Source of the DNA: Oceanococcus sp. HetDA_MAG_MS8
GTDB lineage: Bacteria > Pseudomonadota > Gammaproteobacteria > Nevskiales > Oceanococcaceae
Direction of reading: 5' to 3'
Assembly: GCA_019192445.1 (NCBI GenBank)
Contig: JAHCMK010000001.1
Coordinates: forward strand, 558,001 to 622,000
DNA length: 64,000 bases
Shown piece after piece: positions 1 through 64,000 of the stretch. Made by a program: the position numbers and the translations under genes. Below the pieces are notes generated by a model. It was not told the DNA's origin, did not search any database, and was given only the letters and a program-made list of their open reading frames with translations. Positions within the stretch are counted from its first letter, which is position 1; the number at the start of each line of letters is the position of its first letter.

Positions 1-41
1 TGGATGCTTATCCGGTAAGAGGGAATTCTGCGCCCTGAAGG

Positions 42-2435
42 CTAGCTCTCCTGGAGCAGACGCGTGGGCGGTGTGGTTGTGGTGCTGCGCAGCTGCCACC
101 AGCCCAGAGCTGCACTCAGTGCCACCCCAGCCATAATCGGCACCGTGATCAGTGCAGGCTGTGGAACCCAGGCCATATCAAATTGCTGCTGCGCCAGCAC
201 CGCCAGGCAAGTTTGGGCGAGGAGCACGCTACCGACACTCGCTAGAAGTCCTAGCAAGGCATATTCGCGCAGTAGCAATCCCCGCAGGCGTTGGCGTGAC
301 AAGCCCATAGCCCGCAACACAGCGCTTTGTTGGCGCCGCTGCGGAACACTCGCGCGTAACATCACCAGCACCAATAAGGCGCCGCTCACCAGAGTGAAGC
401 CGAACACAATCTGTAGGGCAAGCAGGGCGCGTGCTGTGATTTGTCGAATCTCAGCAATAAGGCTGTCTAGGTTCAAGATGGTGAGATTGGGCATGCTCTG
501 CGCCAGCTTACGGTCCAAACCCGCTTTCTCTGGGGGCTGGTAATAGGCGGTGATCCAACTCGCTTGATCTTGTGGCAGAGCTGCGGGTGGCACCAGTAAG
601 AAGAAGTTGGGCTGCAAACTGTCCCATTGAACGTCGCGAATGCTCGTCACGGTGTACTGTCGGCGCTGGCCCGCAAAATCCAAGCTGAGGGTGCTGTCCA
701 AGGTGAGATCCAGACGTTCTACAGCGTAGGTGTCCACCGAAAGCTCCAAGGCGGTGGAGTCGGCATCCCAAAAACGGCCCTGCAATAGCTGATTATCGGA
801 AGGCAGCTGCGCGGCGCTCGACAGGTTGAAATCCCGATTGATCCAGCGCTGCGTATCGGGGTCACTGAAATCTTCACTGCGCACCTCAGCGCCGTTCAAG
901 CCCACCAGCCGGCCCCGAACCATAGGCATCATCCGCGGAGATGGTATGTCCGCGGCCGCCAGTAGGTCTTCAAATTCGCGCTGCTGTTGCGGCTGGATGT
1001 TAATGACGAAGCGGTTGGGCGCATCGGCCGGGAGCTGACTCTGCCAGGGGGCAATAATTTGCCCTTGTAGTCCTGCCAGTAGCCCAATGATGGCGATACC
1101 CAGCCCTAAGCTTGCGGCCTGAGTGGCGCTAAAGATCGGCTGCGCAGCAAGTTGAGCACGTGCGCTCAGCGGAGCGACGCCACGCCCTAGCAGCCCCAAG
1201 AACGCCATACTTAACAGCCCCAGCAAAGCGGCTCCCAGGACCATCACGCCCAGGCTCGCCCCCACAATCACCCAACCAATTCCCAAGATTCGGCTGGCGA
1301 TGAGTACACACAGCAAGGTCCACAGTAGGGCGACGCTGAGCTGCGGCGCAGTATCCTCAGCGCTTTGGTGAAAAATTCGCGTGGGCGGAGTTCGCGCGGC
1401 CTGATAAAGGCTGGGCAATAAAGCCAAAGACAAACTAAAGCCCGCGGCCATACTCAGGACCACAGGCTCCCAGCGCCACATAGGCAAGGCGACGTCTAGC
1501 CGTGGAAGCATCAGATCCAGGACTTCCTGGACGGCAATGGCGACACCTCCGCCAACAACCACGGCCGCCAGGCCATCGCGGAGCCAAGGCCAGGCGAGCA
1601 GGGTCCACAGCTTCTTTTGAGTAGCGCCCAAGCTGCGTAGAACGGCGGTTTGATAGGCCCATTGAGGCAGTTGAAAGCGCCCCAACAAAAACACAACCAC
1701 AGCAAGCAGAATCAGGCTGCTCAGACTGGCCAGGTCCAAGAGCCCCTTGGCGCGCTCCAGGGCATTCCCGAGCTCCGGCCGCAGCTCCCCTGGGCGCTGC
1801 GCCTTAAGCTTGGCTGACTGCGCCCAAAGACGGAGCTGTTCCAAGCCAGATGCTGGCCCGCTCGCATAGAGAATGTGGCGACTCCGTGCACCGGCTTGTG
1901 TGAGCCCAGTACCTGGCAAATCGTCCAAGCGCATGATGAGTTCTGGCGCCAGCGATGCAAAGCCGGCATTACCGCGTCCGGGATACTGGCGGATCACGCC
2001 TGCGATCGTGAGTTGCAAACGGCCAACCTCGAGTTGGTCACCAGTGGTCACGTCCAGCTGATCAGCCAGGCGTTGTTCGACCCAGGCTTGCTGCGGTGCC
2101 AATGCGGGCAGGGCCTTCCCATTGTCACCGAGAACCGCGCCCTTGAGCGGCCATTTCGCACCTACGGCCCTTAAGCTCACCAATTGTTGCGCCTGTGCGC
2201 TGAACACCATGCTGGGTTGGCTGAGCTCAGGCGTCACTGTCAACGCGGAGAGCTGCGCCGCGATCTCTGCGGGAATGTCGATGGCTTCTCGGCCTTGAAT
2301 GACCAGGTCAGCGCCCATGGTTTGGGCGGTGCGTTCAGCCAGTAGGCGATAGACCCGGTCACTGAGACTGGTCGTACTCGCTGCCACCACCGTGGCCAAA
2401 CTTAAGCACAGCACCAGTAATCGTCGATGACTCAT
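42..2435 (-). CDS. ABC transporter permease, FtsX/MacB-like (YbbP type)
   Basis: A 797-residue inner-membrane permease of the FtsX fold. The N-terminus is a membrane anchor, followed by a large periplasmic domain, a cluster of hydrophobic segments (about residues 236-260 and 290-450), a second periplasmic domain and a last membrane group near residues 665-790. This two-unit arrangement of roughly 800 residues is that of E. coli YbbP. Its start overlaps the stop of the upstream ATPase by 4 bases (ATGA), so the two are translationally coupled. In E. coli the same pair also sits beside tesA. The substrate is not known from sequence; lipid or lipoprotein export is usually suspected for the family. 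An in-frame TGA lies four codons before the ATG, which fixes the start. Confidence 0.88.
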   Translation of the reverse strand: MSHRRLLVLCLSLATVVAASTTSLSDRVYRLLAERTAQTMGADLVIQGREAIDIPAEIAAQLSALTVTPELSQPSMVFSAQAQQLVSLRAVGAKWPLKGAVLGDNGKALPALAPQQAWVEQRLADQLDVTTGDQLEVGRLQLTIAGVIRQYPGRGNAGFASLAPELIMRLDDLPGTGLTQAGARSRHILYASGPASGLEQLRLWAQSAKLKAQRPGELRPELGNALERAKGLLDLASLSSLILLAVVVFLLGRFQLPQWAYQTAVLRSLGATQKKLWTLLAWPWLRDGLAAVVVGGGVAIAVQEVLDLMLPRLDVALPMWRWEPVVLSMAAGFSLSLALLPSLYQAARTPPTRIFHQSAEDTAPQLSVALLWTLLCVLIASRILGIGWVIVGASLGVMVLGAALLGLLSMAFLGLLGRGVAPLSARAQLAAQPIFSATQAASLGLGIAIIGLLAGLQGQIIAPWQSQLPADAPNRFVINIQPQQQREFEDLLAAADIPSPRMMPMVRGRLVGLNGAEVRSEDFSDPDTQRWINRDFNLSSAAQLPSDNQLLQGRFWDADSTALELSVDTYAVERLDLTLDSTLSLDFAGQRRQYTVTSIRDVQWDSLQPNFFLLVPPAALPQDQASWITAYYQPPEKAGLDRKLAQSMPNLTILNLDSLIAEIRQITARALLALQIVFGFTLVSGALLVLVMLRASVPQRRQQSAVLRAMGLSRQRLRGLLLREYALLGLLASVGSVLLAQTCLAVLAQQQFDMAWVPQPALITVPIMAGVALSAALGWWQLRSTTTTPPTRLLQES

Positions 2436-3130
2436 GCGCTGACTTCATCAAGGGGCCGAAGAACCCCAGCATCCAAGCGATATTGACGGTGGCAACGCTG
2501 CGCCAATTGCAAATCATGGGTCACCATCAACAGACCGCTGTTGTGACCTTGCACCAGGGAGAACATCAGATCGATGATTGTCTGACCGGTGTCCGGGTCA
2601 AGATTGCCGGTGGGCTCGTCAGCCAGCAATAGCTTGGGCTGATGCACAAAGGCACGCGCCAAGGCGACGCGTTGCTGTTCACCCCCGGAGAGCTGTGCGG
2701 GCTTATGCGCCAAGCGTTCACCGAGCCCCACAGCAACGAGACTTTGGCGAGCCTTGTTGAGAGGGTTATTCAGTCCGGCGATATCTGCTGCCACCCGCAC
2801 ATTGTCCAAGGCGGAGAGTTGTGGCAGCAAAGCAAAGGACTGAAAGACAAAACCCAGCTGCTGCGCGCGCAGTCGCGCCCGACCTTCCTCGTCCAAGCTC
2901 GCGAGGGAAACAGAGCCCCAACTGACCCCACCCTGGGTGGGCTGTTCAAAGCCTGCGAGTAGCGACAACAGCGTACTTTTGCCGCTGCCAGATGGTCCGA
3001 TGATGGCCACGCTTTGCCCAGAGTCTAGTTCTAAGTCAATACCCCGCAGGATCTGCAGACTTTGCGTACCATGACGCAAGGTGTGATGGAGAGCCTGTGC
3101 TTTGATAAGCGGTAGCCGTTGGTTAGTCAT
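2432..3130 (-). CDS. ABC transporter ATP-binding protein (YbbA/LolD-like)
   Basis: ATPase subunit of 232 residues that powers the downstream FtsX-type permease. Visible motifs are Walker A GPSGSGKST, the Q-loop region FVFQSFALLPQ, signature LSGGEQQRVALARA and Walker B LLLADEPTGNLD. The subfamily is the MacB/LolD/YbbA group. I placed the start at the ATG at 3130 (MTNQRLP), which gives the family length; the open frame runs further to 3178. With this start the first 29 bases overlap the 5' end of the divergent tesA, so each gene's promoter must lie inside the other gene or be shared. Confidence 0.9.
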   Translation of the reverse strand: MTNQRLPLIKAQALHHTLRHGTQSLQILRGIDLELDSGQSVAIIGPSGSGKSTLLSLLAGFEQPTQGGVSWGSVSLASLDEEGRARLRAQQLGFVFQSFALLPQLSALDNVRVAADIAGLNNPLNKARQSLVAVGLGERLAHKPAQLSGGEQQRVALARAFVHQPKLLLADEPTGNLDPDTGQTIIDLMFSLVQGHNSGLLMVTHDLQLAQRCHRQYRLDAGVLRPLDEVSA

Positions 3131-3737
3131 TCTGGGGTTGAGCCTTTGCTGCAGCGTAGGGAGCGCGGCGGAGCGCATATTACTGCTAGGTGATTCTCTG
3201 AGCGCTGCCTATGGTATCCCGCAAGAGCGCAGTTGGCCGGCTTTGTTGGAGAAGCACTTGCAGCAGCAGGCGGTGCCTAGTGAGCTCATTAACGCCAGCA
3301 TCAGTGGAGAAACCACGGCGGGCGGCCTGCGCCGCCTTCCTGCGCTGCTTCAAGATCATCAGCCTACCTGGGTGTGGATCGAGCTTGGTGCTAACGATGG
3401 CTTACGTGGACTGCCACTTGATCAGATGCGCAGTAACCTGCGGGCGATGATCGATAGCGCAACCCAGGCCTCCGCACGGGTGTTGTTATTTGAAATGCGC
3501 CTGCCAACAAACTATGGGCCCCGCTATACCCAGGCCTTCAGCGCAGTCTATTCCCAGTTGGCAGCGCAGACTCCGGCCACGGTCTTACCGTTTTTCCTGG
3601 CACCCATTGCCGCGGACATGGACTACTTTTTAGACGACGGAATACATCCGAATGAAGCCGCCCAGCCAATATTGTTAGACCAGATACTAGAAGGCTGGCC
3701 TGGGGCCGAGACTGCTCTGGGTAGCGCCCCAGGCTAA
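3102..3737 (+). CDS. tesA: TesA-type periplasmic esterase / thioesterase I
   Basis: SGNH/GDSL hydrolase of 211 residues that cleaves acyl thioesters and esters in the periplasm. A signal peptide covers about residues 1-22 (cleavage near GSA-AER). The nucleophile is Ser32 in GDSLSAAYG, the oxyanion residues are in the GETTAGG and GANDGLRG blocks, and Asp179/His182 lie in DDGIHPN. The start is a TTG at 3102: an in-frame stop lies 18 bases upstream and the signal peptide needs this start. A GGAG stretch sits about 11 bases before it. It is divergent from the YbbA/YbbP-like pair, as in E. coli. Confidence 0.93.
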   Translation: MISGSRWLVILGLSLCCSVGSAAERILLLGDSLSAAYGIPQERSWPALLEKHLQQQAVPSELINASISGETTAGGLRRLPALLQDHQPTWVWIELGANDGLRGLPLDQMRSNLRAMIDSATQASARVLLFEMRLPTNYGPRYTQAFSAVYSQLAAQTPATVLPFFLAPIAADMDYFLDDGIHPNEAAQPILLDQILEGWPGAETALGSAPG

Positions 3738-3972
3738 ACACGGGTGATCCCACAGCGCCCCTGAAGTCGCGCCTGACCGACTTTGCGGCGGTAGCCTGAG
3801 GGTCCCACCGGCAATGGCAACAGCTGTGGAAATGAACCTGCTGGGATTCGCAAAAGCGAATGCCGAGGGCAGCGCCAAAGGCGGAATACTGCCCAAATAA
3901 AAACGCCGGAAGCAGGGCTTCCGGCGTTGGTTGTCATGGCGTGGAGGTCATGGCCGATAGTGGCCACCCACA
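3738..3972. other. Intergenic region between convergent tesA and the first GlyGly-CTERM gene
   Basis: No supported gene. It holds a short hairpin ATTCGC-AAAA-GCGAAT at 3846-3861 without a following T-run, and the strong minus-strand terminator at 3895-3927. Confidence 0.6.
3895..3927 (-). terminator. Rho-independent terminator of the 3973-5286 gene
   Basis: An 11-bp stem ACGCCGGAAGC / GCTTCCGGCGT with a 3-base loop at 3903-3927. Read on the minus strand it is followed by a T-rich run (TTTTTATTT). It lies about 45 bases after the stop of the secreted-protein gene. It may also stop tesA transcripts, but there is no T-run on the plus side. Confidence 0.85.
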
Positions 3973-5286
3973 CTACGCCCTAGCGGTATTGGGTTGGCGT
4001 CGGCGCAGACCCAAGCCCACCATGAGTAGGGCCAAGACCGCTCCACCTACAGCGCCACCACCACTAAGGGTTGGCAAAGCGCGCGAAGCGACTGTGTCCT
4101 CGTCATCGGCGCAGTCTTCTGCGGATCGCACGAGGTAACTTCCTTGACGGTCAGCCAAGGTATCTGGGACCGCGTCACCCTGGAAGGAGAGGCCAACGGA
4201 GCCCACGAGGTCGATGGGAGGCGTGCCCGCGTAGAGGATGCTGGAGGCGTTGAAATCGCGGATTTCGTCACCGCTGGCCAAAATGCCAATATCGCTCGCG
4301 GGGACCAAGATGACGATTTCACCGCTGGCGTCGAAGAACGAGCCTTCCGCGGCAGGGCGTACCGAGCCTTCTTCCGCAAATTGGCCCAGGCGCTCACCGT
4401 CATTGTCCTCACTGACCACATAGCTAGAGAAACTCACCGCGCCGAAGGCATCAACCTCCATGCGCGCACCGCGTGGAATGGCCCCGAAGCCGGTGATGAA
4501 GCTGGTGAAGTAGGTCGTATTAGGCACTGGCCCCGAGGCCAGTGAGTCGACTTTGATACGAAAACCGATCAACAGTGGGTCTTCAGCATCGTTCAAGGTG
4601 CCTTGCTGGAAAACACTCAGTTCGGTGATATCCAAAAACTCAAAAGGAGCACCCGTGATTAAGACGCCTCCGTCACCAGCAGCATCGCTGAGGAGGGTCA
4701 AACCCGGCGCGGAGCAGGCCTCTGCGGCGCGCGCCTCAGCCATGTCATCGCCACCATTTTCAGCGAACCAGGCCGCTATTTCTTCGTCGGTTTTGTCCGC
4801 AGAAGGTTGACCCAGACTCAGTTCGATATTGGCTTCGTAACTGCCGCCAACAACCAGCCAATGGATCACTTCCACGGTGTAATCGCGCTCACCGCCAAAG
4901 GCGATGGTGGAGACCGCTTCGTTGGCAGTAGCCGAGGTGGATTCACCCAAGACATTCCCGCTGCCATCGAGCAGGCGAAGGTCGTAGTCATCGGCGCCAC
5001 TCAAGTTTTGGGTAGGGCCCAAGGTCACACGAATCAGGGCGGTAGGAAAGAACTCGTTGAGGTCTTCCGGTAGATCAGCACTTAAGGCGTATTGATCGCA
5101 GGGCAGGACAGGATCAATACAATCTGGACCTGCAGCATTCGTTGCGTTGGTGCCTACGATAGGCCCCCCGCCGAAGCTGAGGTCCATGGTGGATAAAGTG
5201 AGGGTGCCTGAGCCAACTTCAGCGGCGTTTGCGGCGCTTGCCAAGGTTGCGATGGCGACGATGGCCAAGGTCTGAAGGCTACGCAT
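3973..5286 (-). CDS. Secreted protein with GlyGly-CTERM-like sorting tail, paralogue 1
   Basis: A 437-residue exported protein. A signal peptide (about residues 1-21, ending ASAANA-AEV) starts at the ATG at 5286, preceded by a GGAG ribosome site. An N-terminal beta-rich domain of about 150 residues resembles pre-peptidase C-terminal (PPC) domains (block DDYDLRLLDGSGNVLGES). A second beta-rich domain follows (LTLLSDAAGDGG, then LDITELSV). The C-terminus has a Gly-rich stretch SGGGAVGG, a hydrophobic helix and Arg-rich end GLRRRQ. That is the layout of GlyGly-CTERM tails processed by rhombosortase. No protease or other catalytic motif was recognised. A homologous gene lies directly upstream. 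Function unknown; a cell-surface protein is likely. Confidence 0.82.
   Translation of the reverse strand: MRSLQTLAIVAIATLASAANAAEVGSGTLTLSTMDLSFGGGPIVGTNATNAAGPDCIDPVLPCDQYALSADLPEDLNEFFPTALIRVTLGPTQNLSGADDYDLRLLDGSGNVLGESTSATANEAVSTIAFGGERDYTVEVIHWLVVGGSYEANIELSLGQPSADKTDEEIAAWFAENGGDDMAEARAAEACSAPGLTLLSDAAGDGGVLITGAPFEFLDITELSVFQQGTLNDAEDPLLIGFRIKVDSLASGPVPNTTYFTSFITGFGAIPRGARMEVDAFGAVSFSSYVVSEDNDGERLGQFAEEGSVRPAAEGSFFDASGEIVILVPASDIGILASGDEIRDFNASSILYAGTPPIDLVGSVGLSFQGDAVPDTLADRQGSYLVRSAEDCADDEDTVASRALPTLSGGGAVGGAVLALLMVGLGLRRRQPNTARA
4770..5226 (-). repeat. Near-identical N-terminal coding block, copy 1
   Basis: This stretch aligns without gaps to 6170-6626 at a constant offset of 1400 bases. 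By hand count there are only about two dozen differences, and 4920-5040 is identical. It codes for the mature N-terminal domain of paralogue 1. Similarity drops sharply at the signal-peptide boundary and toward the C-terminal half, which suggests gene conversion or a recent partial duplication. Confidence 0.9.
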
Positions 5287-5327
5287 AGAGAAATCTCCTG
5301 TGAAGGGGTAGTCCGCAATGGGGAGCA

Positions 5328-5353
5328 AAACGGGGCGACCCGGAGGCCGCCCC
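5328..5353 (-). terminator. Probable terminator between the two GlyGly-CTERM paralogues
   Basis: On the minus strand GGGGCG pairs with CGCCCC around a 10-base loop, followed by GTTTTG. It lies 44-69 bases after the stop of paralogue 2 and before the ribosome site of paralogue 1. The T-run is short, so it may be leaky. Confidence 0.5.
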
Positions 5354-5396
5354 ACACCTGGCCTATCACTCGACAGACCATCCCCTTGGAATTGAG

Positions 5397-6686
5397 CTAG
5401 CTGCGACGGCGGCCTAGCAGTAAGAGACCAAACAACACGGTCATTAACGGCAGACTGCCTCCACCGTTAACGGCACTGCTGAGTGAGCGGCTTGCGGCTT
5501 CTTCTTCAGCGTCTGCGGCACATTCCTCGTCGGACATAAAGGTCCAGATTCCAGACCGACTAAGACCGTTGGGCATGGTGTCTGCGGTACCGGCAACGCC
5601 AACACCAACGACGGGGTCACTCACACCGATGGTGGTCGCAGCGTTAAATCCGGTGAGAGTTTCGCCTGGATTCAGTAAGCCGATATCCTGAGGGCGTACA
5701 AAGATCACGACTTCGCCTGAAGCGTCGAAGGTCGACGCAGAATTTGCAGGTCGCTCGGAGCCGGCTTCTACGAAGCGGCCATCCACGCCGCCATCATTGT
5801 TGGCGCCCGCGACATAGGAGAAGAAGCTGACAGCTCCTTGCTGATCCACCGCCATGCGCACACCGAATACGGTTTGAGAGGCGCCAGGGGAGAAGCTCGC
5901 GTAAATCGCGCTGCCCGGAATGGGTTGGGTCAATGATTCCAATTTGAAGCGGAACCCGATGAGCGCGGGGTCTTCAGGGTTCTCAGTACTTCCAGTTTGG
6001 AAGACGCTGAGTTCAGTGAGATCGAGATCAGAAATGGGGAAGCCACTTCCGGTGAGATCCAAAGGATCAACGTCACCGCTAGCATCTGTTAAGAGGATTA
6101 GGCCCGGCGCAGTGCAGGATTCCATCGCCCGAGATTCAGCCATTTCGTCGCCGCCATTCTCGGCAAACCAGGCCGCTATTTCTTCATCGGTTTTGTCCGC
6201 AGAGGGTTGACCCAGACTCAGTTCGATATTGGCTTCGTAACTGCCGCCTACAACCAGCCAATGGATCACTTCCACGGTGTAATCGCGCTCACCGCCGAAG
6301 GCAATAGTGGAGACCGCTTCGTTGGCAGTAGCCGAGGTGGATTCACCCAAGACATTCCCGCTGCCATCGAGCAGGCGAAGGTCGTAGTCATCGGCGCCAC
6401 TCAAGTTTTGGGTAGGGCCCAAGGTCACACGAATCAGGGCGGTGGGAAAGAACGCGTTGAGGTCTTCCGGTAGGTCAGCACTTAAGGCGTATTGATCGCA
6501 GGGCAGGACGGGATCAATACAGTCAGGACCGGCAGCGTTCGTCGCGTTAGTCCCAACGATAGGCCCTCCGCCAAAACTGAGATCCATGGTGGATAAAGTG
6601 AGGGTGCCTGAGCCAACTTCAGCGGCATATGCCGGTGCGCCAGCGCAAGCAGCAGCGAAACACATCGCCTTGAGCATGCGGTACAT
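5397..6686 (-). CDS. Secreted protein with GlyGly-CTERM-like sorting tail, paralogue 2
   Basis: A 429-residue paralogue of the next gene downstream. Start ATG at 6686 with a CTGGAGA ribosome site; signal peptide about residues 1-19 (ending APAYA-AEV). Its signal peptide is unlike that of paralogue 1, yet the following 150 residues are almost identical. The C-terminal half keeps the same order (LDLTELSVFQ, FDASGEVVI, DIGLL) but has diverged strongly. The tail has NGGGSLPL, a hydrophobic segment and GRRRS, as in GlyGly-CTERM proteins. It follows the RND operon on the same strand with a 156-base gap. No enzyme motif was recognised. Confidence 0.82.
   Translation of the reverse strand: MYRMLKAMCFAAACAGAPAYAAEVGSGTLTLSTMDLSFGGGPIVGTNATNAAGPDCIDPVLPCDQYALSADLPEDLNAFFPTALIRVTLGPTQNLSGADDYDLRLLDGSGNVLGESTSATANEAVSTIAFGGERDYTVEVIHWLVVGGSYEANIELSLGQPSADKTDEEIAAWFAENGGDEMAESRAMESCTAPGLILLTDASGDVDPLDLTGSGFPISDLDLTELSVFQTGSTENPEDPALIGFRFKLESLTQPIPGSAIYASFSPGASQTVFGVRMAVDQQGAVSFFSYVAGANNDGGVDGRFVEAGSERPANSASTFDASGEVVIFVRPQDIGLLNPGETLTGFNAATTIGVSDPVVGVGVAGTADTMPNGLSRSGIWTFMSDEECAADAEEEAASRSLSSAVNGGGSLPLMTVLFGLLLLGRRRS
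6170..6626 (-). repeat. Near-identical N-terminal coding block, copy 2
   Basis: Partner of 4770-5226 at an exact offset of 1400 bases. It codes for the mature N-terminal domain of paralogue 2. The repeat ends where the signal peptides begin, so it does not include export signals or upstream control sequences. Confidence 0.9.
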
Positions 6687-6842
6687 GAACGTTCTCCAGA
6701 TTGTTCCAAGGTTCGGCGCAGATGAAATTTTTGTTAAGTAGTACTGCGCGCAATAAACATGACACATAGCACAGTGGCAGAGCAAGCGTAAAAATTACGC
6801 CTTGCGGCTGAGAGCTCCCTGAGCATGTAATGGCTGTGCGTG

Positions 6843-9800
6843 TTAGAACGCAGCTTGTGGCGCTGACGCTGGCGCGGCTGCCGGCGTGCCAAATTTCTGC
6901 TCATACAAGGAGAGCAAGGTTGGCACCAAAACCAACACAACCAGTGTTGCAAAGGCCAGGCCAAATACGATGGAAATGGCCATGGGTATTAAGAACTGTG
7001 CCTGGAGACTGGTCTCAAACAGTAGCGGCGTTAGGCCCGCGATGGTCGTTAATGATGTCAATAAGACGGCACGTAAGCGCAAGCAGGAGGCATCTTCCAA
7101 GGCCTGTTGGATGGGCACGCCACGGTCACGGAGTTGCTTATAGAACACCACCAAGATTATGGAGTCGTTGACCACGATTCCGGAGAGGCCAAATAGCCCA
7201 AATAAGGACAAGATGGTGAGGTTCATTCCCATGAGCCAATGCCCCACAACAGCGCCCACTAGGCCTAAAGGAATAATGCTCATGACCAATAGGGGCCAGC
7301 CCCAGGAGGCAAAGACCCAAGCAAGCACAATGTAGATAAGGGCGAGGGCGTAGAGCAGTCCTCGCTGCATATCGCCAAAGGTGTTGGCTTGGTTTTCTGC
7401 TTGGCCTGTTTGCGTAATGCTTACGGGGTAGCGCTGCTGGATATCTGGAAGAACCTGCGCAGCCAGGCGCGCCCGCAGTTCATTGGCATTAACCTGAGCG
7501 GCGTCCACATCGGCACTCACGACGATGGATCGCCGGGCATCAGCATGGCGGATGCGGTCGAATCCCCGTTGGGTACGAAAATCCACCACGTTACCGAGGG
7601 GAATGACCGTTCCTGTAGGCGCGAGGATGGGAAGGTCGCGCAGGGTCACTATAGAGTCGGCGTCCCCATCCATCAGACGTACGCGAACTTCGACTTCGGA
7701 GCCATCATCTTGGAAAATTTGCGCCAGTTCTCCATCCAAGGCGGCGCGTAGTTGACGTCCCAGATTACTGGTATCCAAGCCTAATACCTGGGCTTGCGCA
7801 TTGGGCGTGTACAGAATTTGCTCACGCCCAAAGGGCGTGTCATCGTCCACCCCGTTCACGCCGGCTGTTTGGCGCAGGATCTCGCCCAGCTCTAATGCTG
7901 CCGATTTAATGGCCGCCAGGTCGGAACCCGTTATGCGGAGTTCCACATCTCGACCAGGCGGGCCAATACTGGGCTCGAACACACCAAAAGTATCTAAACC
8001 TGCAGGCAACACAATTCGCTGCTTCCAGCGGGCAATGAACTCGGCGTTGCGCACCTCGCGGCTATCCGAGGGTCGAATTTGCACCTGCATGTGGGCATAT
8101 TGGCGTCCACTGCGAGTGAAGTTTGTTCCCGGCGTCACTCCCATCCCCAGACGGGTGACGGCAGCAATGACAAAATCGCCACCTAGTTCTTGGTTGAGTT
8201 CCTCCAACGACTGCTCAAGCTGCGTCAAAAACTCCTCTAGCTCTTCTTCCGGTGCGCCTGCAGCGAAGCCTACATTGGCAATCAACACGTCTAGCTCGGG
8301 AGTGGGGAAGAACTCAAACTTGACCCGTCCACCGGCGAGCAAGCCCACGGCCAGCACCATCGCGGCTAGGCTGGCGGCCAGGACCACCCTGCGATTACTC
8401 AAAGCGCTGCGGACAAGGCGCCGAAATACGCCCTCACGCAAGCCGTCGAAAGCGCGGTCAAAGCCCTTACGCCAGCGGCTGACCGACTTCTCGCGCAGGC
8501 CCTTAAGAGAGTGCCGTAAGTGCCCAGGAAGAATCAGAAAACTTTCAATGAGGGAGGCGATAATGACGCAGATAACCACCCAAGGAATGGCCTTGAGGAT
8601 GGCGCCAATATAATCACCGATGAGCATGAGGGGCAGAAAAGCGGCAATGGTTGTGGCGGATGAACTCAGCACCGGCCAAAACATCCGCGTTGCCCCGCCT
8701 TCAGCAGCCTCTAAAGCTTCTTCGCCAGCGTCATAATGGGCTGCTGCGTCTTCGCCCACGACGATGGCGTCATCAACAATGATCCCCAACGCCATAATCA
8801 TGGCAAACAAAGAGATCATGTTGATGCTGCCGCCAGAGGCATAAAGCACGCAGAGTGTGGCCAGAAATGAGACCGGAATGCCCACGGTGACCCAAAGAGC
8901 CACCCGTCCGCTCAGGAACAGATACAAGATGGCGATGATCAACACCAGCCCTGAGGCCCCATTTTTCAGCAATAAACCGATGCGCTCCTCGATGGGCTTG
9001 TATTGCTCGTCGTACACGACCACATCGACGTTGGGAGGAAGTTGCTGGCGCTTGGTGTGCAAATAGGACTGCATCACCTCAGCCATCTCCAGCGCGTCTT
9101 CGTTTTTGGCTCGGTACAGTGCCAGCTCCACCGCGGGCTGCCCCTGCATACGGAGCCGCACATCATCGGGTTTTGATTCGCGACGTATGCTGGCGATATC
9201 GGCCAGTCGAACATGACCTTGGCCACGGGCATCACTGAGCTGCAGCGATCCCAGTCCATACTCGCTGCGGCGTTTCTCGACGGCGCGTAGTTCGCGACTG
9301 GCGCCGCCCTCAGCAAGCAGTCCCGCTGGCAGATCCTGAGATCGCGCGCGTACGGCATTTGCTACATCTGGCAGCGTTAACCCCAGTTCAGCCAAGGTGG
9401 CTGCCGGGACCCGAATCACGATTTCCTCGGCTGGTAGGCCCAGAGTCCGGATTTCTTCGATGCCCGCATCGAGCAACTCACGCTCCATACGCCGAGCGAG
9501 GGGGCGCAATTCATCCAGGTCATCCAGACCGGTGAGCACCAAGCGGGCGATGAGCTCACGATTCTCTAAAATACTGATGCTGGGTTCTTCCGCAGAATCA
9601 GGAAGGTTGCGAATACTGGCGATGCGCTCTTTCACATCATCGGCGGCAGCATTCAGGTCTGTGCCGTCATCAAAGCGCAGCCACAACAGAGCAAAACCTT
9701 GCAGGGATACGGAACTAAGTTCGTTCACACCCGGGGTACTGCGGAGGCGGTCCTCCACCAAGTCCGTAATCCCTGTTTCTATATCTTCAGCGCTAGCACC

Positions 9801-9986
9801 CTCCCAGGCAATTTCCACGCGCACATAGTCGATATCAAAACTAGGGTAGAACTGGGTGTTGAGTTTGGCCAAGCCCCATAGTCCGGCCAGAATCATAATC
9901 ACCATCAGCAGGTTGCAGGCCACCGGGTGGCGGGCAAAGGTGCGGATTAGTGCATGATCACTCGGCACAGCGGAGGCCTTGCTCAT
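6843..9986 (-). CDS. RND efflux transporter, inner-membrane pump subunit
   Basis: A 1047-residue pump of the AcrB/HAE1 superfamily that moves substrates out using the proton gradient. It has a first transmembrane helix near residues 20-42, two large periplasmic loops and two groups of membrane helices. The helix-4 motif MALGIIVDDAIVVGED carries the paired Asp residues of proton relay; the helix-10 region reads GIVVNDSIILV, where classical HAE1 pumps often have a Lys. It belongs to the broad COG0841 type rather than to a named drug pump, and the substrate cannot be told. Its start overlaps the stop of the adaptor gene by 4 bases. No outer-membrane channel gene is nearby, so it probably borrows a TolC-like protein. 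Confidence 0.92.
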   Translation of the reverse strand: MSKASAVPSDHALIRTFARHPVACNLLMVIMILAGLWGLAKLNTQFYPSFDIDYVRVEIAWEGASAEDIETGITDLVEDRLRSTPGVNELSSVSLQGFALLWLRFDDGTDLNAAADDVKERIASIRNLPDSAEEPSISILENRELIARLVLTGLDDLDELRPLARRMERELLDAGIEEIRTLGLPAEEIVIRVPAATLAELGLTLPDVANAVRARSQDLPAGLLAEGGASRELRAVEKRRSEYGLGSLQLSDARGQGHVRLADIASIRRESKPDDVRLRMQGQPAVELALYRAKNEDALEMAEVMQSYLHTKRQQLPPNVDVVVYDEQYKPIEERIGLLLKNGASGLVLIIAILYLFLSGRVALWVTVGIPVSFLATLCVLYASGGSINMISLFAMIMALGIIVDDAIVVGEDAAAHYDAGEEALEAAEGGATRMFWPVLSSSATTIAAFLPLMLIGDYIGAILKAIPWVVICVIIASLIESFLILPGHLRHSLKGLREKSVSRWRKGFDRAFDGLREGVFRRLVRSALSNRRVVLAASLAAMVLAVGLLAGGRVKFEFFPTPELDVLIANVGFAAGAPEEELEEFLTQLEQSLEELNQELGGDFVIAAVTRLGMGVTPGTNFTRSGRQYAHMQVQIRPSDSREVRNAEFIARWKQRIVLPAGLDTFGVFEPSIGPPGRDVELRITGSDLAAIKSAALELGEILRQTAGVNGVDDDTPFGREQILYTPNAQAQVLGLDTSNLGRQLRAALDGELAQIFQDDGSEVEVRVRLMDGDADSIVTLRDLPILAPTGTVIPLGNVVDFRTQRGFDRIRHADARRSIVVSADVDAAQVNANELRARLAAQVLPDIQQRYPVSITQTGQAENQANTFGDMQRGLLYALALIYIVLAWVFASWGWPLLVMSIIPLGLVGAVVGHWLMGMNLTILSLFGLFGLSGIVVNDSIILVVFYKQLRDRGVPIQQALEDASCLRLRAVLLTSLTTIAGLTPLLFETSLQAQFLIPMAISIVFGLAFATLVVLVLVPTLLSLYEQKFGTPAAAPASAPQAAF

Positions 9987-11227
9987 GGTTGTAACTCGCG
10001 TACCGCTAAACCCGTAGCCGCGTTGGCGAGGTGGGTAACCAGAATATGATCACCCGTTTGCAGCTCAGGGTGACTCACAATGACGCTTTGCGAGTCTGCA
10101 GCGGCGCTGCCATGGACGGTCACGCTCACACTCTGCAGGCGCCCATCCACGACTTTAAAGATTTTGTTGAGATCGTATAGGCCCGTCTCTGGAACGCTGA
10201 TCGCCCGCTCAACAGCGGGTAGTGACAGCTGTAGCGGAACGCTAATGCCTACCGGGATTTGTCCTGGCTCGGCCAAGCTTAGCCAAGCGCGTACGGAGCC
10301 ACTGCGCGCCTCCTGGCCTAAACGGGTGAGTTGTACGGCAAAGCTTTGCTGAGCAAAGCGCACCTGGCCACTGACTGTCTCGGCCCGGCTGAGGCTCTGC
10401 GCCAAATCCCCTAAGTACCGGGTCGGAAGCTCGGCTGCAAATTCAATGCGCTGAGTGTCGTATAAGCCCAGTAAACTTTGCCCGGCCTGAACACGGGCAC
10501 CTGGCTCTACGGTGACCTGGGTGACGGCGGCCGCGAAGGGTGCACGGATTTGGGTGCGTTCCAAGGCAAGCTCGGCCGCTTGCAATGCCGCTTCGGCGGC
10601 ATCCAGACGGGCCTGCGCTTGTTTTTTCCGCGCTGGTATCGCGGCAACGGCCTGTTCGCGGAGGCGCAAGTTGAGCAAGGCGCGTTGGTGTTTATCTTTG
10701 GTCTGGTCCAGCAGGGTGTCGGAAACCACGCCTTTATCACGTAGACGGACCAAGCGGGCCAACTCGGCTTCGCTGATGCTAGCCAGTTGCCGCTCACGCT
10801 CCAGGCTGTCCATGTCGACCGCGGCCTGTTCCAGGTCCAATGCCCGCGCAGCTTCGGCCTGTGCCAATTCGGCTTGCGCCTGACGTAATTGCACTTGGGC
10901 ATCACGCGGGTCTAACTCAACGAGTAGCTGACCACGCTCTACGGTATCGCCCTCCGCCACGTACACGGCCATCACTTCGGCGTTGAGGGCGGCAGTAATC
11001 TGCGGACGGGCCGCAGAGTCAACCTCTGCAATCAGTTGTAGCTGTGGCTGTTTGGGACCTGGGTCAACAATGGCCGTGCGTACGCTGAACTGCGTTTCCT
11101 CCACCGCTTCCACATTGGCCTTGGGCTTGGTTCCAACCAGGGCCACAAACACCAGGATCGCAGCCCCAAGGAGGGCCAAAGCCATCCCTGTTTTTGCACT
11201 TAGGATGGAACGTAAACGTGGGTTCAT
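9983..11227 (-). CDS. RND efflux periplasmic adaptor (membrane fusion protein)
   Basis: A 414-residue adaptor that bridges the pump to an outer-membrane channel. One N-terminal hydrophobic anchor lies at about residues 13-31. A split biotinyl-lipoyl domain follows (VYVAEGDTVERGQLLVELD and IRAPFAAAVTQVTVEPGARV), flanking a long alpha-helical hairpin rich in Ala, Gln, Glu and Arg. A beta-barrel and membrane-proximal domain complete it. The start overlaps the dusB stop by one base (TGATG), and the stop overlaps the pump start by 4 bases. Expression of all three is therefore probably coupled. Confidence 0.92.
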   Translation of the reverse strand: MNPRLRSILSAKTGMALALLGAAILVFVALVGTKPKANVEAVEETQFSVRTAIVDPGPKQPQLQLIAEVDSAARPQITAALNAEVMAVYVAEGDTVERGQLLVELDPRDAQVQLRQAQAELAQAEAARALDLEQAAVDMDSLERERQLASISEAELARLVRLRDKGVVSDTLLDQTKDKHQRALLNLRLREQAVAAIPARKKQAQARLDAAEAALQAAELALERTQIRAPFAAAVTQVTVEPGARVQAGQSLLGLYDTQRIEFAAELPTRYLGDLAQSLSRAETVSGQVRFAQQSFAVQLTRLGQEARSGSVRAWLSLAEPGQIPVGISVPLQLSLPAVERAISVPETGLYDLNKIFKVVDGRLQSVSVTVHGSAAADSQSVIVSHPELQTGDHILVTHLANAATGLAVRELQP

Positions 11228-12207
11228 CAGGCGGCCACCGCGGTGTCGGTCAAGCTTTGGCAGAGGACGGTCAACGCATCCAGGCTTTGCGCTCTGTCCT
11301 CGGCACGCAAAATTGGTAGGCGATCAAGCTTGGGCACGGCATAAGCATCCATCCAAGCAGCGAGGTGCTTGCGAAACACCTTTAATCCCATACGCTGTCC
11401 ATACAAGGCGTCCACCGCGTAGGCATGGCTGATTAAGTCCGGCAGAAATTCGCCCATGCTCGGTGGCTCTGGGATCTGCCCACCAGCAATTGCCGCGGCA
11501 ATTTGGGCAAACAGCCAGGGTTGGCCAAGGGCTGCTCTGCCAATCATTAATGCATCAGCATCGGTCGCTTCCAGGACCTGCAAAGCCTTGGAGGCAGAGT
11601 CAATGTCACCATTGGCGATGACTGGGATACCGACGGCCTTCTTCACTTCGCGGATGGTGCGGTACTCGGCCTGGCCTTTGTACATCTGAGCGCGGGAGCG
11701 GCCATGAACAGCGATGGCACTGAGCCCACAGTCTTCAGCCAGTTCCGCAATGTCTACCGCATTCACATGCTCGCTGTGCAGCCCCGTACGAATTTTGACG
11801 CTCACCGGCAATTCCACAGCCTGAGTGACCGCTTGAAAAATCTCTTTGACGAGTCCGGGATCACCTAACAAGGCCGAGCCGCAGGCTTTCTTACGCACCT
11901 TCTTGGCCGGGCAGCCCATGTTGATATCAATCACATCAGCGCCCATAGCCGCGTGTACTTGAGCGCCTTCGGCAAGCACCTCAGGCTCTGCTCCTGCGAG
12001 CTGTACTATCCAAGGGCGCGTTTCATCCGCTTGGTGCAGGCGACGTTGAAACTTGGCGCGCTGCGCGTCGTCCTGATTGGCCGCGGTCATTTCTCCGTAA
12101 CACAGGTCCGCGCCGTAACGACGACACAGCTGGCGCATAGGGGCATCTGTCACGCCGGCCATCGGCGCCAGAATGAGGGGCAGGGAGGTTCCGTGCAAGG
12201 GGTGCAT
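11227..12207 (-). CDS. dusB: tRNA-dihydrouridine synthase, DusB type
   Basis: FMN enzyme that reduces uridine to dihydrouridine in tRNA D-loops. Key blocks are the FMN-binding APMAGVTD near the N-terminus, [10 protein letters not shown] with the catalytic Cys and adjacent lysines, VKIRTG, AVHGR, and ANGDI...GRAALGQPW. The ATG at 12207 gives [12 protein letters not shown], the family's normal N-terminus; a GTG at 12237 would add ten residues. Neither has a clear ribosome site. In many gammaproteobacteria dusB is joined to fis; here it is instead the first gene of an operon with an RND adaptor and pump. Confidence 0.9.
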
Positions 12208-12254
12208 CGGTGAAAAATCCGGCCAGGGGGGCAGCACTTAAGTGTATCAGCGCG

Positions 12255-12293
12255 TATACTTTCGCAGGTCACGGGGCCCGACCCCGTTTTTTT
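12255..12293 (+). promoter_or_regulatory. carA leader: -10-like box and intrinsic terminator-like hairpin
   Basis: A TATACT hexamer at 12255-12260 resembles a sigma-70 -10 element; no convincing -35 was found. Just downstream, ACGGGG (12271-12276) pairs with CCCCGT (12282-12287) and runs into seven Ts (12287-12293). The hairpin is about 25 bases before the carA start, so it would end transcription before the gene. This is what a transcription attenuator looks like. Pyrimidine or arginine control is an inference. Confidence 0.6.
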
Positions 12294-12317
12294 GTGTCTG
12301 TGAGGGATAAACGCATC

Positions 12318-13418
12318 GTGACACCTGCCATTCTGGCACTCGCCGACGGTACACACTTCATTGGTCAGGGTTTTGGAGCCGAGGGGCTCACCGCTGGTGA
12401 AGTTGTTTTTAACACTGCACTAACGGGCTATCAGGAGATACTTTCTGACCCCAGTTACGCGCAGCAATTAGTAACGCTGACTTATCCCCACATCGGGAAT
12501 GTGGGATGTAATGCGCAGGATATGGAATCGGCCGCTTTTCATGCGGCAGGTTTGATCGTCCGCCAGCGCCCACGTACACCCTCCAACTTCCGTGCTGAAA
12601 GCTCGCTGCATGACGCTATGGTGGCCCATGGACGCGGTGGCATTAGCGGCATCGACACCCGCAAGCTCACGCGGATTCTACGCAATGGTGGTGCTCAAGC
12701 CGGAGCCTTGCTGGTTGGGGACGGCAGCGTAGAGCAAGCGCTCGAGGCAGCGCGCGGCTTCGCGGGTCTGCAGGGCATGAATCTGGCCGACGAGGTGAGC
12801 TGTCACTCCCCTTATGACTGGTCTGAAGGGCGTTGGAATCGCGACCCCCAAGCGGCACGCTGCAAGGTTGTTGTTTACGACTTCGGGGTGAAATTCAACA
12901 TTCTTCGCTGTTTGGTCGATGCAGGCTGTACGGTTCGCGTCGTGCCCTCTAAAACACCTTTGGATGAAGCCATAGCGCAGGGCGCGGATGGAGTTTTGCT
13001 CTCCAACGGCCCTGGAGATCCCGAGCCCGTCGCCCATGGCATCGCTGTCGCTAAAGAACTGTTGGAACGCGGCCTGCCGACCATGGGGATCTGCTTGGGT
13101 CACCAAATATTGGCCTTGGCAGCCGGTGCGCAAACCTCAAAAATGAAATTTGGCCACCACGGCGCTAACCATCCGGTTCAAGACCTGGCTACGGGCCGCG
13201 TAGCCATCACCAGTCAAAACCATGGCTTTGCCGTGGACGAGGCCAGCCTCCCCGCCAACTTGCGACCTACACATCGGTCCTTGTTCGACGGAACGCTGCA
13301 GGGAGTCAAGCACACCGACGCCCCGGCCTTTTCCTTCCAAGGGCACCCCGAGGCGAGTCCAGGTCCGCACGACCTAGCGCCGCTTTTCGCCCAGTTCGTT
13401 GCCCTCATGCGCCCCTAA
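12318..13418 (+). CDS. carA: Carbamoyl-phosphate synthase small subunit
   Basis: Glutaminase subunit (366 residues) that passes ammonia to CarB for carbamoyl phosphate, the precursor of pyrimidines and arginine. The N-terminal domain has [17 protein letters not shown]. The class I glutamine amidotransferase domain has the nucleophile Cys259 in GICLGHQ and the His/Glu pair in [12 protein letters not shown] chose the GTG at 12318 (protein begins [12 protein letters not shown]); the open frame extends back to 12210 but that would overlap dusB and does not look like CarA. A GAGG sits about 12 bases upstream. First gene of the carA-carB-greA-bioA-rlmE-ftsH run. Confidence 0.95.
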
Positions 13419-13424
13419 GTCGAT

Positions 13425-16400
13425 ATGCCAAAAAGAACCGATATTGAAAGTATCCTGATCATTGGTGCGGGGCCGATCATCATCGGGCAAGCCTGCGAGT
13501 TCGACTATTCCGGAACGCAGGCATGTAAAGCCTTGCGCGAAGAGGGCTATCGCGTGGTGCTGGTGAACTCCAACCCCGCGACCATCATGACGGACCCGGA
13601 AGTGGCCGACGCGGTGTATATCGAACCGGTGGACTGGCGGGTGGTAGAGCGCATCATTGCCAAGGAGCGCCCGAACGCTCTCTTGCCCACGATGGGCGGC
13701 CAAACGGGCTTGAACTGCGCTTTGGACTTAGCACGCGAGGGCGTGCTCGAGAAATATGGCGTGCAAATGATTGGCGCCAGCCGCGACGCCATTGATACCG
13801 CAGAAGACCGGCAGAAGTTTCGCCAAGCCATGGACGAAATTGGCCTGGAGTCGGCGCGGAGCGGTATTGCGCACAGCATGGACGAAGCCTGGGCGGTGCA
13901 AAAAGCGGTTGGTTTCCCGGTCATTATTCGACCCTCGTTCACCCTGGGCGGTAGCGGCGGCGGTATTGCTTATAACCGCGACGAGTTCGAAGAAATCGTT
14001 GCGCGTGGCCTGGACTTATCGCCGACCAACGAGGTGCTGCTGGAAGAGTCCTTACTGGGCTGGAAAGAGTTTGAAATGGAGGTGGTGCGGGACAAAGCCG
14101 ATAACGCCATCATCATTTGCTCCATTGAAAACCTTGACCCTATGGGCGTACACACCGGCGACTCGATCACGGTCGCGCCTGCCCAAACATTGACCGATAA
14201 GGAATACCAGGTAATGCGCGACGCCTCTTTGGCGGTCTTGCGCAAAATCGGTGTTGAAACAGGCGGTTCCAATGTGCAGTTCGCGGTCAACCCGGACGAT
14301 GGTCGACTCATCGTCATCGAGATGAACCCTCGGGTGTCGCGTTCCTCCGCTTTGGCATCCAAAGCCACGGGCTTCCCCATTGCCAAGGTGGCGGCCAAGC
14401 TGGCTGTGGGCTACACCCTAGACGAGCTGGCCAACGAAATTACCGGCGGGCAGACACCAGCGTCTTTTGAGCCAAGCATTGACTACGTGGTGACCAAAAT
14501 ACCGCGCTTTGCTTTTGAGAAATTCCCAGCCGCCGACGACCGCCTCTCCACGCAGATGAAATCGGTCGGGGAGGTCATGGCCATCGGTGGAAGCTTTGCT
14601 GAAAGCTTGCAAAAAGCCGTACGCGGGTTGGAAATCGGCAGCGATGGTCTAGAAACTCAGCTCAGCGGTGAGGAAGATGATCCGCGCACGCTCATCCAAG
14701 AGCAAATGGCCGTTCCCCGCGCCCGCCGTTTGTGGTGGGTCATGGATGGACTACGCTCCGGCATGGATATCGCCGAAGTGCATGCCATTACCAAGATCGA
14801 TCTATGGTTCTTGGAGCAGATGGAAGACATCATCATTGCTGAAAAGCAGGTGCAGTCTTCTCAGCCGGAGGAATTGAGCGCAGCGCAGTGGCTGCAGCTC
14901 AAGCAGTTGGGCTTTTCTGACGCCTACCTCGCGCAATTGTGGAGTCGTAGCGAAGCCCAGGTACGCGATGCGCGACATGCTCAGAATGTGAAGCCCGTAT
15001 TCAAGCGCGTTGATACCTGCGCGGCCGAGTTTCCGACGGACACTGCCTACCTTTATTCCACCTATGCGGATGAATGTGAGGCGGAGCCGAGTAACCAGCG
15101 CAAGATTATGGTGTTGGGAGGCGGACCCAACCGCATCGGCCAGGGCATCGAATTTGACTATTGCTGCGTTCACGCGGCATTGGCACTACGCGAAGATGGT
15201 TTTGAAACCATCATGGTCAACTGCAACCCTGAGACCGTATCTACGGATTTCGACACCTCTGACCGCCTGTATTTTGAGCCGCTCACCCTGGAAGACGTAC
15301 TCGCCATTGTTGAGGTGGAGCAGCCCGAAGGTGTGATTGTTCAGTTTGGTGGTCAAACGCCATTGAAACTGGCGCGCGCCCTGGAGGCTGCCGGCGTTCC
15401 GATTATTGGGACCAGCCCGGACTCGATTGATTTGGCCGAAGATCGCGAACGCTTTCAAAAGCTGCTGCAAAAGCTAGAGCTTAAGCAGCCCATCAACGGT
15501 ATTGCCATGTCTGCGGAACAAGCCTTGGAAATGGCGCCTCAGGTTGGTTTTCCCTTGGTTGTGCGCCCTTCTTATGTGCTCGGCGGGCGAGCCATGGAGG
15601 TGGTTTACGACATCGAGGACCTCAGCCGTTACATGAAGGAGGCTGTACAAGCCTCTGAAGACGCACCAGTTTTGCTTGATCGTTTTCTGGAGCAGGCCAT
15701 CGAGGTCGACGTGGACGCCGTCAGTGATGGCACCACCACTGTTGTCGCCGGTGTGATGGAGCATATTGAACAAGCGGGCGTGCATTCGGGCGACTCAGCC
15801 TGCTCCTTGCCCGCCTATTCGTTGTCGGCCGAGGTCGAACAGCGTCTGTGCGATATGGTCGGCGACTTGGCCCGTGCGCTCAAAGTCAAAGGCTTGATGA
15901 ATACGCAGTTTGCGGTGCAGGGCGATGACATCTATTTGCTAGAGGTCAACCCACGCGCAGCGCGCACCGTGCCCTTTGTCTCCAAAGCCATCGGTGCCCC
16001 GCTGGCCAAAATTGCGGCGCGGTGCATGGCGGGACAGACATTGCAGAAACAAGGGTTTACGCAGGCTGCCCGTCCGGATTATTACTCGGTCAAAGAATCG
16101 GTATTCCCATTCAACAAGTTCCCAGGAATCGACCCCATTTTGGGCCCTGAGATGAAATCCACCGGGGAAGTGATGGGCGTAGGCCGAGCCTTCGGCGGAG
16201 CTTTTGGCAAGGCCATGTTAGCGCAAGGGGCCAGCCTTCCCAGTGAGGGTGGTGTTCTACTCTCGGTACGTGATGAGGATAAGGCAGAGGCCCTGCGTAT
16301 TGCTCGGCACCTCACGCACAAGGGCTTTAAAATCTACGGCACCTCGGGAACCGCCCGCCACTTGCAAGCCCATGATGTGGCATGCGAGCCTGTGAACAAG

Positions 16401-16646
16401 GTCAAAGAGGGTCGCCCTCATTGTGTAGACCTAATCAAGAATGGCGATGTGTCGTTGGTGATCAACACCTCGGCTGGTAAAAAATCCATCGCTGAATCTC
16501 ATTCCATTCGTGCCGCCGCTGTGGCGCATAAGGTGGTGTATTTCACGACTGTGGCCGCGGCTTGGGCGACCTGCCTTGCTATGGATCATCGTGACGATAT
16601 CCAGGTCAACGCCTTGCACGAGCTACATAAGGAACTTAGAGCATGA
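13425..16646 (+). CDS. carB: Carbamoyl-phosphate synthase large subunit
   Basis: A 1073-residue enzyme that makes carbamoyl phosphate from bicarbonate, ammonia and two ATP. Two homologous ATP-grasp halves are visible: each begins with a dinucleotide-like block ([36 protein letters not shown]) and contains a VRPS(F/Y)xLGG motif. The C-terminal MGS-like domain begins near residue 940 and is the allosteric site in relatives. It starts 6 bases after carA and overlaps greA by 4 bases. Length and motifs are fully typical. Confidence 0.97.
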
Positions 16647-17122
16647 GCAAAATTCCGCTGACCCTGCGTGGTGCTGAGCTGCTCAAGCAAGAGCTGAAAC
16701 GCCTCAAAAGTGAGGACCGTCCGCGCGTCATCGCCGCCATCGCTGAAGCTCGCGAGCATGGTGATCTCAAAGAGAACGCCGAGTACCACGCGGCGCGTGA
16801 ACAGCAAGGCTTTATCGAAGGTCGTATTCAAGACATCGAAGGCAAACTCAGCAACTCGCAAATTGTTGATGTGGCCACTTTGCCCAAAACCGGCAAGGTT
16901 GTGTTCGGCACCACCGTGGAGTTGGTCGATGTGGATACGGATGAGGAGCTACGCTACAAGATCGTGGGTGAGGACGAAGCGGACGTGAAGCAGGGCCTCA
17001 TAGCTTTCTCAACGCCTATTGCACGGGGTTTGCTGGGTAAGGAAGAGGGCGACGAAGTCAGCGTTGAGGTTCCAGGCGGCACCCGGACCTTCGAGTTACT
17101 CGCTGTCCACTACGAGGCCTGA
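16643..17122 (+). CDS. greA: Transcription elongation factor GreA
   Basis: A 159-residue factor that rescues backtracked RNA polymerase by stimulating transcript cleavage. The N-terminal coiled coil carries the acidic tip motif [20 protein letters not shown], and the C-terminal FKBP-like domain ends [12 protein letters not shown]. Start overlaps carB by ATGA and the stop overlaps bioA by one base. The carA-carB-greA order is known from Pseudomonas and related bacteria. Confidence 0.96.
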
Positions 17123-18474
17123 TGCAGCCCACGGGCCACCCCACTCTGAGCCAACGCGACTTGGCTCATGTTTGGCACCCCTGTACGCAAATGAAGGATC
17201 ACGAGTGGCTGCCGCTGCTTGAGATCGAGCGCGCGCAGGGGCTGTGGCTTTACGACACCCAAGGCCGCCGTTATATGGACGCGGTGAGCAGTTGGTGGGT
17301 GAACCTTTTTGGCCATGGCAGACGCGAAATTGCCGATGCCATTGCGCATCAGGCCCATACCCTCGAACAGGTGATGTTCGCCGGGCATACCCATGAGCCA
17401 GCAGTCCGCTTATCGGAACGGTTATGTGAGCTGGCGCCGGGGGCATTGAACAAGGTGTTCTTTGCCGACAATGGCTCCAGCGCCATTGAGGTGGCGCTAA
17501 AGATGAGCTACCACTACTGGGCCAATCGTGGCCAGCAGCGGCGCCATTTTGTGCATCTGGATCAGGCCTACCATGGCGAAACCCTGGGCGCACTGGCGGT
17601 GAGTGATGTGGGCTTGTACAAGGCGACCTACCAACCCTTGTTGATGCAAGCCATACAGCTCTGTGCGCCCGATACGCGACGCCCTGAGCGCGATGCCGAT
17701 GTGCGTAACTGCCTTGCTGCGGCCGAAGAGTTGCTGGCGCAGCGCGGCCATGAAATTGCTGCGGTTATTGTCGAGCCTTTAGTGCAATGCGCTGCGGGCA
17801 TGCGCATGCATGAGCCTGAGTACCTGCGCGGTTTGGCGGCACTGTGCAAGCGATTTGACGTGCACCTGATTGCCGATGAAATTGCCGTCGGCTTTGGTCG
17901 CACGGGTCGGATGTTTGCCTGCGAACATGCACAGATCGCCCCGGACTTTCTTTGCTTATCCAAGGGGATTACCGGCGGTTTTCTTCCATTGGCCGTGGTA
18001 CTGACGCTGGATGAGGTTTACGCGGCGTTTTACGCCGAGTGGCAAGAGCAAAAAGCGTTCTTGCATTCTCACTCCTACACCGGAAACGCGATCGCCTGCG
18101 CTGCCGCCAACGCGGTGCTGGACATCTTTGCTGCTGAGCCAGTGTTTGAGCACCTGCAGACGATGGGCGAATTGATGGAGCTCAAGGTCCGGGATCTGCT
18201 CAGCGATCATCCACATGTGGCGCATATTCGGCGCCAGGGCATGATGTTGGCCTTGGACCTGGTTCACAGCAAAGACCCGCATCAGGCCTACCCGGCATTA
18301 GAGCGGCGCGGTCTGCGTGCCTACCAACACGCTTTGACGAGGGAAACCATGCTGCGCCCCCTCTACAACAGCATGTATTTGATGCCGCCCTACGTAGTGC
18401 AACCAGATGACGTGGAGCATTTGTGCAGCGTGTTAGCGGAATCCGTGGATGTGGCCACGCATGATCCCAGCTAA
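17122..18474 (+). CDS. bioA: Adenosylmethionine-8-amino-7-oxononanoate aminotransferase
   Basis: PLP enzyme (450 residues) that makes 7,8-diaminopelargonate in biotin synthesis, using S-adenosylmethionine as amino donor. BioA-typical blocks are VWHPCTQMKDHE at the N-terminus, SSWWVNLFGH, the fold-type I cofactor region DEIAVGFGRTG, and the PLP-lysine in LSKGITGGFLPLA. It overlaps greA and rlmE by one base on each side, so it is embedded in this operon. No other biotin genes are present in the window. The location between greA and rlmE is unusual. Confidence 0.93.
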   Translation: MQPTGHPTLSQRDLAHVWHPCTQMKDHEWLPLLEIERAQGLWLYDTQGRRYMDAVSSWWVNLFGHGRREIADAIAHQAHTLEQVMFAGHTHEPAVRLSERLCELAPGALNKVFFADNGSSAIEVALKMSYHYWANRGQQRRHFVHLDQAYHGETLGALAVSDVGLYKATYQPLLMQAIQLCAPDTRRPERDADVRNCLAAAEELLAQRGHEIAAVIVEPLVQCAAGMRMHEPEYLRGLAALCKRFDVHLIADEIAVGFGRTGRMFACEHAQIAPDFLCLSKGITGGFLPLAVVLTLDEVYAAFYAEWQEQKAFLHSHSYTGNAIACAAANAVLDIFAAEPVFEHLQTMGELMELKVRDLLSDHPHVAHIRRQGMMLALDLVHSKDPHQAYPALERRGLRAYQHALTRETMLRPLYNSMYLMPPYVVQPDDVEHLCSVLAESVDVATHDPS

Positions 18475-19112
18475 TGCCTCGGCGTAGTCGCTCCTCAGGG
18501 CGCTGGTTGCAGCGACAGCAGCGCGATCCCTTTGTTAAACAGGCCCAAGGGGATGGTTGGCGCTCGCGGGCGGTGTTCAAACTGCAGCAAATCGATCAAC
18601 GTGATCGGCTCATTCGTCCGGGCCAAACCATTGTGGACCTGGGCTGCGCTCCTGGGTCATGGAGCCAATACGCGCTGAAAAGGCTCAAAGGGCAGGGCCG
18701 GGTATTAGGCTTAGATCTACTGCCGACCGCGCCCTTATCGGGTTTAGAGTTTTTTCAAGGGGATTTTCTATCGGCTCAGGCTATGGCGTGGATAGAGAGT
18801 TGCATGCCACAAAAGTCCTCCGTCAACCTTGTAATTAGCGATATGGCCCCCAATCTCACAGGGAACCGGCTACTTGATCAGGCGCGCAGTTTGGAGTTGC
18901 TGGAAGCGGCCGCTGAATTTTGTCGTCATCACCTCAAAAATGGTGGGGATTTTCTGTTCAAGGCCTTCCAGGGTGAAGACCTACCGCAATTTGTGACAGG
19001 ATTAAAGAACGAGTATGCATCTGTTAGCTGGCGTAAACCGAATGCTTCTAGAGACGAAAGTCGAGAGGTGTTCGTGCTGGCGCGGGGCTATCAGATGACG
19101 GACAATCGATGA
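18474..19112 (+). CDS. rlmE: 23S rRNA 2'-O-ribose U2552 methyltransferase
   Basis: RlmE (RrmJ/FtsJ), 212 residues, methylates U2552 in the A-site loop of 23S rRNA. The SAM motif is VDLGCAPGSWSQYAL, the catalytic Asp is in VISDMAPNLTG, and the catalytic Lys is in FLFKAFQGED. The start shares one base with the bioA stop (TAATG). It is followed by ftsH, a classic gammaproteobacterial pairing in which both belong to the heat-shock response. Confidence 0.95.
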   Translation: MPRRSRSSGRWLQRQQRDPFVKQAQGDGWRSRAVFKLQQIDQRDRLIRPGQTIVDLGCAPGSWSQYALKRLKGQGRVLGLDLLPTAPLSGLEFFQGDFLSAQAMAWIESCMPQKSSVNLVISDMAPNLTGNRLLDQARSLELLEAAAEFCRHHLKNGGDFLFKAFQGEDLPQFVTGLKNEYASVSWRKPNASRDESREVFVLARGYQMTDNR

Positions 19113-19164
19113 ACCGGGGTGGGACATCGTGGTCCACATTGGGCAATAGGCCCTAGGAGTGAAG

Positions 19165-21093
19165 GTGAACGATCTGGCAAAGAATATGTTGTTGTGGGTG
19201 GTGATCGCGGTCGTCTTGATGAGCGTGTTCTCCAGCTTCTCTCAAACCCGCGGCGGAAGCCAGGCAATTGCGTATTCGCAATTTCTTGAACAAGTGAAGA
19301 ATGGCAATGTTGCCAGCGTGGCCTTAGAGGGCCAGCAGATTATTGGCGAGACGCGTAGCGGAACTCGATTTAGTAGTTACAGCCCCGAGTCTGATAACAC
19401 CGCTATGATCGGCACGCTGCTCGACAATAACGTGCAGCTCACGGGTCGCCCCCCCAAAGGCCAGCCGCTGCTGCTGCAAATCCTCATCTCATCCTTCCCG
19501 ATCTTGCTGTTGATTGGGGTGTGGGTGTACTTCATGCGCCAAATGCAAGGCGGCGGCAATGGCCGTGGCGCTTTGTCCTTTGGAAAAAGCAAAGCACGCA
19601 TGCTGGCACCAGACCAGGTCAAAATCACCTTCGCCGATGTGGCTGGTGTGGAAGAGGCTAAGGAAGAAGTTGGCGAGTTGGTGGACTTTTTGAAAGATCC
19701 CTCCAAATTCCAACGGCTAGGCGGACGCATTCCTCGCGGGGTGCTGATGGCAGGCTCCCCGGGCACGGGTAAAACCCTGCTCGCCAAGGCCATTGCTGGC
19801 GAAGCAGGCGTTCCCTTCTTCACGATTTCTGGTTCTGATTTCGTGGAGATGTTCGTCGGTGTAGGCGCCTCCCGCGTTCGCGACATGTTCGAGCAAGCCA
19901 AGAAACACGCCCCCTGCATCATCTTCATCGACGAGATTGACGCCGTAGGTCGGCACCGTGGCGCCGGTCTTGGCGGCGGCCACGATGAACGTGAACAAAC
20001 GTTGAACCAGCTTTTGGTTGAGATGGACGGCTTTGAGGGCAATGAAGGCATCATCGTCATTGCAGCGACCAACCGCCCGGATGTGTTGGACCCCGCGCTC
20101 TTGCGTCCCGGCCGCTTCGACCGCCAGGTTGTGGTGCCATTGCCAGACGTACGCGGTCGTGAGCAAATTCTGAAGGTGCACATGCGCCAAGTTCCGATTG
20201 CTGGCAATGTCAAACCCTCTGTGCTTGCCCGTGCAACCCCTGGTTTCTCTGGCGCTGACTTGGCCAACTTGGTGAACGAAGCCGCCTTGTTTGCGGCGCG
20301 TGGCAACAAAAAGCTCGTGGACATGGACGACTTTGAGCGGGCCAAAGACAAGATCATGATGGGCGCCGAGCGCAAATCTATGGTGATGTCCGACCAAGAG
20401 AAGAAGCTCACCGCGTACCACGAGGCTGGTCACGCCATCGTGGGTCTGACCGTGCCTGAGCATGATCCGGTGTACAAGGTCACCATCATTCCGCGTGGTC
20501 GCGCTCTTGGTGTGACCATGTTCCTCCCTGAAGAAGATCGCCACAGTTACACCAAGCAACGTTTGATGAGTCAAATTGATTCACTGTTTGGTGGGCGGAT
20601 TGCTGAAGAGATGATCTTCGGTGACAACGCCGTCACCACCGGCGCTAGCAACGACATCGAACGCGCAACCGATATTGCGCGCAAGATGGTCACCAAATTC
20701 GGCATGAGCGAAAAACTAGGACCACTGACCTACGCCGAAGATGATGGCGAAGTGTTTTTAGGCCGGAGTGTGCAGCAGACCAAGCATGTCTCTGACGGTA
20801 CGGCGAATCAGATCGACACTGAGATTCGTCGAATCATTGATGAGTCCTATGAGCGAGCTGTCTCAATACTGAACGACAACGCCGATAAGCTACACATCAT
20901 GGCAGAGGCCTTGATTAAGTACGAAACCATTGACTCTGAGCAGATCAAGACCATCATGGAGGGTAAGCCCCCCGGTCCGCCAGAAAGTTGGCAGAACAAG
21001 GATGATGGTGACGGTGGTGCTACGGCCCAAGCCGACGATGCCAAGGGCGCATCGGACGTGCCTCCGGGAACGCGGCCTGCTGGCCAGCATTAA
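19165..21093 (+). CDS. ftsH: ATP-dependent zinc metalloprotease FtsH
   Basis: Membrane-bound AAA+ protease (642 residues) that degrades membrane proteins and short-lived regulators. Two N-terminal membrane segments flank a small periplasmic domain. The AAA module has Walker A GSPGTGKT, Walker [12 protein letters not shown] and the second region of homology [20 protein letters not shown]. The protease domain has the zinc motif HEAGH. I chose GTG at 19165 ([11 protein letters not shown]), with AGGAG five bases before it, over GTG at 19159, which would sit on top of the ribosome site. The tail is acidic and Gly/Pro-rich. A strong terminator follows. Confidence 0.96.
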
Positions 21094-21122
21094 GCTACTT
21101 TCTTGCTAGGTCTTTAATCATG

Positions 21123-21156
21123 CGGCCCTGCAACATTGCAGGGCCGTTTGTTTTTT
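21123..21156 (+). terminator. Rho-independent terminator after ftsH
   Basis: A 10-bp stem CGGCCCTGCA / TGCAGGGCCG with loop ACAT, followed by TTTGTTTTTT. It marks the end of the car-gre-bioA-rlmE-ftsH transcript and leaves hslR 13 bases downstream needing its own promoter or read-through. Confidence 0.92.
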
Positions 21157-21168
21157 AAGCTGTGATGG

Positions 21169-21555
21169 ATGAGTGATTCCGTACGTCTAGACAAATGGCT
21201 TTGGGCTGCGCGTTTTTACAAAATGCGGGGCCTGGCCACAGACGCCATCAAACATGGCCAAATTCAAGTGAATGGTCAGCGCCCTAAGCCTTCGCGGACG
21301 GTGCGGCTGGATGATGAAATCCACATTGAAAAAGCCGGCCAAACCTGGACCGTACGTGTCCTGGAGTTGAGCGACAAGCGCGGCAGTGCCGCCATCGCTC
21401 AGTCTTTGTACGCGGAAACGCCGGACAGCCTTGCTCGTCGTGAGCAGCAAGCCGCGCAGCGTAGAGCCGAGTGGCTGTCCCGCCCGCAACCACCGGAGCA
21501 TCGGCCAGACCGTCGTGAACGAGCCCGGCTACGCAAGTTGCTGCAGAAAATTTAA
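21169..21555 (+). CDS. hslR: Ribosome-associated heat shock protein Hsp15
   Basis: A 128-residue RNA-binding protein that recognises 50S subunits carrying stalled nascent chains. The S4 RNA-binding domain is at residues 4-60 (VRLDKWLWAARFYKMRGLA, then IQVNGQRPKPSRTV), followed by a basic C-terminal tail. Length and order match E. coli HslR (133 residues). It fits the theme of stalled-ribosome rescue in this window. Confidence 0.92.
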   Translation: MSDSVRLDKWLWAARFYKMRGLATDAIKHGQIQVNGQRPKPSRTVRLDDEIHIEKAGQTWTVRVLELSDKRGSAAIAQSLYAETPDSLARREQQAAQRRAEWLSRPQPPEHRPDRRERARLRKLLQKI

Positions 21556-21729
21556 GCCGACTTCCCGCAAGAGCGTGGTCTGCCGGCTCCTGTAGTGGAG
21601 AGTGAAGGACCTTCAGACTTGGCCGCAGCGCTCGTAAAAGGCAAATTTTTCACAAATTCTGCCTATTGTTGAGCCCGCGCCGGCTAGCGAGGCCTCGGAC
21701 TTGCATGGCTGCTTCGTGCTTTTTGAGGT

Positions 21730-21750
21730 GTCGCAGCCAGAGGCTGCGAC
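21730..21750 (+). other. Perfect hairpin upstream of the sensor kinase
   Basis: GTCGCAGCC and GGCTGCGAC form a 9-bp stem with an AGA loop, 17 bases before the chosen kinase start. There is no T-run after it. It could affect translation of the kinase or be the remains of a terminator for hslR. An AT-rich inverted repeat lies at about 21640-21665. Confidence 0.5.
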
Positions 21751-21766
21751 TTGTGTTGCCTTAGCC

Positions 21767-23704
21767 ATGTCCGGATTCGCCTTCGTTAGTCTGCAGCAGC
21801 ATTCGCTTTTTCGGCGGATTTTTCCGCTGATGTTTCTATTGGTGTTGCTCGGCGGTGGATTGCTCAGCTTTTTGACGCTGCGTGTGTTCCAGCAGCAGGT
21901 ACAGCGTTTCCATATCGAAGTGGTCGAAAAGCAAGCGCAGGTTGCAGGACAAAGTTTGCGCTTGTTCATCGAAGAACTGAGCACGCGCAACTTTATGCTC
22001 AGCCAGTCACCGGTGCTGGCGCAGCTCGGCCTGCCGCCTGCCCATCAGGCCGACTGGAATAACCAGCCACTGAGCAATGAAACCTCGGCCTTACGACTTA
22101 TCGACGCCATACTCCGTAGTCAGCCGCAACTACTCGAGGTTGCCGTGGTTCTGCGGGCCAATGATGGTGATGGCCGTAGCTTAAGAGCAACGCGAATAGC
22201 TGGTGGCGCCTATTCGCTGAGTGCAGAGCCACTTTACGCTGGCGATTACAACCAGTTTCAAGGAGTTGTGGAGCGTGCTCAGCAAGCTGTAGAGCTGATT
22301 GGTTTTGCCGACCCCTCAGACCCGGCCAAACGCGTCGCGGCGATTCAAACAACCGCGCCTTTTATTGCCAATAGAATGCAGGGCAGTGTAGTTCTGCGCA
22401 GTTTGGCCCGGCACAGTCTTGGCGCCTTGGATGGCGGCTTAGGCAACCCATCGCAGCTGTATTTGCTCAGCCGGAGTCAGCCTAATATGCCCGTGCCCAT
22501 GGACGGGCACGAGCTCAGCTCGCCTACGCTCAACACCATCAACACCGAGCTTATTCCCAGCTTAGGGGAAGGAATTTCGCGGCAGGGAAGTTTGGTGTTT
22601 TATGCCTTGGGGGCTCAGGCAGGGCATGGCGATATCGTGTTATTGCACACCGCCGGAGAAGTCGGCTCGGCCAGCATTTTGCGCGATGCCTTGCATCAAA
22701 ACCTGCAAATCCAACTCGTGCTCATTGGGATATTTCTGGTGGCCACCTTCTTGGTGGCTCGCTACATTGCCGCCCCCATTTCCAGTCTGCGGCAAACCCT
22801 GGCTGAAAAGCGTGAAAACATCGAAATGGGTGATCTGCCTGAGGGCTCAGATGCCGACCTGCAGGCCTTATTCGAAGTGATCGTGACCAACGCCGAGCGC
22901 ATTCGTGAGCAGCAGCATAATTTGGCCAAACGTATGCAGACCATGGTGCGGATGCAAGAAGAGCTGAACGAAGCGTATTTGCAGCTCAAACAATCCGAGG
23001 CCGATAAGAATGAGCTGGTCAAAGTGACCGCGCATGACTTACGTGAACCCTTACTGGTGGTGAAATCCTGCGGCGCCCTGTTACCAGAGCTGGTTGCAGA
23101 TCAAGACCTAGAGGGCTTAGAACAAACAGTAGGGTTCATCGATACCGCGATCTCGCGCATGGCGGAACAGCTGGAGCGAATGCGTCGGTACTTCCGCATT
23201 GGCGATCATGGTCCGCCTACCCAGGTTGCCGTAGCGGATGTTTGTCAACAGGTGATCTCCGAGCTGAGAGACCAGCAGCGTCTGCACAATGCCACAGTGT
23301 TCTTGCATGGCAATGGACAACTGTGGGCCCAAGCAGAAGATATTCACGTCCTGGTTTACAACTTGGTGGATAACGCGCTGCGCTATGCTCGTGACCACGC
23401 ACCCTGCAAAATTCGCGTTGACGTCAAGCGCGAAGCCGATGCACTGCTGCTAGACATCTGTGATAACGGAATTGGTATCGACCCCGAAAATCACGACAAG
23501 ATTTTTCGTATGTTCTACCGTCGTGGAAGCAGTGCAGGGTACCGAGGAGGCGGAACCAGTTTGGCGGAATGTCGCAAGATTGCGCGCCTACTGCATGGCG
23601 ATATCCGCGTAGAAAGCAACCCGGATTATGGGGTGACTTTTCACGTGACCCTTCATGATCTGAAGCCTGACATCAAAGCGGTTCCTAAGCGCAGCGCCGC
23701 CTAG
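21767..23704 (+). CDS. Membrane sensor histidine kinase
   Basis: A 645-residue kinase. A membrane helix lies at about residues 18-38, a periplasmic sensor domain of roughly 285 residues follows, then a second helix near 325-347, a HAMP-like linker and a coiled coil. The phosphoacceptor is His423 in AHDLREPL. The ATPase domain has the N-box LVYNLVDNALRYA, G1 DNGIGID and F-box IFRMFYRR. The G2 region reads GGGTSLAECRKI rather than the usual GxGLGL, which may alter nucleotide-lid function. I chose ATG 21767 over a TTG at 21701. It has no adjacent regulator, but a stand-alone receiver protein is coded 3.2 kb downstream. Confidence 0.85.
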   Translation: MSGFAFVSLQQHSLFRRIFPLMFLLVLLGGGLLSFLTLRVFQQQVQRFHIEVVEKQAQVAGQSLRLFIEELSTRNFMLSQSPVLAQLGLPPAHQADWNNQPLSNETSALRLIDAILRSQPQLLEVAVVLRANDGDGRSLRATRIAGGAYSLSAEPLYAGDYNQFQGVVERAQQAVELIGFADPSDPAKRVAAIQTTAPFIANRMQGSVVLRSLARHSLGALDGGLGNPSQLYLLSRSQPNMPVPMDGHELSSPTLNTINTELIPSLGEGISRQGSLVFYALGAQAGHGDIVLLHTAGEVGSASILRDALHQNLQIQLVLIGIFLVATFLVARYIAAPISSLRQTLAEKRENIEMGDLPEGSDADLQALFEVIVTNAERIREQQHNLAKRMQTMVRMQEELNEAYLQLKQSEADKNELVKVTAHDLREPLLVVKSCGALLPELVADQDLEGLEQTVGFIDTAISRMAEQLERMRRYFRIGDHGPPTQVAVADVCQQVISELRDQQRLHNATVFLHGNGQLWAQAEDIHVLVYNLVDNALRYARDHAPCKIRVDVKREADALLLDICDNGIGIDPENHDKIFRMFYRRGSSAGYRGGGTSLAECRKIARLLHGDIRVESNPDYGVTFHVTLHDLKPDIKAVPKRSAA

Positions 23705-24134
23705 GTCTAAAGCTTCGGCCTCGTACTGCGAATGACTCCAAAATCCGGTTCACATCCGTCAGCGACAAGTAAGCGGCACCGCCTCAGAACCCTAGGTGCA
23801 ACCAAGCCCTGCACATGACCTCCCAATCTAGCAGCCTGCGGTTAACGGTCAAAGACACGCTATAAACGCTGCGTGCCAGCGCACGAGGCTTGTACAAAGC
23901 CTAGCAGTTGCTGGTCTCATACATACCACTAGTCCCATGGAGCTCTGGTGCGTTTAGCGCCCAGACCACGCGCTTGCTGCGCTTAGGGTCGATGAGGGCA
24001 CCAACGCAGGGGCAAATACCCGAAACAAAGGCATCGGATAAGCTTCGCCCAAGAAACCTGAAGGCACTGCCATTCAGCAAAGCAGGCGAGTACCACCGCT
24101 GCGATGAATGCCAACCCAATCAAAGCTGGGACGA
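23705..24134. other. 430-base gene-free region between convergent genes
   Basis: No convincing gene, RNA or repeat. Short open frames exist on both strands (for example 23901-24119 minus) but show no family motif or ribosome site. A small hairpin AGGCTT / AAGCCT lies at about 23887-23903. It could be a decayed gene or simply a long 3' region. Confidence 0.5.
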
Positions 24135-25325
24135 CTAGAAACGATATGCCAGCATCAAGTAAATTGCCTGGGTGTAGCGTTCCATTGGAACCTGAGCAGC
24201 GCTGGCACCCTGGCCCTCAGTGCCATCCACATAATGATATTCGGCGAATAGGCCCCAGTTTTGCGCGGGGGCGGAACGCCAGCCAAGGACATGATGGTAG
24301 GCAAATTGGGAGAAGCGAGGCTGCCCTGTGCTTTGCGCGAAGCTCCGTCCATCGCGGTCATTGCGATTGGCAAAAGAAGCGTCAAAGCGCAAATACCAGC
24401 TAGCGCCGCTGTCCAGGAATCTGCGGTACTGCACGTAGGCACCGTCGGAATCGATCTTCTCGCTGCCAAAAGGGCTTTCTGTAGCCACGTCTGCGAGACG
24501 ATATTCCGCCGTCAGCTCATAATTTTGCGCACGCCATTGCAGGGAGGCGACGTACAAATCAGCGTCTAGGCTCGTACCGACCAAGGGGTCGCTAGATGGG
24601 TTATCGCTTTGGTAATCCAGCCGCGCTCCTAAGTAACTCAAGCCGCCGCGTAAACCGGTACCACCACTGGCTTCAACCAGCCATTGCGCTTGAATGAAGT
24701 CTTCGATGTCGATATCGCCCTGACTACCCGGGGGCAGCAAAGCGCCGAAGGCAGACTCAGAATCCCCATCGTAAAGCGTGGCCCCAATGGTGAACTCATG
24801 GGTGAGATGCGGCCCCAGATGGGTACCGTAGAGCTGGATGCCATCTGAGGAAAAGAACAAGTCCCGAAGCCCGGCTCCCTCAAAGTACACCGACGATGGC
24901 ATGGTGATTCCAGGACGGGAGAACACCACATCTCGGGTGGTGTTGTAGAGCCCGTAGGGGTTCTTCACTCGGCCAGCACGCCCGCCAAGGTTGGTTCGCG
25001 CAGAGACGGGGCGCTGGTAGTCAAGTTGTAAGAAGTCCACCCGCAATGTGCCATCGGCAGCGTCTCCAAAGCGGCGGGACAATAATTGCCCCGAGAGCAG
25101 AGCATTACCGCCGATGACGGTACGCGCATTCAGGGCAACTTCATTGAGGTCAGTGCTGAAATCCTCACTGCCGCTAATCACCTCATTACCCTCAGAGTAA
25201 ACAAGGCCTTGCGCCATGGCGCCATGGATGTCGAGGTCCAATGCGCCGGCGGCATGACTCATCAGCAGTGTTAGCGCAGCCACGCTCGATGCTGCGAAGG
25301 GGCAGCTATGCTTAGGAAGTTTCAT
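24135..25325 (-). CDS. Outer-membrane beta-barrel (porin-like) protein
   Basis: A 396-residue protein with a signal peptide (about residues 1-28, ending GALA-LDLD). Alternating hydrophobic/polar strands rich in Tyr and Trp and Gly run through the sequence, and it ends in Phe (LMLAYRF), the usual barrel-assembly signal. Strand-like repeats such as YQRRPVSARTNLGG and AYVQYRRFL support a barrel. It overlaps the upstream small binding-protein gene by 4 bases. Homologous barrels are often paired with a short PstS-like protein and a sensor kinase; substrate unknown. Confidence 0.78.
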   Translation of the reverse strand: MKLPKHSCPFAASSVAALTLLMSHAAGALDLDIHGAMAQGLVYSEGNEVISGSEDFSTDLNEVALNARTVIGGNALLSGQLLSRRFGDAADGTLRVDFLQLDYQRPVSARTNLGGRAGRVKNPYGLYNTTRDVVFSRPGITMPSSVYFEGAGLRDLFFSSDGIQLYGTHLGPHLTHEFTIGATLYDGDSESAFGALLPPGSQGDIDIEDFIQAQWLVEASGGTGLRGGLSYLGARLDYQSDNPSSDPLVGTSLDADLYVASLQWRAQNYELTAEYRLADVATESPFGSEKIDSDGAYVQYRRFLDSGASWYLRFDASFANRNDRDGRSFAQSTGQPRFSQFAYHHVLGWRSAPAQNWGLFAEYHYVDGTEGQGASAAQVPMERYTQAIYLMLAYRF

Positions 25326-25840
25326 GATTTCAGCTCGGTTCTAGCCAGACCTGGGGCGGCCAGAAGTTCTTGTGTCGATAAAGCGCCGTCGGTGACTGGC
25401 ACATAGCCCAAGGCGCCTGGTGTTTCCCCCACCCGGCGACGCATTTCTTCTACGCTCTCCACCACCTGGGGCACCAAACCGGTTCCGGCAAACAAGGCCT
25501 GATCCCAGGCCCTGCGAAGAACATAGGGAAAGGTTCCCAGCAGGTCCCGGCAAAGGCTTTCATGCGCCGGATGTTGCTCGGGAAAAACGAATATTCGTAC
25601 GGGGGTCCCATCAGGCCAGGTGCGGGTCCGCAGCGTGAAGACGGCGCGTAACAAAGCCTCTTGATCCAACACGGCCAGGTTGGCATCGGGGTTGGCAATG
25701 AGCTCTACGGCTCCAAGCCCGGCGGGCGTCTCCTGTGACCGACTCGGCAAGCTAAATAGCAGGCCGGCAAACAGAATTGCCACTAAGCATAAGCGGCTCG
25801 CTAGCGCCTGCGTTGCATGAGCAGAACTGCAACTACGCAT
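25322..25840 (-). CDS. Short periplasmic PstS-like substrate-binding protein
   Basis: A 172-residue exported protein; signal peptide to about residue 36 (SLPSRSQ). The segments DQEALLRAVFTLRTRTWPDG, a central PEQHPAHESLCRDLLG and the late GALGYVPVTDGA resemble phosphate-ABC substrate-binding proteins. It is only half the length of true PstS (about 300+ residues) and no transporter genes are near. It probably works as a binding/sensing partner of the overlapping barrel gene. Assignment rests on recognised motifs rather than on a search. Confidence 0.65.
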   Translation of the reverse strand: MRSCSSAHATQALASRLCLVAILFAGLLFSLPSRSQETPAGLGAVELIANPDANLAVLDQEALLRAVFTLRTRTWPDGTPVRIFVFPEQHPAHESLCRDLLGTFPYVLRRAWDQALFAGTGLVPQVVESVEEMRRRVGETPGALGYVPVTDGALSTQELLAAPGLARTELKS

Positions 25841-25941
25841 GGCGATCTGGGAAACATGTGAATGCCCAAAGTCGGAACACTGGCGGCCTGTGGGTTCTTT
25901 GACGTGGGCCTCACTACAACCTGTAGAGCGTCAAATTTCCG

Positions 25942-26823
25942 TCAAGTGGGCGTGGGAAGTCTGGATTTGAGCCGTAAGGCCACAACGCTACTACCGATCA
26001 CCAAAAAGGTTCCTACCAAGGCCCAAGGACTTGGTGACTCCGCCCATATCAACCAACCTAAAAGCATCGCGAAAACCACCACTAGGTAGTTCAAGGGAGC
26101 GACCTGTGCGGCAGGAATAAGCGCATAAGACCGGGTTAATGAGATCTGGGCGATGGTCGCGAACAACCCCGTCCCAAGCATCAGTAGCCATGCCTTGGGG
26201 CTAGGCATTTGCCATTGCAGCATGGCCGGGAAGGCGGTCAGCCCCACCGAGAAAGTGGAAAACCAAAACACGATGCGCGGAGCGGGCTCCGTCGATGACA
26301 GCTTGCGGATAGTCACAAAAGCCCACCCAGCGAAGACGCCTGCCATGACGGCTACAGCGCCAACCCATGGAGGGCCAGCGACGGCATCTTGATCCTGACC
26401 GGGGCCGATAATGAGGGCGACACCCACAAGACCCAAGAGAATGAGTGGCCAAATCCCCCAATGCGGTTGTTCGCGCAGCCAAAGCCAGGCAATGATGGGG
26501 ACGTACAAAGGGGCGGCGTAATTCAGGAGCATCGCCTGTGCCAAAGGAATATGCGCAATGGCAAAAAAGAAGCTGTACATCGCTACTAAGCCCACCACTG
26601 TGCGCAACAAGTGCAGCCCCAAACGCTGAGTCTGCAACTGGCGCAAGGGTTGCCTCAGCAGCAAGGGCAATAAAAATAGCAGGCCAAATGCGTTGCGCAA
26701 AAAGGTCACCATAGGAATCGATAATTCCTCGGCGGCGAGCTTGATCAAGGCCCCCATGATGGCGAAGCCCATCGCGGCGGTGAGGGCATGTTGAACGCCG
26801 AGGCGGATATTGGTTGGCTGCAT
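25942..26823 (-). CDS. EamA/DMT-family transporter
   Basis: A 293-residue drug/metabolite transporter with ten hydrophobic helices in two EamA repeats (about residues 10-140 and 150-285). Typical blocks are FLRNAFGLLFLLPLLL, AMLLNYAAPLYVPIIAWLWL in the first half and APLNYLVVVFAMLLGWLIWAE in the second. The start is ATG 26823 with GGGAGG directly upstream and AGGAG a little further; the longer open frame to 27060 overlaps the response regulator and is rejected. It is divergent from the response regulator gene. Substrate unknown. Confidence 0.88.
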   Translation of the reverse strand: MQPTNIRLGVQHALTAAMGFAIMGALIKLAAEELSIPMVTFLRNAFGLLFLLPLLLRQPLRQLQTQRLGLHLLRTVVGLVAMYSFFFAIAHIPLAQAMLLNYAAPLYVPIIAWLWLREQPHWGIWPLILLGLVGVALIIGPGQDQDAVAGPPWVGAVAVMAGVFAGWAFVTIRKLSSTEPAPRIVFWFSTFSVGLTAFPAMLQWQMPSPKAWLLMLGTGLFATIAQISLTRSYALIPAAQVAPLNYLVVVFAMLLGWLIWAESPSPWALVGTFLVIGSSVVALRLKSRLPTPT

Positions 26824-26886
26824 CCTCCCATTATCTCCTCTTCGCAGCCTACAATTGTGCTTTGGCGCCATTAATGACAGGACACC

Positions 26887-27324
26887 ATGCAAGCGCGACA
26901 TTCCAGAATCATGTTGGTCGAGGACAGCGAAGCCGATGTGGCCTTGGCCAAGGAAATTTTTAAAGAAGGCGGCCTTAGCTTCGACCTTCATGTGGCATAC
27001 GACGGCGTTGAGGCCTTGGCCATGCTCCGCAGGGAGGGTGAGCATGCGGGCCTGCCGCATCCAGACTTCATCTTGCTGGACTTGAACATGCCGCGTATGG
27101 ATGGACGCGAGTTTTTATCCATCATCAAGGCCGATGCCACACTCAAACGCATTCCCGTGCTGGTGATGAGCACCTCTGATTCGCCGCGCGATGTACTCAC
27201 CTGCTACGAATTGCAGGCCAATGCCTACATCGCCAAACCTTTGGACATTGACGACTTCATCACTTTGGTGGAATCCATCCGGGATTTCTGGTGCCGCTTT
27301 GCGCTTGTGCCGCCCAAAGCATGA
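26887..27324 (+). CDS. Single-domain response regulator (Rcp1-like)
   Basis: A 145-residue protein made of a receiver domain only. The acidic pocket is in VEDSEAD, the phosphoacceptor is Asp65 in LLDLNMPRMDG, the Thr/Ser position is in VMSTSD, and the conserved Lys is in AKPLDIDDF. Receivers with the long insert around residues 50-62 are the Rcp1 type that often serves phytochrome-like or other membrane kinases. It may be the partner of the kinase at 21767-23704. The stop overlaps the next gene by ATGA. Confidence 0.9.
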   Translation: MQARHSRIMLVEDSEADVALAKEIFKEGGLSFDLHVAYDGVEALAMLRREGEHAGLPHPDFILLDLNMPRMDGREFLSIIKADATLKRIPVLVMSTSDSPRDVLTCYELQANAYIAKPLDIDDFITLVESIRDFWCRFALVPPKA

Positions 27325-27686
27325 CTAGTGCCACCTTACAGGGGCTTGCTGGGCTGTATGGACTGTGCGCAGTTGGCTTGGGCGCCTTTGCCGCGCACGG
27401 CCTGAAGGCGCGCCTGGATGATTACGCTCTAGACATCATGAATACGGCGACTCAATACGCTATGGTGCACGCCGTGGCCTTGCTGGCCCTGAGCTGTGCA
27501 CCTGCGGCCAGCCAAGTCCGGCTCGCTGGTTGGGGTTTTGCCTTGGGAGTGGCCCTATTTAGCGGGAGTTTGTACGCCTTAGCCTTAAGTGGGCAGCGCT
27601 GGCTTGGTGCGATCACTCCTTTAGGCGGGCTCTTTTTACTAGCTGCTTGGGGATACTTGCTGTTTAGCGCTTTTCGTAATCCCTAG
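27321..27686 (+). CDS. DUF423 membrane protein (YgdD-like)
   Basis: A 121-residue protein with four hydrophobic helices. DUF423 signatures include GLGAFAAHGLK and the conserved H in YAMVHAVALL, plus FSGSLYALAL and ITPLGG. The ATG at 27321 overlaps the stop of the response regulator (ATGA); the open frame begins at 27291 but the earlier start lacks support. Function of the family is unknown. Confidence 0.88.
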   Translation: MTSATLQGLAGLYGLCAVGLGAFAAHGLKARLDDYALDIMNTATQYAMVHAVALLALSCAPAASQVRLAGWGFALGVALFSGSLYALALSGQRWLGAITPLGGLFLLAAWGYLLFSAFRNP

Positions 27687-27692
27687 CAGGGC

Positions 27693-27709
27693 GCCGGGCA
27701 ATGCCCGGC
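27693..27709. terminator. Weak hairpin between convergent DUF423 gene and valS
   Basis: GCCGGGC / GCCCGGC with an AAT loop at 27693-27709. There is no T-run on either side, so terminator function is only suggested by position between two convergent stops. Confidence 0.35.
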
Positions 27710-27727
27710 ACCTACTACCTCAGGCAT

Positions 27728-30508
27728 TCAGCTCGCGCCTGCTGCTTCGACCATCGATTGCATTTTTTGCTGCTGCTCGCGAAGTGTTTCCAGACTTTGC
27801 TGCTGCTCAGCGGCCAGAGCGCGAGCTCCTTCTACGACTTGCGCAGGTGCGCGGTCCACAAAATTGGCATTCCTGAGCTTAGCTGTTGTTGCTGCATAGT
27901 CTTTTTCCAGCTTGGCCACAGCCTTGCTCAATCGGGCCAGCTCAGCTTCAGGATCGATTAAACCGGCCAGCGGTACATGCACATTCATGGCACCAGCGCG
28001 CGCTAAGGCGGACTCAGGAGCCGTATCCTCCGAACCCAGAAGCTGTACGGACTCCACACGACCCAGAACGCGAATTTCCGCGTCCAAACGTTGTAGTCGC
28101 TGCTGGTCCTGGTCCCTATAGCCCTCCAGCAATACAGCCAAGGGCTTGCCCGGTGGGATATCCATCTCACCACGGATTTGGCGAATGGCCAGTAACAATT
28201 GCTGCAACCAGGCAATGTCGGCCACTGCCTCATCATCCTGCTTTTCCAGCTGCGGCACGGGGTAGGGACGCAGGCAAATGGAATCGCAACCCGTCACTCC
28301 CGCCAGGGGAGCGACTTTCTGCCAGATTTCCTCGGTAATGAAAGGCATGATGGGGTGCAGCAAACGCAGGATGGTTTCCAAACCACGCGCCAGTGTGCGC
28401 CCGGTAGCTTGACGCGCCTGCGCAGTGCCGTCCCGGAGACTGACTTTGGCAAGCTCTAAGTACCAATCGCACCAGTCGTGCCATACAAAATCGTGTAGAG
28501 CAGCAGCTGCTAGGTCAAAACGATAGCTATCCAAGTGACGATTCACGTCGGCCTCTACCAACTGCAGTTTGGACACAATCCAGCGCTCAGCCACTCCGGG
28601 GCTGCCAGCCTCACCATTATCGGTCCAGTCTTCCAGACTCATGAGGACAAAGCGGGAGGCATTCCAGAGTTTGTTGCAGAAGTTTTTGTAGCCGGCTAAA
28701 CGTTGAGGATCAAAGCGGATATCCCGGCCGGTGGTTGCCATTGCCGCAAAGTAGAACCGCAGTGCGTCTGTACCGTGGGCAACAATGCCATCCGGGAAGT
28801 CCTGCCGCGTCGATTTGGCAATTTTTTCAGCGAGCTGAGGCTGCATCAGCCCCGTGGTGCGCTTGCTGAGCAGATCATCCAAGCTGATGCCGTCGACAAT
28901 ATCCAGAGGGTCAATCACGTTGCCCTTCGATTTGGACATTTTTTGACCACTTGCATCTCGGACCAGGCCGTGAACATAGACCTCTTTGAAGGGCACCTCT
29001 CCGGTGAACTTCAAGCCCATCATGATCATCCGGGCCACCCAGAAGAAGATGATGTCAAAACCCGTTACCAGTACGGATGTGGGATAGAACCGGGCTAACT
29101 CCGGCGTGCGCTCTGGCCAGCCCAGCGTGGAGAAAGGCCAAAGTGCAGAGGAGAACCAGGTGTCCAGAACGTCTTCGTCCTGATGCAGTACCACATCATC
29201 AGCCAAGCCCGCCGTCTGCCTGGCGTGGGCCTCATCCCGCCCCACATAGACGCCACCCTGATCGTCATACCAGGCGGGAATGCGGTGCCCCCACCAGATC
29301 TGACGAGATATGCACCAGTCCTGGATATTGTGCATCCATTCAAAGTAGGTCTTGGACCAATTTTCCGGAACGAAGCGAACCTTTCCGCTCTCCACCGCCT
29401 CGATGGCTGGAGCGGCCAAGGGGGCAGTCTTCACGAACCACTGGTCGGTCAAGAAGGGTTCCAAGACCTGGCCGGTGCGATCCCCGCGCGGCACCATGAG
29501 ATTGTGGTCATCAATGCGTTCGACTAGACCTAAAGCACTCAAGTCAGCCACCACGCGGGTACGCGCTGCGAAGCGATCCAGACCTTGATAAGCCGCAGGC
29601 ACTTGATCGTTCAGCGCTGCCTGCGGCGTCAGGATATTGATGCAGGGCAGGGAGTGCCGTTGCCCCATCTCGTAATCATTAAAGTCGTGTGCCGGGGTGA
29701 TTTTGACGCAGCCCGTACCAAACTCCGGGTCTACGTAATCGTCAGCAATAATGGGGATTTCGCGCTCGACCAGTGGCAGCAGCACCGTTTTTCCCACCAG
29801 ATGCTGATAACGCTCGTCATCCGGATGCACCGCAACCGCAGCATCTCCCAACATGGTCTCCGGTCGGGTTGTGGCGACGACTAAGTGCCCGCTACCGTCG
29901 CTCAATGGGTAGCGAAAATGCCAGAGCTTGCCTTGTTCTTCCTTGGACTCCACCTCCAAGTCGGACACAGCCGTTTGCAGGACCGGGTCCCAGTTGATCA
30001 AACGTTGGCCACGGTAAATCAGCCCTTCCTCGTAGAGGCTCACGAAGACTTCCGTCACCGCCTTCGATAAACCCTCGTCCATGGTGAAGCGTTCCCGGCT
30101 CCAGTCCACTGAAGCCCCCATGCGTCTGAGCTGGCGGGTGATGTGCCCACCCGATTCCGCCTTCCATTTCCAAATTTCATCAATAAAGGCGTCGCGACCG
30201 AGGTCATGCCGCGATTGCCCCTGGGCCGATAAACGCCGATCAACCACCATCTGGGTCGCAATGCCAGCATGATCGGTGCCTGGTTGCCAAAGCGTGGCAT
30301 GCCCGCGCATCCGGTGTAGCCGTGTCAGCCCGTCCATGATCGTATCCTGGAAGGCATGCCCCATATGCAAACTCCCAGTGACGTTTGGCGGCGGGATCAT
30401 GATGCAGTAAGGGTCGGCGTCATGCGTACCAGCGCGAAATACGCCGCGCTCTTCCCAGTTTTGGTACCACTTGGTTTCTATAGAACTGGGGTCGTAGTGT
30501 TTATCCAT
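27728..30508 (-). CDS. valS: Valyl-tRNA synthetase
   Basis: Class I synthetase of 926 residues that charges tRNA-Val. The HIGH-type motif is GSLHMGHAF near residue 42, and the KMSKS motif is in [10 protein letters not shown] near residue 530. The editing domain lies between them, with the expected [10 protein letters not shown] and [10 protein letters not shown] blocks. The C-terminus is the typical coiled-coil tRNA-binding arm. Length is normal (E. coli 951). It is transcribed toward the DUF423 gene. Confidence 0.97.
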
Positions 30509-30661
30509 AATGTGCAGGGCAACCGGGGCAGAGCCAATGCAGCGCTAGCCTGCCTACAGACCCGCGAAGGGCCGTCGAGCGAACGCGCCGTGGCATGGAT
30601 GAATATGGCGAAACATGGAATTATAGGGCTTTGCTGACCGTGCAGCCGGATGGAGGGACCC

Positions 30662-32878
30662 ATGCTCAAGGTGCACACCACGATTCTCGCTCTGAGTTTG
30701 GGCAGCCTGGCCGCTTGCGGCTCAGATTCTGTGCCCAGCAAGCCACCGGCGGACTTGGCCACCTCCAAAAGCAGCCAGACATTGCAGGCTTTTGCCGACT
30801 GTAGCGCCCTTCGCGAAAATTTCACTCGCAGCCTTAGCCAAGAAGTGCTCAGCGGCTTTTGGGCGGGCCGCCCCTGTTGGGGCTGCACTGGTGTAGTCCC
30901 GGAGCCTGGCGCTCCGCCACGTATCGCGCAACCCCGTAGTGATGAGTCGCTAGACGGCCAACCCGTGCCATCGCCTGCCGCAGCTCCAAGCCGCGAGGTC
31001 AATCAGACCAACACGCAAGAGCAGGGTGTAGACGAAGCCGATCTTATGGAAATTAGCGCTGATGGGCGCACTCTTATCCTGCTGCATAGCCGCGGGGCGC
31101 ATGCACCGGCCATTGAGATCTTCGACATCGGCAATTTGGGCCAACCACAGCGACTCAGCCGCCTAGACTTAGACAACAATCGCGCCTACAGGGGCTTGTA
31201 CTGGCTAGAGGATCAACAGCGACTCATCGTCCTTTCTAACGGTTATCACTTTGGCCCGGTGCCCTTTGCTGCACAATCCACTCCAGCACCCTCAGCACTG
31301 AGCCGGGTCCAAAGCTTTGATGTGTCGAGCTTGACTGCGCCCAATGAAATCGGACGCTGGGAGTCTAGCGCCGACCTGATGAGCAGCCGCGTTATCGGCG
31401 AACAGCTGCATGTGGTGACTCGCTTCGCACCACCATTGCCCCTGGCTCTACGCGATGACCAAGCCTTTCAAGACTTGGTGTATACGGACTACGCTCAAGC
31501 TCTGTGGGATCAGGATGTGGCAGCTCAGGAGCGCTTGGCTCAGCAAATAGAGGGCCGCATTGCAGAGGCGGTGAGCGCTGCAGACATCAGCGAGCTGCTG
31601 CCCCTGAACCAAGGCCAAACACTGGCATGCACAGCAGTGTATGCCCCAGAAATTAACCAGCAATTGGGCTTTATTCAGGTGTCCAGCATGGACAGTGACT
31701 TGGCACAAAGCCAGGACATGGCGCTGCTCAATAATGCGTGGCAGCTCTATGCCAGTGCCAACAATTTGTACATTGCGCAAACCAGCGCGGGCTGGTGGTT
31801 CGATCCTCAGCAGCGCCAGCAAACAGCCATTCACCGAGTACAACTTCAGGGCTCGGGGCCGCCGCTATACACTGGCAGCAATGTGATTGATGGCTGGGCG
31901 GCCAATCGTCATCAGTTTTCCGAGCATGCAGGGCATCTGCGTGTTGCCACCACACTCCAAGGCCCGGCATTGTTGGCAGAAGAGCTGCCGTCCACGCGCA
32001 GCCTCAACCAGCTGGTCGTACTGAAACTCGATGACATCGACGCGAGTCAAGACTTGGCATTGGTGGGGCAAACACCACGCTTTGCCCCCAATGAAGATAT
32101 CCGTGCGGCACGCTTTCTGGGCGACAAGGGCTATGTGGTGACCTTTGAATTCACGGATCCCTTGTTTGCCTTTGACCTGACCACCCCCAGCCAGCCACGC
32201 ATCGCCGCAGAGCTCAAGATTCCGGGGTTTTCAACCTACATCCACCCCCTGGGGCCAGATCATCTGCTCACCTTAGGGCGAGAAGGCGGGCCGGATGGCT
32301 TAGGCACCGGGCCAGGTTATCAGCTACAAATTTTTGCCACCGCCGGTGCCTTTGATGACAATCCCGATACCGGCCTGGAGCAGCTCGCAACCTGGGAACC
32401 CGCATTGCTCAACGGTGATTACGCCTTTTCCCAGGCCGAAAATGAGCCCTTAGCCTTTGCCTTTTTAGGCGATTCCAGCCGTGGCGACGGCACCCGGGGT
32501 CTGCTGAGCATTCCGGCCCAAATTGCTTCGGTGGATCAGAGCCGCGCCTTTAGTGGATTTAGCACCTTTGTCATCGACGCACTCAGCCCCAGCATTGATC
32601 CCCTATTAGACCTGGATCACCGTCCGCCATCTGGCGATGCTGGGGAGGGCTGCCCGCCGGGGCGAAGCCCGCCTGGGTTTATCGAGTTCGGATGCTTTGA
32701 TTTCGCGCCAACGGTGTATGCCGAGCCATTACGCAGCAAGATTGTGTGGGAGCGCGGAGCCGAAGACACCAGGGTGTTCTTCACCTTTAGTGACCATCAG
32801 CTTCGCGTTGACAGCCCGGACCGCAATCCAACAGCCATGGCGCGCATTGAGTTTAGAGAGGAGTCCGAGGCCAATTAG
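30662..32878 (+). CDS. Secreted beta-propeller-domain lipoprotein
   Basis: A 738-residue predicted lipoprotein; signal ends in the lipobox LAAC with Cys19. After a short Pro/Ser-rich stretch comes the family hallmark NTQEQGVDEADL, then propeller-like repeats such as TLILLHSRG, AYRGLYWLEDQQRLIVLSNG and LHVVTRF. This matches secreted proteins with a C-terminal WD40-like propeller (COG4880 type). The start ATG 30662 has GGAGGG five bases upstream. A small Cys-containing insert (GEGCPPGRSPPGFIEFGC) lies near the end. Function unknown. Confidence 0.82.
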   Translation: MLKVHTTILALSLGSLAACGSDSVPSKPPADLATSKSSQTLQAFADCSALRENFTRSLSQEVLSGFWAGRPCWGCTGVVPEPGAPPRIAQPRSDESLDGQPVPSPAAAPSREVNQTNTQEQGVDEADLMEISADGRTLILLHSRGAHAPAIEIFDIGNLGQPQRLSRLDLDNNRAYRGLYWLEDQQRLIVLSNGYHFGPVPFAAQSTPAPSALSRVQSFDVSSLTAPNEIGRWESSADLMSSRVIGEQLHVVTRFAPPLPLALRDDQAFQDLVYTDYAQALWDQDVAAQERLAQQIEGRIAEAVSAADISELLPLNQGQTLACTAVYAPEINQQLGFIQVSSMDSDLAQSQDMALLNNAWQLYASANNLYIAQTSAGWWFDPQQRQQTAIHRVQLQGSGPPLYTGSNVIDGWAANRHQFSEHAGHLRVATTLQGPALLAEELPSTRSLNQLVVLKLDDIDASQDLALVGQTPRFAPNEDIRAARFLGDKGYVVTFEFTDPLFAFDLTTPSQPRIAAELKIPGFSTYIHPLGPDHLLTLGREGGPDGLGTGPGYQLQIFATAGAFDDNPDTGLEQLATWEPALLNGDYAFSQAENEPLAFAFLGDSSRGDGTRGLLSIPAQIASVDQSRAFSGFSTFVIDALSPSIDPLLDLDHRPPSGDAGEGCPPGRSPPGFIEFGCFDFAPTVYAEPLRSKIVWERGAEDTRVFFTFSDHQLRVDSPDRNPTAMARIEFREESEAN

Positions 32879-32888
32879 GGCCTAGGGT

Positions 32889-33650
32889 TCAGGCCTCGGG
32901 CTGTGTTGGAGTCTGCCGGATGGGGTAGCGCATGCGTATTTGATAGGCCTTGCCCTCGTCATCACGCACATTGGAAATGCCGATGTACTCAATGAGGTCT
33001 TTGTTGGCCGGGTTGTAGCTTAGGATCAAGGGGTCTACAAACAGGCCCAACAGACTCGCCACGGAGACCTTAATTCGTACGGTGGACACGCCCTCTATTT
33101 CACCGTCCTCCAAACGTTCGGCTTTGAACTTCACGCTACGCAAACTACTCACTACGCAAAAGCGGAAGCTAACGGGATCGCCCTTGAGTAGAGTGTCGAA
33201 GTTCGCTTGAACATAAGGATGAAAGCCAGCATCGGCGGCCTCGCAGCGACTACTGTCCACTGCATTGGTCTGGGCTTGCTCCTCGCCGGGCTTTTGTCGG
33301 TACATCTCTAAGCCTTCGCCCTTGCGCCGGAGTCCCTCCTCGTAGCCACTGTTGCTCAGCTCGGTGGCGAAGGAGGGCACAAAGAGGCTCTGCTGAAAGT
33401 CCACGCTTTTTCCACCGAGGCGGACGCCCTCCGGGCTGGTGTACTCAACCTCATCGGCGATAGGCTGATTGTTCGCGTCGTAGCGAAATTGATGGACCTC
33501 GGTATACAGCAGCTCCCCGCTCTCTTTATCGTAGGCCTGACCGACCAACTCTTGAACTGGCTCCAAAGCCTGCGTGGCCCCCATAGCCATGAACAAGGCG
33601 GCAGCTGTAGCTACGGATCGCATATAGCTAGAGGTTCGACAGTAGATCAC
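32889..33650 (-). CDS. Periplasmic protein of unknown family
   Basis: A 253-residue exported protein. The signal peptide ends near GATQA-LEP. The mature part is mostly beta, with two Cys (RCEAAD, RFCVVSS) that could form a disulfide, and a repeated pattern of antiparallel strands (LLYTEVHQFRYDANN). It may resemble lipoprotein-carrier-like or DUF3108-type folds, but I do not recognise a family. A GTG at 33650 has AGGA nine bases upstream; an ATG at 33623 gives a neater signal peptide and is the alternative. Convergent with the beta-propeller gene, with only 10 bases between. Confidence 0.7.
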   Translation of the reverse strand: MIYCRTSSYMRSVATAAALFMAMGATQALEPVQELVGQAYDKESGELLYTEVHQFRYDANNQPIADEVEYTSPEGVRLGGKSVDFQQSLFVPSFATELSNSGYEEGLRRKGEGLEMYRQKPGEEQAQTNAVDSSRCEAADAGFHPYVQANFDTLLKGDPVSFRFCVVSSLRSVKFKAERLEDGEIEGVSTVRIKVSVASLLGLFVDPLILSYNPANKDLIEYIGISNVRDDEGKAYQIRMRYPIRQTPTQPEA

Positions 33651-33796
33651 GGTGTGAGGTCCTTCAAAAGTAACTGAAGAGGAGTTCGCGGCCGCGTTGC
33701 ATTTGGATGCTCAGGCAGGCACCCTGCCAAAGTAAGCGAGCCTCAACATGCTCGCTACAAGCCACTGAATACCAACGCATGTTTTAGGGAGACCTC

Positions 33797-34180
33797 GTGA
33801 ATCTAGAAAAAGTCCTCTTTGGCTTTTTTGTTTTGCTGGCACTTACGCTCAACGTCGGCTTCGTTTACGGCGAGATTGACTCGGTAACTCACCACCATGT
33901 CTGGGAGCTCTTTGCGGCTTTGGTGGTTTCCTTGATTGCCACCGTTCTCAAGTTTGGTGATCGCACGCACCTGGGCGCCGTGTTGCTGGCGTCCTCTCTG
34001 GTCGCAGATTTACATTTGGTGGCCGCGGCCATCGTGTGGGGCGTCAATAGCCAAGTTTTCGCCGCAGGTGAGGAGCCTGGGGTGGTGGCCAGCGTTGTTT
34101 CGCTAGCCTGCGGGGCTTTGGTCGCCAACCTTGCCAGCGTGATCTTACTCGTGGTGGAAACTCTGACTCTGCGGCGATAA
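33797..34180 (+). CDS. Four-helix inner-membrane protein (DUF6394-like)
   Basis: A 127-residue protein with about four membrane segments and short loops. GTG start at 33797 with TAGGGAGA upstream. It lies 15 bases before the K+ channel gene and is clearly co-transcribed. Small membrane proteins of this type regularly precede TrkA-N-domain channels in gammaproteobacteria, so it is probably an accessory subunit. The DUF number is from memory. Confidence 0.75.
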   Translation: MNLEKVLFGFFVLLALTLNVGFVYGEIDSVTHHHVWELFAALVVSLIATVLKFGDRTHLGAVLLASSLVADLHLVAAAIVWGVNSQVFAAGEEPGVVASVVSLACGALVANLASVILLVVETLTLRR

Positions 34181-34195
34181 GTAAGGGGCACAGCC

Positions 34196-35866
34196 ATGAA
34201 CAGCGTGCTGTTTTTAGTGATGCGTCGCATGCGGCGCCCGCTCATCATGCTGATCTGCGCCTACGCAGTGGCCATTGGCGGCTTGGTGCTCATTCCCGGG
34301 GAAGACGACCAAGGGCAGCTTTGGCACTTCGACTTTTTCCATGCCTTTTATTTCATCAGTTTTGTCGGTCCGACTATAGGCCTGGGCGAAATCCCCTATG
34401 CCTTGGTTCCTGCACAGCGTTTTTGGGTGAGCTTCTCGCTCTACCTCACGGTGATCTCATGGCTCTACGCCATCGGTAAGATCTTCAGCTTGGTGGGTGA
34501 GCCCGCCTTCGTCCGCGCCCTGAGCGAAACGCGCTTTCGGCGCTCTGTCCACAGCCTATCCGAGCCATTTCACCTGATCTGTGGCTATGGAGAAACCGGC
34601 AGTCTGCTCGTCGAAGCGCTGTGCGCTCGGGGTTGGCGCTGTGTGGTCATTGATAGCAGTAGCCAGCGTTTAGACGATCTAGAATTGGCCGAGCTGCCCG
34701 TCGACATTCCCAGGTTATGCGCGAATGCAGGCGACACCCGTGTATTGATTGAAGCCGGGCTCAAGCATCGTTACTGCCACTCGGTCATCGCAGTGACAAA
34801 CTCCGACGCGGTGAACACCAAAATTGCGGTGACCTGCAAGTTGTTGCAGCCCGAAAGGATGGTTCTCTGCAGAGCTGATAGCGCTGCGGCCATGGAGAAT
34901 ATGGCCTCCTTTAATACCGACCATATCGTTAATCCGCACACGATTTTCGCCGAGCAGATGGCGCTGGCCATTCGTAAGCCCCATGTGAATGAACTGCATC
35001 GGTGGTTGGGCGCGCGTGCCGGCAAGCCGCTCAAGCCGCCGCTTTTGCCTCCTACGGGGCGCTGGATCATCTGTGGTTATGGCCGCCTCGGTCAGGCCGT
35101 GCGTCGTTACCTAGATGCCAATGACATCGATGTGACCGTGATTGAACGTGACGCCTCACACTTTAGTGACAACAACAGTGCCATTCAGCACCGAATTATT
35201 GGTAGCGCCACCGATCCCGAACCCCTGCATGAAGCGGGCGTGGAGAGCTGTCAGGGGATATTGGCTGGCACGGACTCGGACGCGGATAATTTATCGATCG
35301 TGTTAACCGCACGCGACATCAATCCGGACATATACGCGGTAGCCCGGCAAAACCATTTTCGCGAACGCGAACTCTTTGCCGCCGCCAAGCTCCCCCTGGT
35401 GGTTGACCTGAACCGGATTTTGGCCTGGCGCATGCTGCCTCTGGCCACGGTTCCTTCGCTGGATGAGTTTCTAGCCTGTTGCCGATCTCAGGAAGACGAC
35501 TGGGCGCGAGAACTCATGGACAATTTGCGGGCATTAACCGGCGACACCTCCCCAGAAGTGGTCCACGTGCCGCTGTGGGGGCAGGGAAGCCAAGGGCTAT
35601 GCCAGGCGCTAGCTCGACGTACAGTACGCTTGCGCGATTTGGGGGGGCATATTGATGGTGAAACCATCCCCGTCATCGGCTTGATGCTCAAACGCGCTGA
35701 GGAGCGCAGCTTACTGCCGGATCCGGAGACCGAACTCCAGCCCGGTCAGCAGCTGCTGCTCGCAACCGTGGCGCACAGTGCACACCGCTTGGAGTGGCTG
35801 ATCAAGCACAGTAACCATTGGGGCAGCGCGCCGCGCAGCCACGCTTTGGCAGCGGTTTCGCCGTAG
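34196..35866 (+). CDS. Potassium channel protein with two RCK/TrkA-N domains
   Basis: A 556-residue channel. A first helix is at about residues 13-33, then a pore region whose filter reads TIGLGE at residues 60-65, where canonical K+ channels have TVGYGD. A second helix follows at about 76-98. Two nucleotide-binding RCK domains come next: CGYGETGSLL at about 127 and CGYGRLGQAV at about 289, each followed by a TrkA-C-like region. The TAG stop at 35864-35866 lies within the terminal inverted repeat of a MITE-like element, so the last residues may have been changed by insertion. Loss of Tyr and Asp in the filter may alter ion choice. Confidence 0.85.
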   Translation: MNSVLFLVMRRMRRPLIMLICAYAVAIGGLVLIPGEDDQGQLWHFDFFHAFYFISFVGPTIGLGEIPYALVPAQRFWVSFSLYLTVISWLYAIGKIFSLVGEPAFVRALSETRFRRSVHSLSEPFHLICGYGETGSLLVEALCARGWRCVVIDSSSQRLDDLELAELPVDIPRLCANAGDTRVLIEAGLKHRYCHSVIAVTNSDAVNTKIAVTCKLLQPERMVLCRADSAAAMENMASFNTDHIVNPHTIFAEQMALAIRKPHVNELHRWLGARAGKPLKPPLLPPTGRWIICGYGRLGQAVRRYLDANDIDVTVIERDASHFSDNNSAIQHRIIGSATDPEPLHEAGVESCQGILAGTDSDADNLSIVLTARDINPDIYAVARQNHFRERELFAAAKLPLVVDLNRILAWRMLPLATVPSLDEFLACCRSQEDDWARELMDNLRALTGDTSPEVVHVPLWGQGSQGLCQALARRTVRLRDLGGHIDGETIPVIGLMLKRAEERSLLPDPETELQPGQQLLLATVAHSAHRLEWLIKHSNHWGSAPRSHALAAVSP

Positions 35867-36083
35867 GGAAGCGCTGAAGAAATCCGCGAGCGAAGCAAGG
35901 TGGCCCGCCGCCGGAGCGCAGAAACCACAGCATATGGGCGATATGTGAGGAGTTCGACCAATCGGCAGGACAGCCGATTGGGACCGCGCAGCGGCCGCTT
36001 GCGGCGAGGGACACGGATGTCCCGAGTCAACACCGCCGGCGGGTCAGATTGCGAGCGCAGCGCATTATTCAGTGCTTCCCTAG
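35864..36083. repeat. MITE-like element 1 with terminal inverted repeats
   Basis: About 220 bases. The left end reads TAGGGAAGCGCTGAAGAAA and the reverse complement of the right end reads TAGGGAAGCACTGAATAAT (16 of 19 identical). Inside are stable hairpins: CCAATCGGC / GCCGATTGG (35958-35981) and GGGACA / TGTCCC (36008-36023). No transposase gene is inside. The left end supplies the stop codon of the channel gene. A TA or TAG target duplication is possible at both edges. The ends resemble those of IS5-like elements, from memory only. Confidence 0.7.
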
Positions 36084-36100
36084 GCCAAACCGGTCCGTGA

Positions 36101-36979
36101 CTAACGACCGCTGCGCGGGTCAAAGTCTGCTGCCGACTCCCGCCAGCGTTCGAGCAACTCTGTTTGCTCGGGATTGAGAGGGGTGGGATAGCGCAGAACG
36201 ATGCGCACGAATTGATCCCCAGGGGCCGTTTTATGCGGTAGCCCACGGCCTTTCAGCCGCAAACGCTGACCACTTTGAGTCCCCGCTGGGATGGTCATTT
36301 CAATCGTTCCGCCCAAGGTGGGTACGGGCACCTTGCTGCCCAGGGCAGCTTCCCAAGGGCTGAGCGGCAAATCAATGCTGAGGTTTTTGCCATCCACAGT
36401 GAAACGCGGATGTTGACGAATCCGAATCGTGAGCATGATGGGGCTGCGGCCTGCGGCCACACGCATCTTGCTACCGTCGGTGGTCCCGGCGGGAATTTTG
36501 ACTTTTAAGGTGCTGCCACCGGGTCGCAATAGCTCTCGAGTCGTACCGTGGAAGGCTTCTTCCAGACTGATGTCTACGTCCAGAGACTGGCTTTGCGGTG
36601 CTCGGCTAAACCCCGATTCGAAGCCGCCGGCACCTCCACCAAAAGGGCTGGCTCCGCCAGCGCCGAACAGACTTTGGAAAAAGTCACTAAAGCCACCCAG
36701 GTCATCTCCGCCATGCCCATGGCTCTGCCAGCCCGGAGGGGGTTGGAAGTTTTGCCCTGCCTTCCAATCTTTGCCCAGACGGTCGTATAACTTGCGCTTC
36801 TCTGGGTCCTGCAGAACTTCGTAGGCCTCCTGCAGTGTCTTGAACTTATCTTCGGCGTCGGCCGCCTTGTTGCGGTCGGGGTGATACTCGCGCGCCTTGC
36901 GTCGGTAGGCTTTTTTGATCTCGGCCTCGTCAGCCTGTCGGCTCACACCGAGAATTTGGTAATAATCCTGAAATTCCAT
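36101..36979 (-). CDS. cbpA: Curved DNA-binding / DnaJ-like co-chaperone CbpA
   Basis: A 292-residue type II J protein. The J domain covers residues 5-70 with HPD in YHPDRNKA. A Gly/Phe-rich linker follows ([16 protein letters not shown]), and two C-terminal substrate-binding domains end in [13 protein letters not shown]. There is no zinc-finger domain, unlike the true DnaJ at 58201-59319. It ends next to MITE element 1. Its partner would be DnaK. Confidence 0.92.
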
Positions 36980-37032
36980 CTGTTACAGGCTCAAAGAATC
37001 TGTGGGAGATATGCGGCCGAGATTGCTCATAT

Positions 37033-37512
37033 TCAATCGTCACTCGGCTTTGGTAAAGCCTGCGGGCGGCGAATGGCGGCTCGTGTCGAACTTGTGCGGG
37101 GCGCCTCCTTCAGGTTGCGCTCGCGCGTACGGCTCCGCCGCCATTTGGCATAAAGGCTGAGCCCTGCGTAGACCCCGTCGCTCGCCAGATCGTGAAGACG
37201 CCGCATTTCCTGGGCCGTGCGCCGCGTGGCGGGTATTTGTTCCAGAATGTCGAAGGGAATGCTGGCCAATGCGAAATGCGTCGCGCGCGCTGCTCGACCT
37301 CCTTGATCCAAAGATGCGGCGACTTGATCTTGAAACTGATCCAGTCGATCCTGGCTCGCACGGGCATAGGCCAACTCACTGAGAAAGGCGTTGACCCGGC
37401 GCTGCTGATGCTCATGCAACTCACGCGCTTGCGTGTGCGCCCATACCAGGGACAACACCACAGCCGAGGCCAGCAAGAGCAAAGCCGTTGCCAAAATTTC
37501 AATCAGCGGCAT
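37033..37512 (-). CDS. Membrane-anchored protein of unknown function A
   Basis: A 159-residue protein. One N-terminal hydrophobic helix (about residues 4-25), then a charged, mostly helical region rich in Gln, Arg and Ala, and a basic C-terminal tail (YAKWRRSRTRERNLK). Its start overlaps the stop region of the upstream unknown gene by 14 bases. No family recognised. Confidence 0.6.
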   Translation of the reverse strand: MPLIEILATALLLLASAVVLSLVWAHTQARELHEHQQRRVNAFLSELAYARASQDRLDQFQDQVAASLDQGGRAARATHFALASIPFDILEQIPATRRTAQEMRRLHDLASDGVYAGLSLYAKWRRSRTRERNLKEAPRTSSTRAAIRRPQALPKPSDD

Positions 37513-37861
37513 GAATGCGCACCTCCGCCATGACATCCCATTTTTCGAGCTCTTTGCGCAAAATGTTGGCCGCTTGCCGGTGGACCTCGCGACGAATCAG
37601 GCCCGGCGCGAGATTGCCCAAAATCCCAGCAAAGGCGTGATGCTTGGCGGCGAGTTGCATCGGGTTCAGAATTTCTACGCTAATGAGGCGTTTACGTGGC
37701 TGTCCCAATAGTGCGCGGACTTCTTCTGGCGCTGGTGGCGCCAAGTCTAGGACCGGATGCAGCACTCTGGATTGAGTTTTTAATTCTTTGTGGTTGTGCA
37801 CCAGCAGGGCAATTGCGGCAGACAATAAGACAGCATTCAAGATAAGCAAGGCGATGAGCAT
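37499..37861 (-). CDS. Membrane-anchored protein of unknown function B
   Basis: A 120-residue protein; hydrophobic helix at about residues 1-22, then a Pro-rich segment (LAPPAPEEVRALLGQPRKR) and a helical domain with LNPMQLAAKH and ILGNLAPGLIRREVHRQA. It and the next gene overlap and form a two-gene unit divergent from mnmC. The start ATG at 37861 was chosen because the open frame upstream to 38017 overlaps mnmC and has no hydrophobic start. The pattern of conserved-looking blocks suggests a real family, not recognised here. Confidence 0.62.
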   Translation of the reverse strand: MLIALLILNAVLLSAAIALLVHNHKELKTQSRVLHPVLDLAPPAPEEVRALLGQPRKRLISVEILNPMQLAAKHHAFAGILGNLAPGLIRREVHRQAANILRKELEKWDVMAEVRIHAAD

Positions 37862-37918
37862 GGCAGGGAACGTCGATAAACCGGGGAAGCTCCGGCATGA
37901 ACATGCGGGAGGATGTGC

Positions 37919-39691
37919 GTGAATGCTACACCGCAAGCCACTGGGTTCGCGCCGGCTGAGGTGGTGTGGCGCGAGGATGGCACCGCTGTCAGCCCCAAAT
38001 TCGGAGATGTATTTCACTCCGCCTCAGGCGCAGCCGCCCAGGCTCGCTACGTGTTTATTCAGGGAAATGATCTGCCGGCCCGCTGGCAACGCGGTGAAGC
38101 CACGCGGATTGCAGAATTAGGATTCGGTAGCGGCTTGAATTTTTTGCTGAGCGCGCAGTTGTTTTTAGACCATGCGCCGGCGACAGCAACGCTTTATTAC
38201 CTCGGCTTGGAACTGCACCCCTGGACCAGGACCGATGCGGAGCGCCTACTGCACGATGCGCCTATTGCCGCCCAGCTCAAATCCCAATGGCTGGACGCAT
38301 TGAACGCGCTGGTTGTCGGTCCCAACCGCATCATCCTGGCCCAAGGACGCATACAACTCACACTGATCGTGGCCGAGGCCCAGCTCAGCTTGAAGCAAGC
38401 CAGCTTCCCGGTGGAGTGCTGGTTCCTAGATGGCTTTGGGCCGCGGTACAACCCCGAGATGTGGCAGCCAGAACTGCTGCAAACCATTGCCTCTCAGCTG
38501 CAGCCTGGCGGAACATTAGCGACCTGGTGTTGCGCCGGCCCCGTGCGCCGCGAACTTGAAGCCGCCGGACTACATATCGCTAAGCAACCGGGCTTTGGCC
38601 GCAAGCGAGAGATGTTGGTCGCGCATAAACCGGGCCTATCGCAGCCACTGCGGGTCTCTAGACTCAAGGTGATAGGCGGCGGGCTTGCCGGCGCATGGAC
38701 GGCGCGCCTTGCCGCCGAGAGGGGTCTGGAGGTGCAGTTGGTGGACGCTGCCAAAGCCCCGGCAACAGGTGCCTCATGCATGCCCATGTTGATGGTCCGG
38801 CCCTATGCCCGCCATCGCGACACTCCCACCGGGCGCTTTTTCTGGCAGGCCGCCGCGTTCAGCGTGAGCAGGCTCAATGCTTGGCAACCACCGGGCTGGC
38901 AAGCCTGTGCGATATGGCGGGAGTTTGGTGAGGAAGTGCCCCATTGGTTAGAGCCTGCGGGTTGGCATGATGGGCCTAAGCTCTGCCAATTCCTGCTTGA
39001 GCATCCGCGCATTCAGTGTGAATGGCAGCGCAGTATTCCCCCACAGCTGCACAAACTATCGGCCAGCGAGGCTCAGGTGTGGGCGACGGCCGTCCCGCCG
39101 CAACCCGTCCAACCTGGTCCTCAGGGAGCAAGCCTGGTCAGAGCGATTCGCGGGCAACAAAGTCTATGGCAATCCGGCGCGCTGCAACTGGGCCAGCATA
39201 ATCCGCGCGTGGGCCACTGCGTAGGCGTGGAAACCCCTCTAGGGCTGTATTTCGGGGCCTCGCAGGGCTTTGATGACCTTGGCCTCGATCACCGCCCCCA
39301 TGAAGCCCTGACATACGGAGCGCGCCTACCTAAACCACCGCAAGAGTCTGACCTCGCTCAGATGCAACATTGGACCGGCACGCGCAGGCAGAGCCGTGAC
39401 CGCTTACCGCTGGTGGGGCCCTGCCCAGATATCCATCTTCAGCCGCAGCCGGGCTTAGCAGCAGGACGCGCCCATCAGACCGACCTGCCGGTTATTGAGG
39501 GGCATTGGCTGAACGTCGCACATGGGGCCCGTACGGCCACCAGTGCGGGGCTAGCCGCCAGCCTATTGCTGGACCGCATTATGGGCACGCCATGGGCTTG
39601 TTTAGCCGATGAAGCCTTCGCTCTTGATCCGCGCCGGTTTTGGCTACGTGCCTGGCGCCGCGGCGAATGGGAACGGTCAATGCAGCCTTAA
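37919..39691 (+). CDS. mnmC: Bifunctional tRNA wobble-uridine modifying enzyme MnmC
   Basis: A 590-residue two-domain enzyme that finishes mnm5s2U34 in tRNA. The N-terminal methyltransferase has the SAM motif ELGFGSGLNFL and the DGFGPRYNPEMW block. The C-terminal FAD oxidoreductase begins near residue 245 with VIGGGLAGAWTA and ends in the GHWLNVAHGARTATSA block. GTG at 37919 has GGAGG six bases upstream; ATG at 37913 would be too close to it. Divergent from the two small unknown genes. Confidence 0.92.
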   Translation: MNATPQATGFAPAEVVWREDGTAVSPKFGDVFHSASGAAAQARYVFIQGNDLPARWQRGEATRIAELGFGSGLNFLLSAQLFLDHAPATATLYYLGLELHPWTRTDAERLLHDAPIAAQLKSQWLDALNALVVGPNRIILAQGRIQLTLIVAEAQLSLKQASFPVECWFLDGFGPRYNPEMWQPELLQTIASQLQPGGTLATWCCAGPVRRELEAAGLHIAKQPGFGRKREMLVAHKPGLSQPLRVSRLKVIGGGLAGAWTARLAAERGLEVQLVDAAKAPATGASCMPMLMVRPYARHRDTPTGRFFWQAAAFSVSRLNAWQPPGWQACAIWREFGEEVPHWLEPAGWHDGPKLCQFLLEHPRIQCEWQRSIPPQLHKLSASEAQVWATAVPPQPVQPGPQGASLVRAIRGQQSLWQSGALQLGQHNPRVGHCVGVETPLGLYFGASQGFDDLGLDHRPHEALTYGARLPKPPQESDLAQMQHWTGTRRQSRDRLPLVGPCPDIHLQPQPGLAAGRAHQTDLPVIEGHWLNVAHGARTATSAGLAASLLLDRIMGTPWACLADEAFALDPRRFWLRAWRRGEWERSMQP

Positions 39692-39758
39692 GCGCGGGCG
39701 CAGCTCAACACGAAGCCGGCGCAGTCGGTATGCTCGGGGTCTACGACAAGGAGGAGAC

Positions 39759-40406
39759 ATGACCGGTATGAAGCTTTACGGCGCGCATCGCGCGATTAAC
39801 TCAGATCGTGTGACCTTATTCCTCGCCGAAAAGGGTGTAGACGTGGTGTTCGTGCCCGTCAATATCATGGCTGGCGAGCACTATGCCCCGGAATATCGGA
39901 AAAGCATCGCCCCCAATGCACGTGTTCCGGCCTTGCAGCTAGAGGATGGCACCGTGATCCGTGAGTCGGTCGCAATTTGCCGCTATTTTGAGGAGCTTCA
40001 CCCGGAGACAGCTCTGTTCGGCCGTGGTGCCTTACAAAAGGCCCAGGTCGAGATGTGGCAACGCCTGATGGAGTTTGAACTCATGCTGCCCATCGCCATG
40101 GCCTTTCGGCATGGACACGCTGCGGCGGCGGCCATACAAAAACCGCAAATTGCCGAGTACGCCGAGGCGTGTAAACAGCAAGCGCACAAACGGCTAGAAG
40201 TTTTGAATAAAGAGCTGGCTGACCGCGAATACTTGGCCGGGGACTTTTCCATAGCCGACATCACGGCTTACTTGAGTATTGGTTTTGGCCGACTGTCGAA
40301 AATTCGCCCTGCGGACGATGCTAGCCATACTCAGAGTTGGTTGGAACGGGTCGCAGCGCGCCCTGGCATTGCCAAAGGCTTGGCCATTATTGGAGGAAAG
40401 GCATGA
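39759..40406 (+). CDS. Glutathione S-transferase family protein 1
   Basis: A 215-residue GST fold. The thioredoxin-like N-domain covers residues 1-80, with [12 protein letters not shown] and [11 protein letters not shown] as the glutathione-contact blocks. The helical C-domain contains [18 protein letters not shown]. Start ATG 39759 has GGAGG close by (AAGGAGGAGAC). Its stop overlaps the next GST gene by ATGA, so they form a pair. Substrate unknown. Confidence 0.88.
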
Positions 40407-41092
40407 TCACCCTCTACACGGCGCCCACACCGAATGGGCATAAAGCCTCCATTGCGCTGGAGGAGCTTGGTTTGGACTATCAAGTGCAGCCGGTCAATAT
40501 TCTTGGTGGAGAACAGCACCAGGATGCCTTTAGAGCGATCAACCCCAATGGCAAAATCCCTGCGATTGTTGATCACGACGCAGATGATCTGGCGGTTTTC
40601 GAGTCCGGTGCCATTTTGATCTATCTGGCAGAGAAGACCGGCAAACTGTTGCCGTCGTCCGGAGCGCAGCGCTATGCCGCCTTGCAGTGGTTGATGTTCC
40701 AAATGGGCGGCGTCGGCCCAATGATGGGACAGGCCAATGTGTTCTTTCGTTATTTCCCAGAGAAAATTCAGCCCGCCATTGAGCGTTACCAAAACGAAGT
40801 CCGGCGTTTATTTGAGGTGCTTGATCGACACTTGGCGCAGCAAGAATATTTGGCGGGGGAGCTGTCCATTGCCGATATCGCGACCTGGCCCTGGGTGCGC
40901 ACTGCTAAGTGGAGTGGAGTGGACTTTTCCGACCTAGAGGGACTGAGTCGCTGGGTGGCCAACCTTGCTCAGCGCCCCGCCTTCGCCAAGGGTATTGAGG
41001 TTCCGGTCAAGCTGCCCGACCTCACTGAGCTTGATCAAAGCGATAACGCGAAGTCCTTCGTGAAGGGCGCCCAAGGCATGGTTCAGCGCTGA
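40403..41092 (+). CDS. Glutathione S-transferase family protein 2 (YfcG/YghU-like)
   Basis: A 229-residue GST-fold protein. The N-terminus [16 protein letters not shown] and [11 protein letters not shown] and [13 protein letters not shown] match the nu-class (YfcG/YghU) disulfide-bond oxidoreductases. The C-domain has [17 protein letters not shown]. It begins inside the stop of the first GST gene. These proteins typically bind two glutathiones and act on disulfides rather than conjugate xenobiotics. Confidence 0.88.
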
Positions 41093-41322
41093 TTCTCCAG
41101 GTCTTGCCGGAAGCAAACGACATCTTCGCTGCGGTTGCGGGTTAAAATTCAGGGTTCGATGGCGCGCTGGCTTGGACAGGCGCTGCTGTTTTAGGGGTCC
41201 ACACACCATGGTCATCGCTGCATGAGGCTTTAGGCATGGTGGTGCGTTGGGGCATGACAGCAGTTCTTGATAACGGGGAGGCCAGCAAGTCGCAAATGAC
41301 CACCGGAATACAGGAATAGCTG

Positions 41323-43506
41323 ATGAGTGAATATCAAAGCGCAGGCCGTCTGCAGGTTGAGTCTGGGCTCAAGACCCTGGTCGACACCCGCATTTGCCCC
41401 GGAACCGGCATACAGCCTGACGATTTCTGGTCTGCACTGGATGGAATTCTGAGTGACTTGGTGCCCCAAAACCAAGCTCTGCTCAAGCGCCGTGACGAAC
41501 TCCAGGCCCAGATTGATGAGTGGCACCGCGCGAATCCAGGCTCTGTTGACCTAGAGTCCTACAAGGGCTTTCTCCGCGACATTAGCTACCTACTGCCTGA
41601 GGGCGAAGATTTCTCGATTGATCCGCGCAACATTGACCCGGAAATCGCGGAACAAGCCGGGCCACAGCTCGTTGTGCCGGTGAGAAATGCTAGGTTTGCG
41701 CTGAATGCGGCCAACGCGCGCTGGGGCAGCCTTTACGACGCGCTTTATGGCACCGATGCCATTTCCGAAGAGGATGGCTGCGAAAAGGGCGCAGGTTATA
41801 ACCCCAAACGTGGGGATAAAGTGATCGCCTTTGCTCGCCGCCATTTGGACCAGGCTGCACCGCTTACAGCAGGCAGCCATGCCGGCGCCACGCGTTACGC
41901 CATCGTGGAGGGCGCTCTACAAGTCACCCTGGCTGACGGCAGCCACAGTGCATTGAAGCACCCTGAACAACTGCGCGGATACCAAGGCACACCGGAGCAT
42001 CCTGAGGCCATTTTGCTGCGCAACAATGGCTTGCACATCGAAATTCAGATTGATGCCAGTTCGCCCATCGGCAAAACGGACCCTGCCGGCGTCAAGGATC
42101 TGCTGGTCGAGGCCGCTGTTACGACCATCATGGATTGCGAAGACTCGGTGGCCGCGGTGGACGCTGCGGATAAAGCCGAGGTGTACGCCAATTGGCTGGG
42201 TCTGATGCAAGGCAACCTGGAAGAAAGCTTTGACAAGGGTGGTCAACGACTCACCCGTAGCTTGAACCCGGATCGTTTCTACACCACCCCAGATGGACAA
42301 ACACTCCGTCTACCCGGGCGTAGCCTGCTGTTTGTGCGCAACGTGGGTCACCTCATGACCACAGACGCTGTGCTCGACGCTGATGGCCAGCCCATTCCAG
42401 AGGGGATTCTTGATGGCATGGTGACCACGCTAGCAGCGATACATGACCTCAAGGCCGATCCCCAAGACCCCCAGCGTAAAGGCAACAGCCGCACGGGCTC
42501 GGTGTACATCGTGAAGCCCAAGATGCACGGCCCCGAAGAAGTCGCCTTCGCCAACGAACTGTTTGCGCGTATCGAAGACGCTCTGGGTCTGGAACGCTAC
42601 ACCCTGAAAATGGGAATCATGGATGAGGAGCGCCGCACCACGGTCAACCTCAAAGAATGTATCCGGGCAGCACGCCATCGGGTGGCATTCATCAATACCG
42701 GCTTCCTGGACCGCACGGGCGACGAAATCCACACCAGCATGCAGGCTGGGGCGATGGTGCCGAAGACCAACATGAAAGCGCAGCCCTGGATTGGGGCCTA
42801 TGAAGACTGGAATGTGGACATTGGCCTGGAATGCGGCCTGCAGGGTAAAGCCCAGATCGGTAAAGGCATGTGGGCGATGCCGGACGAAATGGCAGCCATG
42901 CTGGAGCAAAAAATTGGCCATCCGAAGTCGGGGGCGAACACGGCATGGGTGCCCTCGCCGAATGGAGCCACACTGCACAGCCTTCACTATCACCAAGTCG
43001 ACGTGTTCGCTGTGCAGGACGCGCTGAAGGCACGCAGCCGCGCCTCCTTAGACGCCATCCTGACCATTCCGGTGCAGGATAATGTGCAAGACCTGTCGGC
43101 AGCGGACATTCAGCAGGATCTTGAGAATAGCGCCCAGGGCATCCTTGGCTACATGGTGCGCTGGATTGATCAAGGCGTTGGTTGCTCCAAGGTTCCTGAT
43201 ATCCACAATGTTGGCCTGATGGAAGACCGGGCGACGCTGCGTATCTCCAGCCAGCATATTGCCAACTGGTTAGAGCATGGCGTGGTCACTCAGGAACAGG
43301 TCCTGGACGCGCTCAAGCGCATGGCCGTGATTGTTGATGAGCAAAATGCAGCAGATCCACTCTATCGGCCCATGGCGCCTGGCTTTGATGGTTTGGCGTT
43401 TGAAGCCGCCTGCAAGATGGTCTTCGAGGGCACTGCGCAGCCCAATGGATACACCGAACCATTGCTGCATGAATACCGCCGCAAGGTGAAGCAGAGCCAA
43501 GCTTAA
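41323..43506 (+). CDS. glcB: Malate synthase G
   Basis: A 727-residue monomeric enzyme joining glyoxylate and acetyl-CoA into malate (glyoxylate bypass/glycolate use). Conserved blocks are [51 protein letters not shown] and, near the end, the catalytic Asp region [15 protein letters not shown]. Length matches E. coli GlcB (723). The 230 bases upstream hold no gene or obvious regulator site. A strong terminator follows. Confidence 0.97.
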
Positions 43507-43556
43507 ACAGCGAGGCGTACATCAGCTAAAACGGGCTGAGTGCAAAACATTCAAAG

Positions 43557-43583
43557 GGCCCACCTATGGTGGGCCTTTTTTTT
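43557..43583 (+). terminator. Rho-independent terminator after glcB
   Basis: GGCCCACC / GGTGGGCC with a TAT loop, followed by eight Ts at 43576-43583. Confidence 0.95.
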
Positions 43584-43754
43584 ATGCCTGAGTCGTCTGG
43601 TCGGGCAGAGCGTATCGAAGGATGAGCCGGCCAGCGCAGGACGGCAATCACACCGAAATGCTTAGCAACAGAACGCTATCGACCAAGGTCGCATGGCCCA
43701 GCGCAGGCTGCACATGCTGTAGTGGGAGCGTGAATAAAGGCCCGGGGGCGGGAG

Positions 43755-43790
43755 CGGCTGAGGTAGCGCTGGGGGGCGTTACCTCAGCCG
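43755..43790. other. Stable hairpin between glcB and the bkd operon
   Basis: An 11-bp stem CGGCTGAGGTA / TACCTCAGCCG at 43755-43765 and 43780-43790, 12 bases after the E2 stop on the minus strand. No T-run; it may protect or end the bkd mRNA. Confidence 0.5.
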
Positions 43791-43802
43791 GGGCAGGGCG
43801 CC

Positions 43803-45074
43803 TTAATCGTCCACAATCAGCCCGAGTGGCGACTCCAGTTCTCGTTTAAGCGCCTGGATTAGGCTCGCCGCTTGATGGCCGTCAACGATGCGGTGATCAA
43901 AGGAGGAAGACAGATTCATCTTCTGCCGCTGCCGTACCTCGCCATCGACCAGTGCCAGCTCTGTACGAACCTTGTTGACGCCAATAATGGCCACCTCAGG
44001 CGCATTGATAATCGGCGTTGAGACCAAACCACCCAGTTTTCCTAGGCTAGTGATGGTGATTGTGGAGCCTTGCAGCTCGTCGCGCGTGCATTTGCCTTGG
44101 CGAGCCTTGTCGACCAGGGTTGCTATGCCTCTAGCCAAGCCATAGATCCCCATGTTTTGGGCGTTGGCTAAGACAGGAACCAATAAGGCCTGCTCGGTTT
44201 GCGTGGCAATGCCTAAATGGACCGCGGATGAGACATAAAGCTGCTCAGTTTCCGCGTCATATGCGGCATTGGCCTGCGGATACTCGGCGAGAACCTTATT
44301 TAAGGCGCGCGCAATGAAGGGCAAGAAGCTGAGCTTCGGCCTAGTGCCTGCATCCAGTTCATTGAGCTTTTGCCTGAGCGCCTGCAACTCCGTGACATCC
44401 ACATCTTCCACGTAGCTGAAGTGGGGTATGCGCTGGTAGCTACTGGTCATGGCCTGCGCAATTCGTCGCCGCAGCCCAATCACAGGCTGTGGTTGAGTAT
44501 TCTGCGGAGGGCGGAAAGCGGGAAGCGTGGTGGCTTGCTGCGGGCGCATTGATTGCGGAGATGGCAACTGTTGCGCAGCGTCAATGTCGGCCTGACGAAT
44601 GCGGCCCTGGGGGCCAGTGCCTGGCAGCTGGTGTAGGTCTAATCCCAGCTCCTTAGCGCGCTTGCGCACCGCTGGCGATGCCAGCACCTTGCGCGTCGCT
44701 TGAGATGCGGCCGAGACCACCGGCTGGGACTGCGAACTTTGGGGATCGTCGTTCTGTGCCTGCTCCGCAGGCGATGGCGAGCGGGAGGCTGGGGCCTCCG
44801 GCGGCTCTTGCCCCTCCGTGCTCGACGGCGCCTTATCCACCGAGAAACGGATCAAGGGGGCGCCGACGGCAACTTTGTCGCCAACGGCGCCATACAGCTC
44901 AGCCACGGTGCCGGAAACCGGGCTAGAGATATCGACCGCGGCCTTATCGGTCAGCACATCAACCAGAGTCGCGTCTTCCTCCACCCGATCACCGACGGCA
45001 ACATGCCACTGTGCAATCTCCGCTTCGGCAATACCTTCACCAATATCTGGAAGCTTGAAGCTGTAGTCGCCCAT
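43803..45074 (-). CDS. bkdB: Branched-chain 2-oxoacid dehydrogenase E2 (dihydrolipoyl acyltransferase)
   Basis: A 423-residue E2 core. One lipoyl domain at residues 1-78 has the modified Lys44 in VLTDKAAVDI. A Pro/Gln/Ser-rich linker follows, then a peripheral-subunit binding domain (ASPAVRKRAKELGLDL, about 135-170), and a catalytic domain with DHRIVDG near the C-terminus. The single lipoyl domain and DKAAVDI motif fit the branched-chain type. Third gene of the E1alpha-E1beta-E2 operon; no E3 is in the window. Confidence 0.9.
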   Translation of the reverse strand: MGDYSFKLPDIGEGIAEAEIAQWHVAVGDRVEEDATLVDVLTDKAAVDISSPVSGTVAELYGAVGDKVAVGAPLIRFSVDKAPSSTEGQEPPEAPASRSPSPAEQAQNDDPQSSQSQPVVSAASQATRKVLASPAVRKRAKELGLDLHQLPGTGPQGRIRQADIDAAQQLPSPQSMRPQQATTLPAFRPPQNTQPQPVIGLRRRIAQAMTSSYQRIPHFSYVEDVDVTELQALRQKLNELDAGTRPKLSFLPFIARALNKVLAEYPQANAAYDAETEQLYVSSAVHLGIATQTEQALLVPVLANAQNMGIYGLARGIATLVDKARQGKCTRDELQGSTITITSLGKLGGLVSTPIINAPEVAIIGVNKVRTELALVDGEVRQRQKMNLSSSFDHRIVDGHQAASLIQALKRELESPLGLIVDD

Positions 45075-45075
45075 A

Positions 45076-46089
45076 TCAGTCCTCCATCAGGGTGTACAAA
45101 GCGCGCGCGACGCGCTTGGGTCCAGGAAAGTAATGCCACTCAAAAGCATGCGGGTAGGGCGTATCCCACCCCGTTACCCTGGCAATAGGGGCCTCCAGGT
45201 GCCAAAAGCAATGCTCCTGAACCAAAGACATCAGTTCTGCGCCGTAGCCGGATGTTTTGGTCGCTTCGTGCAGGATCAAACAGCGACCCGTTTTTTGCAC
45301 GGAGTCGCGAATGGTGTCGATGTCTATGGGCATTAGACTGCGTAGGTCGATCACTTCGGCATCCACATGCGCTTCCTCAGCACCCGCCATAGCAACGTGC
45401 ACCATGGTGCCGTAACTAAGGATGGTGCAGGCCGAACCTTCGCGAACCACCTTGGCCTGGCCGATGGGGATGCGGTAGTGCTCCTCGGGCACCTCCCCGC
45501 TGGAGTGATTGGCCCAGGGCGTGAGGGGCTTGTCGTGATGGCCGTCAAAGGGCCCGTTGTAGATCCTTTTTGGTTCAAAGAACACCACGGGGTCGTCATC
45601 TTCAATGGCCGCAATCAATAAACCCTTGGCGTCATAGGGGTTTGAGGGCATAACGGTTTTCAAACCGCAAACGTGAGTGAAGACGCTTTCTGGACTTTGA
45701 CTATGCGTTTGCCCGCCGAAAATTCCCCCGCCGCAAGGCGCACGTACGGTGACCGGCGCGGTGAACTCTCCCGCACTACGATGGCGCAGGCGCGCTAACT
45801 CGGACACCAATTGATCAAAGGCGGGATAGATATAGTCGGCAAACTGGATCTCCGCCACCGGACGCAAGCCGTACACGCCCATACCCACAGCGGCGCCCAG
45901 CAAGCCGCCCTCGGAGATCGGCGTATCGAAACAGCGTGTTTTTCCGTACTTCTTCTGTAAGCCCGCGGTACAGCGAAACACCCCACCGAAATATCCCACG
46001 TCTTCTCCGAAGACCAATACCTTGGGGTCGCGGTCCATGCAGATATCCAAGGCGGAGTTAATCGCCTGGATCATGTTCATTTTTGGCAT
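45076..46089 (-). CDS. bkdA2: Branched-chain 2-oxoacid dehydrogenase E1 beta
   Basis: A 337-residue transketolase-like beta subunit. Visible blocks are LVFGEDVGYFGGVFRCTAGL, DTPISEGGLLGAAVGMG, EIQFADYIYPAFDQ and the C-terminal DLRSLMPIDIDTI. The EDVGYFGGVFR block is that of branched-chain rather than pyruvate enzymes. It lies one base before the E2 gene and 11 bases after E1alpha. Confidence 0.92.
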   Translation of the reverse strand: MPKMNMIQAINSALDICMDRDPKVLVFGEDVGYFGGVFRCTAGLQKKYGKTRCFDTPISEGGLLGAAVGMGVYGLRPVAEIQFADYIYPAFDQLVSELARLRHRSAGEFTAPVTVRAPCGGGIFGGQTHSQSPESVFTHVCGLKTVMPSNPYDAKGLLIAAIEDDDPVVFFEPKRIYNGPFDGHHDKPLTPWANHSSGEVPEEHYRIPIGQAKVVREGSACTILSYGTMVHVAMAGAEEAHVDAEVIDLRSLMPIDIDTIRDSVQKTGRCLILHEATKTSGYGAELMSLVQEHCFWHLEAPIARVTGWDTPYPHAFEWHYFPGPKRVARALYTLMED

Positions 46090-46100
46090 AGCGCTTCCCC

Positions 46101-47351
46101 TTAGAGCGAATCCATCTGGTCACGCTGCTCGCGCAGATGCCAGGGCATGTCTTTGAACACATCCTCAAACATGGATCGCGGCGAGTCGGGCAATGTGCCC
46201 AAAGTGCCATAGCTCTCAGCTTGCTTAAGATCGGCTTTGATGGCCGCGCGCAGCTCCGCTTCCAATTCTTGGTGCTGCTCCTGACTCCAAGCCTGACGCC
46301 GAATCAGATGGGTTTTTAGCCGCTCAATGGGATCGCCCAAGGGCCATTTCTCATGCTCATCATTGGGTCTGTAGCCACTGGGGTCGTCGCTGGTCGAATG
46401 CGCGGCGGCGCGGTAGGTAAAGTGCTCGATCAGCGTAGGGCCATGGTTGTTGCGCGCGCGCTCACACGCCCACTGGGTCGCCGCATAGACCGCCAAAAAG
46501 TCATTCCCATCCACGCGCAGTCCTGCAAGGCCATAGCCAATGGAACGCGCCGCGAAGGTACTTTGTTCACCACCGGCAATGCCTTGGAAGCTGGATATGG
46601 CCCATTGGTTATTGACCACGTTGATGATCACTGGCGCCTGATACACCGAAGCGAAGGTAAGGGCGTTATGAAAATCTGCCTCGGCCGTTGTTCCTTCGCC
46701 CACCCACGCCGCGGCAATACGGTGATTATGTTCATACGCACTGGCCATGGCCCAGCCCACGGCTTGTGGGGCCTGGGTGCCCAAATTGCCGGAGATGGAG
46801 AAGAAATTCGCGTCTTTCACCGAATACAGCACGGGTAGTTGACGCCCGCGGGTGCGATCTTTGGGGTTATTGAAGATCTGGCACATGAGATCCACCAAGG
46901 GCCAGTCTCTGGCGACAAGCAAACCTTGTTGGCGATAGCTGGGGAAGAACATATCTTCGGGGTCATGCGCCAGGGCTTGGGCCACGGAAACCGCTTCTTC
47001 CCCGGTGCACTTCATATAGAAACTGGTCTTACCCTGGCGCTGGCACCGCAGCATGGCCTCATCGAATAACCGGGTCTTGAGCATGGCGCGCAGGCCCTGC
47101 AACAAGACTGTGTCCGGCAATTGTGGATCCCAGGCTCCAACGGCTTCGCCGTTGTCATCCAACACCCGAATCAGACCATAAGCAAATTCGGTCATCTCTT
47201 CGTCCGGAGTGTCTACGGCAGGCCTGGGTAAGCTACCGGCGGATGGGATGTCTATATGCGAAAAATCAGGGCTTTCGCCGGGGCGTGCCTTGGGCTCTGG
47301 AATGTGCAGGCGCAGGCGAGGACGCTCTTTTGAGGTCATATACAAACTCAA
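46101..47351 (-). CDS. bkdA1: Branched-chain 2-oxoacid dehydrogenase E1 alpha
   Basis: A 416-residue thiamine-diphosphate subunit that decarboxylates branched-chain 2-oxoacids from Val, Leu and Ile. Cofactor region: WVGEGTTAEADFHNAL ending in VVNNQWAIS; substrate/phospholoop region: RAAAHSTSDDPSGYR. A TTG at 47351 has AAGGAG five bases upstream; ATG at 47339 is the alternative (begins MTSKERP). First gene of the operon. Confidence 0.92.
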   Translation of the reverse strand: MSLYMTSKERPRLRLHIPEPKARPGESPDFSHIDIPSAGSLPRPAVDTPDEEMTEFAYGLIRVLDDNGEAVGAWDPQLPDTVLLQGLRAMLKTRLFDEAMLRCQRQGKTSFYMKCTGEEAVSVAQALAHDPEDMFFPSYRQQGLLVARDWPLVDLMCQIFNNPKDRTRGRQLPVLYSVKDANFFSISGNLGTQAPQAVGWAMASAYEHNHRIAAAWVGEGTTAEADFHNALTFASVYQAPVIINVVNNQWAISSFQGIAGGEQSTFAARSIGYGLAGLRVDGNDFLAVYAATQWACERARNNHGPTLIEHFTYRAAAHSTSDDPSGYRPNDEHEKWPLGDPIERLKTHLIRRQAWSQEQHQELEAELRAAIKADLKQAESYGTLGTLPDSPRSMFEDVFKDMPWHLREQRDQMDSL

Positions 47352-47688
47352 GGTGTCTCCTTAAGTTTGTGAGTTTAGCCCAGCGCTGCATTGGGGTCAC
47401 CCAGGCAACAAGGCTTGAAAGCTTACGATGCCATCGGGGTAGCAGCTGTTGTGATAGCTCCCAGCTAGCAACGACCACGCTCAGGCCGACTGCCGCCAGG
47501 GCTGTCCAATTCCAGTAGGGCTGCTCGGGATTATTGACGGCAATGCTGCGCGCGGTGCCCAGTGGGAGCTGCTCGCAGTCACCCTCACGCAGGAGCACGG
47601 TGCGCCCATCTGGGTAGCGGACCACGCTAACCTCACCGAAGTGATCGATGTGGGGCGGGGGGTCTAAATTGTTGTTTGGTGTGGACAT
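47266..47688 (-). CDS. Small putative membrane protein of unknown function
   Basis: A possible 140-residue protein: polar N-terminus (NNNLDPPPHIDHFGEVSVV, then RYPDGRTVLLREGD), one hydrophobic segment WNWTALAAVGLSVVVASW and a basic C-terminus. Its 3' end overlaps the start of the E1alpha gene by 86 bases in another frame, which is unusual. The N-terminal half reads like real protein; the overlapping part may not. No family recognised. Confidence 0.4.
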   Translation of the reverse strand: MSTPNNNLDPPPHIDHFGEVSVVRYPDGRTVLLREGDCEQLPLGTARSIAVNNPEQPYWNWTALAAVGLSVVVASWELSQQLLPRWHRKLSSLVAWVTPMQRWAKLTNLRRHLEFVYDLKRASSPAPAHSRAQGTPRRKP

Positions 47689-47773
47689 GGGCTCAAGCTT
47701 GTGAAGTGAATCATGAGCCTCCCCTAGATCTATTTTGCTGCGCCGCAGCATTGGCCGTCAAGCTTGAAATCTC

Positions 47774-48010
47774 GCCTCCACATCCGCACACTGTGGTTAT
47801 GGCTGTAATCCCTGAAGCGGGGAGGCTTGTCGGACGCGGGGGCGGTACCCGCCACCTCCACCACTATGGGGGTGAAATAGGCTCGACGGCATGCAAGAAC
47901 GTAACAGGCAGCTCGGTAGGCGACGACCGTAAATCGCGCAAACTCTATAGTTGCCAATGATGACAACTTCGAGGTAGCCCTCGCGGCATAACCTCCGAGG
48001 GCCGTCGCCC
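47774..48010 (+). ncRNA. ssrA: tmRNA, circularly permuted (two-piece) ssrA
   Basis: RNA that rescues stalled ribosomes and adds a degradation tag. The order of parts is permuted. First comes the acceptor piece (about 47790-47863) with the T-stem GCGGG/CCCGC, loop GGCGGTA, CACCTCC, discriminator A and CCA. Four bases (CTAT, 47864-47867) follow. Then comes the coding piece from 47868: GGGGGTG, a D-loop block AGGCTCGACGG, and an H-type pseudoknot (CGGT/ACCG interleaved with GCGA/TCGC, 47914-47937). The tag frame at 47953-47991 codes ANDDNFEVALAA and stop, preceded by ATAGTT. GGGGGTG pairs with CACCTCC over seven base pairs with G3-U70, the AlaRS identity pair. Two helix segments tie the pieces together (47893-47897 with 47826-47830; 47909-47912 with 47802-47805). 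After the tag, GCCCTCG (47977-47983) pairs with CGAGGGC (47996-48002). Outer ends are approximate. Confidence 0.9.
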
Positions 48011-48027
48011 TTGTTACCAAAGACCCT

Positions 48028-48051
48028 GGAAGCCCGCGCAAGCGGGCTTCC
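48028..48051 (+). terminator. Probable ssrA terminator hairpin
   Basis: A perfect 10-bp stem GGAAGCCCGC / GCGGGCTTCC closed by a GCAA tetraloop, about 25 bases after the last recognised tmRNA helix. The following bases (TTGCGATTGGCTTTT) are T-rich but not a clean run. It could alternatively be the 3' part of the coding piece. Confidence 0.6.
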
Positions 48052-48180
48052 TTGCGATTGGCTTTTGAGTTTCATACAACCGGCGGCATGCCCGGCTGGC
48101 ATACACCAGCCCTTCGATGCGGGCAATCCAGGGGAAGGGTGAAGCGCTCTCTCAGCGCAGTCCTATTAAGCTAGCTACTG

Positions 48181-48445
48181 GTGTCCTGTCTCCGAAGTTC
48201 GTTACATATCAGCGAGTCAGAACGCGGTGTGCCGCTAGGCGCGCTCGCGCAGGAATGGTTGTTCCATTTCAAGCGAGCGCAACACCGCGGAACGCCGCGT
48301 TCTGGCTCGCCCGCAGGGAGCCCCTCAAATCGCCCGCTACCGCGTTGCGCTCCTTGGCAAGGGAATAACCATTCCCGGCGGAGCGCGCCTTGTATCGAAC
48401 GATTTGAGGAGCTCTGATATGCAACGAACTTCAGAGACAGGACAC
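48181..48445. repeat. MITE-like element 2 with 32-bp terminal inverted repeats
   Basis: 265 bases between ssrA and smpB. The left end (48181-48212) and the reverse complement of the right end (48414-48445) match at 30 of 32 positions; both begin GTGTCCTGTCTC and end CATATCAG. A second, inner inverted repeat pairs 48213-48226 with about 48297-48310 (GAGTCAGAACGCGG against CCGCGTTCTGGCTC). No transposase is coded. No clear target duplication was seen. It is unrelated to element 1. Confidence 0.8.
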
Positions 48446-48459
48446 TAACCGGCATCCAC

Positions 48460-48939
48460 TCAATGACGCAGGAGTCGGGCCTTATCTCGGCTCCAATCTC
48501 TTTCTTTGATCGCATCGCGTTTGTCATGGGCTTTTTTGCCGCGTCCCACGCCAAACTGCAGCTTGGCCCGACCATGCGACCAATGCATATCTAGGGGCAC
48601 CAAGGTATAACCTTTGCGCTCGGTCACACCGATGAGCCTGCGAATCTCACGGCTGTGCAGCAACAACTTGCGGGTGCGATTCGGATCGGGCACCACATGC
48701 GTCGAAGCTGTCTTCAGAGCCTGTATTTGCGCCCCGATTAACCATGCTTCCCCTTTTTCGATACGCACATAAGACTCCGCCACGCTCGCCCGACCTTCGC
48801 GCAGCGCTTTGACCTCCCATCCTTCCAGCACAATGCCGGCCTCGAAATCGTCTTCGATTTGATAATCGTGACGGGCCCGACGATTCTGGGCGATGATGCG
48901 GGAATGGGAGCTGGCTTTTTTCTTCTTATTCTTACTCAT
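48460..48939 (-). CDS. smpB: SsrA-binding protein SmpB
   Basis: A 159-residue partner of tmRNA that binds its D-arm and takes the place of the anticodon stem on the ribosome. Blocks: [39 protein letters not shown], the basic [12 protein letters not shown] and the C-terminal tail [19 protein letters not shown] at 48939 begins MSKNKKKK; a GTG at 48954 is possible but adds little. It lies next to ssrA in opposite orientation, separated by MITE element 2. Confidence 0.96.
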
Positions 48940-48989
48940 GAGTGGCGGGTTCACCGCGGGCTAAGGCTGTGCGGAATGTCCATCTGGCC

Positions 48990-50282
48990 ATGAGACGGCG
49001 ATGGATGCAGAGCCTTAGTGTAGCGTCGCATCTCGTCTGGCTCAGCGCCGCGCTGGGTGGGGTGATGGGCGCTTTGTTTCTTGCGCCAGCCATCCACACG
49101 CAAGGGCCCGGTGTTCTATGGGGCTACTTAGCTGCTTTGCTGCTCTTCACTCAGCCCGCCTATCAAGCCGAGGAGGCCGCTTTTCGTCTCGCCGGTCGAC
49201 CTTGGGTTGTGGCTGCGGCTGATGGTATGCGCATGCGCCATATGCGCCCGATTTGGCTATGGGTGACGGGGGCGGCACTCATGCTGCTGTTACTTTTGTG
49301 CAGTCTGATGTTGGCAGCGGCGGCCTTGAGCCTGAGCACGGATACAGCTGCAGCAATGGCGGCAGCAGACCCGACATTGGGCCATATGGCCTTGGTCCTC
49401 TTCTTGGTTTGGTGTCTGGCTAGCACCCCCGTTCCCCGTCTAGGTCTGATCCAGCTACTAGGCATCGCTCTCGCATTATGGCTGGGCAGCATCCTGATCA
49501 TTGGGCTTGCGACTTTGGCTCTACACCCGGTGCCATGGCTGGAGCAGCCGCTGAACATCCCAGCCATTTTTTGCGGCATGCAATACGGCATGCTCTCCAG
49601 TCTCCTGGGCCTGGGCATTTACTACGCCATTCGAGTCCAGCCCTATTTGCCTTGGAGCGATGTCACCCAGTCTGGGTGGAGCTGGCCCTGGGCCTTGGTG
49701 ATCGGTCAAGCCCTATGGACGCTAGCCTTAGTAGGCTGGACTCAGCATTGGTGGGAGACACTAAACGAGCAGCAGGGCTTGTCCTGGCTGCTACATAGTT
49801 GGACGCACTGGGCGCAAGGATGGAGTTGGCTTGGTATTGGAACCATCGCTCTGGTATTGATTCTGGGCGCCCGTCTGCTGTTTCTTCCATGGCGGCAATG
49901 GCTTTACCACCGCTTTGGTGGGGCTGCTGGCTGGCCTTTACTTGGAATTGCGGCAGTCGGTTTTTTGTTTTCTCTGCGTTTACTCCTGGAGCATGCTCTG
50001 GACTACCGCGGCGCTGCCCCATGGTCCATGCAGCTCAGCGCCCACCTGCAAAACTGGGCGATCCCGCTACTCGCAGTCCTCATGCTCAGTGCCATGGTTC
50101 GTAGCCTTCCACCTGCAGCCTTGGTATGGGCACAACCAGGTTCCTGGCTGCTCGCCGGCTTGCGCTACCTGTACTGGCGCTACGTGCTGCGCAGCGCGTT
50201 GCTTATATGGATTCTCATCGGCAGTGGTTGGGCACAGCGCATGGCCGACTTTTGGCAGCTGAGTTTATTCGCGAAGCACTAA
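48990..50282 (+). CDS. Polytopic membrane protein, possibly divergent Na+-symporter-like (LeuT fold)
   Basis: A 430-residue protein with about eleven or twelve hydrophobic helices. The N-terminus MRRRWMQSLS, followed by two helices and PAYQAEEAAFRLAGRP, matches the layout of bacterial neurotransmitter:sodium symporters (RxxW start; Pro...Glu in helix 2-3). The family's core motif (GNxWRFPY with its GGGAF partner) is missing, so sodium-coupled transport is doubtful. Sodium symporters of this type commonly sit near smpB in gammaproteobacteria, which supports the idea. ATG 48990 was chosen; GTG 48942 overlaps the smpB promoter region. Confidence 0.6.
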   Translation: MRRRWMQSLSVASHLVWLSAALGGVMGALFLAPAIHTQGPGVLWGYLAALLLFTQPAYQAEEAAFRLAGRPWVVAAADGMRMRHMRPIWLWVTGAALMLLLLLCSLMLAAAALSLSTDTAAAMAAADPTLGHMALVLFLVWCLASTPVPRLGLIQLLGIALALWLGSILIIGLATLALHPVPWLEQPLNIPAIFCGMQYGMLSSLLGLGIYYAIRVQPYLPWSDVTQSGWSWPWALVIGQALWTLALVGWTQHWWETLNEQQGLSWLLHSWTHWAQGWSWLGIGTIALVLILGARLLFLPWRQWLYHRFGGAAGWPLLGIAAVGFLFSLRLLLEHALDYRGAAPWSMQLSAHLQNWAIPLLAVLMLSAMVRSLPPAALVWAQPGSWLLAGLRYLYWRYVLRSALLIWILIGSGWAQRMADFWQLSLFAKH

Positions 50283-50319
50283 ACTACGGCTTGGCAAAGA
50301 TCTCCTCCGGCACACAGTC

Positions 50320-50622
50320 GTGAATCGTCCATCTTCAGACATCTGCGTTGAGGTCGCCTATGCGCTGCCCGAGCGGCAATGGCTGCTGGCTCTTGTGCTC
50401 GCAGAAGGCGCCACCGTGGCGGAGGCGATTCGCGCTAGCGGCTTGGAAAAGCAGGTACCGCAAGGACTACCGCGCCCGCTGCAAGTGGGCATCTGGGGCA
50501 AACCCTGCACACTCGACCAACGGCTGCGCTCTGGCGATCGCGTAGAGGTTTATCGCCCCCTCATCGCCGACCCCAAAGAGGCGCGGCGCCGACGCGCAAA
50601 AAACCGGCTCAACAAAAAGTGA
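50320..50622 (+). CDS. rnfH: RnfH family protein
   Basis: A 100-residue ubiquitin-like small protein. Family blocks: VEVAYALPERQ, GATVAEAIRASGL, VGIWGKP, and LRSGDRVEVYRPLIADPKEARRRRA. GTG start at 50320. In E. coli it is coded with ratA next to smpB; here ratA is absent from this spot and a membrane protein gene takes its place. Cellular role uncertain. Confidence 0.9.
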   Translation: MNRPSSDICVEVAYALPERQWLLALVLAEGATVAEAIRASGLEKQVPQGLPRPLQVGIWGKPCTLDQRLRSGDRVEVYRPLIADPKEARRRRAKNRLNKK

Positions 50623-50654
50623 TTCAGACAGAGCCTGGGCCCAGGGCATCCTGG

Positions 50655-50981
50655 TTAAGCGGCGACCTCTGCAGGTGTCTCCTCAGCGGTGTCTGCCGTG
50701 TCTTCAATTCGGCTGACGACACCATCCGCAAAGTAAACAGTGATGCGCCTGTCGCGCAGCGTCTCTTCGCCGCGCGTGATCCGCAGAACGTAGTCCCAAC
50801 GATGGGGGGTAATTTCACTGCGCAGCATAGGAGTACCAAGCAGGTATTCCACTTGCACCGGTGTCATGCCGGGCTGGAGTTGGGCGAGCTTTTCCTCTTG
50901 CACCACATTGCCCTGGTGGATTGTCACCCTAAAGGTCGAGCAGGCGGATAAGAGTAGGCTAAAGAGCAAAAGCAGTCGCAT
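50655..50981 (-). CDS. bamE: Outer membrane assembly lipoprotein BamE
   Basis: A 108-residue lipoprotein of the BAM complex. Signal and lipobox LLSAC (Cys13 or 14), then the BamE block GNVVQEEKLAQLQPGMTPVQVEYLLGTP and WDYVLRITRG. An ATG at 50999 would add six residues. It is divergent from fur with a 65-base gap, a classic arrangement. Confidence 0.92.
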   Translation of the reverse strand: MRLLLLFSLLLSACSTFRVTIHQGNVVQEEKLAQLQPGMTPVQVEYLLGTPMLRSEITPHRWDYVLRITRGEETLRDRRITVYFADGVVSRIEDTADTAEETPAEVAA

Positions 50982-51046
50982 GGGTGCGCGTCGTTCCATA
51001 AAGCGGGATAATAAGAGTTTACCGAATCACGAACAGCACAGTGCCC

Positions 51047-51496
51047 ATGGAATCCAAGGACTTGCGTCGCGCAGGGCTCAAGGTCACCTTACCCCGCCTC
51101 AAAATTCTCGAAATCCTCGAGCGAGAGAGCTCGCGCCATTTGAGTGCTGAAGATGTGTATCGGGAGCTCATGGGCTTGGGAGAGGAAAAGATTGGACTGG
51201 CGACCGTCTACCGCGTTCTCACGCAATTCGAGGCCGCAGGCTTAGTCACACGCCATAATTTCGATGGTGGGCAGGCGGTCTTCGAGCTGGATGACGGAGA
51301 ACATCATGACCACATTGTATGTACACGCTGCGGCAAGGTCGTAGAGTTCTTTGATGAGGTTATTGAGAAGCGCCAACGCGACATCAGCGCTGAACATGGC
51401 TTCAAACTTCATGACCACAGTTTGGTGTTGTATGGAGAATGCCAACGGACGGACTGTGGCGGCGACGATATCCCCACCAGTGACCGCGCTCACTGA
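51047..51496 (+). CDS. fur: Ferric uptake regulator Fur
   Basis: A 149-residue metal-dependent repressor. N-terminal winged helix: [11 protein letters not shown] and [17 protein letters not shown]. The metal site region is [20 protein letters not shown], and a second Cys group is ECQRTDC. ATG at 51047 ([14 protein letters not shown]) was preferred over a GTG two codons earlier. A GATAAT box lies at about 51007-51012 in the shared fur/bamE upstream region. Confidence 0.95.
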
Positions 51497-51546
51497 GCGC
51501 TAAGGGCCGCTTCCTAGCACCCCGCCGGGCAGCTGCAGGGCAGACC

Positions 51547-53226
51547 TCAGTCGGCTTGAGTTTCTAAACCCAACATGGCGCGCGCATGCGCGCGCGTCTG
51601 CTCAGTAATGTTGCGGCCGCCAGCCATACGGCTGAGCTCGTCCACACGTGCGTCTAAATCCAGCTGGCGCAGCCGGCTAAAGGTTTGGCCCTGCTCAACA
51701 TGTTTATCGACATAGATATGAGTCGTTGCCAATGCTGCAACCTGCGGCTGATGGGTCACACATAGCACTTGATTATCGCGCGCTAGGTCCGCGAGGTGCT
51801 CACCGATAGCTTCGGCAATCGCACCACCCACGCCAACATCGACCTCGTCGAACAGCAGTATGGGAATGTTGACCGCCATCTGGGCGCTCACGGCCACTGC
51901 CAGGCTGATCCGCGCGAGTTCCCCCCCGGAGGCCACCTTGGCCAAAGGCTGCGGTGGCTGCCCCGGGTTCATGCTCACCAGGAATTGAACCTGGTTCCAA
52001 CCGTGCACCGCTGGCGCGCTCTCCTGAGTTTTGACCTCAATCTGTAGCTGCGCATGCGGCAGTCCCAGGGCCGGCAAGCGCTGGCCTAAGGCCTCGGCCA
52101 AGCCCAAGGCGGCCTGTTCTCGCGCTTGGCTTAAAGCCTGGGCGGCTTGGGCGTAGGCCGCCTGGGCAGCCTGAATCTCAGCATCCAGGGCTTCTAAGCC
52201 CTGCGCATCCTGATCTGCCTGCTGCACTCTGGCTGCCAGACTGGACCAATGCGCAGGCAGCTCGCCCCCGGACACGCGATGCTTACGCGCAAGATCCTCC
52301 CAGAGTTCTAGGCGCTGACTAATCTGGGCCAGGGTTTCCGGGTCGGACTCCATAGCTTCGGCCGCATGCTCGCTTTCACGGCGGGCCTGCTGCGCCGCCT
52401 CCATCGCCAAAGTGAGCTGCTCGCTGATGGACGCGAGGCTGCTGTCTGACTCCTGCAGGGCATCGGCACGCCGAAGCAGCGCGCCAAGCAAGTCCTCAAC
52501 GCCGCCATCAGCCGTTAAGGCTTGGGCGATGTAGGCGCAATCCGCGCGACTTTCATCTACGCGGCTCAGCCGCAGGAAGTCTTGATTCAAACGCTCAAGC
52601 TCGTCTTCCGCTGGGGCTAATTCCTCCAACTCGGCTAGCTGATACCGGGCCAAGTCCAATTCTGCCGGATCACCAAAACCCTCACTGGCGCGCCGTTCAC
52701 GTTCGCGGCGCAGGCCTTGCCAGTGCCGGTAGGCCAGCTTCACCGCCTCACGCTGGCTTGTGAGTTGGCCAAAGGCGTCCAGAAAATCGCGTTGGTGGGT
52801 CGCCCGCAGCAGAGCCTGATGCGCGTGCTGACCATGAATGTCTAACACCAAGTCCGCAAGCTCTCGCAGCTGCGATACCGTGACCTTCACGCCGTTAATC
52901 CAGGCCCGCGAACCCCCATCCGCTTTAATCAGCCTGCGGACCAATAAGCCATCGGGCGTATCCGGGTCGTCCAGGCCGTTGTCTGCCAGCCAAACCCGAG
53001 CTGGCGACTGCGCACTCAAGCTGATATCAGCCTGCAGCTCGGTGCGATCGCAGCCGGAGCGCACCATACCACTGTCGGCGCGGGCCCCAAACAGCAAGTC
53101 TAAGGCGTCAAATAAGATGGATTTTCCGGCCCCGGTCTCTCCTGTTAAAGCAGTGAGTCCAGGCCCGAAGTCCATCGCCAGTTGGTCCACAGTGGCGAAG
53201 TTTGCAATGCGTAATGAGTTGAGCAC
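51547..53226 (-). CDS. recN: DNA repair protein RecN
   Basis: A 559-residue SMC-like ATPase for double-strand break repair. Walker A GETGAGKS is near the N-terminus, a long coiled coil occupies the middle, and the C-terminal part has the signature region VASGGELARISLA and Walker B ILLFDEVDVGVGG. I chose GTG 53226 (begins MLNSLRIANFATV), four bases after the nadK stop; the longer frame to 53298 overlaps nadK. Typical E. coli length is 553. Confidence 0.95.
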   Translation of the reverse strand: MLNSLRIANFATVDQLAMDFGPGLTALTGETGAGKSILFDALDLLFGARADSGMVRSGCDRTELQADISLSAQSPARVWLADNGLDDPDTPDGLLVRRLIKADGGSRAWINGVKVTVSQLRELADLVLDIHGQHAHQALLRATHQRDFLDAFGQLTSQREAVKLAYRHWQGLRRERERRASEGFGDPAELDLARYQLAELEELAPAEDELERLNQDFLRLSRVDESRADCAYIAQALTADGGVEDLLGALLRRADALQESDSSLASISEQLTLAMEAAQQARRESEHAAEAMESDPETLAQISQRLELWEDLARKHRVSGGELPAHWSSLAARVQQADQDAQGLEALDAEIQAAQAAYAQAAQALSQAREQAALGLAEALGQRLPALGLPHAQLQIEVKTQESAPAVHGWNQVQFLVSMNPGQPPQPLAKVASGGELARISLAVAVSAQMAVNIPILLFDEVDVGVGGAIAEAIGEHLADLARDNQVLCVTHQPQVAALATTHIYVDKHVEQGQTFSRLRQLDLDARVDELSRMAGGRNITEQTRAHARAMLGLETQAD

Positions 53227-53230
53227 GGAC

Positions 53231-54118
53231 TTATAAAGGTGGCTTCTCTCGGCCCCAGCTGAGCTTGGAGCGCAGAATGCCATACCAATCGTAGTCAATG
53301 GGATGAATAAGGCGCAGGGGCTTTTCCGCCCGGGACACGCCTAAACGCGCGCCCAAACCAAGGTTGATCTTGTCAGTGCCGTCCAGGGTGATAATGGCTT
53401 GGTCGCTAGGCGCCACCAAGCGGAACTCAATCACGCTATCTGCCGGAAGAACCAAAGGACGATCGCTCAGCGTATGCGGGCAAATGGGTACTAGGCCCAA
53501 AGCCTGGGTCGCCGGATGAAGCATGGGGCCATTGGCGGACAAAGCATAGGCCGTAGATCCTGTGGGCGTGGTGATAATCAATCCATCGGCGCGATGGTGA
53601 CTAATTAAGCGACCATCAGCGTAGGTGACGTACTCCAACATGGAAACGGGTTCCGGATGACGGATCACCACGTCGTTGATCGCCACTCCCAGGTCTACAT
53701 CGTCCAAGCTGGCCTGCAATACGAAACGATGTTCTTCCCGATACCGGCCCTGAAGAATCTCCTGCAAGGTTTCTACTGCTGCTTTGGGTGCGATATCCAC
53801 CATGAAGCCTAAGCGCCCCAGGTTGATCCCAAGCACCGGCAGATCATCAGCCAAAACGACGCGGCTGGCACGTAGCAAGGTGCCATCGCCACCGACGACA
53901 ATCATCAGGTCGCAGTGGGCGCCCATCTCTTCCAGCGGCACACTCGCCAGGTTCGTAGTGAATGCTTCTGCAGTCCGTTTATCAACCACAGCGGGGACAT
54001 TCACCGCCTGTAGTCCCTCGACCAACGCGGCCAAGGTCTCCGCCGCGCCGCGCGCATCTTCCTTCACGACGATCCCGCATCGGGTAAAGCCTTGATCCCC
54101 AGCTGCCTGATCTAACAT
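53231..54118 (-). CDS. nadK: NAD kinase
   Basis: A 295-residue enzyme making NADP from NAD and ATP. Motifs: VVGGDGTLLRASR, GINLGRLGFM and DGLIITTPTGSTAYALS. It is directly upstream of recN and divergent from hrcA. In many proteobacteria nadK, recN and the hrcA/grpE genes cluster as here. Confidence 0.96.
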   Translation of the reverse strand: MLDQAAGDQGFTRCGIVVKEDARGAAETLAALVEGLQAVNVPAVVDKRTAEAFTTNLASVPLEEMGAHCDLMIVVGGDGTLLRASRVVLADDLPVLGINLGRLGFMVDIAPKAAVETLQEILQGRYREEHRFVLQASLDDVDLGVAINDVVIRHPEPVSMLEYVTYADGRLISHHRADGLIITTPTGSTAYALSANGPMLHPATQALGLVPICPHTLSDRPLVLPADSVIEFRLVAPSDQAIITLDGTDKINLGLGARLGVSRAEKPLRLIHPIDYDWYGILRSKLSWGREKPPL

Positions 54119-54274
54119 CCCCGCGTCGACTTCTGTAGAAAAGCGCAGTCAGCATAGCGGATGCGCACATGACTGGGGCCACATGTTGGGCATGCTTAGT
54201 CTGAACCTCTAAGGCCTCAGTGGGCCAGGCTCGCCCGAGTGGCCGCTATCAACGTAGACGCCTGATGGCAGAAC

Positions 54275-55405
54275 ATGGAGCCAGATCAGAGGGATGATCT
54301 GAGCTTGTTTTCCGCACCTGCTGCCCCTATCTTCCCTCATGTGAAAACGCACAAACCCCGTGATGGCCTTGATTTAGACCTGCGTGCCAGCCTCATTCTG
54401 AAGCTGGTGGTCGAGCGTTATCTGGTGGATGGAGATGCCGTAGGCTCCAAAACCTTGGCGCAGATGCCGGGTATGCGGATGAGCCCCGCAACGATCCGCA
54501 GTGTGCTTGCCGACCTCGAAGCCATGGGCTTGCTACATGCGGCGCACACCAGTGCCGGGCGCGCACCAACCGCGGACGGTATGCGCTTATTTTTGGAAAG
54601 GATCTTTGTGCCTGCTCCGCTATCCGCGCAGGCTGAGCTCCAACTCCGCCGACAACTACAGGACCAGTTAAGACGCGGCCGGGAAGCCGGCAAGGTGGCC
54701 GCTGAAACTCTGGCAGACCTCAGCCAGGTCGCTGCTATTGTTAGCTTGCCGCAACGCACTCAGCGGGTGCTACGTCAGGTTGAGTTCATTCGCTTACAAC
54801 CCCGACGCGTGCTTGCGATCTTGGTCTTCGAGCCTGGCGAAGTCGAGAACCGCATCTTCGAATTGGCGGAGGAGATCAGCGCCGAGCGTTTAACGCTCAT
54901 TGCCCGTCAGCTCAGCGAACGCTTTGCTGGTTTGCGCCTAGATAGTATTCATCAGCGTCTGCGCCAGGATTTACGCCATTCTCATCAAGCGATCCATCAA
55001 GCCCTTGGTGAGGTGGTCGCGGTGCTCGACGACCTCGCGCGCCCCGAGCCACGTCTACGCATTGCTGGTGACCGCCGCCTTGCGCAGCATCAAGATTTGG
55101 CTGACCCCGACCGGCTGCGACAGCTTTTTGATGCCCTGGACGAAAAACAGCAATGGATGGAGCTATTCAGTCATTGCCTTCAAGCTGGGGATATGCGGAT
55201 CTTTTTGGGCGCGGAATCTGGTTTGGACCTACTCGCAGGGTGTGGCGTCATTGCCGTCCCCTACGCGGTGGACGATCAGCACTTAGGGGTAGTCGGTGTC
55301 GTTGGTCCTATGCGCATGAATTACGCCAGCGCCATCCCTTTAGTCCAGGCTACGGCTAAAGCCTTGGGTGAACACTTGAATCCGCAGGATCTCAACCCCA
55401 TCTGA
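54275..55405 (+). CDS. hrcA: Heat-inducible transcription repressor HrcA
   Basis: A 376-residue repressor of chaperone genes in bacteria with CIRCE operators. The N-terminal winged helix region has LKLVVERYLVDGDAVGSKTLAQ and SPATIRSVLADLEAMGLL. The inserted and GAF-like C-terminal domains end in VGVVGPMRMNYASAIPLV. It precedes grpE, dnaK and dnaJ. No CIRCE (TTAGCACTC-N9-GAGTGCTAA) was seen upstream of any gene in this cluster. A Val codon (GTG) at 54341 could be a later start. Confidence 0.93.
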   Translation: MEPDQRDDLSLFSAPAAPIFPHVKTHKPRDGLDLDLRASLILKLVVERYLVDGDAVGSKTLAQMPGMRMSPATIRSVLADLEAMGLLHAAHTSAGRAPTADGMRLFLERIFVPAPLSAQAELQLRRQLQDQLRRGREAGKVAAETLADLSQVAAIVSLPQRTQRVLRQVEFIRLQPRRVLAILVFEPGEVENRIFELAEEISAERLTLIARQLSERFAGLRLDSIHQRLRQDLRHSHQAIHQALGEVVAVLDDLARPEPRLRIAGDRRLAQHQDLADPDRLRQLFDALDEKQQWMELFSHCLQAGDMRIFLGAESGLDLLAGCGVIAVPYAVDDQHLGVVGVVGPMRMNYASAIPLVQATAKALGEHLNPQDLNPI

Positions 55406-55437
55406 GGCCCTTTGGTGGCCATTAGGGATCCTCTCTC

Positions 55438-56037
55438 GTGACGGAAAGCAATAAAGACGCGGCGTCTCAGCCGCCCGAGTCAGCGCAAGCCGACCAAGCC
55501 AGCACCGAAGCCGGTGCAGACTCCACTGTGGAAGTATCGGTCGACAACCTCAGCAAAGCACTGGAAGAAGCCCAGGCCAAGGCTGAGGACAATTGGCAAC
55601 GCTTTTTGCGGGCAACCGCAGAGCAGGACAACATTCGAAAGCGGGCTGAACGGGACGTTGATCAAGCACGACGTTTTGCTCTGGAGAAATTCAGCCGAGA
55701 CCTTATCGCGGTGATGGACAGCCTAGACCTGGGGCTGCAGTCGGCTGAGCAAGATCAGCCCGCGGAAGGCGGAGCCAAGGCCCTGCTAGAAGGCATGCAA
55801 CTCACCGCCAAGATGCTGCGAGAAACACTCGGTCGCCACGGTATCGAAGTGCTTAACCCCGAGGGCGAGAGTTTTGATCCGGCCAAACATGAGGCCATGT
55901 CCGCTGTCCCCAACGCCGAGGTTGCACCGAACACTGTGCTCAATGTGGTGCAGAAGGGCTATCTCTTGCACGAGCGCGTGCTGCGCCCGGCCATGGTTGT
56001 GGTTGCCCAGGCACCCGCAGACGGCAACGCATCTTGA
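55438..56037 (+). CDS. grpE: Nucleotide exchange factor GrpE
   Basis: A 199-residue DnaK co-chaperone that promotes ADP release. An acidic, disordered N-terminus is followed by a long coiled coil (about 35-100) and a C-terminal beta domain with EGESFDPAKHEAMS and VQKGYLLHERVLRPAMV. GTG start at 55438, 32 bases after hrcA. Confidence 0.95.
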   Translation: MTESNKDAASQPPESAQADQASTEAGADSTVEVSVDNLSKALEEAQAKAEDNWQRFLRATAEQDNIRKRAERDVDQARRFALEKFSRDLIAVMDSLDLGLQSAEQDQPAEGGAKALLEGMQLTAKMLRETLGRHGIEVLNPEGESFDPAKHEAMSAVPNAEVAPNTVLNVVQKGYLLHERVLRPAMVVVAQAPADGNAS

Positions 56038-56121
56038 ATTTGCTCTAAGCACCCCTACAAACACTTGCAAGCTTATTAACGCGCCGCTTCGGTCGCGTTC
56101 AACCATAAATTGGAGAATTTC

Positions 56122-58035
56122 ATGGCCAAGACCATCGGTATTGACCTCGGCACCACCAACAGCTGTGTGGCGCTACTTGACGGCGACACCCCTCGGGTGC
56201 TGGAAAACGCAGAAGGCGAGCGTACAACCCCATCCGTCATCGCCTTCACCGACGACTCAGAAACTTTGGTCGGTCGCCCAGCCAAGCGCCAAGCGGTGAC
56301 CAACCCCAAAAACACCTTGTTCGCGATCAAGCGCCTTATTGGTCGCCGCTTTGAAGACGATGTGGTGCAAAAGGACATCAAAATGGTGCCCTACAAAATC
56401 GTCAAGGCCGACAACGGTGATGCCTGGGTCGAAGTCAACGACAAGAAGATGTCGGCGCCGGAAGTGTCCGCGCAAATTCTGCGCAAGATGAAGCAGGCCG
56501 CCGAAGATTATCTGGGTGAAAAGGTCGACAGCGCCGTGATTACGGTGCCAGCTTACTTTAATGACTCCCAGCGCCAGGCCACAAAGGATGCGGGTCGCAT
56601 CGCTGGCCTCGAAGTCAAGCGCATCATCAATGAGCCCACGGCTGCGGCCTTGGCCTACGGATTGGATAAGGCCAAAGGCGATCGCAAGATCGCTGTTTAT
56701 GACCTTGGCGGCGGTACTTTCGACGTCTCCATTATCGAAATTGCCGATATTGATGGCGAGAAGCAGTTCGAAGTGTTGTCCACCAACGGGGATACCTTCC
56801 TCGGTGGTGAAGACTTCGACATGCGCGTCATCGAATACATCGCCGACGAGTTCAAAAAAGAGCAGGGCGTTGACTTGCGGGGAGACGCCTTGGCGATGCA
56901 GCGTCTCAAAGAAGCGGCGGAGAAAGCCAAGATTGAGTTGTCCTCAACCTCGCAAACGGAAATCAATCTGCCCTACATCACGGCCGATGCCTCAGGGCCC
57001 AAGCACCTGACACTGAAGCTGTCCCGTGCCAAGCTGGAGGCCTTGGTCGACGATTTGGTCCAACGCACGATCGAGCCTTGCAAAGTCGCCCTCAAAGACG
57101 CCGGCATGAGTGCGGGCGAAATTGATGAAGTGATTTTGGTGGGTGGGCAAACGCGCATGCCCAAAGTGCAGGATGCCGTCAAAAACTTCTTTGGCAAAGA
57201 CCCGCGTAAAGACGTCAACCCTGATGAGGCCGTGGCCGTAGGCGCCGCGATCCAAGGGGCGGTGCTGTCGGGCGATGTGAAGGACGTGCTGCTGCTTGAC
57301 GTCACTCCGTTGAGTCTGGGTATCGAAACTCTGGGCGGACGGATGACCAAGCTCATCGAGAAAAACACCACCATTCCCACCCGCAAAACCGAAACCTTCA
57401 CCACCGCTGAAGACAACCAAGGCGCGGTGACCGTACACGTGCTGCAAGGTGAGCGTGAGCAAGCTGGCGGCAACAAGAGCTTAGGAAAGTTCGATCTGAC
57501 CGGCATCCCTTCAGCACCACGTGGCACGCCACAGATTGAAGTGACCTTCGACATTGATGCCAATGGCATCTTGAATGTGTCGGCCAAAGACAAAGCCACT
57601 GGTAAAGAGCAGAAGATTGTCATTCAGGCTTCGTCCGGTCTATCCGATGACGAAATCGAAAAGATGGTCAAGGATGCCGAAGAGCATGCGGAAGAAGACC
57701 GTTTGTTCCGTGAGTTGGTCGATGCCAAGAATCAGGCCGAAGGCATGATCCACGGCGTGGAGAAGTCGCTGACTGACTTGGGCGACAAAGTCGAAGCTGG
57801 CGAGAAATCGGCGATCGAAGACGCGATCAAGGCGCTGCGTGAGGCCATGGAAGGTAGCGACAAAGAGGCCATCGACAGCAAGACGCAAGAGCTGGCGGCG
57901 GCCTCGGCGAAGTTAGCCGAAAAAGCCTACGCCGAGCAGGCTGCAGGCGGCGCCGAAGGTGAGGCCGCCCAGGCTGAGTCCGAAGATGTAGTCGACGCCG
58001 AGTTTGAAGAAGTCAAAGACGACGATAAGAAGTAA
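56122..58035 (+). CDS. dnaK: Chaperone DnaK (Hsp70)
   Basis: A 637-residue ATP-driven chaperone. ATPase signatures: GIDLGTTNS at the N-terminus, [15 protein letters not shown], and [14 protein letters not shown]. The substrate-binding domain begins near residue 390 with [14 protein letters not shown], and the C-terminus ends in an acidic lid tail. ATG 56122 has GGAG six bases upstream. It is followed by a long hairpin rather than directly by dnaJ. Confidence 0.98.
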
Positions 58036-58055
58036 GCTGAACACCGCTTGAGCCC

Positions 58056-58086
58056 GCGCTCCGGGGCGACAATCGCCCCGGAGCGC
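58056..58086 (+). other. Long perfect hairpin between dnaK and dnaJ
   Basis: A 14-bp stem GCGCTCCGGGGCGA / TCGCCCCGGAGCGC with a CAA loop. No T-run follows, so it may slow or process the transcript, setting the DnaK:DnaJ ratio. A second stem (AGGGCGCGA / TCGCGCCCT, 58148-58182) lies just before the dnaJ start. Confidence 0.65.
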
Positions 58087-58200
58087 ACGCCAAGCTAAGG
58101 CAGCATTCCTGCTAACGATGTCGCTCCACAGCGGCATGGTCCCAATCAGGGCGCGAGATGAGCACATTCATGGTCGCGCCCTTGTCATTGAATAGGCCCC

Positions 58201-59319
58201 ATGAGCAAACGCGACTATTACGAGGTTTTGGCTGTCGGCCGTGACGCCGACCTCGCCACCATCAAGAAAGCCTACCGGCGCTTGGCCATGAAGTACCATC
58301 CGGATCGCAATCCGGACGACGCGCAGGCCGAAGAGCGTTTCAAGGAAGCCTCCGAAGCTTACGAAGTGCTATCGGATGAACAAAAGCGTGAGGTGTATGA
58401 CCGCTACGGCCACGAAGGCCTGAAGGGTGCAGGCGGCGGAGGCGATGGTGGGTTTGGCGGCTTCGGCGACATCTTTGGTGATATTTTCTCGGACATTTTC
58501 ACCGGCGGTGCCCGGCGCGGCCCGCGGCGCGGTTCGGACTTACGCTACAACCTCAACATCTCCTTAGAAGATGCCGTACGCGGCACGGAAGTAGAGATCA
58601 AAATTCCGCAGGCCGTGGACTGCGACACCTGTGATGGCAGTGGCGCCAAGCCCGGCACCCAGCCCACAACCTGCCCCACCTGTAGAGGCGCAGGTCAGGT
58701 GCGCATCAACCAAGGTTTCCTGTCAGTGAGCCAAACCTGCCCGCAATGCCGTGGTCGGGGTCAGATCATTGAAGAGCCTTGTCCGGATTGTCGTGGTAGC
58801 GGCCAAAAGCGCAAGGACAAAACGCTTAAAGTCACCATTCCACCGGGTGTCGATACCGGCGATCGTATTCGCCTCTCCGGAGAAGGTGAGTTGGGTCAAT
58901 CCGGAGCCATGGCCGGGGATCTGTACGTCCAAATTGAAGTGGAACCCCATCACTTCTTTGAACGCCAAGACAACCATCTGTACTGCCAAGTGCCGGTAGA
59001 TATCGTGACGGCGGCATTGGGCGGCGAATTAGATGTCCCCACACTGGGCGGTAAAAGCACCCTGAAGATTCCCCCAGAAACGCAAAGCGGAGCGATCCTG
59101 CGCCTGCGCGGCGAAGGCGTCAAACCGGTTCGCGGTGGACCTCAAGGCGATCTTCTCTGTCAGATTAGTGTAGAGACTCCAGTGAACCTCAACCGCAAAC
59201 AACGTGAGTTGCTGCGCGCATTTGGGGAGTCTTTAGGTGGTCAAGACAACCCTCATAATCCGCAATCACGCTCCTGGTTCGACAAAGCCAAAGAGTTCAT
59301 TGAAGAGCACATGAAATGA
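58201..59319 (+). CDS. dnaJ: Chaperone protein DnaJ (Hsp40)
   Basis: A 372-residue type I J protein. J domain with HPD in YHPDRNPDD, Gly/Phe region, and four zinc motifs: [24 protein letters not shown] and CPDCRGSG. The C-terminal substrate-binding domain is normal. Its stop overlaps dapB by 4 bases, a frequent arrangement. Confidence 0.97.
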
Positions 59320-60137
59320 CTGCACTAGCAATCGCCATCCACGGCGCTGGAGGCCGCATGGGCCGAGCTTTGGTCGGGCTCATTCTAGACAGCGACGCTC
59401 TGGATTTAGTCGCTGCCACCGAATCCGAAAGCTCCAGCGTACTGGGCCAAGACGCTGGGGCACTGGCCGGGCGCGCACCCTGCGGCGTGAGCGTACGTGC
59501 GGACTTGCCTGCGGCCTTTGCCAAAGCCGACGTTGTGGTGGATTTCACTCGCCCGGAGGGCACGCTAGACGCCCTTGAAGCGCTGACTCTCAAACCCAAA
59601 CCCCTGGTCACTGGGACCACCGGCATGAATCCCGCCCAGCAACAACGGCTAAACGATTACAGCCAACAGGCGGCCGTGGTTCAGGCGGCTAACTTCAGTA
59701 TCGGTGTGAATGTGTGTATTCGCCTTACCGAGCTCGCCGCCAAGGTTTTGGATCAGGATGCCGACATCGAGGTCATCGAGGCGCACCATCGGCACAAGGT
59801 AGACGCTCCCAGTGGGACCGCCCTAAGACTCGGCCGGGCCGCGGCTGAGGTCACAGGGCGCAGCTTAGACGCCGATGCCGTGTACTCTCGTGTAGGGCAA
59901 ACCGGCCCTCGACCACCACGCGCAATTGGCTTTTCGACCATACGCGCTGGCGACATTGTCGGTGACCATACGGTGCTACTTGCGTGTGAAGGAGAACAGG
60001 TGGAAATCCGTCACCGCGCCACCTCCAGAGCTAATTTTGCCCAAGGTGCTCTGCGTGCAGCGCGCTGGGCAACCCAACAATCCTCCGGACTCTATGACAT
60101 GCCAGATGTACTGGGTCTGGCCAATATTCAAGCCTAA
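59316..60137 (+). CDS. dapB: 4-hydroxy-tetrahydrodipicolinate reductase
   Basis: A 273-residue enzyme in lysine and diaminopimelate synthesis using NAD(P)H. N-terminal dinucleotide motif [13 protein letters not shown], substrate/catalytic block [19 protein letters not shown], and C-terminal [10 protein letters not shown]. Translationally coupled to dnaJ; the next gene follows after 12 bases. Confidence 0.96.
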
Positions 60138-60149
60138 GGACAAACCCTC

Positions 60150-60581
60150 ATGCGCCAATCACGAAGCGAACGCGATCCCGGCCTATGGACCTGCGAGCTA
60201 GACGTCCGCTGGGGCGACATGGACGCGCTCGGGCATATCAACAACTGCGAATATTTTCGCTATTCCGAAAGTGCCAGGCTGCGTTACTTTGAGGAGTTGT
60301 TTGGGGCGGGGGGCTCGGTCTTCGCTGAAGGCGAAGGCCCGATTCTGGCCGACATTGGCTGCGCATTCCATGAGCAGGTGGTTTACCCAGCGAAGCTCGA
60401 CATCGGCGTCGCTATTACCCGCGTCGGGCGCAGCTCCTTGGATTTGATCACCCCCATCTTTAGGGCGGGTGAAGCGCAGGCAGTAGCAGACGTGCGCGCG
60501 GTCTTGGTGTGGTTCGACTATGCCAAGCAAAAGCCCGCACCTGTGCCCGATGTGTTGCGTGCACAGCTCAAAAGTTCTTAA
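60150..60581 (+). CDS. Acyl-CoA thioesterase, hot-dog fold (4HBT/YbgC-like)
   Basis: A 143-residue hot-dog-fold enzyme. The 4HBT signature is VRWGDMDALGHINNCEYFRYSESAR, with the catalytic Asp. Later blocks include YPAKLDIGVAITRVGRSS. Likely hydrolyses acyl-CoA; substrate unknown. Follows dapB in the same direction. Confidence 0.85.
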   Translation: MRQSRSERDPGLWTCELDVRWGDMDALGHINNCEYFRYSESARLRYFEELFGAGGSVFAEGEGPILADIGCAFHEQVVYPAKLDIGVAITRVGRSSLDLITPIFRAGEAQAVADVRAVLVWFDYAKQKPAPVPDVLRAQLKSS

Positions 60582-60614
60582 CAGACCGTTTAACGATACG
60601 CAGGATACTGCTAA

Positions 60615-60648
60615 GGCTTCGGGGCTCATCTTGATGAGCCCCGAAGCC
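60615..60648. terminator. Large symmetric hairpin between convergent genes
   Basis: GGCTTCGGGGCTCATC / GATGAGCCCCGAAGCC pair over 16 bases with only TT between them (in practice a 4-6-base loop). It lies 34 bases after the thioesterase and 33 bases from the nitroreductase stop. No T-run, so a bidirectional terminator is likely but not certain. Confidence 0.6.
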
Positions 60649-60680
60649 AGATCATTAGCCAGCGCGTAGCAGCTGGCTGG

Positions 60681-62698
<2,018 letters not shown>

Positions 62699-62832
62699 CT
62701 AGGATACCGAAACCGTCTTCCAACGGCCGTCTGGCATTGTCCTGCGTCGACGGTAGAAGCAGCGCGCCTACAATCACTTTGCTTAGACTGGACAGCTCAA
62801 TCCTCCATCGTTTCGGCCAACCGCAACACATC

Positions 62833-63339
62833 ATGCCCACACTGACATTTCGCCAAGCCAGCTTATTTGGCTGGTTATTCCCTTTGCTGGCCATGGCCTG
62901 GGCCCTCTATCTCCAACATGGTCTGGAGCTCGAGCCCTGCCCAATGTGCGTCTTCCAACGCATCGCCATGATCAGCCTGGGTATGGTGTGGCTCACCGCC
63001 TGCGTGCATAACCCTGCAAACGCTGTGATGCGAGGCTTCTACGCGGCGGCGGGCGCGCTCGCGGCTGCCGTTGGCGCCGCCATTGCTGGCCGTCATGTAT
63101 GGCTGCAGGGGCTGCCGGAGGATCAGGTGCCGGCTTGTGGGCCCTCTTTGGACTACCTGCTAGACATTGCACCATGGCAAGAAGTTGTAGCGACCGTCCT
63201 GCGGGGGGACGGCAACTGCGCCATCATTGAAGCCTCATTCTTAGGCCTCTCGATTCCCGCCTGGACTCTCATCACCTTTCTCGGCCTGACCATCTTGAGT
63301 TTGGTCATTCCATTGATTGCCAAAACGGAGCACCTATGA
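62833..63339 (+). CDS. dsbB: Disulfide bond formation protein DsbB
   Basis: A 168-residue inner-membrane protein that reoxidises DsbA and passes electrons to quinone. Four hydrophobic helices; first redox pair Cys36/Cys39 (CPMC), second pair Cys102/Cys129 in the second periplasmic loop. ATG at 62833 was chosen; the frame extends back to 62677 but that part is not DsbB-like. Overlaps rraA by ATGA. Confidence 0.94.
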   Translation: MPTLTFRQASLFGWLFPLLAMAWALYLQHGLELEPCPMCVFQRIAMISLGMVWLTACVHNPANAVMRGFYAAAGALAAAVGAAIAGRHVWLQGLPEDQVPACGPSLDYLLDIAPWQEVVATVLRGDGNCAIIEASFLGLSIPAWTLITFLGLTILSLVIPLIAKTEHL

Positions 63340-63818
63340 CTCACGCCACCACCGATATCGCAGATGCGCTAGGCCAAGACGCCCAAGTCGCAGCGCCGAT
63401 TTTTCGTCACTTCGGCGGCCGCACCCGCTTTCATGGCCCGATCAAAACGCTCAAAGTTTTTGAAGACAACACCAAAGTTCGCGAGATCCTTGAAACACCG
63501 GGTGAGGGGCGAGTGTTGGTGGTAGACGGTGGCGCTTCTCCGCGCTGCGCCTTGGTTGGTGGAAACCTCGGCCAACTCGCTGTCGATAACGGGTGGGCAG
63601 GAATCGTCGTCTACGGCTATGTGCGTGATGCCGTGGAACTGGGAGCGCAAGCCGTGGGCGTGATGGCCATGGGCACCCATCCTCGAAAAAGCGTCAAGCG
63701 CAATAGCGGTGAGTTTGACGTGGATTTGAGTTTCGCAGATTTGCGAATTGGCCCTGGACACTGGCTTTATGCCGACGAGGACGGCATTGTGACAACAACC
63801 CAGGCCTATACCGGTTAA
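63336..63818 (+). CDS. rraA: Ribonuclease E activity regulator RraA
   Basis: A 160-residue protein of the RraA family, which lowers RNase E activity by binding it. The central block GGNLGQLAVDNGWAGIVVYGYVRD is typical, as are GPIKTLKVFEDN and the end LYADEDGIV. Starts inside the dsbB stop. Some family members act as aldolases, so the RNase E role is by similarity. Confidence 0.93.
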   Translation: MTHATTDIADALGQDAQVAAPIFRHFGGRTRFHGPIKTLKVFEDNTKVREILETPGEGRVLVVDGGASPRCALVGGNLGQLAVDNGWAGIVVYGYVRDAVELGAQAVGVMAMGTHPRKSVKRNSGEFDVDLSFADLRIGPGHWLYADEDGIVTTTQAYTG

Positions 63819-63878
63819 ACAGCGGCTTGCGCATGCGGGCAGGGGTCATGACGCGCATTAAGATGGAACTGGTGTCGC

Positions 63879-64000
63879 TTAAGGGCGCCACTGGCTCAGT
63901 CTCGCCACATTCGTAGGAGGCAGTCGAATCCACTGTCCCAGGGCGAGGGAACCAAGCTCTAATGGTCCAACACGCGTCCGAATCAGACGCAGGGTAGGGT
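63879..64000 (-). CDS. RNA pseudouridine synthase, RsuA family, C-terminal end only
   Basis: Partial gene running off the right edge. The last 39 visible codons read TLRLIRTRVGPLELGSLALG and then QWIRLPPTNVARL, ending in TAA at 63879-63881. This is the C-terminal pattern of RsuA/RluB/RluE-type enzymes (R-x-R-x-GP-x-x-LG-x-L-x-x-GQW). The catalytic Asp region lies outside the window, so the target RNA cannot be told. Confidence 0.78.
   Translation of the reverse strand, partial: PTLRLIRTRVGPLELGSLALGQWIRLPPTNVARLSQWRP

Follow-up and report, generated by a model that had tools for sequence, protein, structure and literature searches.

The host genome carries a circularly permuted tmRNA gene, the one tmRNA gene found in the window, by which we mean the whole 64-kb stretch of DNA that was analysed. 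Analysis with cmscan placed the gene at positions 47801-48051 of the forward strand, where the permuted tmRNA model RF04321 aligned over its full length (model positions 1-213) with 141.4 bits (cut-off 47, E 9e-28) and the betaproteobacterial tmRNA model RF01850 scored 121.1 bits (cut-off 84, E 2.5e-36). ARAGORN called the same gene a tmRNA* with the tag ANDDNFEVALAA, and the three results bear out the permuted tmRNA that the initial annotation had read in this DNA. The gene is real and under selection, and it is a property of the host and not a product of misbinning. We are highly confident that it is a working two-piece tmRNA with the function of the known ones; the complete explanation that we favour, a working permuted tmRNA acquired by transfer, we regard as fairly probable. 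The main clades known to have the permuted form are three, Alphaproteobacteria, some Betaproteobacteria and Cyanobacteria (PMC3968760, PMC11915505), and these lineages are usually viewed as independent inventions (PMC3978253). Leaving aside the taxonomic supplement to the 2025 database article (PMC11915505), we found no published report of a permuted tmRNA in Nevskiales.

Anatomy, constraint and proposed working of the gene

As first described, the T-arm and encoded CCA (47832-47863) come ahead of the acceptor 5' strand and the tag frame (47868-47991), and all the named parts are present (Table 1): the acceptor stem GGGGGTG/CACCTCC of 7 bp including G3-U70, which is tRNA-Ala-like, the D-loop block ending in TCGACGG, the pseudoknot PK1, the resume codon GCC and the tag. 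The extent of 47774-48010 given by the initial annotation was right in locating a gene there but not in its limits, as the gene reaches about 48051 and its transcript probably starts near 47798; the 4-nt intervening sequence and the non-canonical T-loop are features beyond that description. The acceptor piece holds the 3' strands of H2 and H5, the T-arm, the acceptor 3' strand and the encoded CCA, and the first part of the coding piece holds the acceptor 5' strand, the D-loop AAATAGGCTCGAC, the 5' strands of H5 and H2, PK1 and the tag frame, which has PK1 ahead of it and ends in a protease signal. The tag peptide is identical in the sister species (G001), where the intervening sequence reads CTTT. 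The mature RNA is expected to lack this intervening sequence.

Table 1. Features of the permuted tmRNA locus (window positions)
Feature	Positions	Strand	Basis or remark
Probable promoter	47764-47792	+	TTGAAA, 17-nt spacer, CACACT; read from sequence
3' (amino acid acceptor) piece	47801-47863	+	RF04321 and RF01850 alignments, T-loop reading, covariation; 5' end approximate
T-arm GGAC-GCGGG-GGCGGTA-CCCGC (loop GGCGGTA)	47832-47852	+	sequence
Acceptor 3' strand CACCTCC	47853-47859	+	sequence
A and encoded CCA	47860-47863	+	sequence
Intervening sequence CTAT	47864-47867	+	between encoded CCA and acceptor-stem G1
5' (coding) piece, first part	47868-47991	+	RF04321, ARAGORN, segment extraction
Acceptor 5' strand GGGGGTG	47868-47874	+	sequence
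PK1	47914-47937	+	stems CGGT/ACCG and GCGA/TCGC; helices 85% of cells paired each
Tag frame ANDDNFEVALAA and TAA	47953-47991	+	ARAGORN; resume codon GCC at 47953
Coding piece, 3' part, RF01850-type, with CCTTGTTACCAAAG	47992-48051	+	RF01850 alignment reaching 48054
Terminal hairpin GGAAGCCCGC-GCAA-GCGGGCTTCC	48028-48051	+	helix 100% paired, three double-sided changes
Small repeated inverted-repeat element, non-coding, outside tmRNA	48181-48445		between tmRNA and smpB; 32-bp terminal inverted repeats, 94% complementary
smpB, protein partner of tmRNA	48460-48954	-	Pfam PF01668, E 4.5e-57; convergent with tmRNA gene

The promoter layout of the host matches the TTGAAA-17-TATAAT found 5' of betaproteobacterial permuted genes, and the sister species has TACGAT where the host has CACACT. 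We take the host promoter as putative, because it was read by eye and a consensus promoter scanner left the TTGAAA/CACACT stretch unflagged.

Comparison of the copies pointed to a strong constraint on the RNA structure. The tmRNA gene of the sister species is 91% identical to that of the host over 258 bp, versus 73.5% for smpB DNA, and the flanks of the two tmRNA genes are unalignable save for fragments of coding sequence. In the five Nevskiales copies, which come from two genera, 91% of the cells of a 51-pair structure are paired and 13 base pairs have changed on both sides. The covariation score of these five copies (0.337) was reached by none of 500 shuffles, a count that is not to be read as a probability, five sequences in two tight groups being few. 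The stronger argument is the sliding control, in which the slid versions scored 0.02-0.06, so that the true placement stands at about six times any of them.

We infer the expression, processing and tagging activity of the host RNA. In Caulobacter a two-piece tmRNA is functional, and processing by RNase P and a 3' nuclease has been proposed (PMC3985003). A single transcript would start near 47798 and end past the terminal hairpin, RNase P would cut ahead of G 47868, and 3' nucleases would trim CTAT back to CCA. Pairing in the acceptor stem, H5 and H2 would then keep the acceptor and coding pieces joined, and the two-piece RNA would be charged with alanine via G3-U70, bind SmpB, the product of the neighbouring gene, enter stalled ribosomes and add the degradation tag ANDDNFEVALAA. 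The cut should be required for charging, since only CTAT lies between CCA and G1 and the uncut stem would close upon an 8-nt loop with no free 3' CCA.

Genomic setting, host and distribution of the permuted form

Only one place in the host genome (G000) matches RF01850, and no standard ssrA was found there above the RF00023 cut-off, the best match of 30 bits being a tRNA. Of the two findings that the initial annotation had named as telling against it, a standard ssrA elsewhere in the genome and a host within a beta lineage known for the permuted form, neither turned up. The four other carriers of the permuted form described below likewise have no standard ssrA above that cut-off, and a blastn examination beside smpB for a remnant of ssrA gave nothing beyond the conserved stretches to be expected of the permuted gene, in its T-arm/acceptor region and its tag. 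The gene sits on a contig of 702,689 bases, and the genome has a rated completeness of 100% and a contamination of 0.02%. Genes for 2-oxoacid dehydrogenase E1/E2 flank it to one side and smpB, rnfH, bamE, fur, recN and nadK to the other, and this order is kept in the sister species on a contig of its own. Between tmRNA and smpB lies the inverted-repeat element of Table 1, of which the genome holds about eight near-full copies (89-100% identical) and many pieces, several of them at contig ends.

Permuted tmRNAs in odd taxa have been blamed on misbinning of metagenomes (PMC11915505), which gives an assembly, binning or contamination artefact, or else a dead copy, some footing as an explanation. 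The long contig, the near-zero contamination, the ordinary neighbours, the second species with the same locus, the lack of any other tmRNA and the strong structural constraint all speak against this reading, which we consider extremely improbable.

One member of the host's GTDB order (G056) has smpB at contig positions 41756-42229, in exact agreement with SCVA01000001.1 ('Nevskiaceae bacterium GW715_bin.28'), and Nevskiaceae belong by taxonomy to Nevskiales, Gammaproteobacteria; sharing its order with Nevskiaceae, the host falls in the Nevskiales group of the Gammaproteobacteria. The gammaproteobacterial gene context seen by the initial annotation was correct, the gene order being an ordinary gammaproteobacterial one, and the same kinship places the host outside the alpha- and betaproteobacteria. 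A betaproteobacterial-type example (G701, tag ANDERFALAA) is related to the host at the level of 'same class' only. The possibility that the host is itself a betaproteobacterium was ruled out by genome kinship.

Within the order the permuted form has a patchy distribution: of 85 genomes 5 carry it, and these belong to 2 of the 21 genera. The carriers are the host and its sister species in genus g1, one of the two genera (g1 and g2) of family f1, and three species (G047, G057 and G070) of genus g11 in family f2; the sister genus and other members of g11 have standard tmRNA. Among a subset of 61 genomes of the order, the standard gene is complete and above the RF00023 cut-off in 54, and one genome (G049) has a shortened standard tmRNA. 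SmpB genes were found in 80 of the 85 members. Neither form of tmRNA was detected in two genomes (G003 and G016), and as smpB also went undetected in both, assembly gaps are likely. Of 369 genomes sampled from the class, betaproteobacteria forming an uncounted share of them, only the host gave the permuted form.

Several tmRNA genes outside the five carriers are unusual in their own right. The shortened gene of G049 (L150, 9993-10169; 177 nt, tag ANDANYALAA) is without the stretch from the end of the tag to the T-arm, that is PK2-PK4 and the 3' strand of H2, and represents either a real reduction or an assembly deletion. Another genome (G007) has two standard tmRNA genes (L155, 8313-8643 and L156, 8540-8909), one of them complete and the other, the copy near smpB, breaking off inside the T-arm without the 3' acceptor end, which might be the result of island integration. 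Two genomes from other classes of the phylum (G632 and G717) gave two permuted tmRNA matches each.

Mosaic sequence and phage relatives

The host RNA is a mosaic, beta-like in promoter, H2/H5 and PK1 and alpha-like in the T- and D-loops. The T-loop is GGCRGWA in all 29 alphaproteobacterial genes examined and TTCGAYT in all 20 betaproteobacterial ones. The host has the T-loop GGCGGTA, from which U54 and U55 are both absent, with the D-loop AAATAGGCTCGAC, and the g11 genes have GGCAGTA with ACATAGCTTCGAC; the canonical TTCGAYT T-loop with a GGYTTCGAC D-loop, common to all sampled betaproteobacterial genes, is absent from the host gene. The combination of a GGCRGTA T-loop and a UAG-type D-loop is shared by the sampled alphaproteobacterial genes and many phage genes, and by no standard or betaproteobacterial gene of the sample.

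Identity to the alphaproteobacterial permuted genes (RF01849) is 0.90 in the T-arm and 0.87 in the D-loop. Features shared with them are the GGCRGTA T-loop with a AAAYAGGMTCGAC D-loop, seen in nearly all those sampled, the CCA that most of them encode, and a longer tag. They differ from the host in H2/H5, PK1 and the 3' region, and their spacers are mostly of 22-47 nt, with 5 and 10 nt in one family. RF01849 was not the lineage model reported for the host gene, RF01850 being reported instead; it was the reported model only for the g11 genes (67-75 bits).

The betaproteobacterial permuted genes (RF01850), which provide the best lineage-specific Rfam match of the host gene, share with it the promoter layout, a GCATGGYTGTAATCCC-like start, the GGCGACG loop of PK1 and the CCTTGTTACC 3' region. 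Identity to them ranges between 0.55 and 0.61 in H2, H2/H5 and PK1; the 3' strand of H2 is 0.59 identical to them and 0.75 to Pseudomonas phage SM1, and PK1 0.61 to them and 0.69 to g11. Nonetheless, the sampled betaproteobacterial genes score 132-331 bits on RF01850 versus 121.1 for the host, have TTCGAYT T-loops and spacers of 24-42 nt, usually do not encode CCA and carry tags such as ANDERFALAA. The standard tmRNA of the same order (RF00023) has the G3-U70 acceptor stem, a tag starting with ANDDN, the SmpB partner and a locus beside smpB in common with the host gene, and differs from it in gene order, number of pseudoknots and T-loop, with near-zero identity in H2 and PK1; relative to the standard RNA of the sister genus (G002) the host values are 0.15 in H2, 0.41 in H2/H5 and 0.36 in PK1.

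Genes with a GGCRGTA T-loop mostly have A at the D-loop position that is G in genes with a TTC-type T-loop, an A/G swap that likely represents a tertiary covariation across bacteria and phages. E. coli tmRNA carries m5U and pseudouridine in its T-loop (PMC3968760); owing to a T-loop without U54 and U55, the host RNA is predicted to lack m5U54 and pseudouridine 55.

The intervening sequence, of 4 nt in the host and 5 nt in g11, has its counterparts in phages, and marine phages with two-piece tmRNA have been published (PMC9004378). Examination of phage and plasmid records by blastn for close copies gave partial matches only, which led to two phages with permuted tmRNA: Stenotrophomonas phage BUCTxx99 (L267), with the 4-nt spacer CTAC and a related tag, ANDDVYVVALAA, and Pseudomonas phage SM1 (L181; tag ANDTSFDVRLAA), whose likeness to the host lies in the 75% identity of the H2 3' strand. 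Both differ from the host in having TTC-type T-loops. A scan of viral sequences for spacers of 2-8 nt yielded at least 100 candidate permuted genes passing the stem checks, and because that range was selected by the scan itself, it speaks for the existence of short spacers and not for their frequency; an earlier viral scan by T-arm alone had given mostly long spacers. Nor are short spacers confined to phages, as 5 and 10 nt also occur in some alphaproteobacteria. Among the viral candidates listed there are the spacers CTAT, CTAC, TCTAC and TCGAC, T-loops of both types and a host-like PK1, and many permuted genes of IMG/VR contigs combine 4-5 nt spacers with a GGCAGTA or GGCGGTA T-loop and a PK1 of the GGCGAC...GCGCAAA type. 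Tags related to that of the host are likewise found on many viral contigs. None of the viral copies found unites the alpha-type T-loop, the beta-type PK1 and the host tag, the exact PK1 pattern of g1 and g11 was not found in viral sequences, and looser PK1 patterns gave mostly chance matches or beta-type phage genes. No donor above about 70% core identity was found.

The permuted tmRNA genes of phages SM1 and BUCTxx99, and that of Mesorhizobium phage Cp1R7A-A1 (L182), are unannotated in their records. Permuted tmRNAs are also borne by the Pandoraea plasmid pPO70-1 (L183), with the odd tag reading GKNDAFYYEAA, and by the Bosea plasmid pBSY19_1 (L184; tag VNDNNAGYALAA).

Origin of the gene and what it may mean

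In the sister genus and most relatives checked, the standard ssrA lies close downstream of smpB and codirectional with it. The permuted gene of the host occupies this ancestral slot but is inverted, pointing towards smpB; in g11 it is far from smpB, and no tmRNA was detected beside smpB in any of the three g11 genomes. Being inverted in g1 and relocated in g11, the gene is better explained by insertion and loss of the old gene than by duplication and deletion in place. In G070 an integrase-like frame (L148, 5013-6290) was read by eye at a distance of about 3.7 kb from the permuted gene; it had no Pfam match at E 0.001.

The initial annotation had offered three ways to account for the gene: a further origin, a transfer or an unexpected place of the host in the phylogeny. 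Transfer is favoured among these by the locus, the mosaic and the phage relatives, and an unexpected position of the host is not needed. To the inverted position by smpB, the other locus in g11, the patchy distribution and the mosaic sequence are added the poor match to the standard tmRNA of the sister genus and the phage relatives with an equally short spacer. We hold it moderately likely, on these comparisons, that the gene came by horizontal transfer from the phage and proteobacterial pool of permuted tmRNAs and replaced the standard ssrA, with phages as a plausible route.

Could the host's own ssrA have been permuted where it stood, by tandem duplication and loss of the outer halves, the course proposed for other permuted tmRNAs, with the T- and D-loops and the PK region convergent? 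The gene does fill the intergenic slot of the relatives' standard ssrA, published work regards the known lineages as having arisen independently (PMC3978253), and the AU tests, as detailed below, did not reject a clade with the order's standard genes. Nevertheless it is inverted with respect to the ancestral ssrA, its mRNA-like half is far closer to betaproteobacterial and phage permuted genes than to the standard gene of the sister genus, and its GGCRGTA T-loop and UAG-type D-loop recur in alphaproteobacteria and phages, and in none of the standard or betaproteobacterial genes sampled. We therefore deem permutation in place unlikely.

Phylogenetic trees of the RNA, built on about 185 columns, singled out no single donor. 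Of the three trees, one included a mis-cut row of 2306 bases, which the later tree leaves out. Every tree keeps the order's standard genes together, the alphaproteobacterial genes cohere in the tree without viral rows, and in the free trees the two Nevskiales permuted groups lie apart from the standard clade. By path, g1 and g11 are nearest relatives; a clade of the two had an AU p of 0.14 in the first tree and was recovered as one group in one of the three trees, the later one, with a support of 92/97. The union of g1 with the betaproteobacterial genes varied with sampling (AU p 0.022 in the first tree, 0.21 in the later one), that of g1 with the alphaproteobacterial genes gave 0.30, and that of g1 with the standard genes 0.06 and later 0.64. 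A clade joining the Nevskiales permuted genes to the order's standard genes had p values of 0.29 and later 0.75, the latter with a higher likelihood.

The mutual nearness of the two Nevskiales groups, united at 92/97 in one tree, and the beta-like body of the RNA are what one would expect of vertical inheritance if the ancestor of the order, or one that it shares with the betaproteobacteria, already had the permuted gene and other lineages went back to the standard form repeatedly. With just five carriers among the 85 genomes, confined to two of the 21 genera, standard genes in the sister genus and in other members of g11, and genomic positions that differ between g1 and g11, such inheritance is unparsimonious and we think it very unlikely.

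Carrying the transfer reading further, we tentatively propose, with less confidence than in transfer itself, that two or more lineages of a single gammaproteobacterial order may have had their standard ssrA displaced by a phage-type permuted tmRNA, and that a virus-derived two-piece RNA, with a T-loop lacking U54 and U55, might now be running ribosome rescue in these cells. A gammaproteobacterial case with a beta-like body, alpha-like loops and phage relatives makes the spread of permuted tmRNA via phage transfer and recombination testable. Moreover, genera g1 and g2, belonging to one family, provide a natural pair of two-piece and one-piece tmRNA in similar cells.
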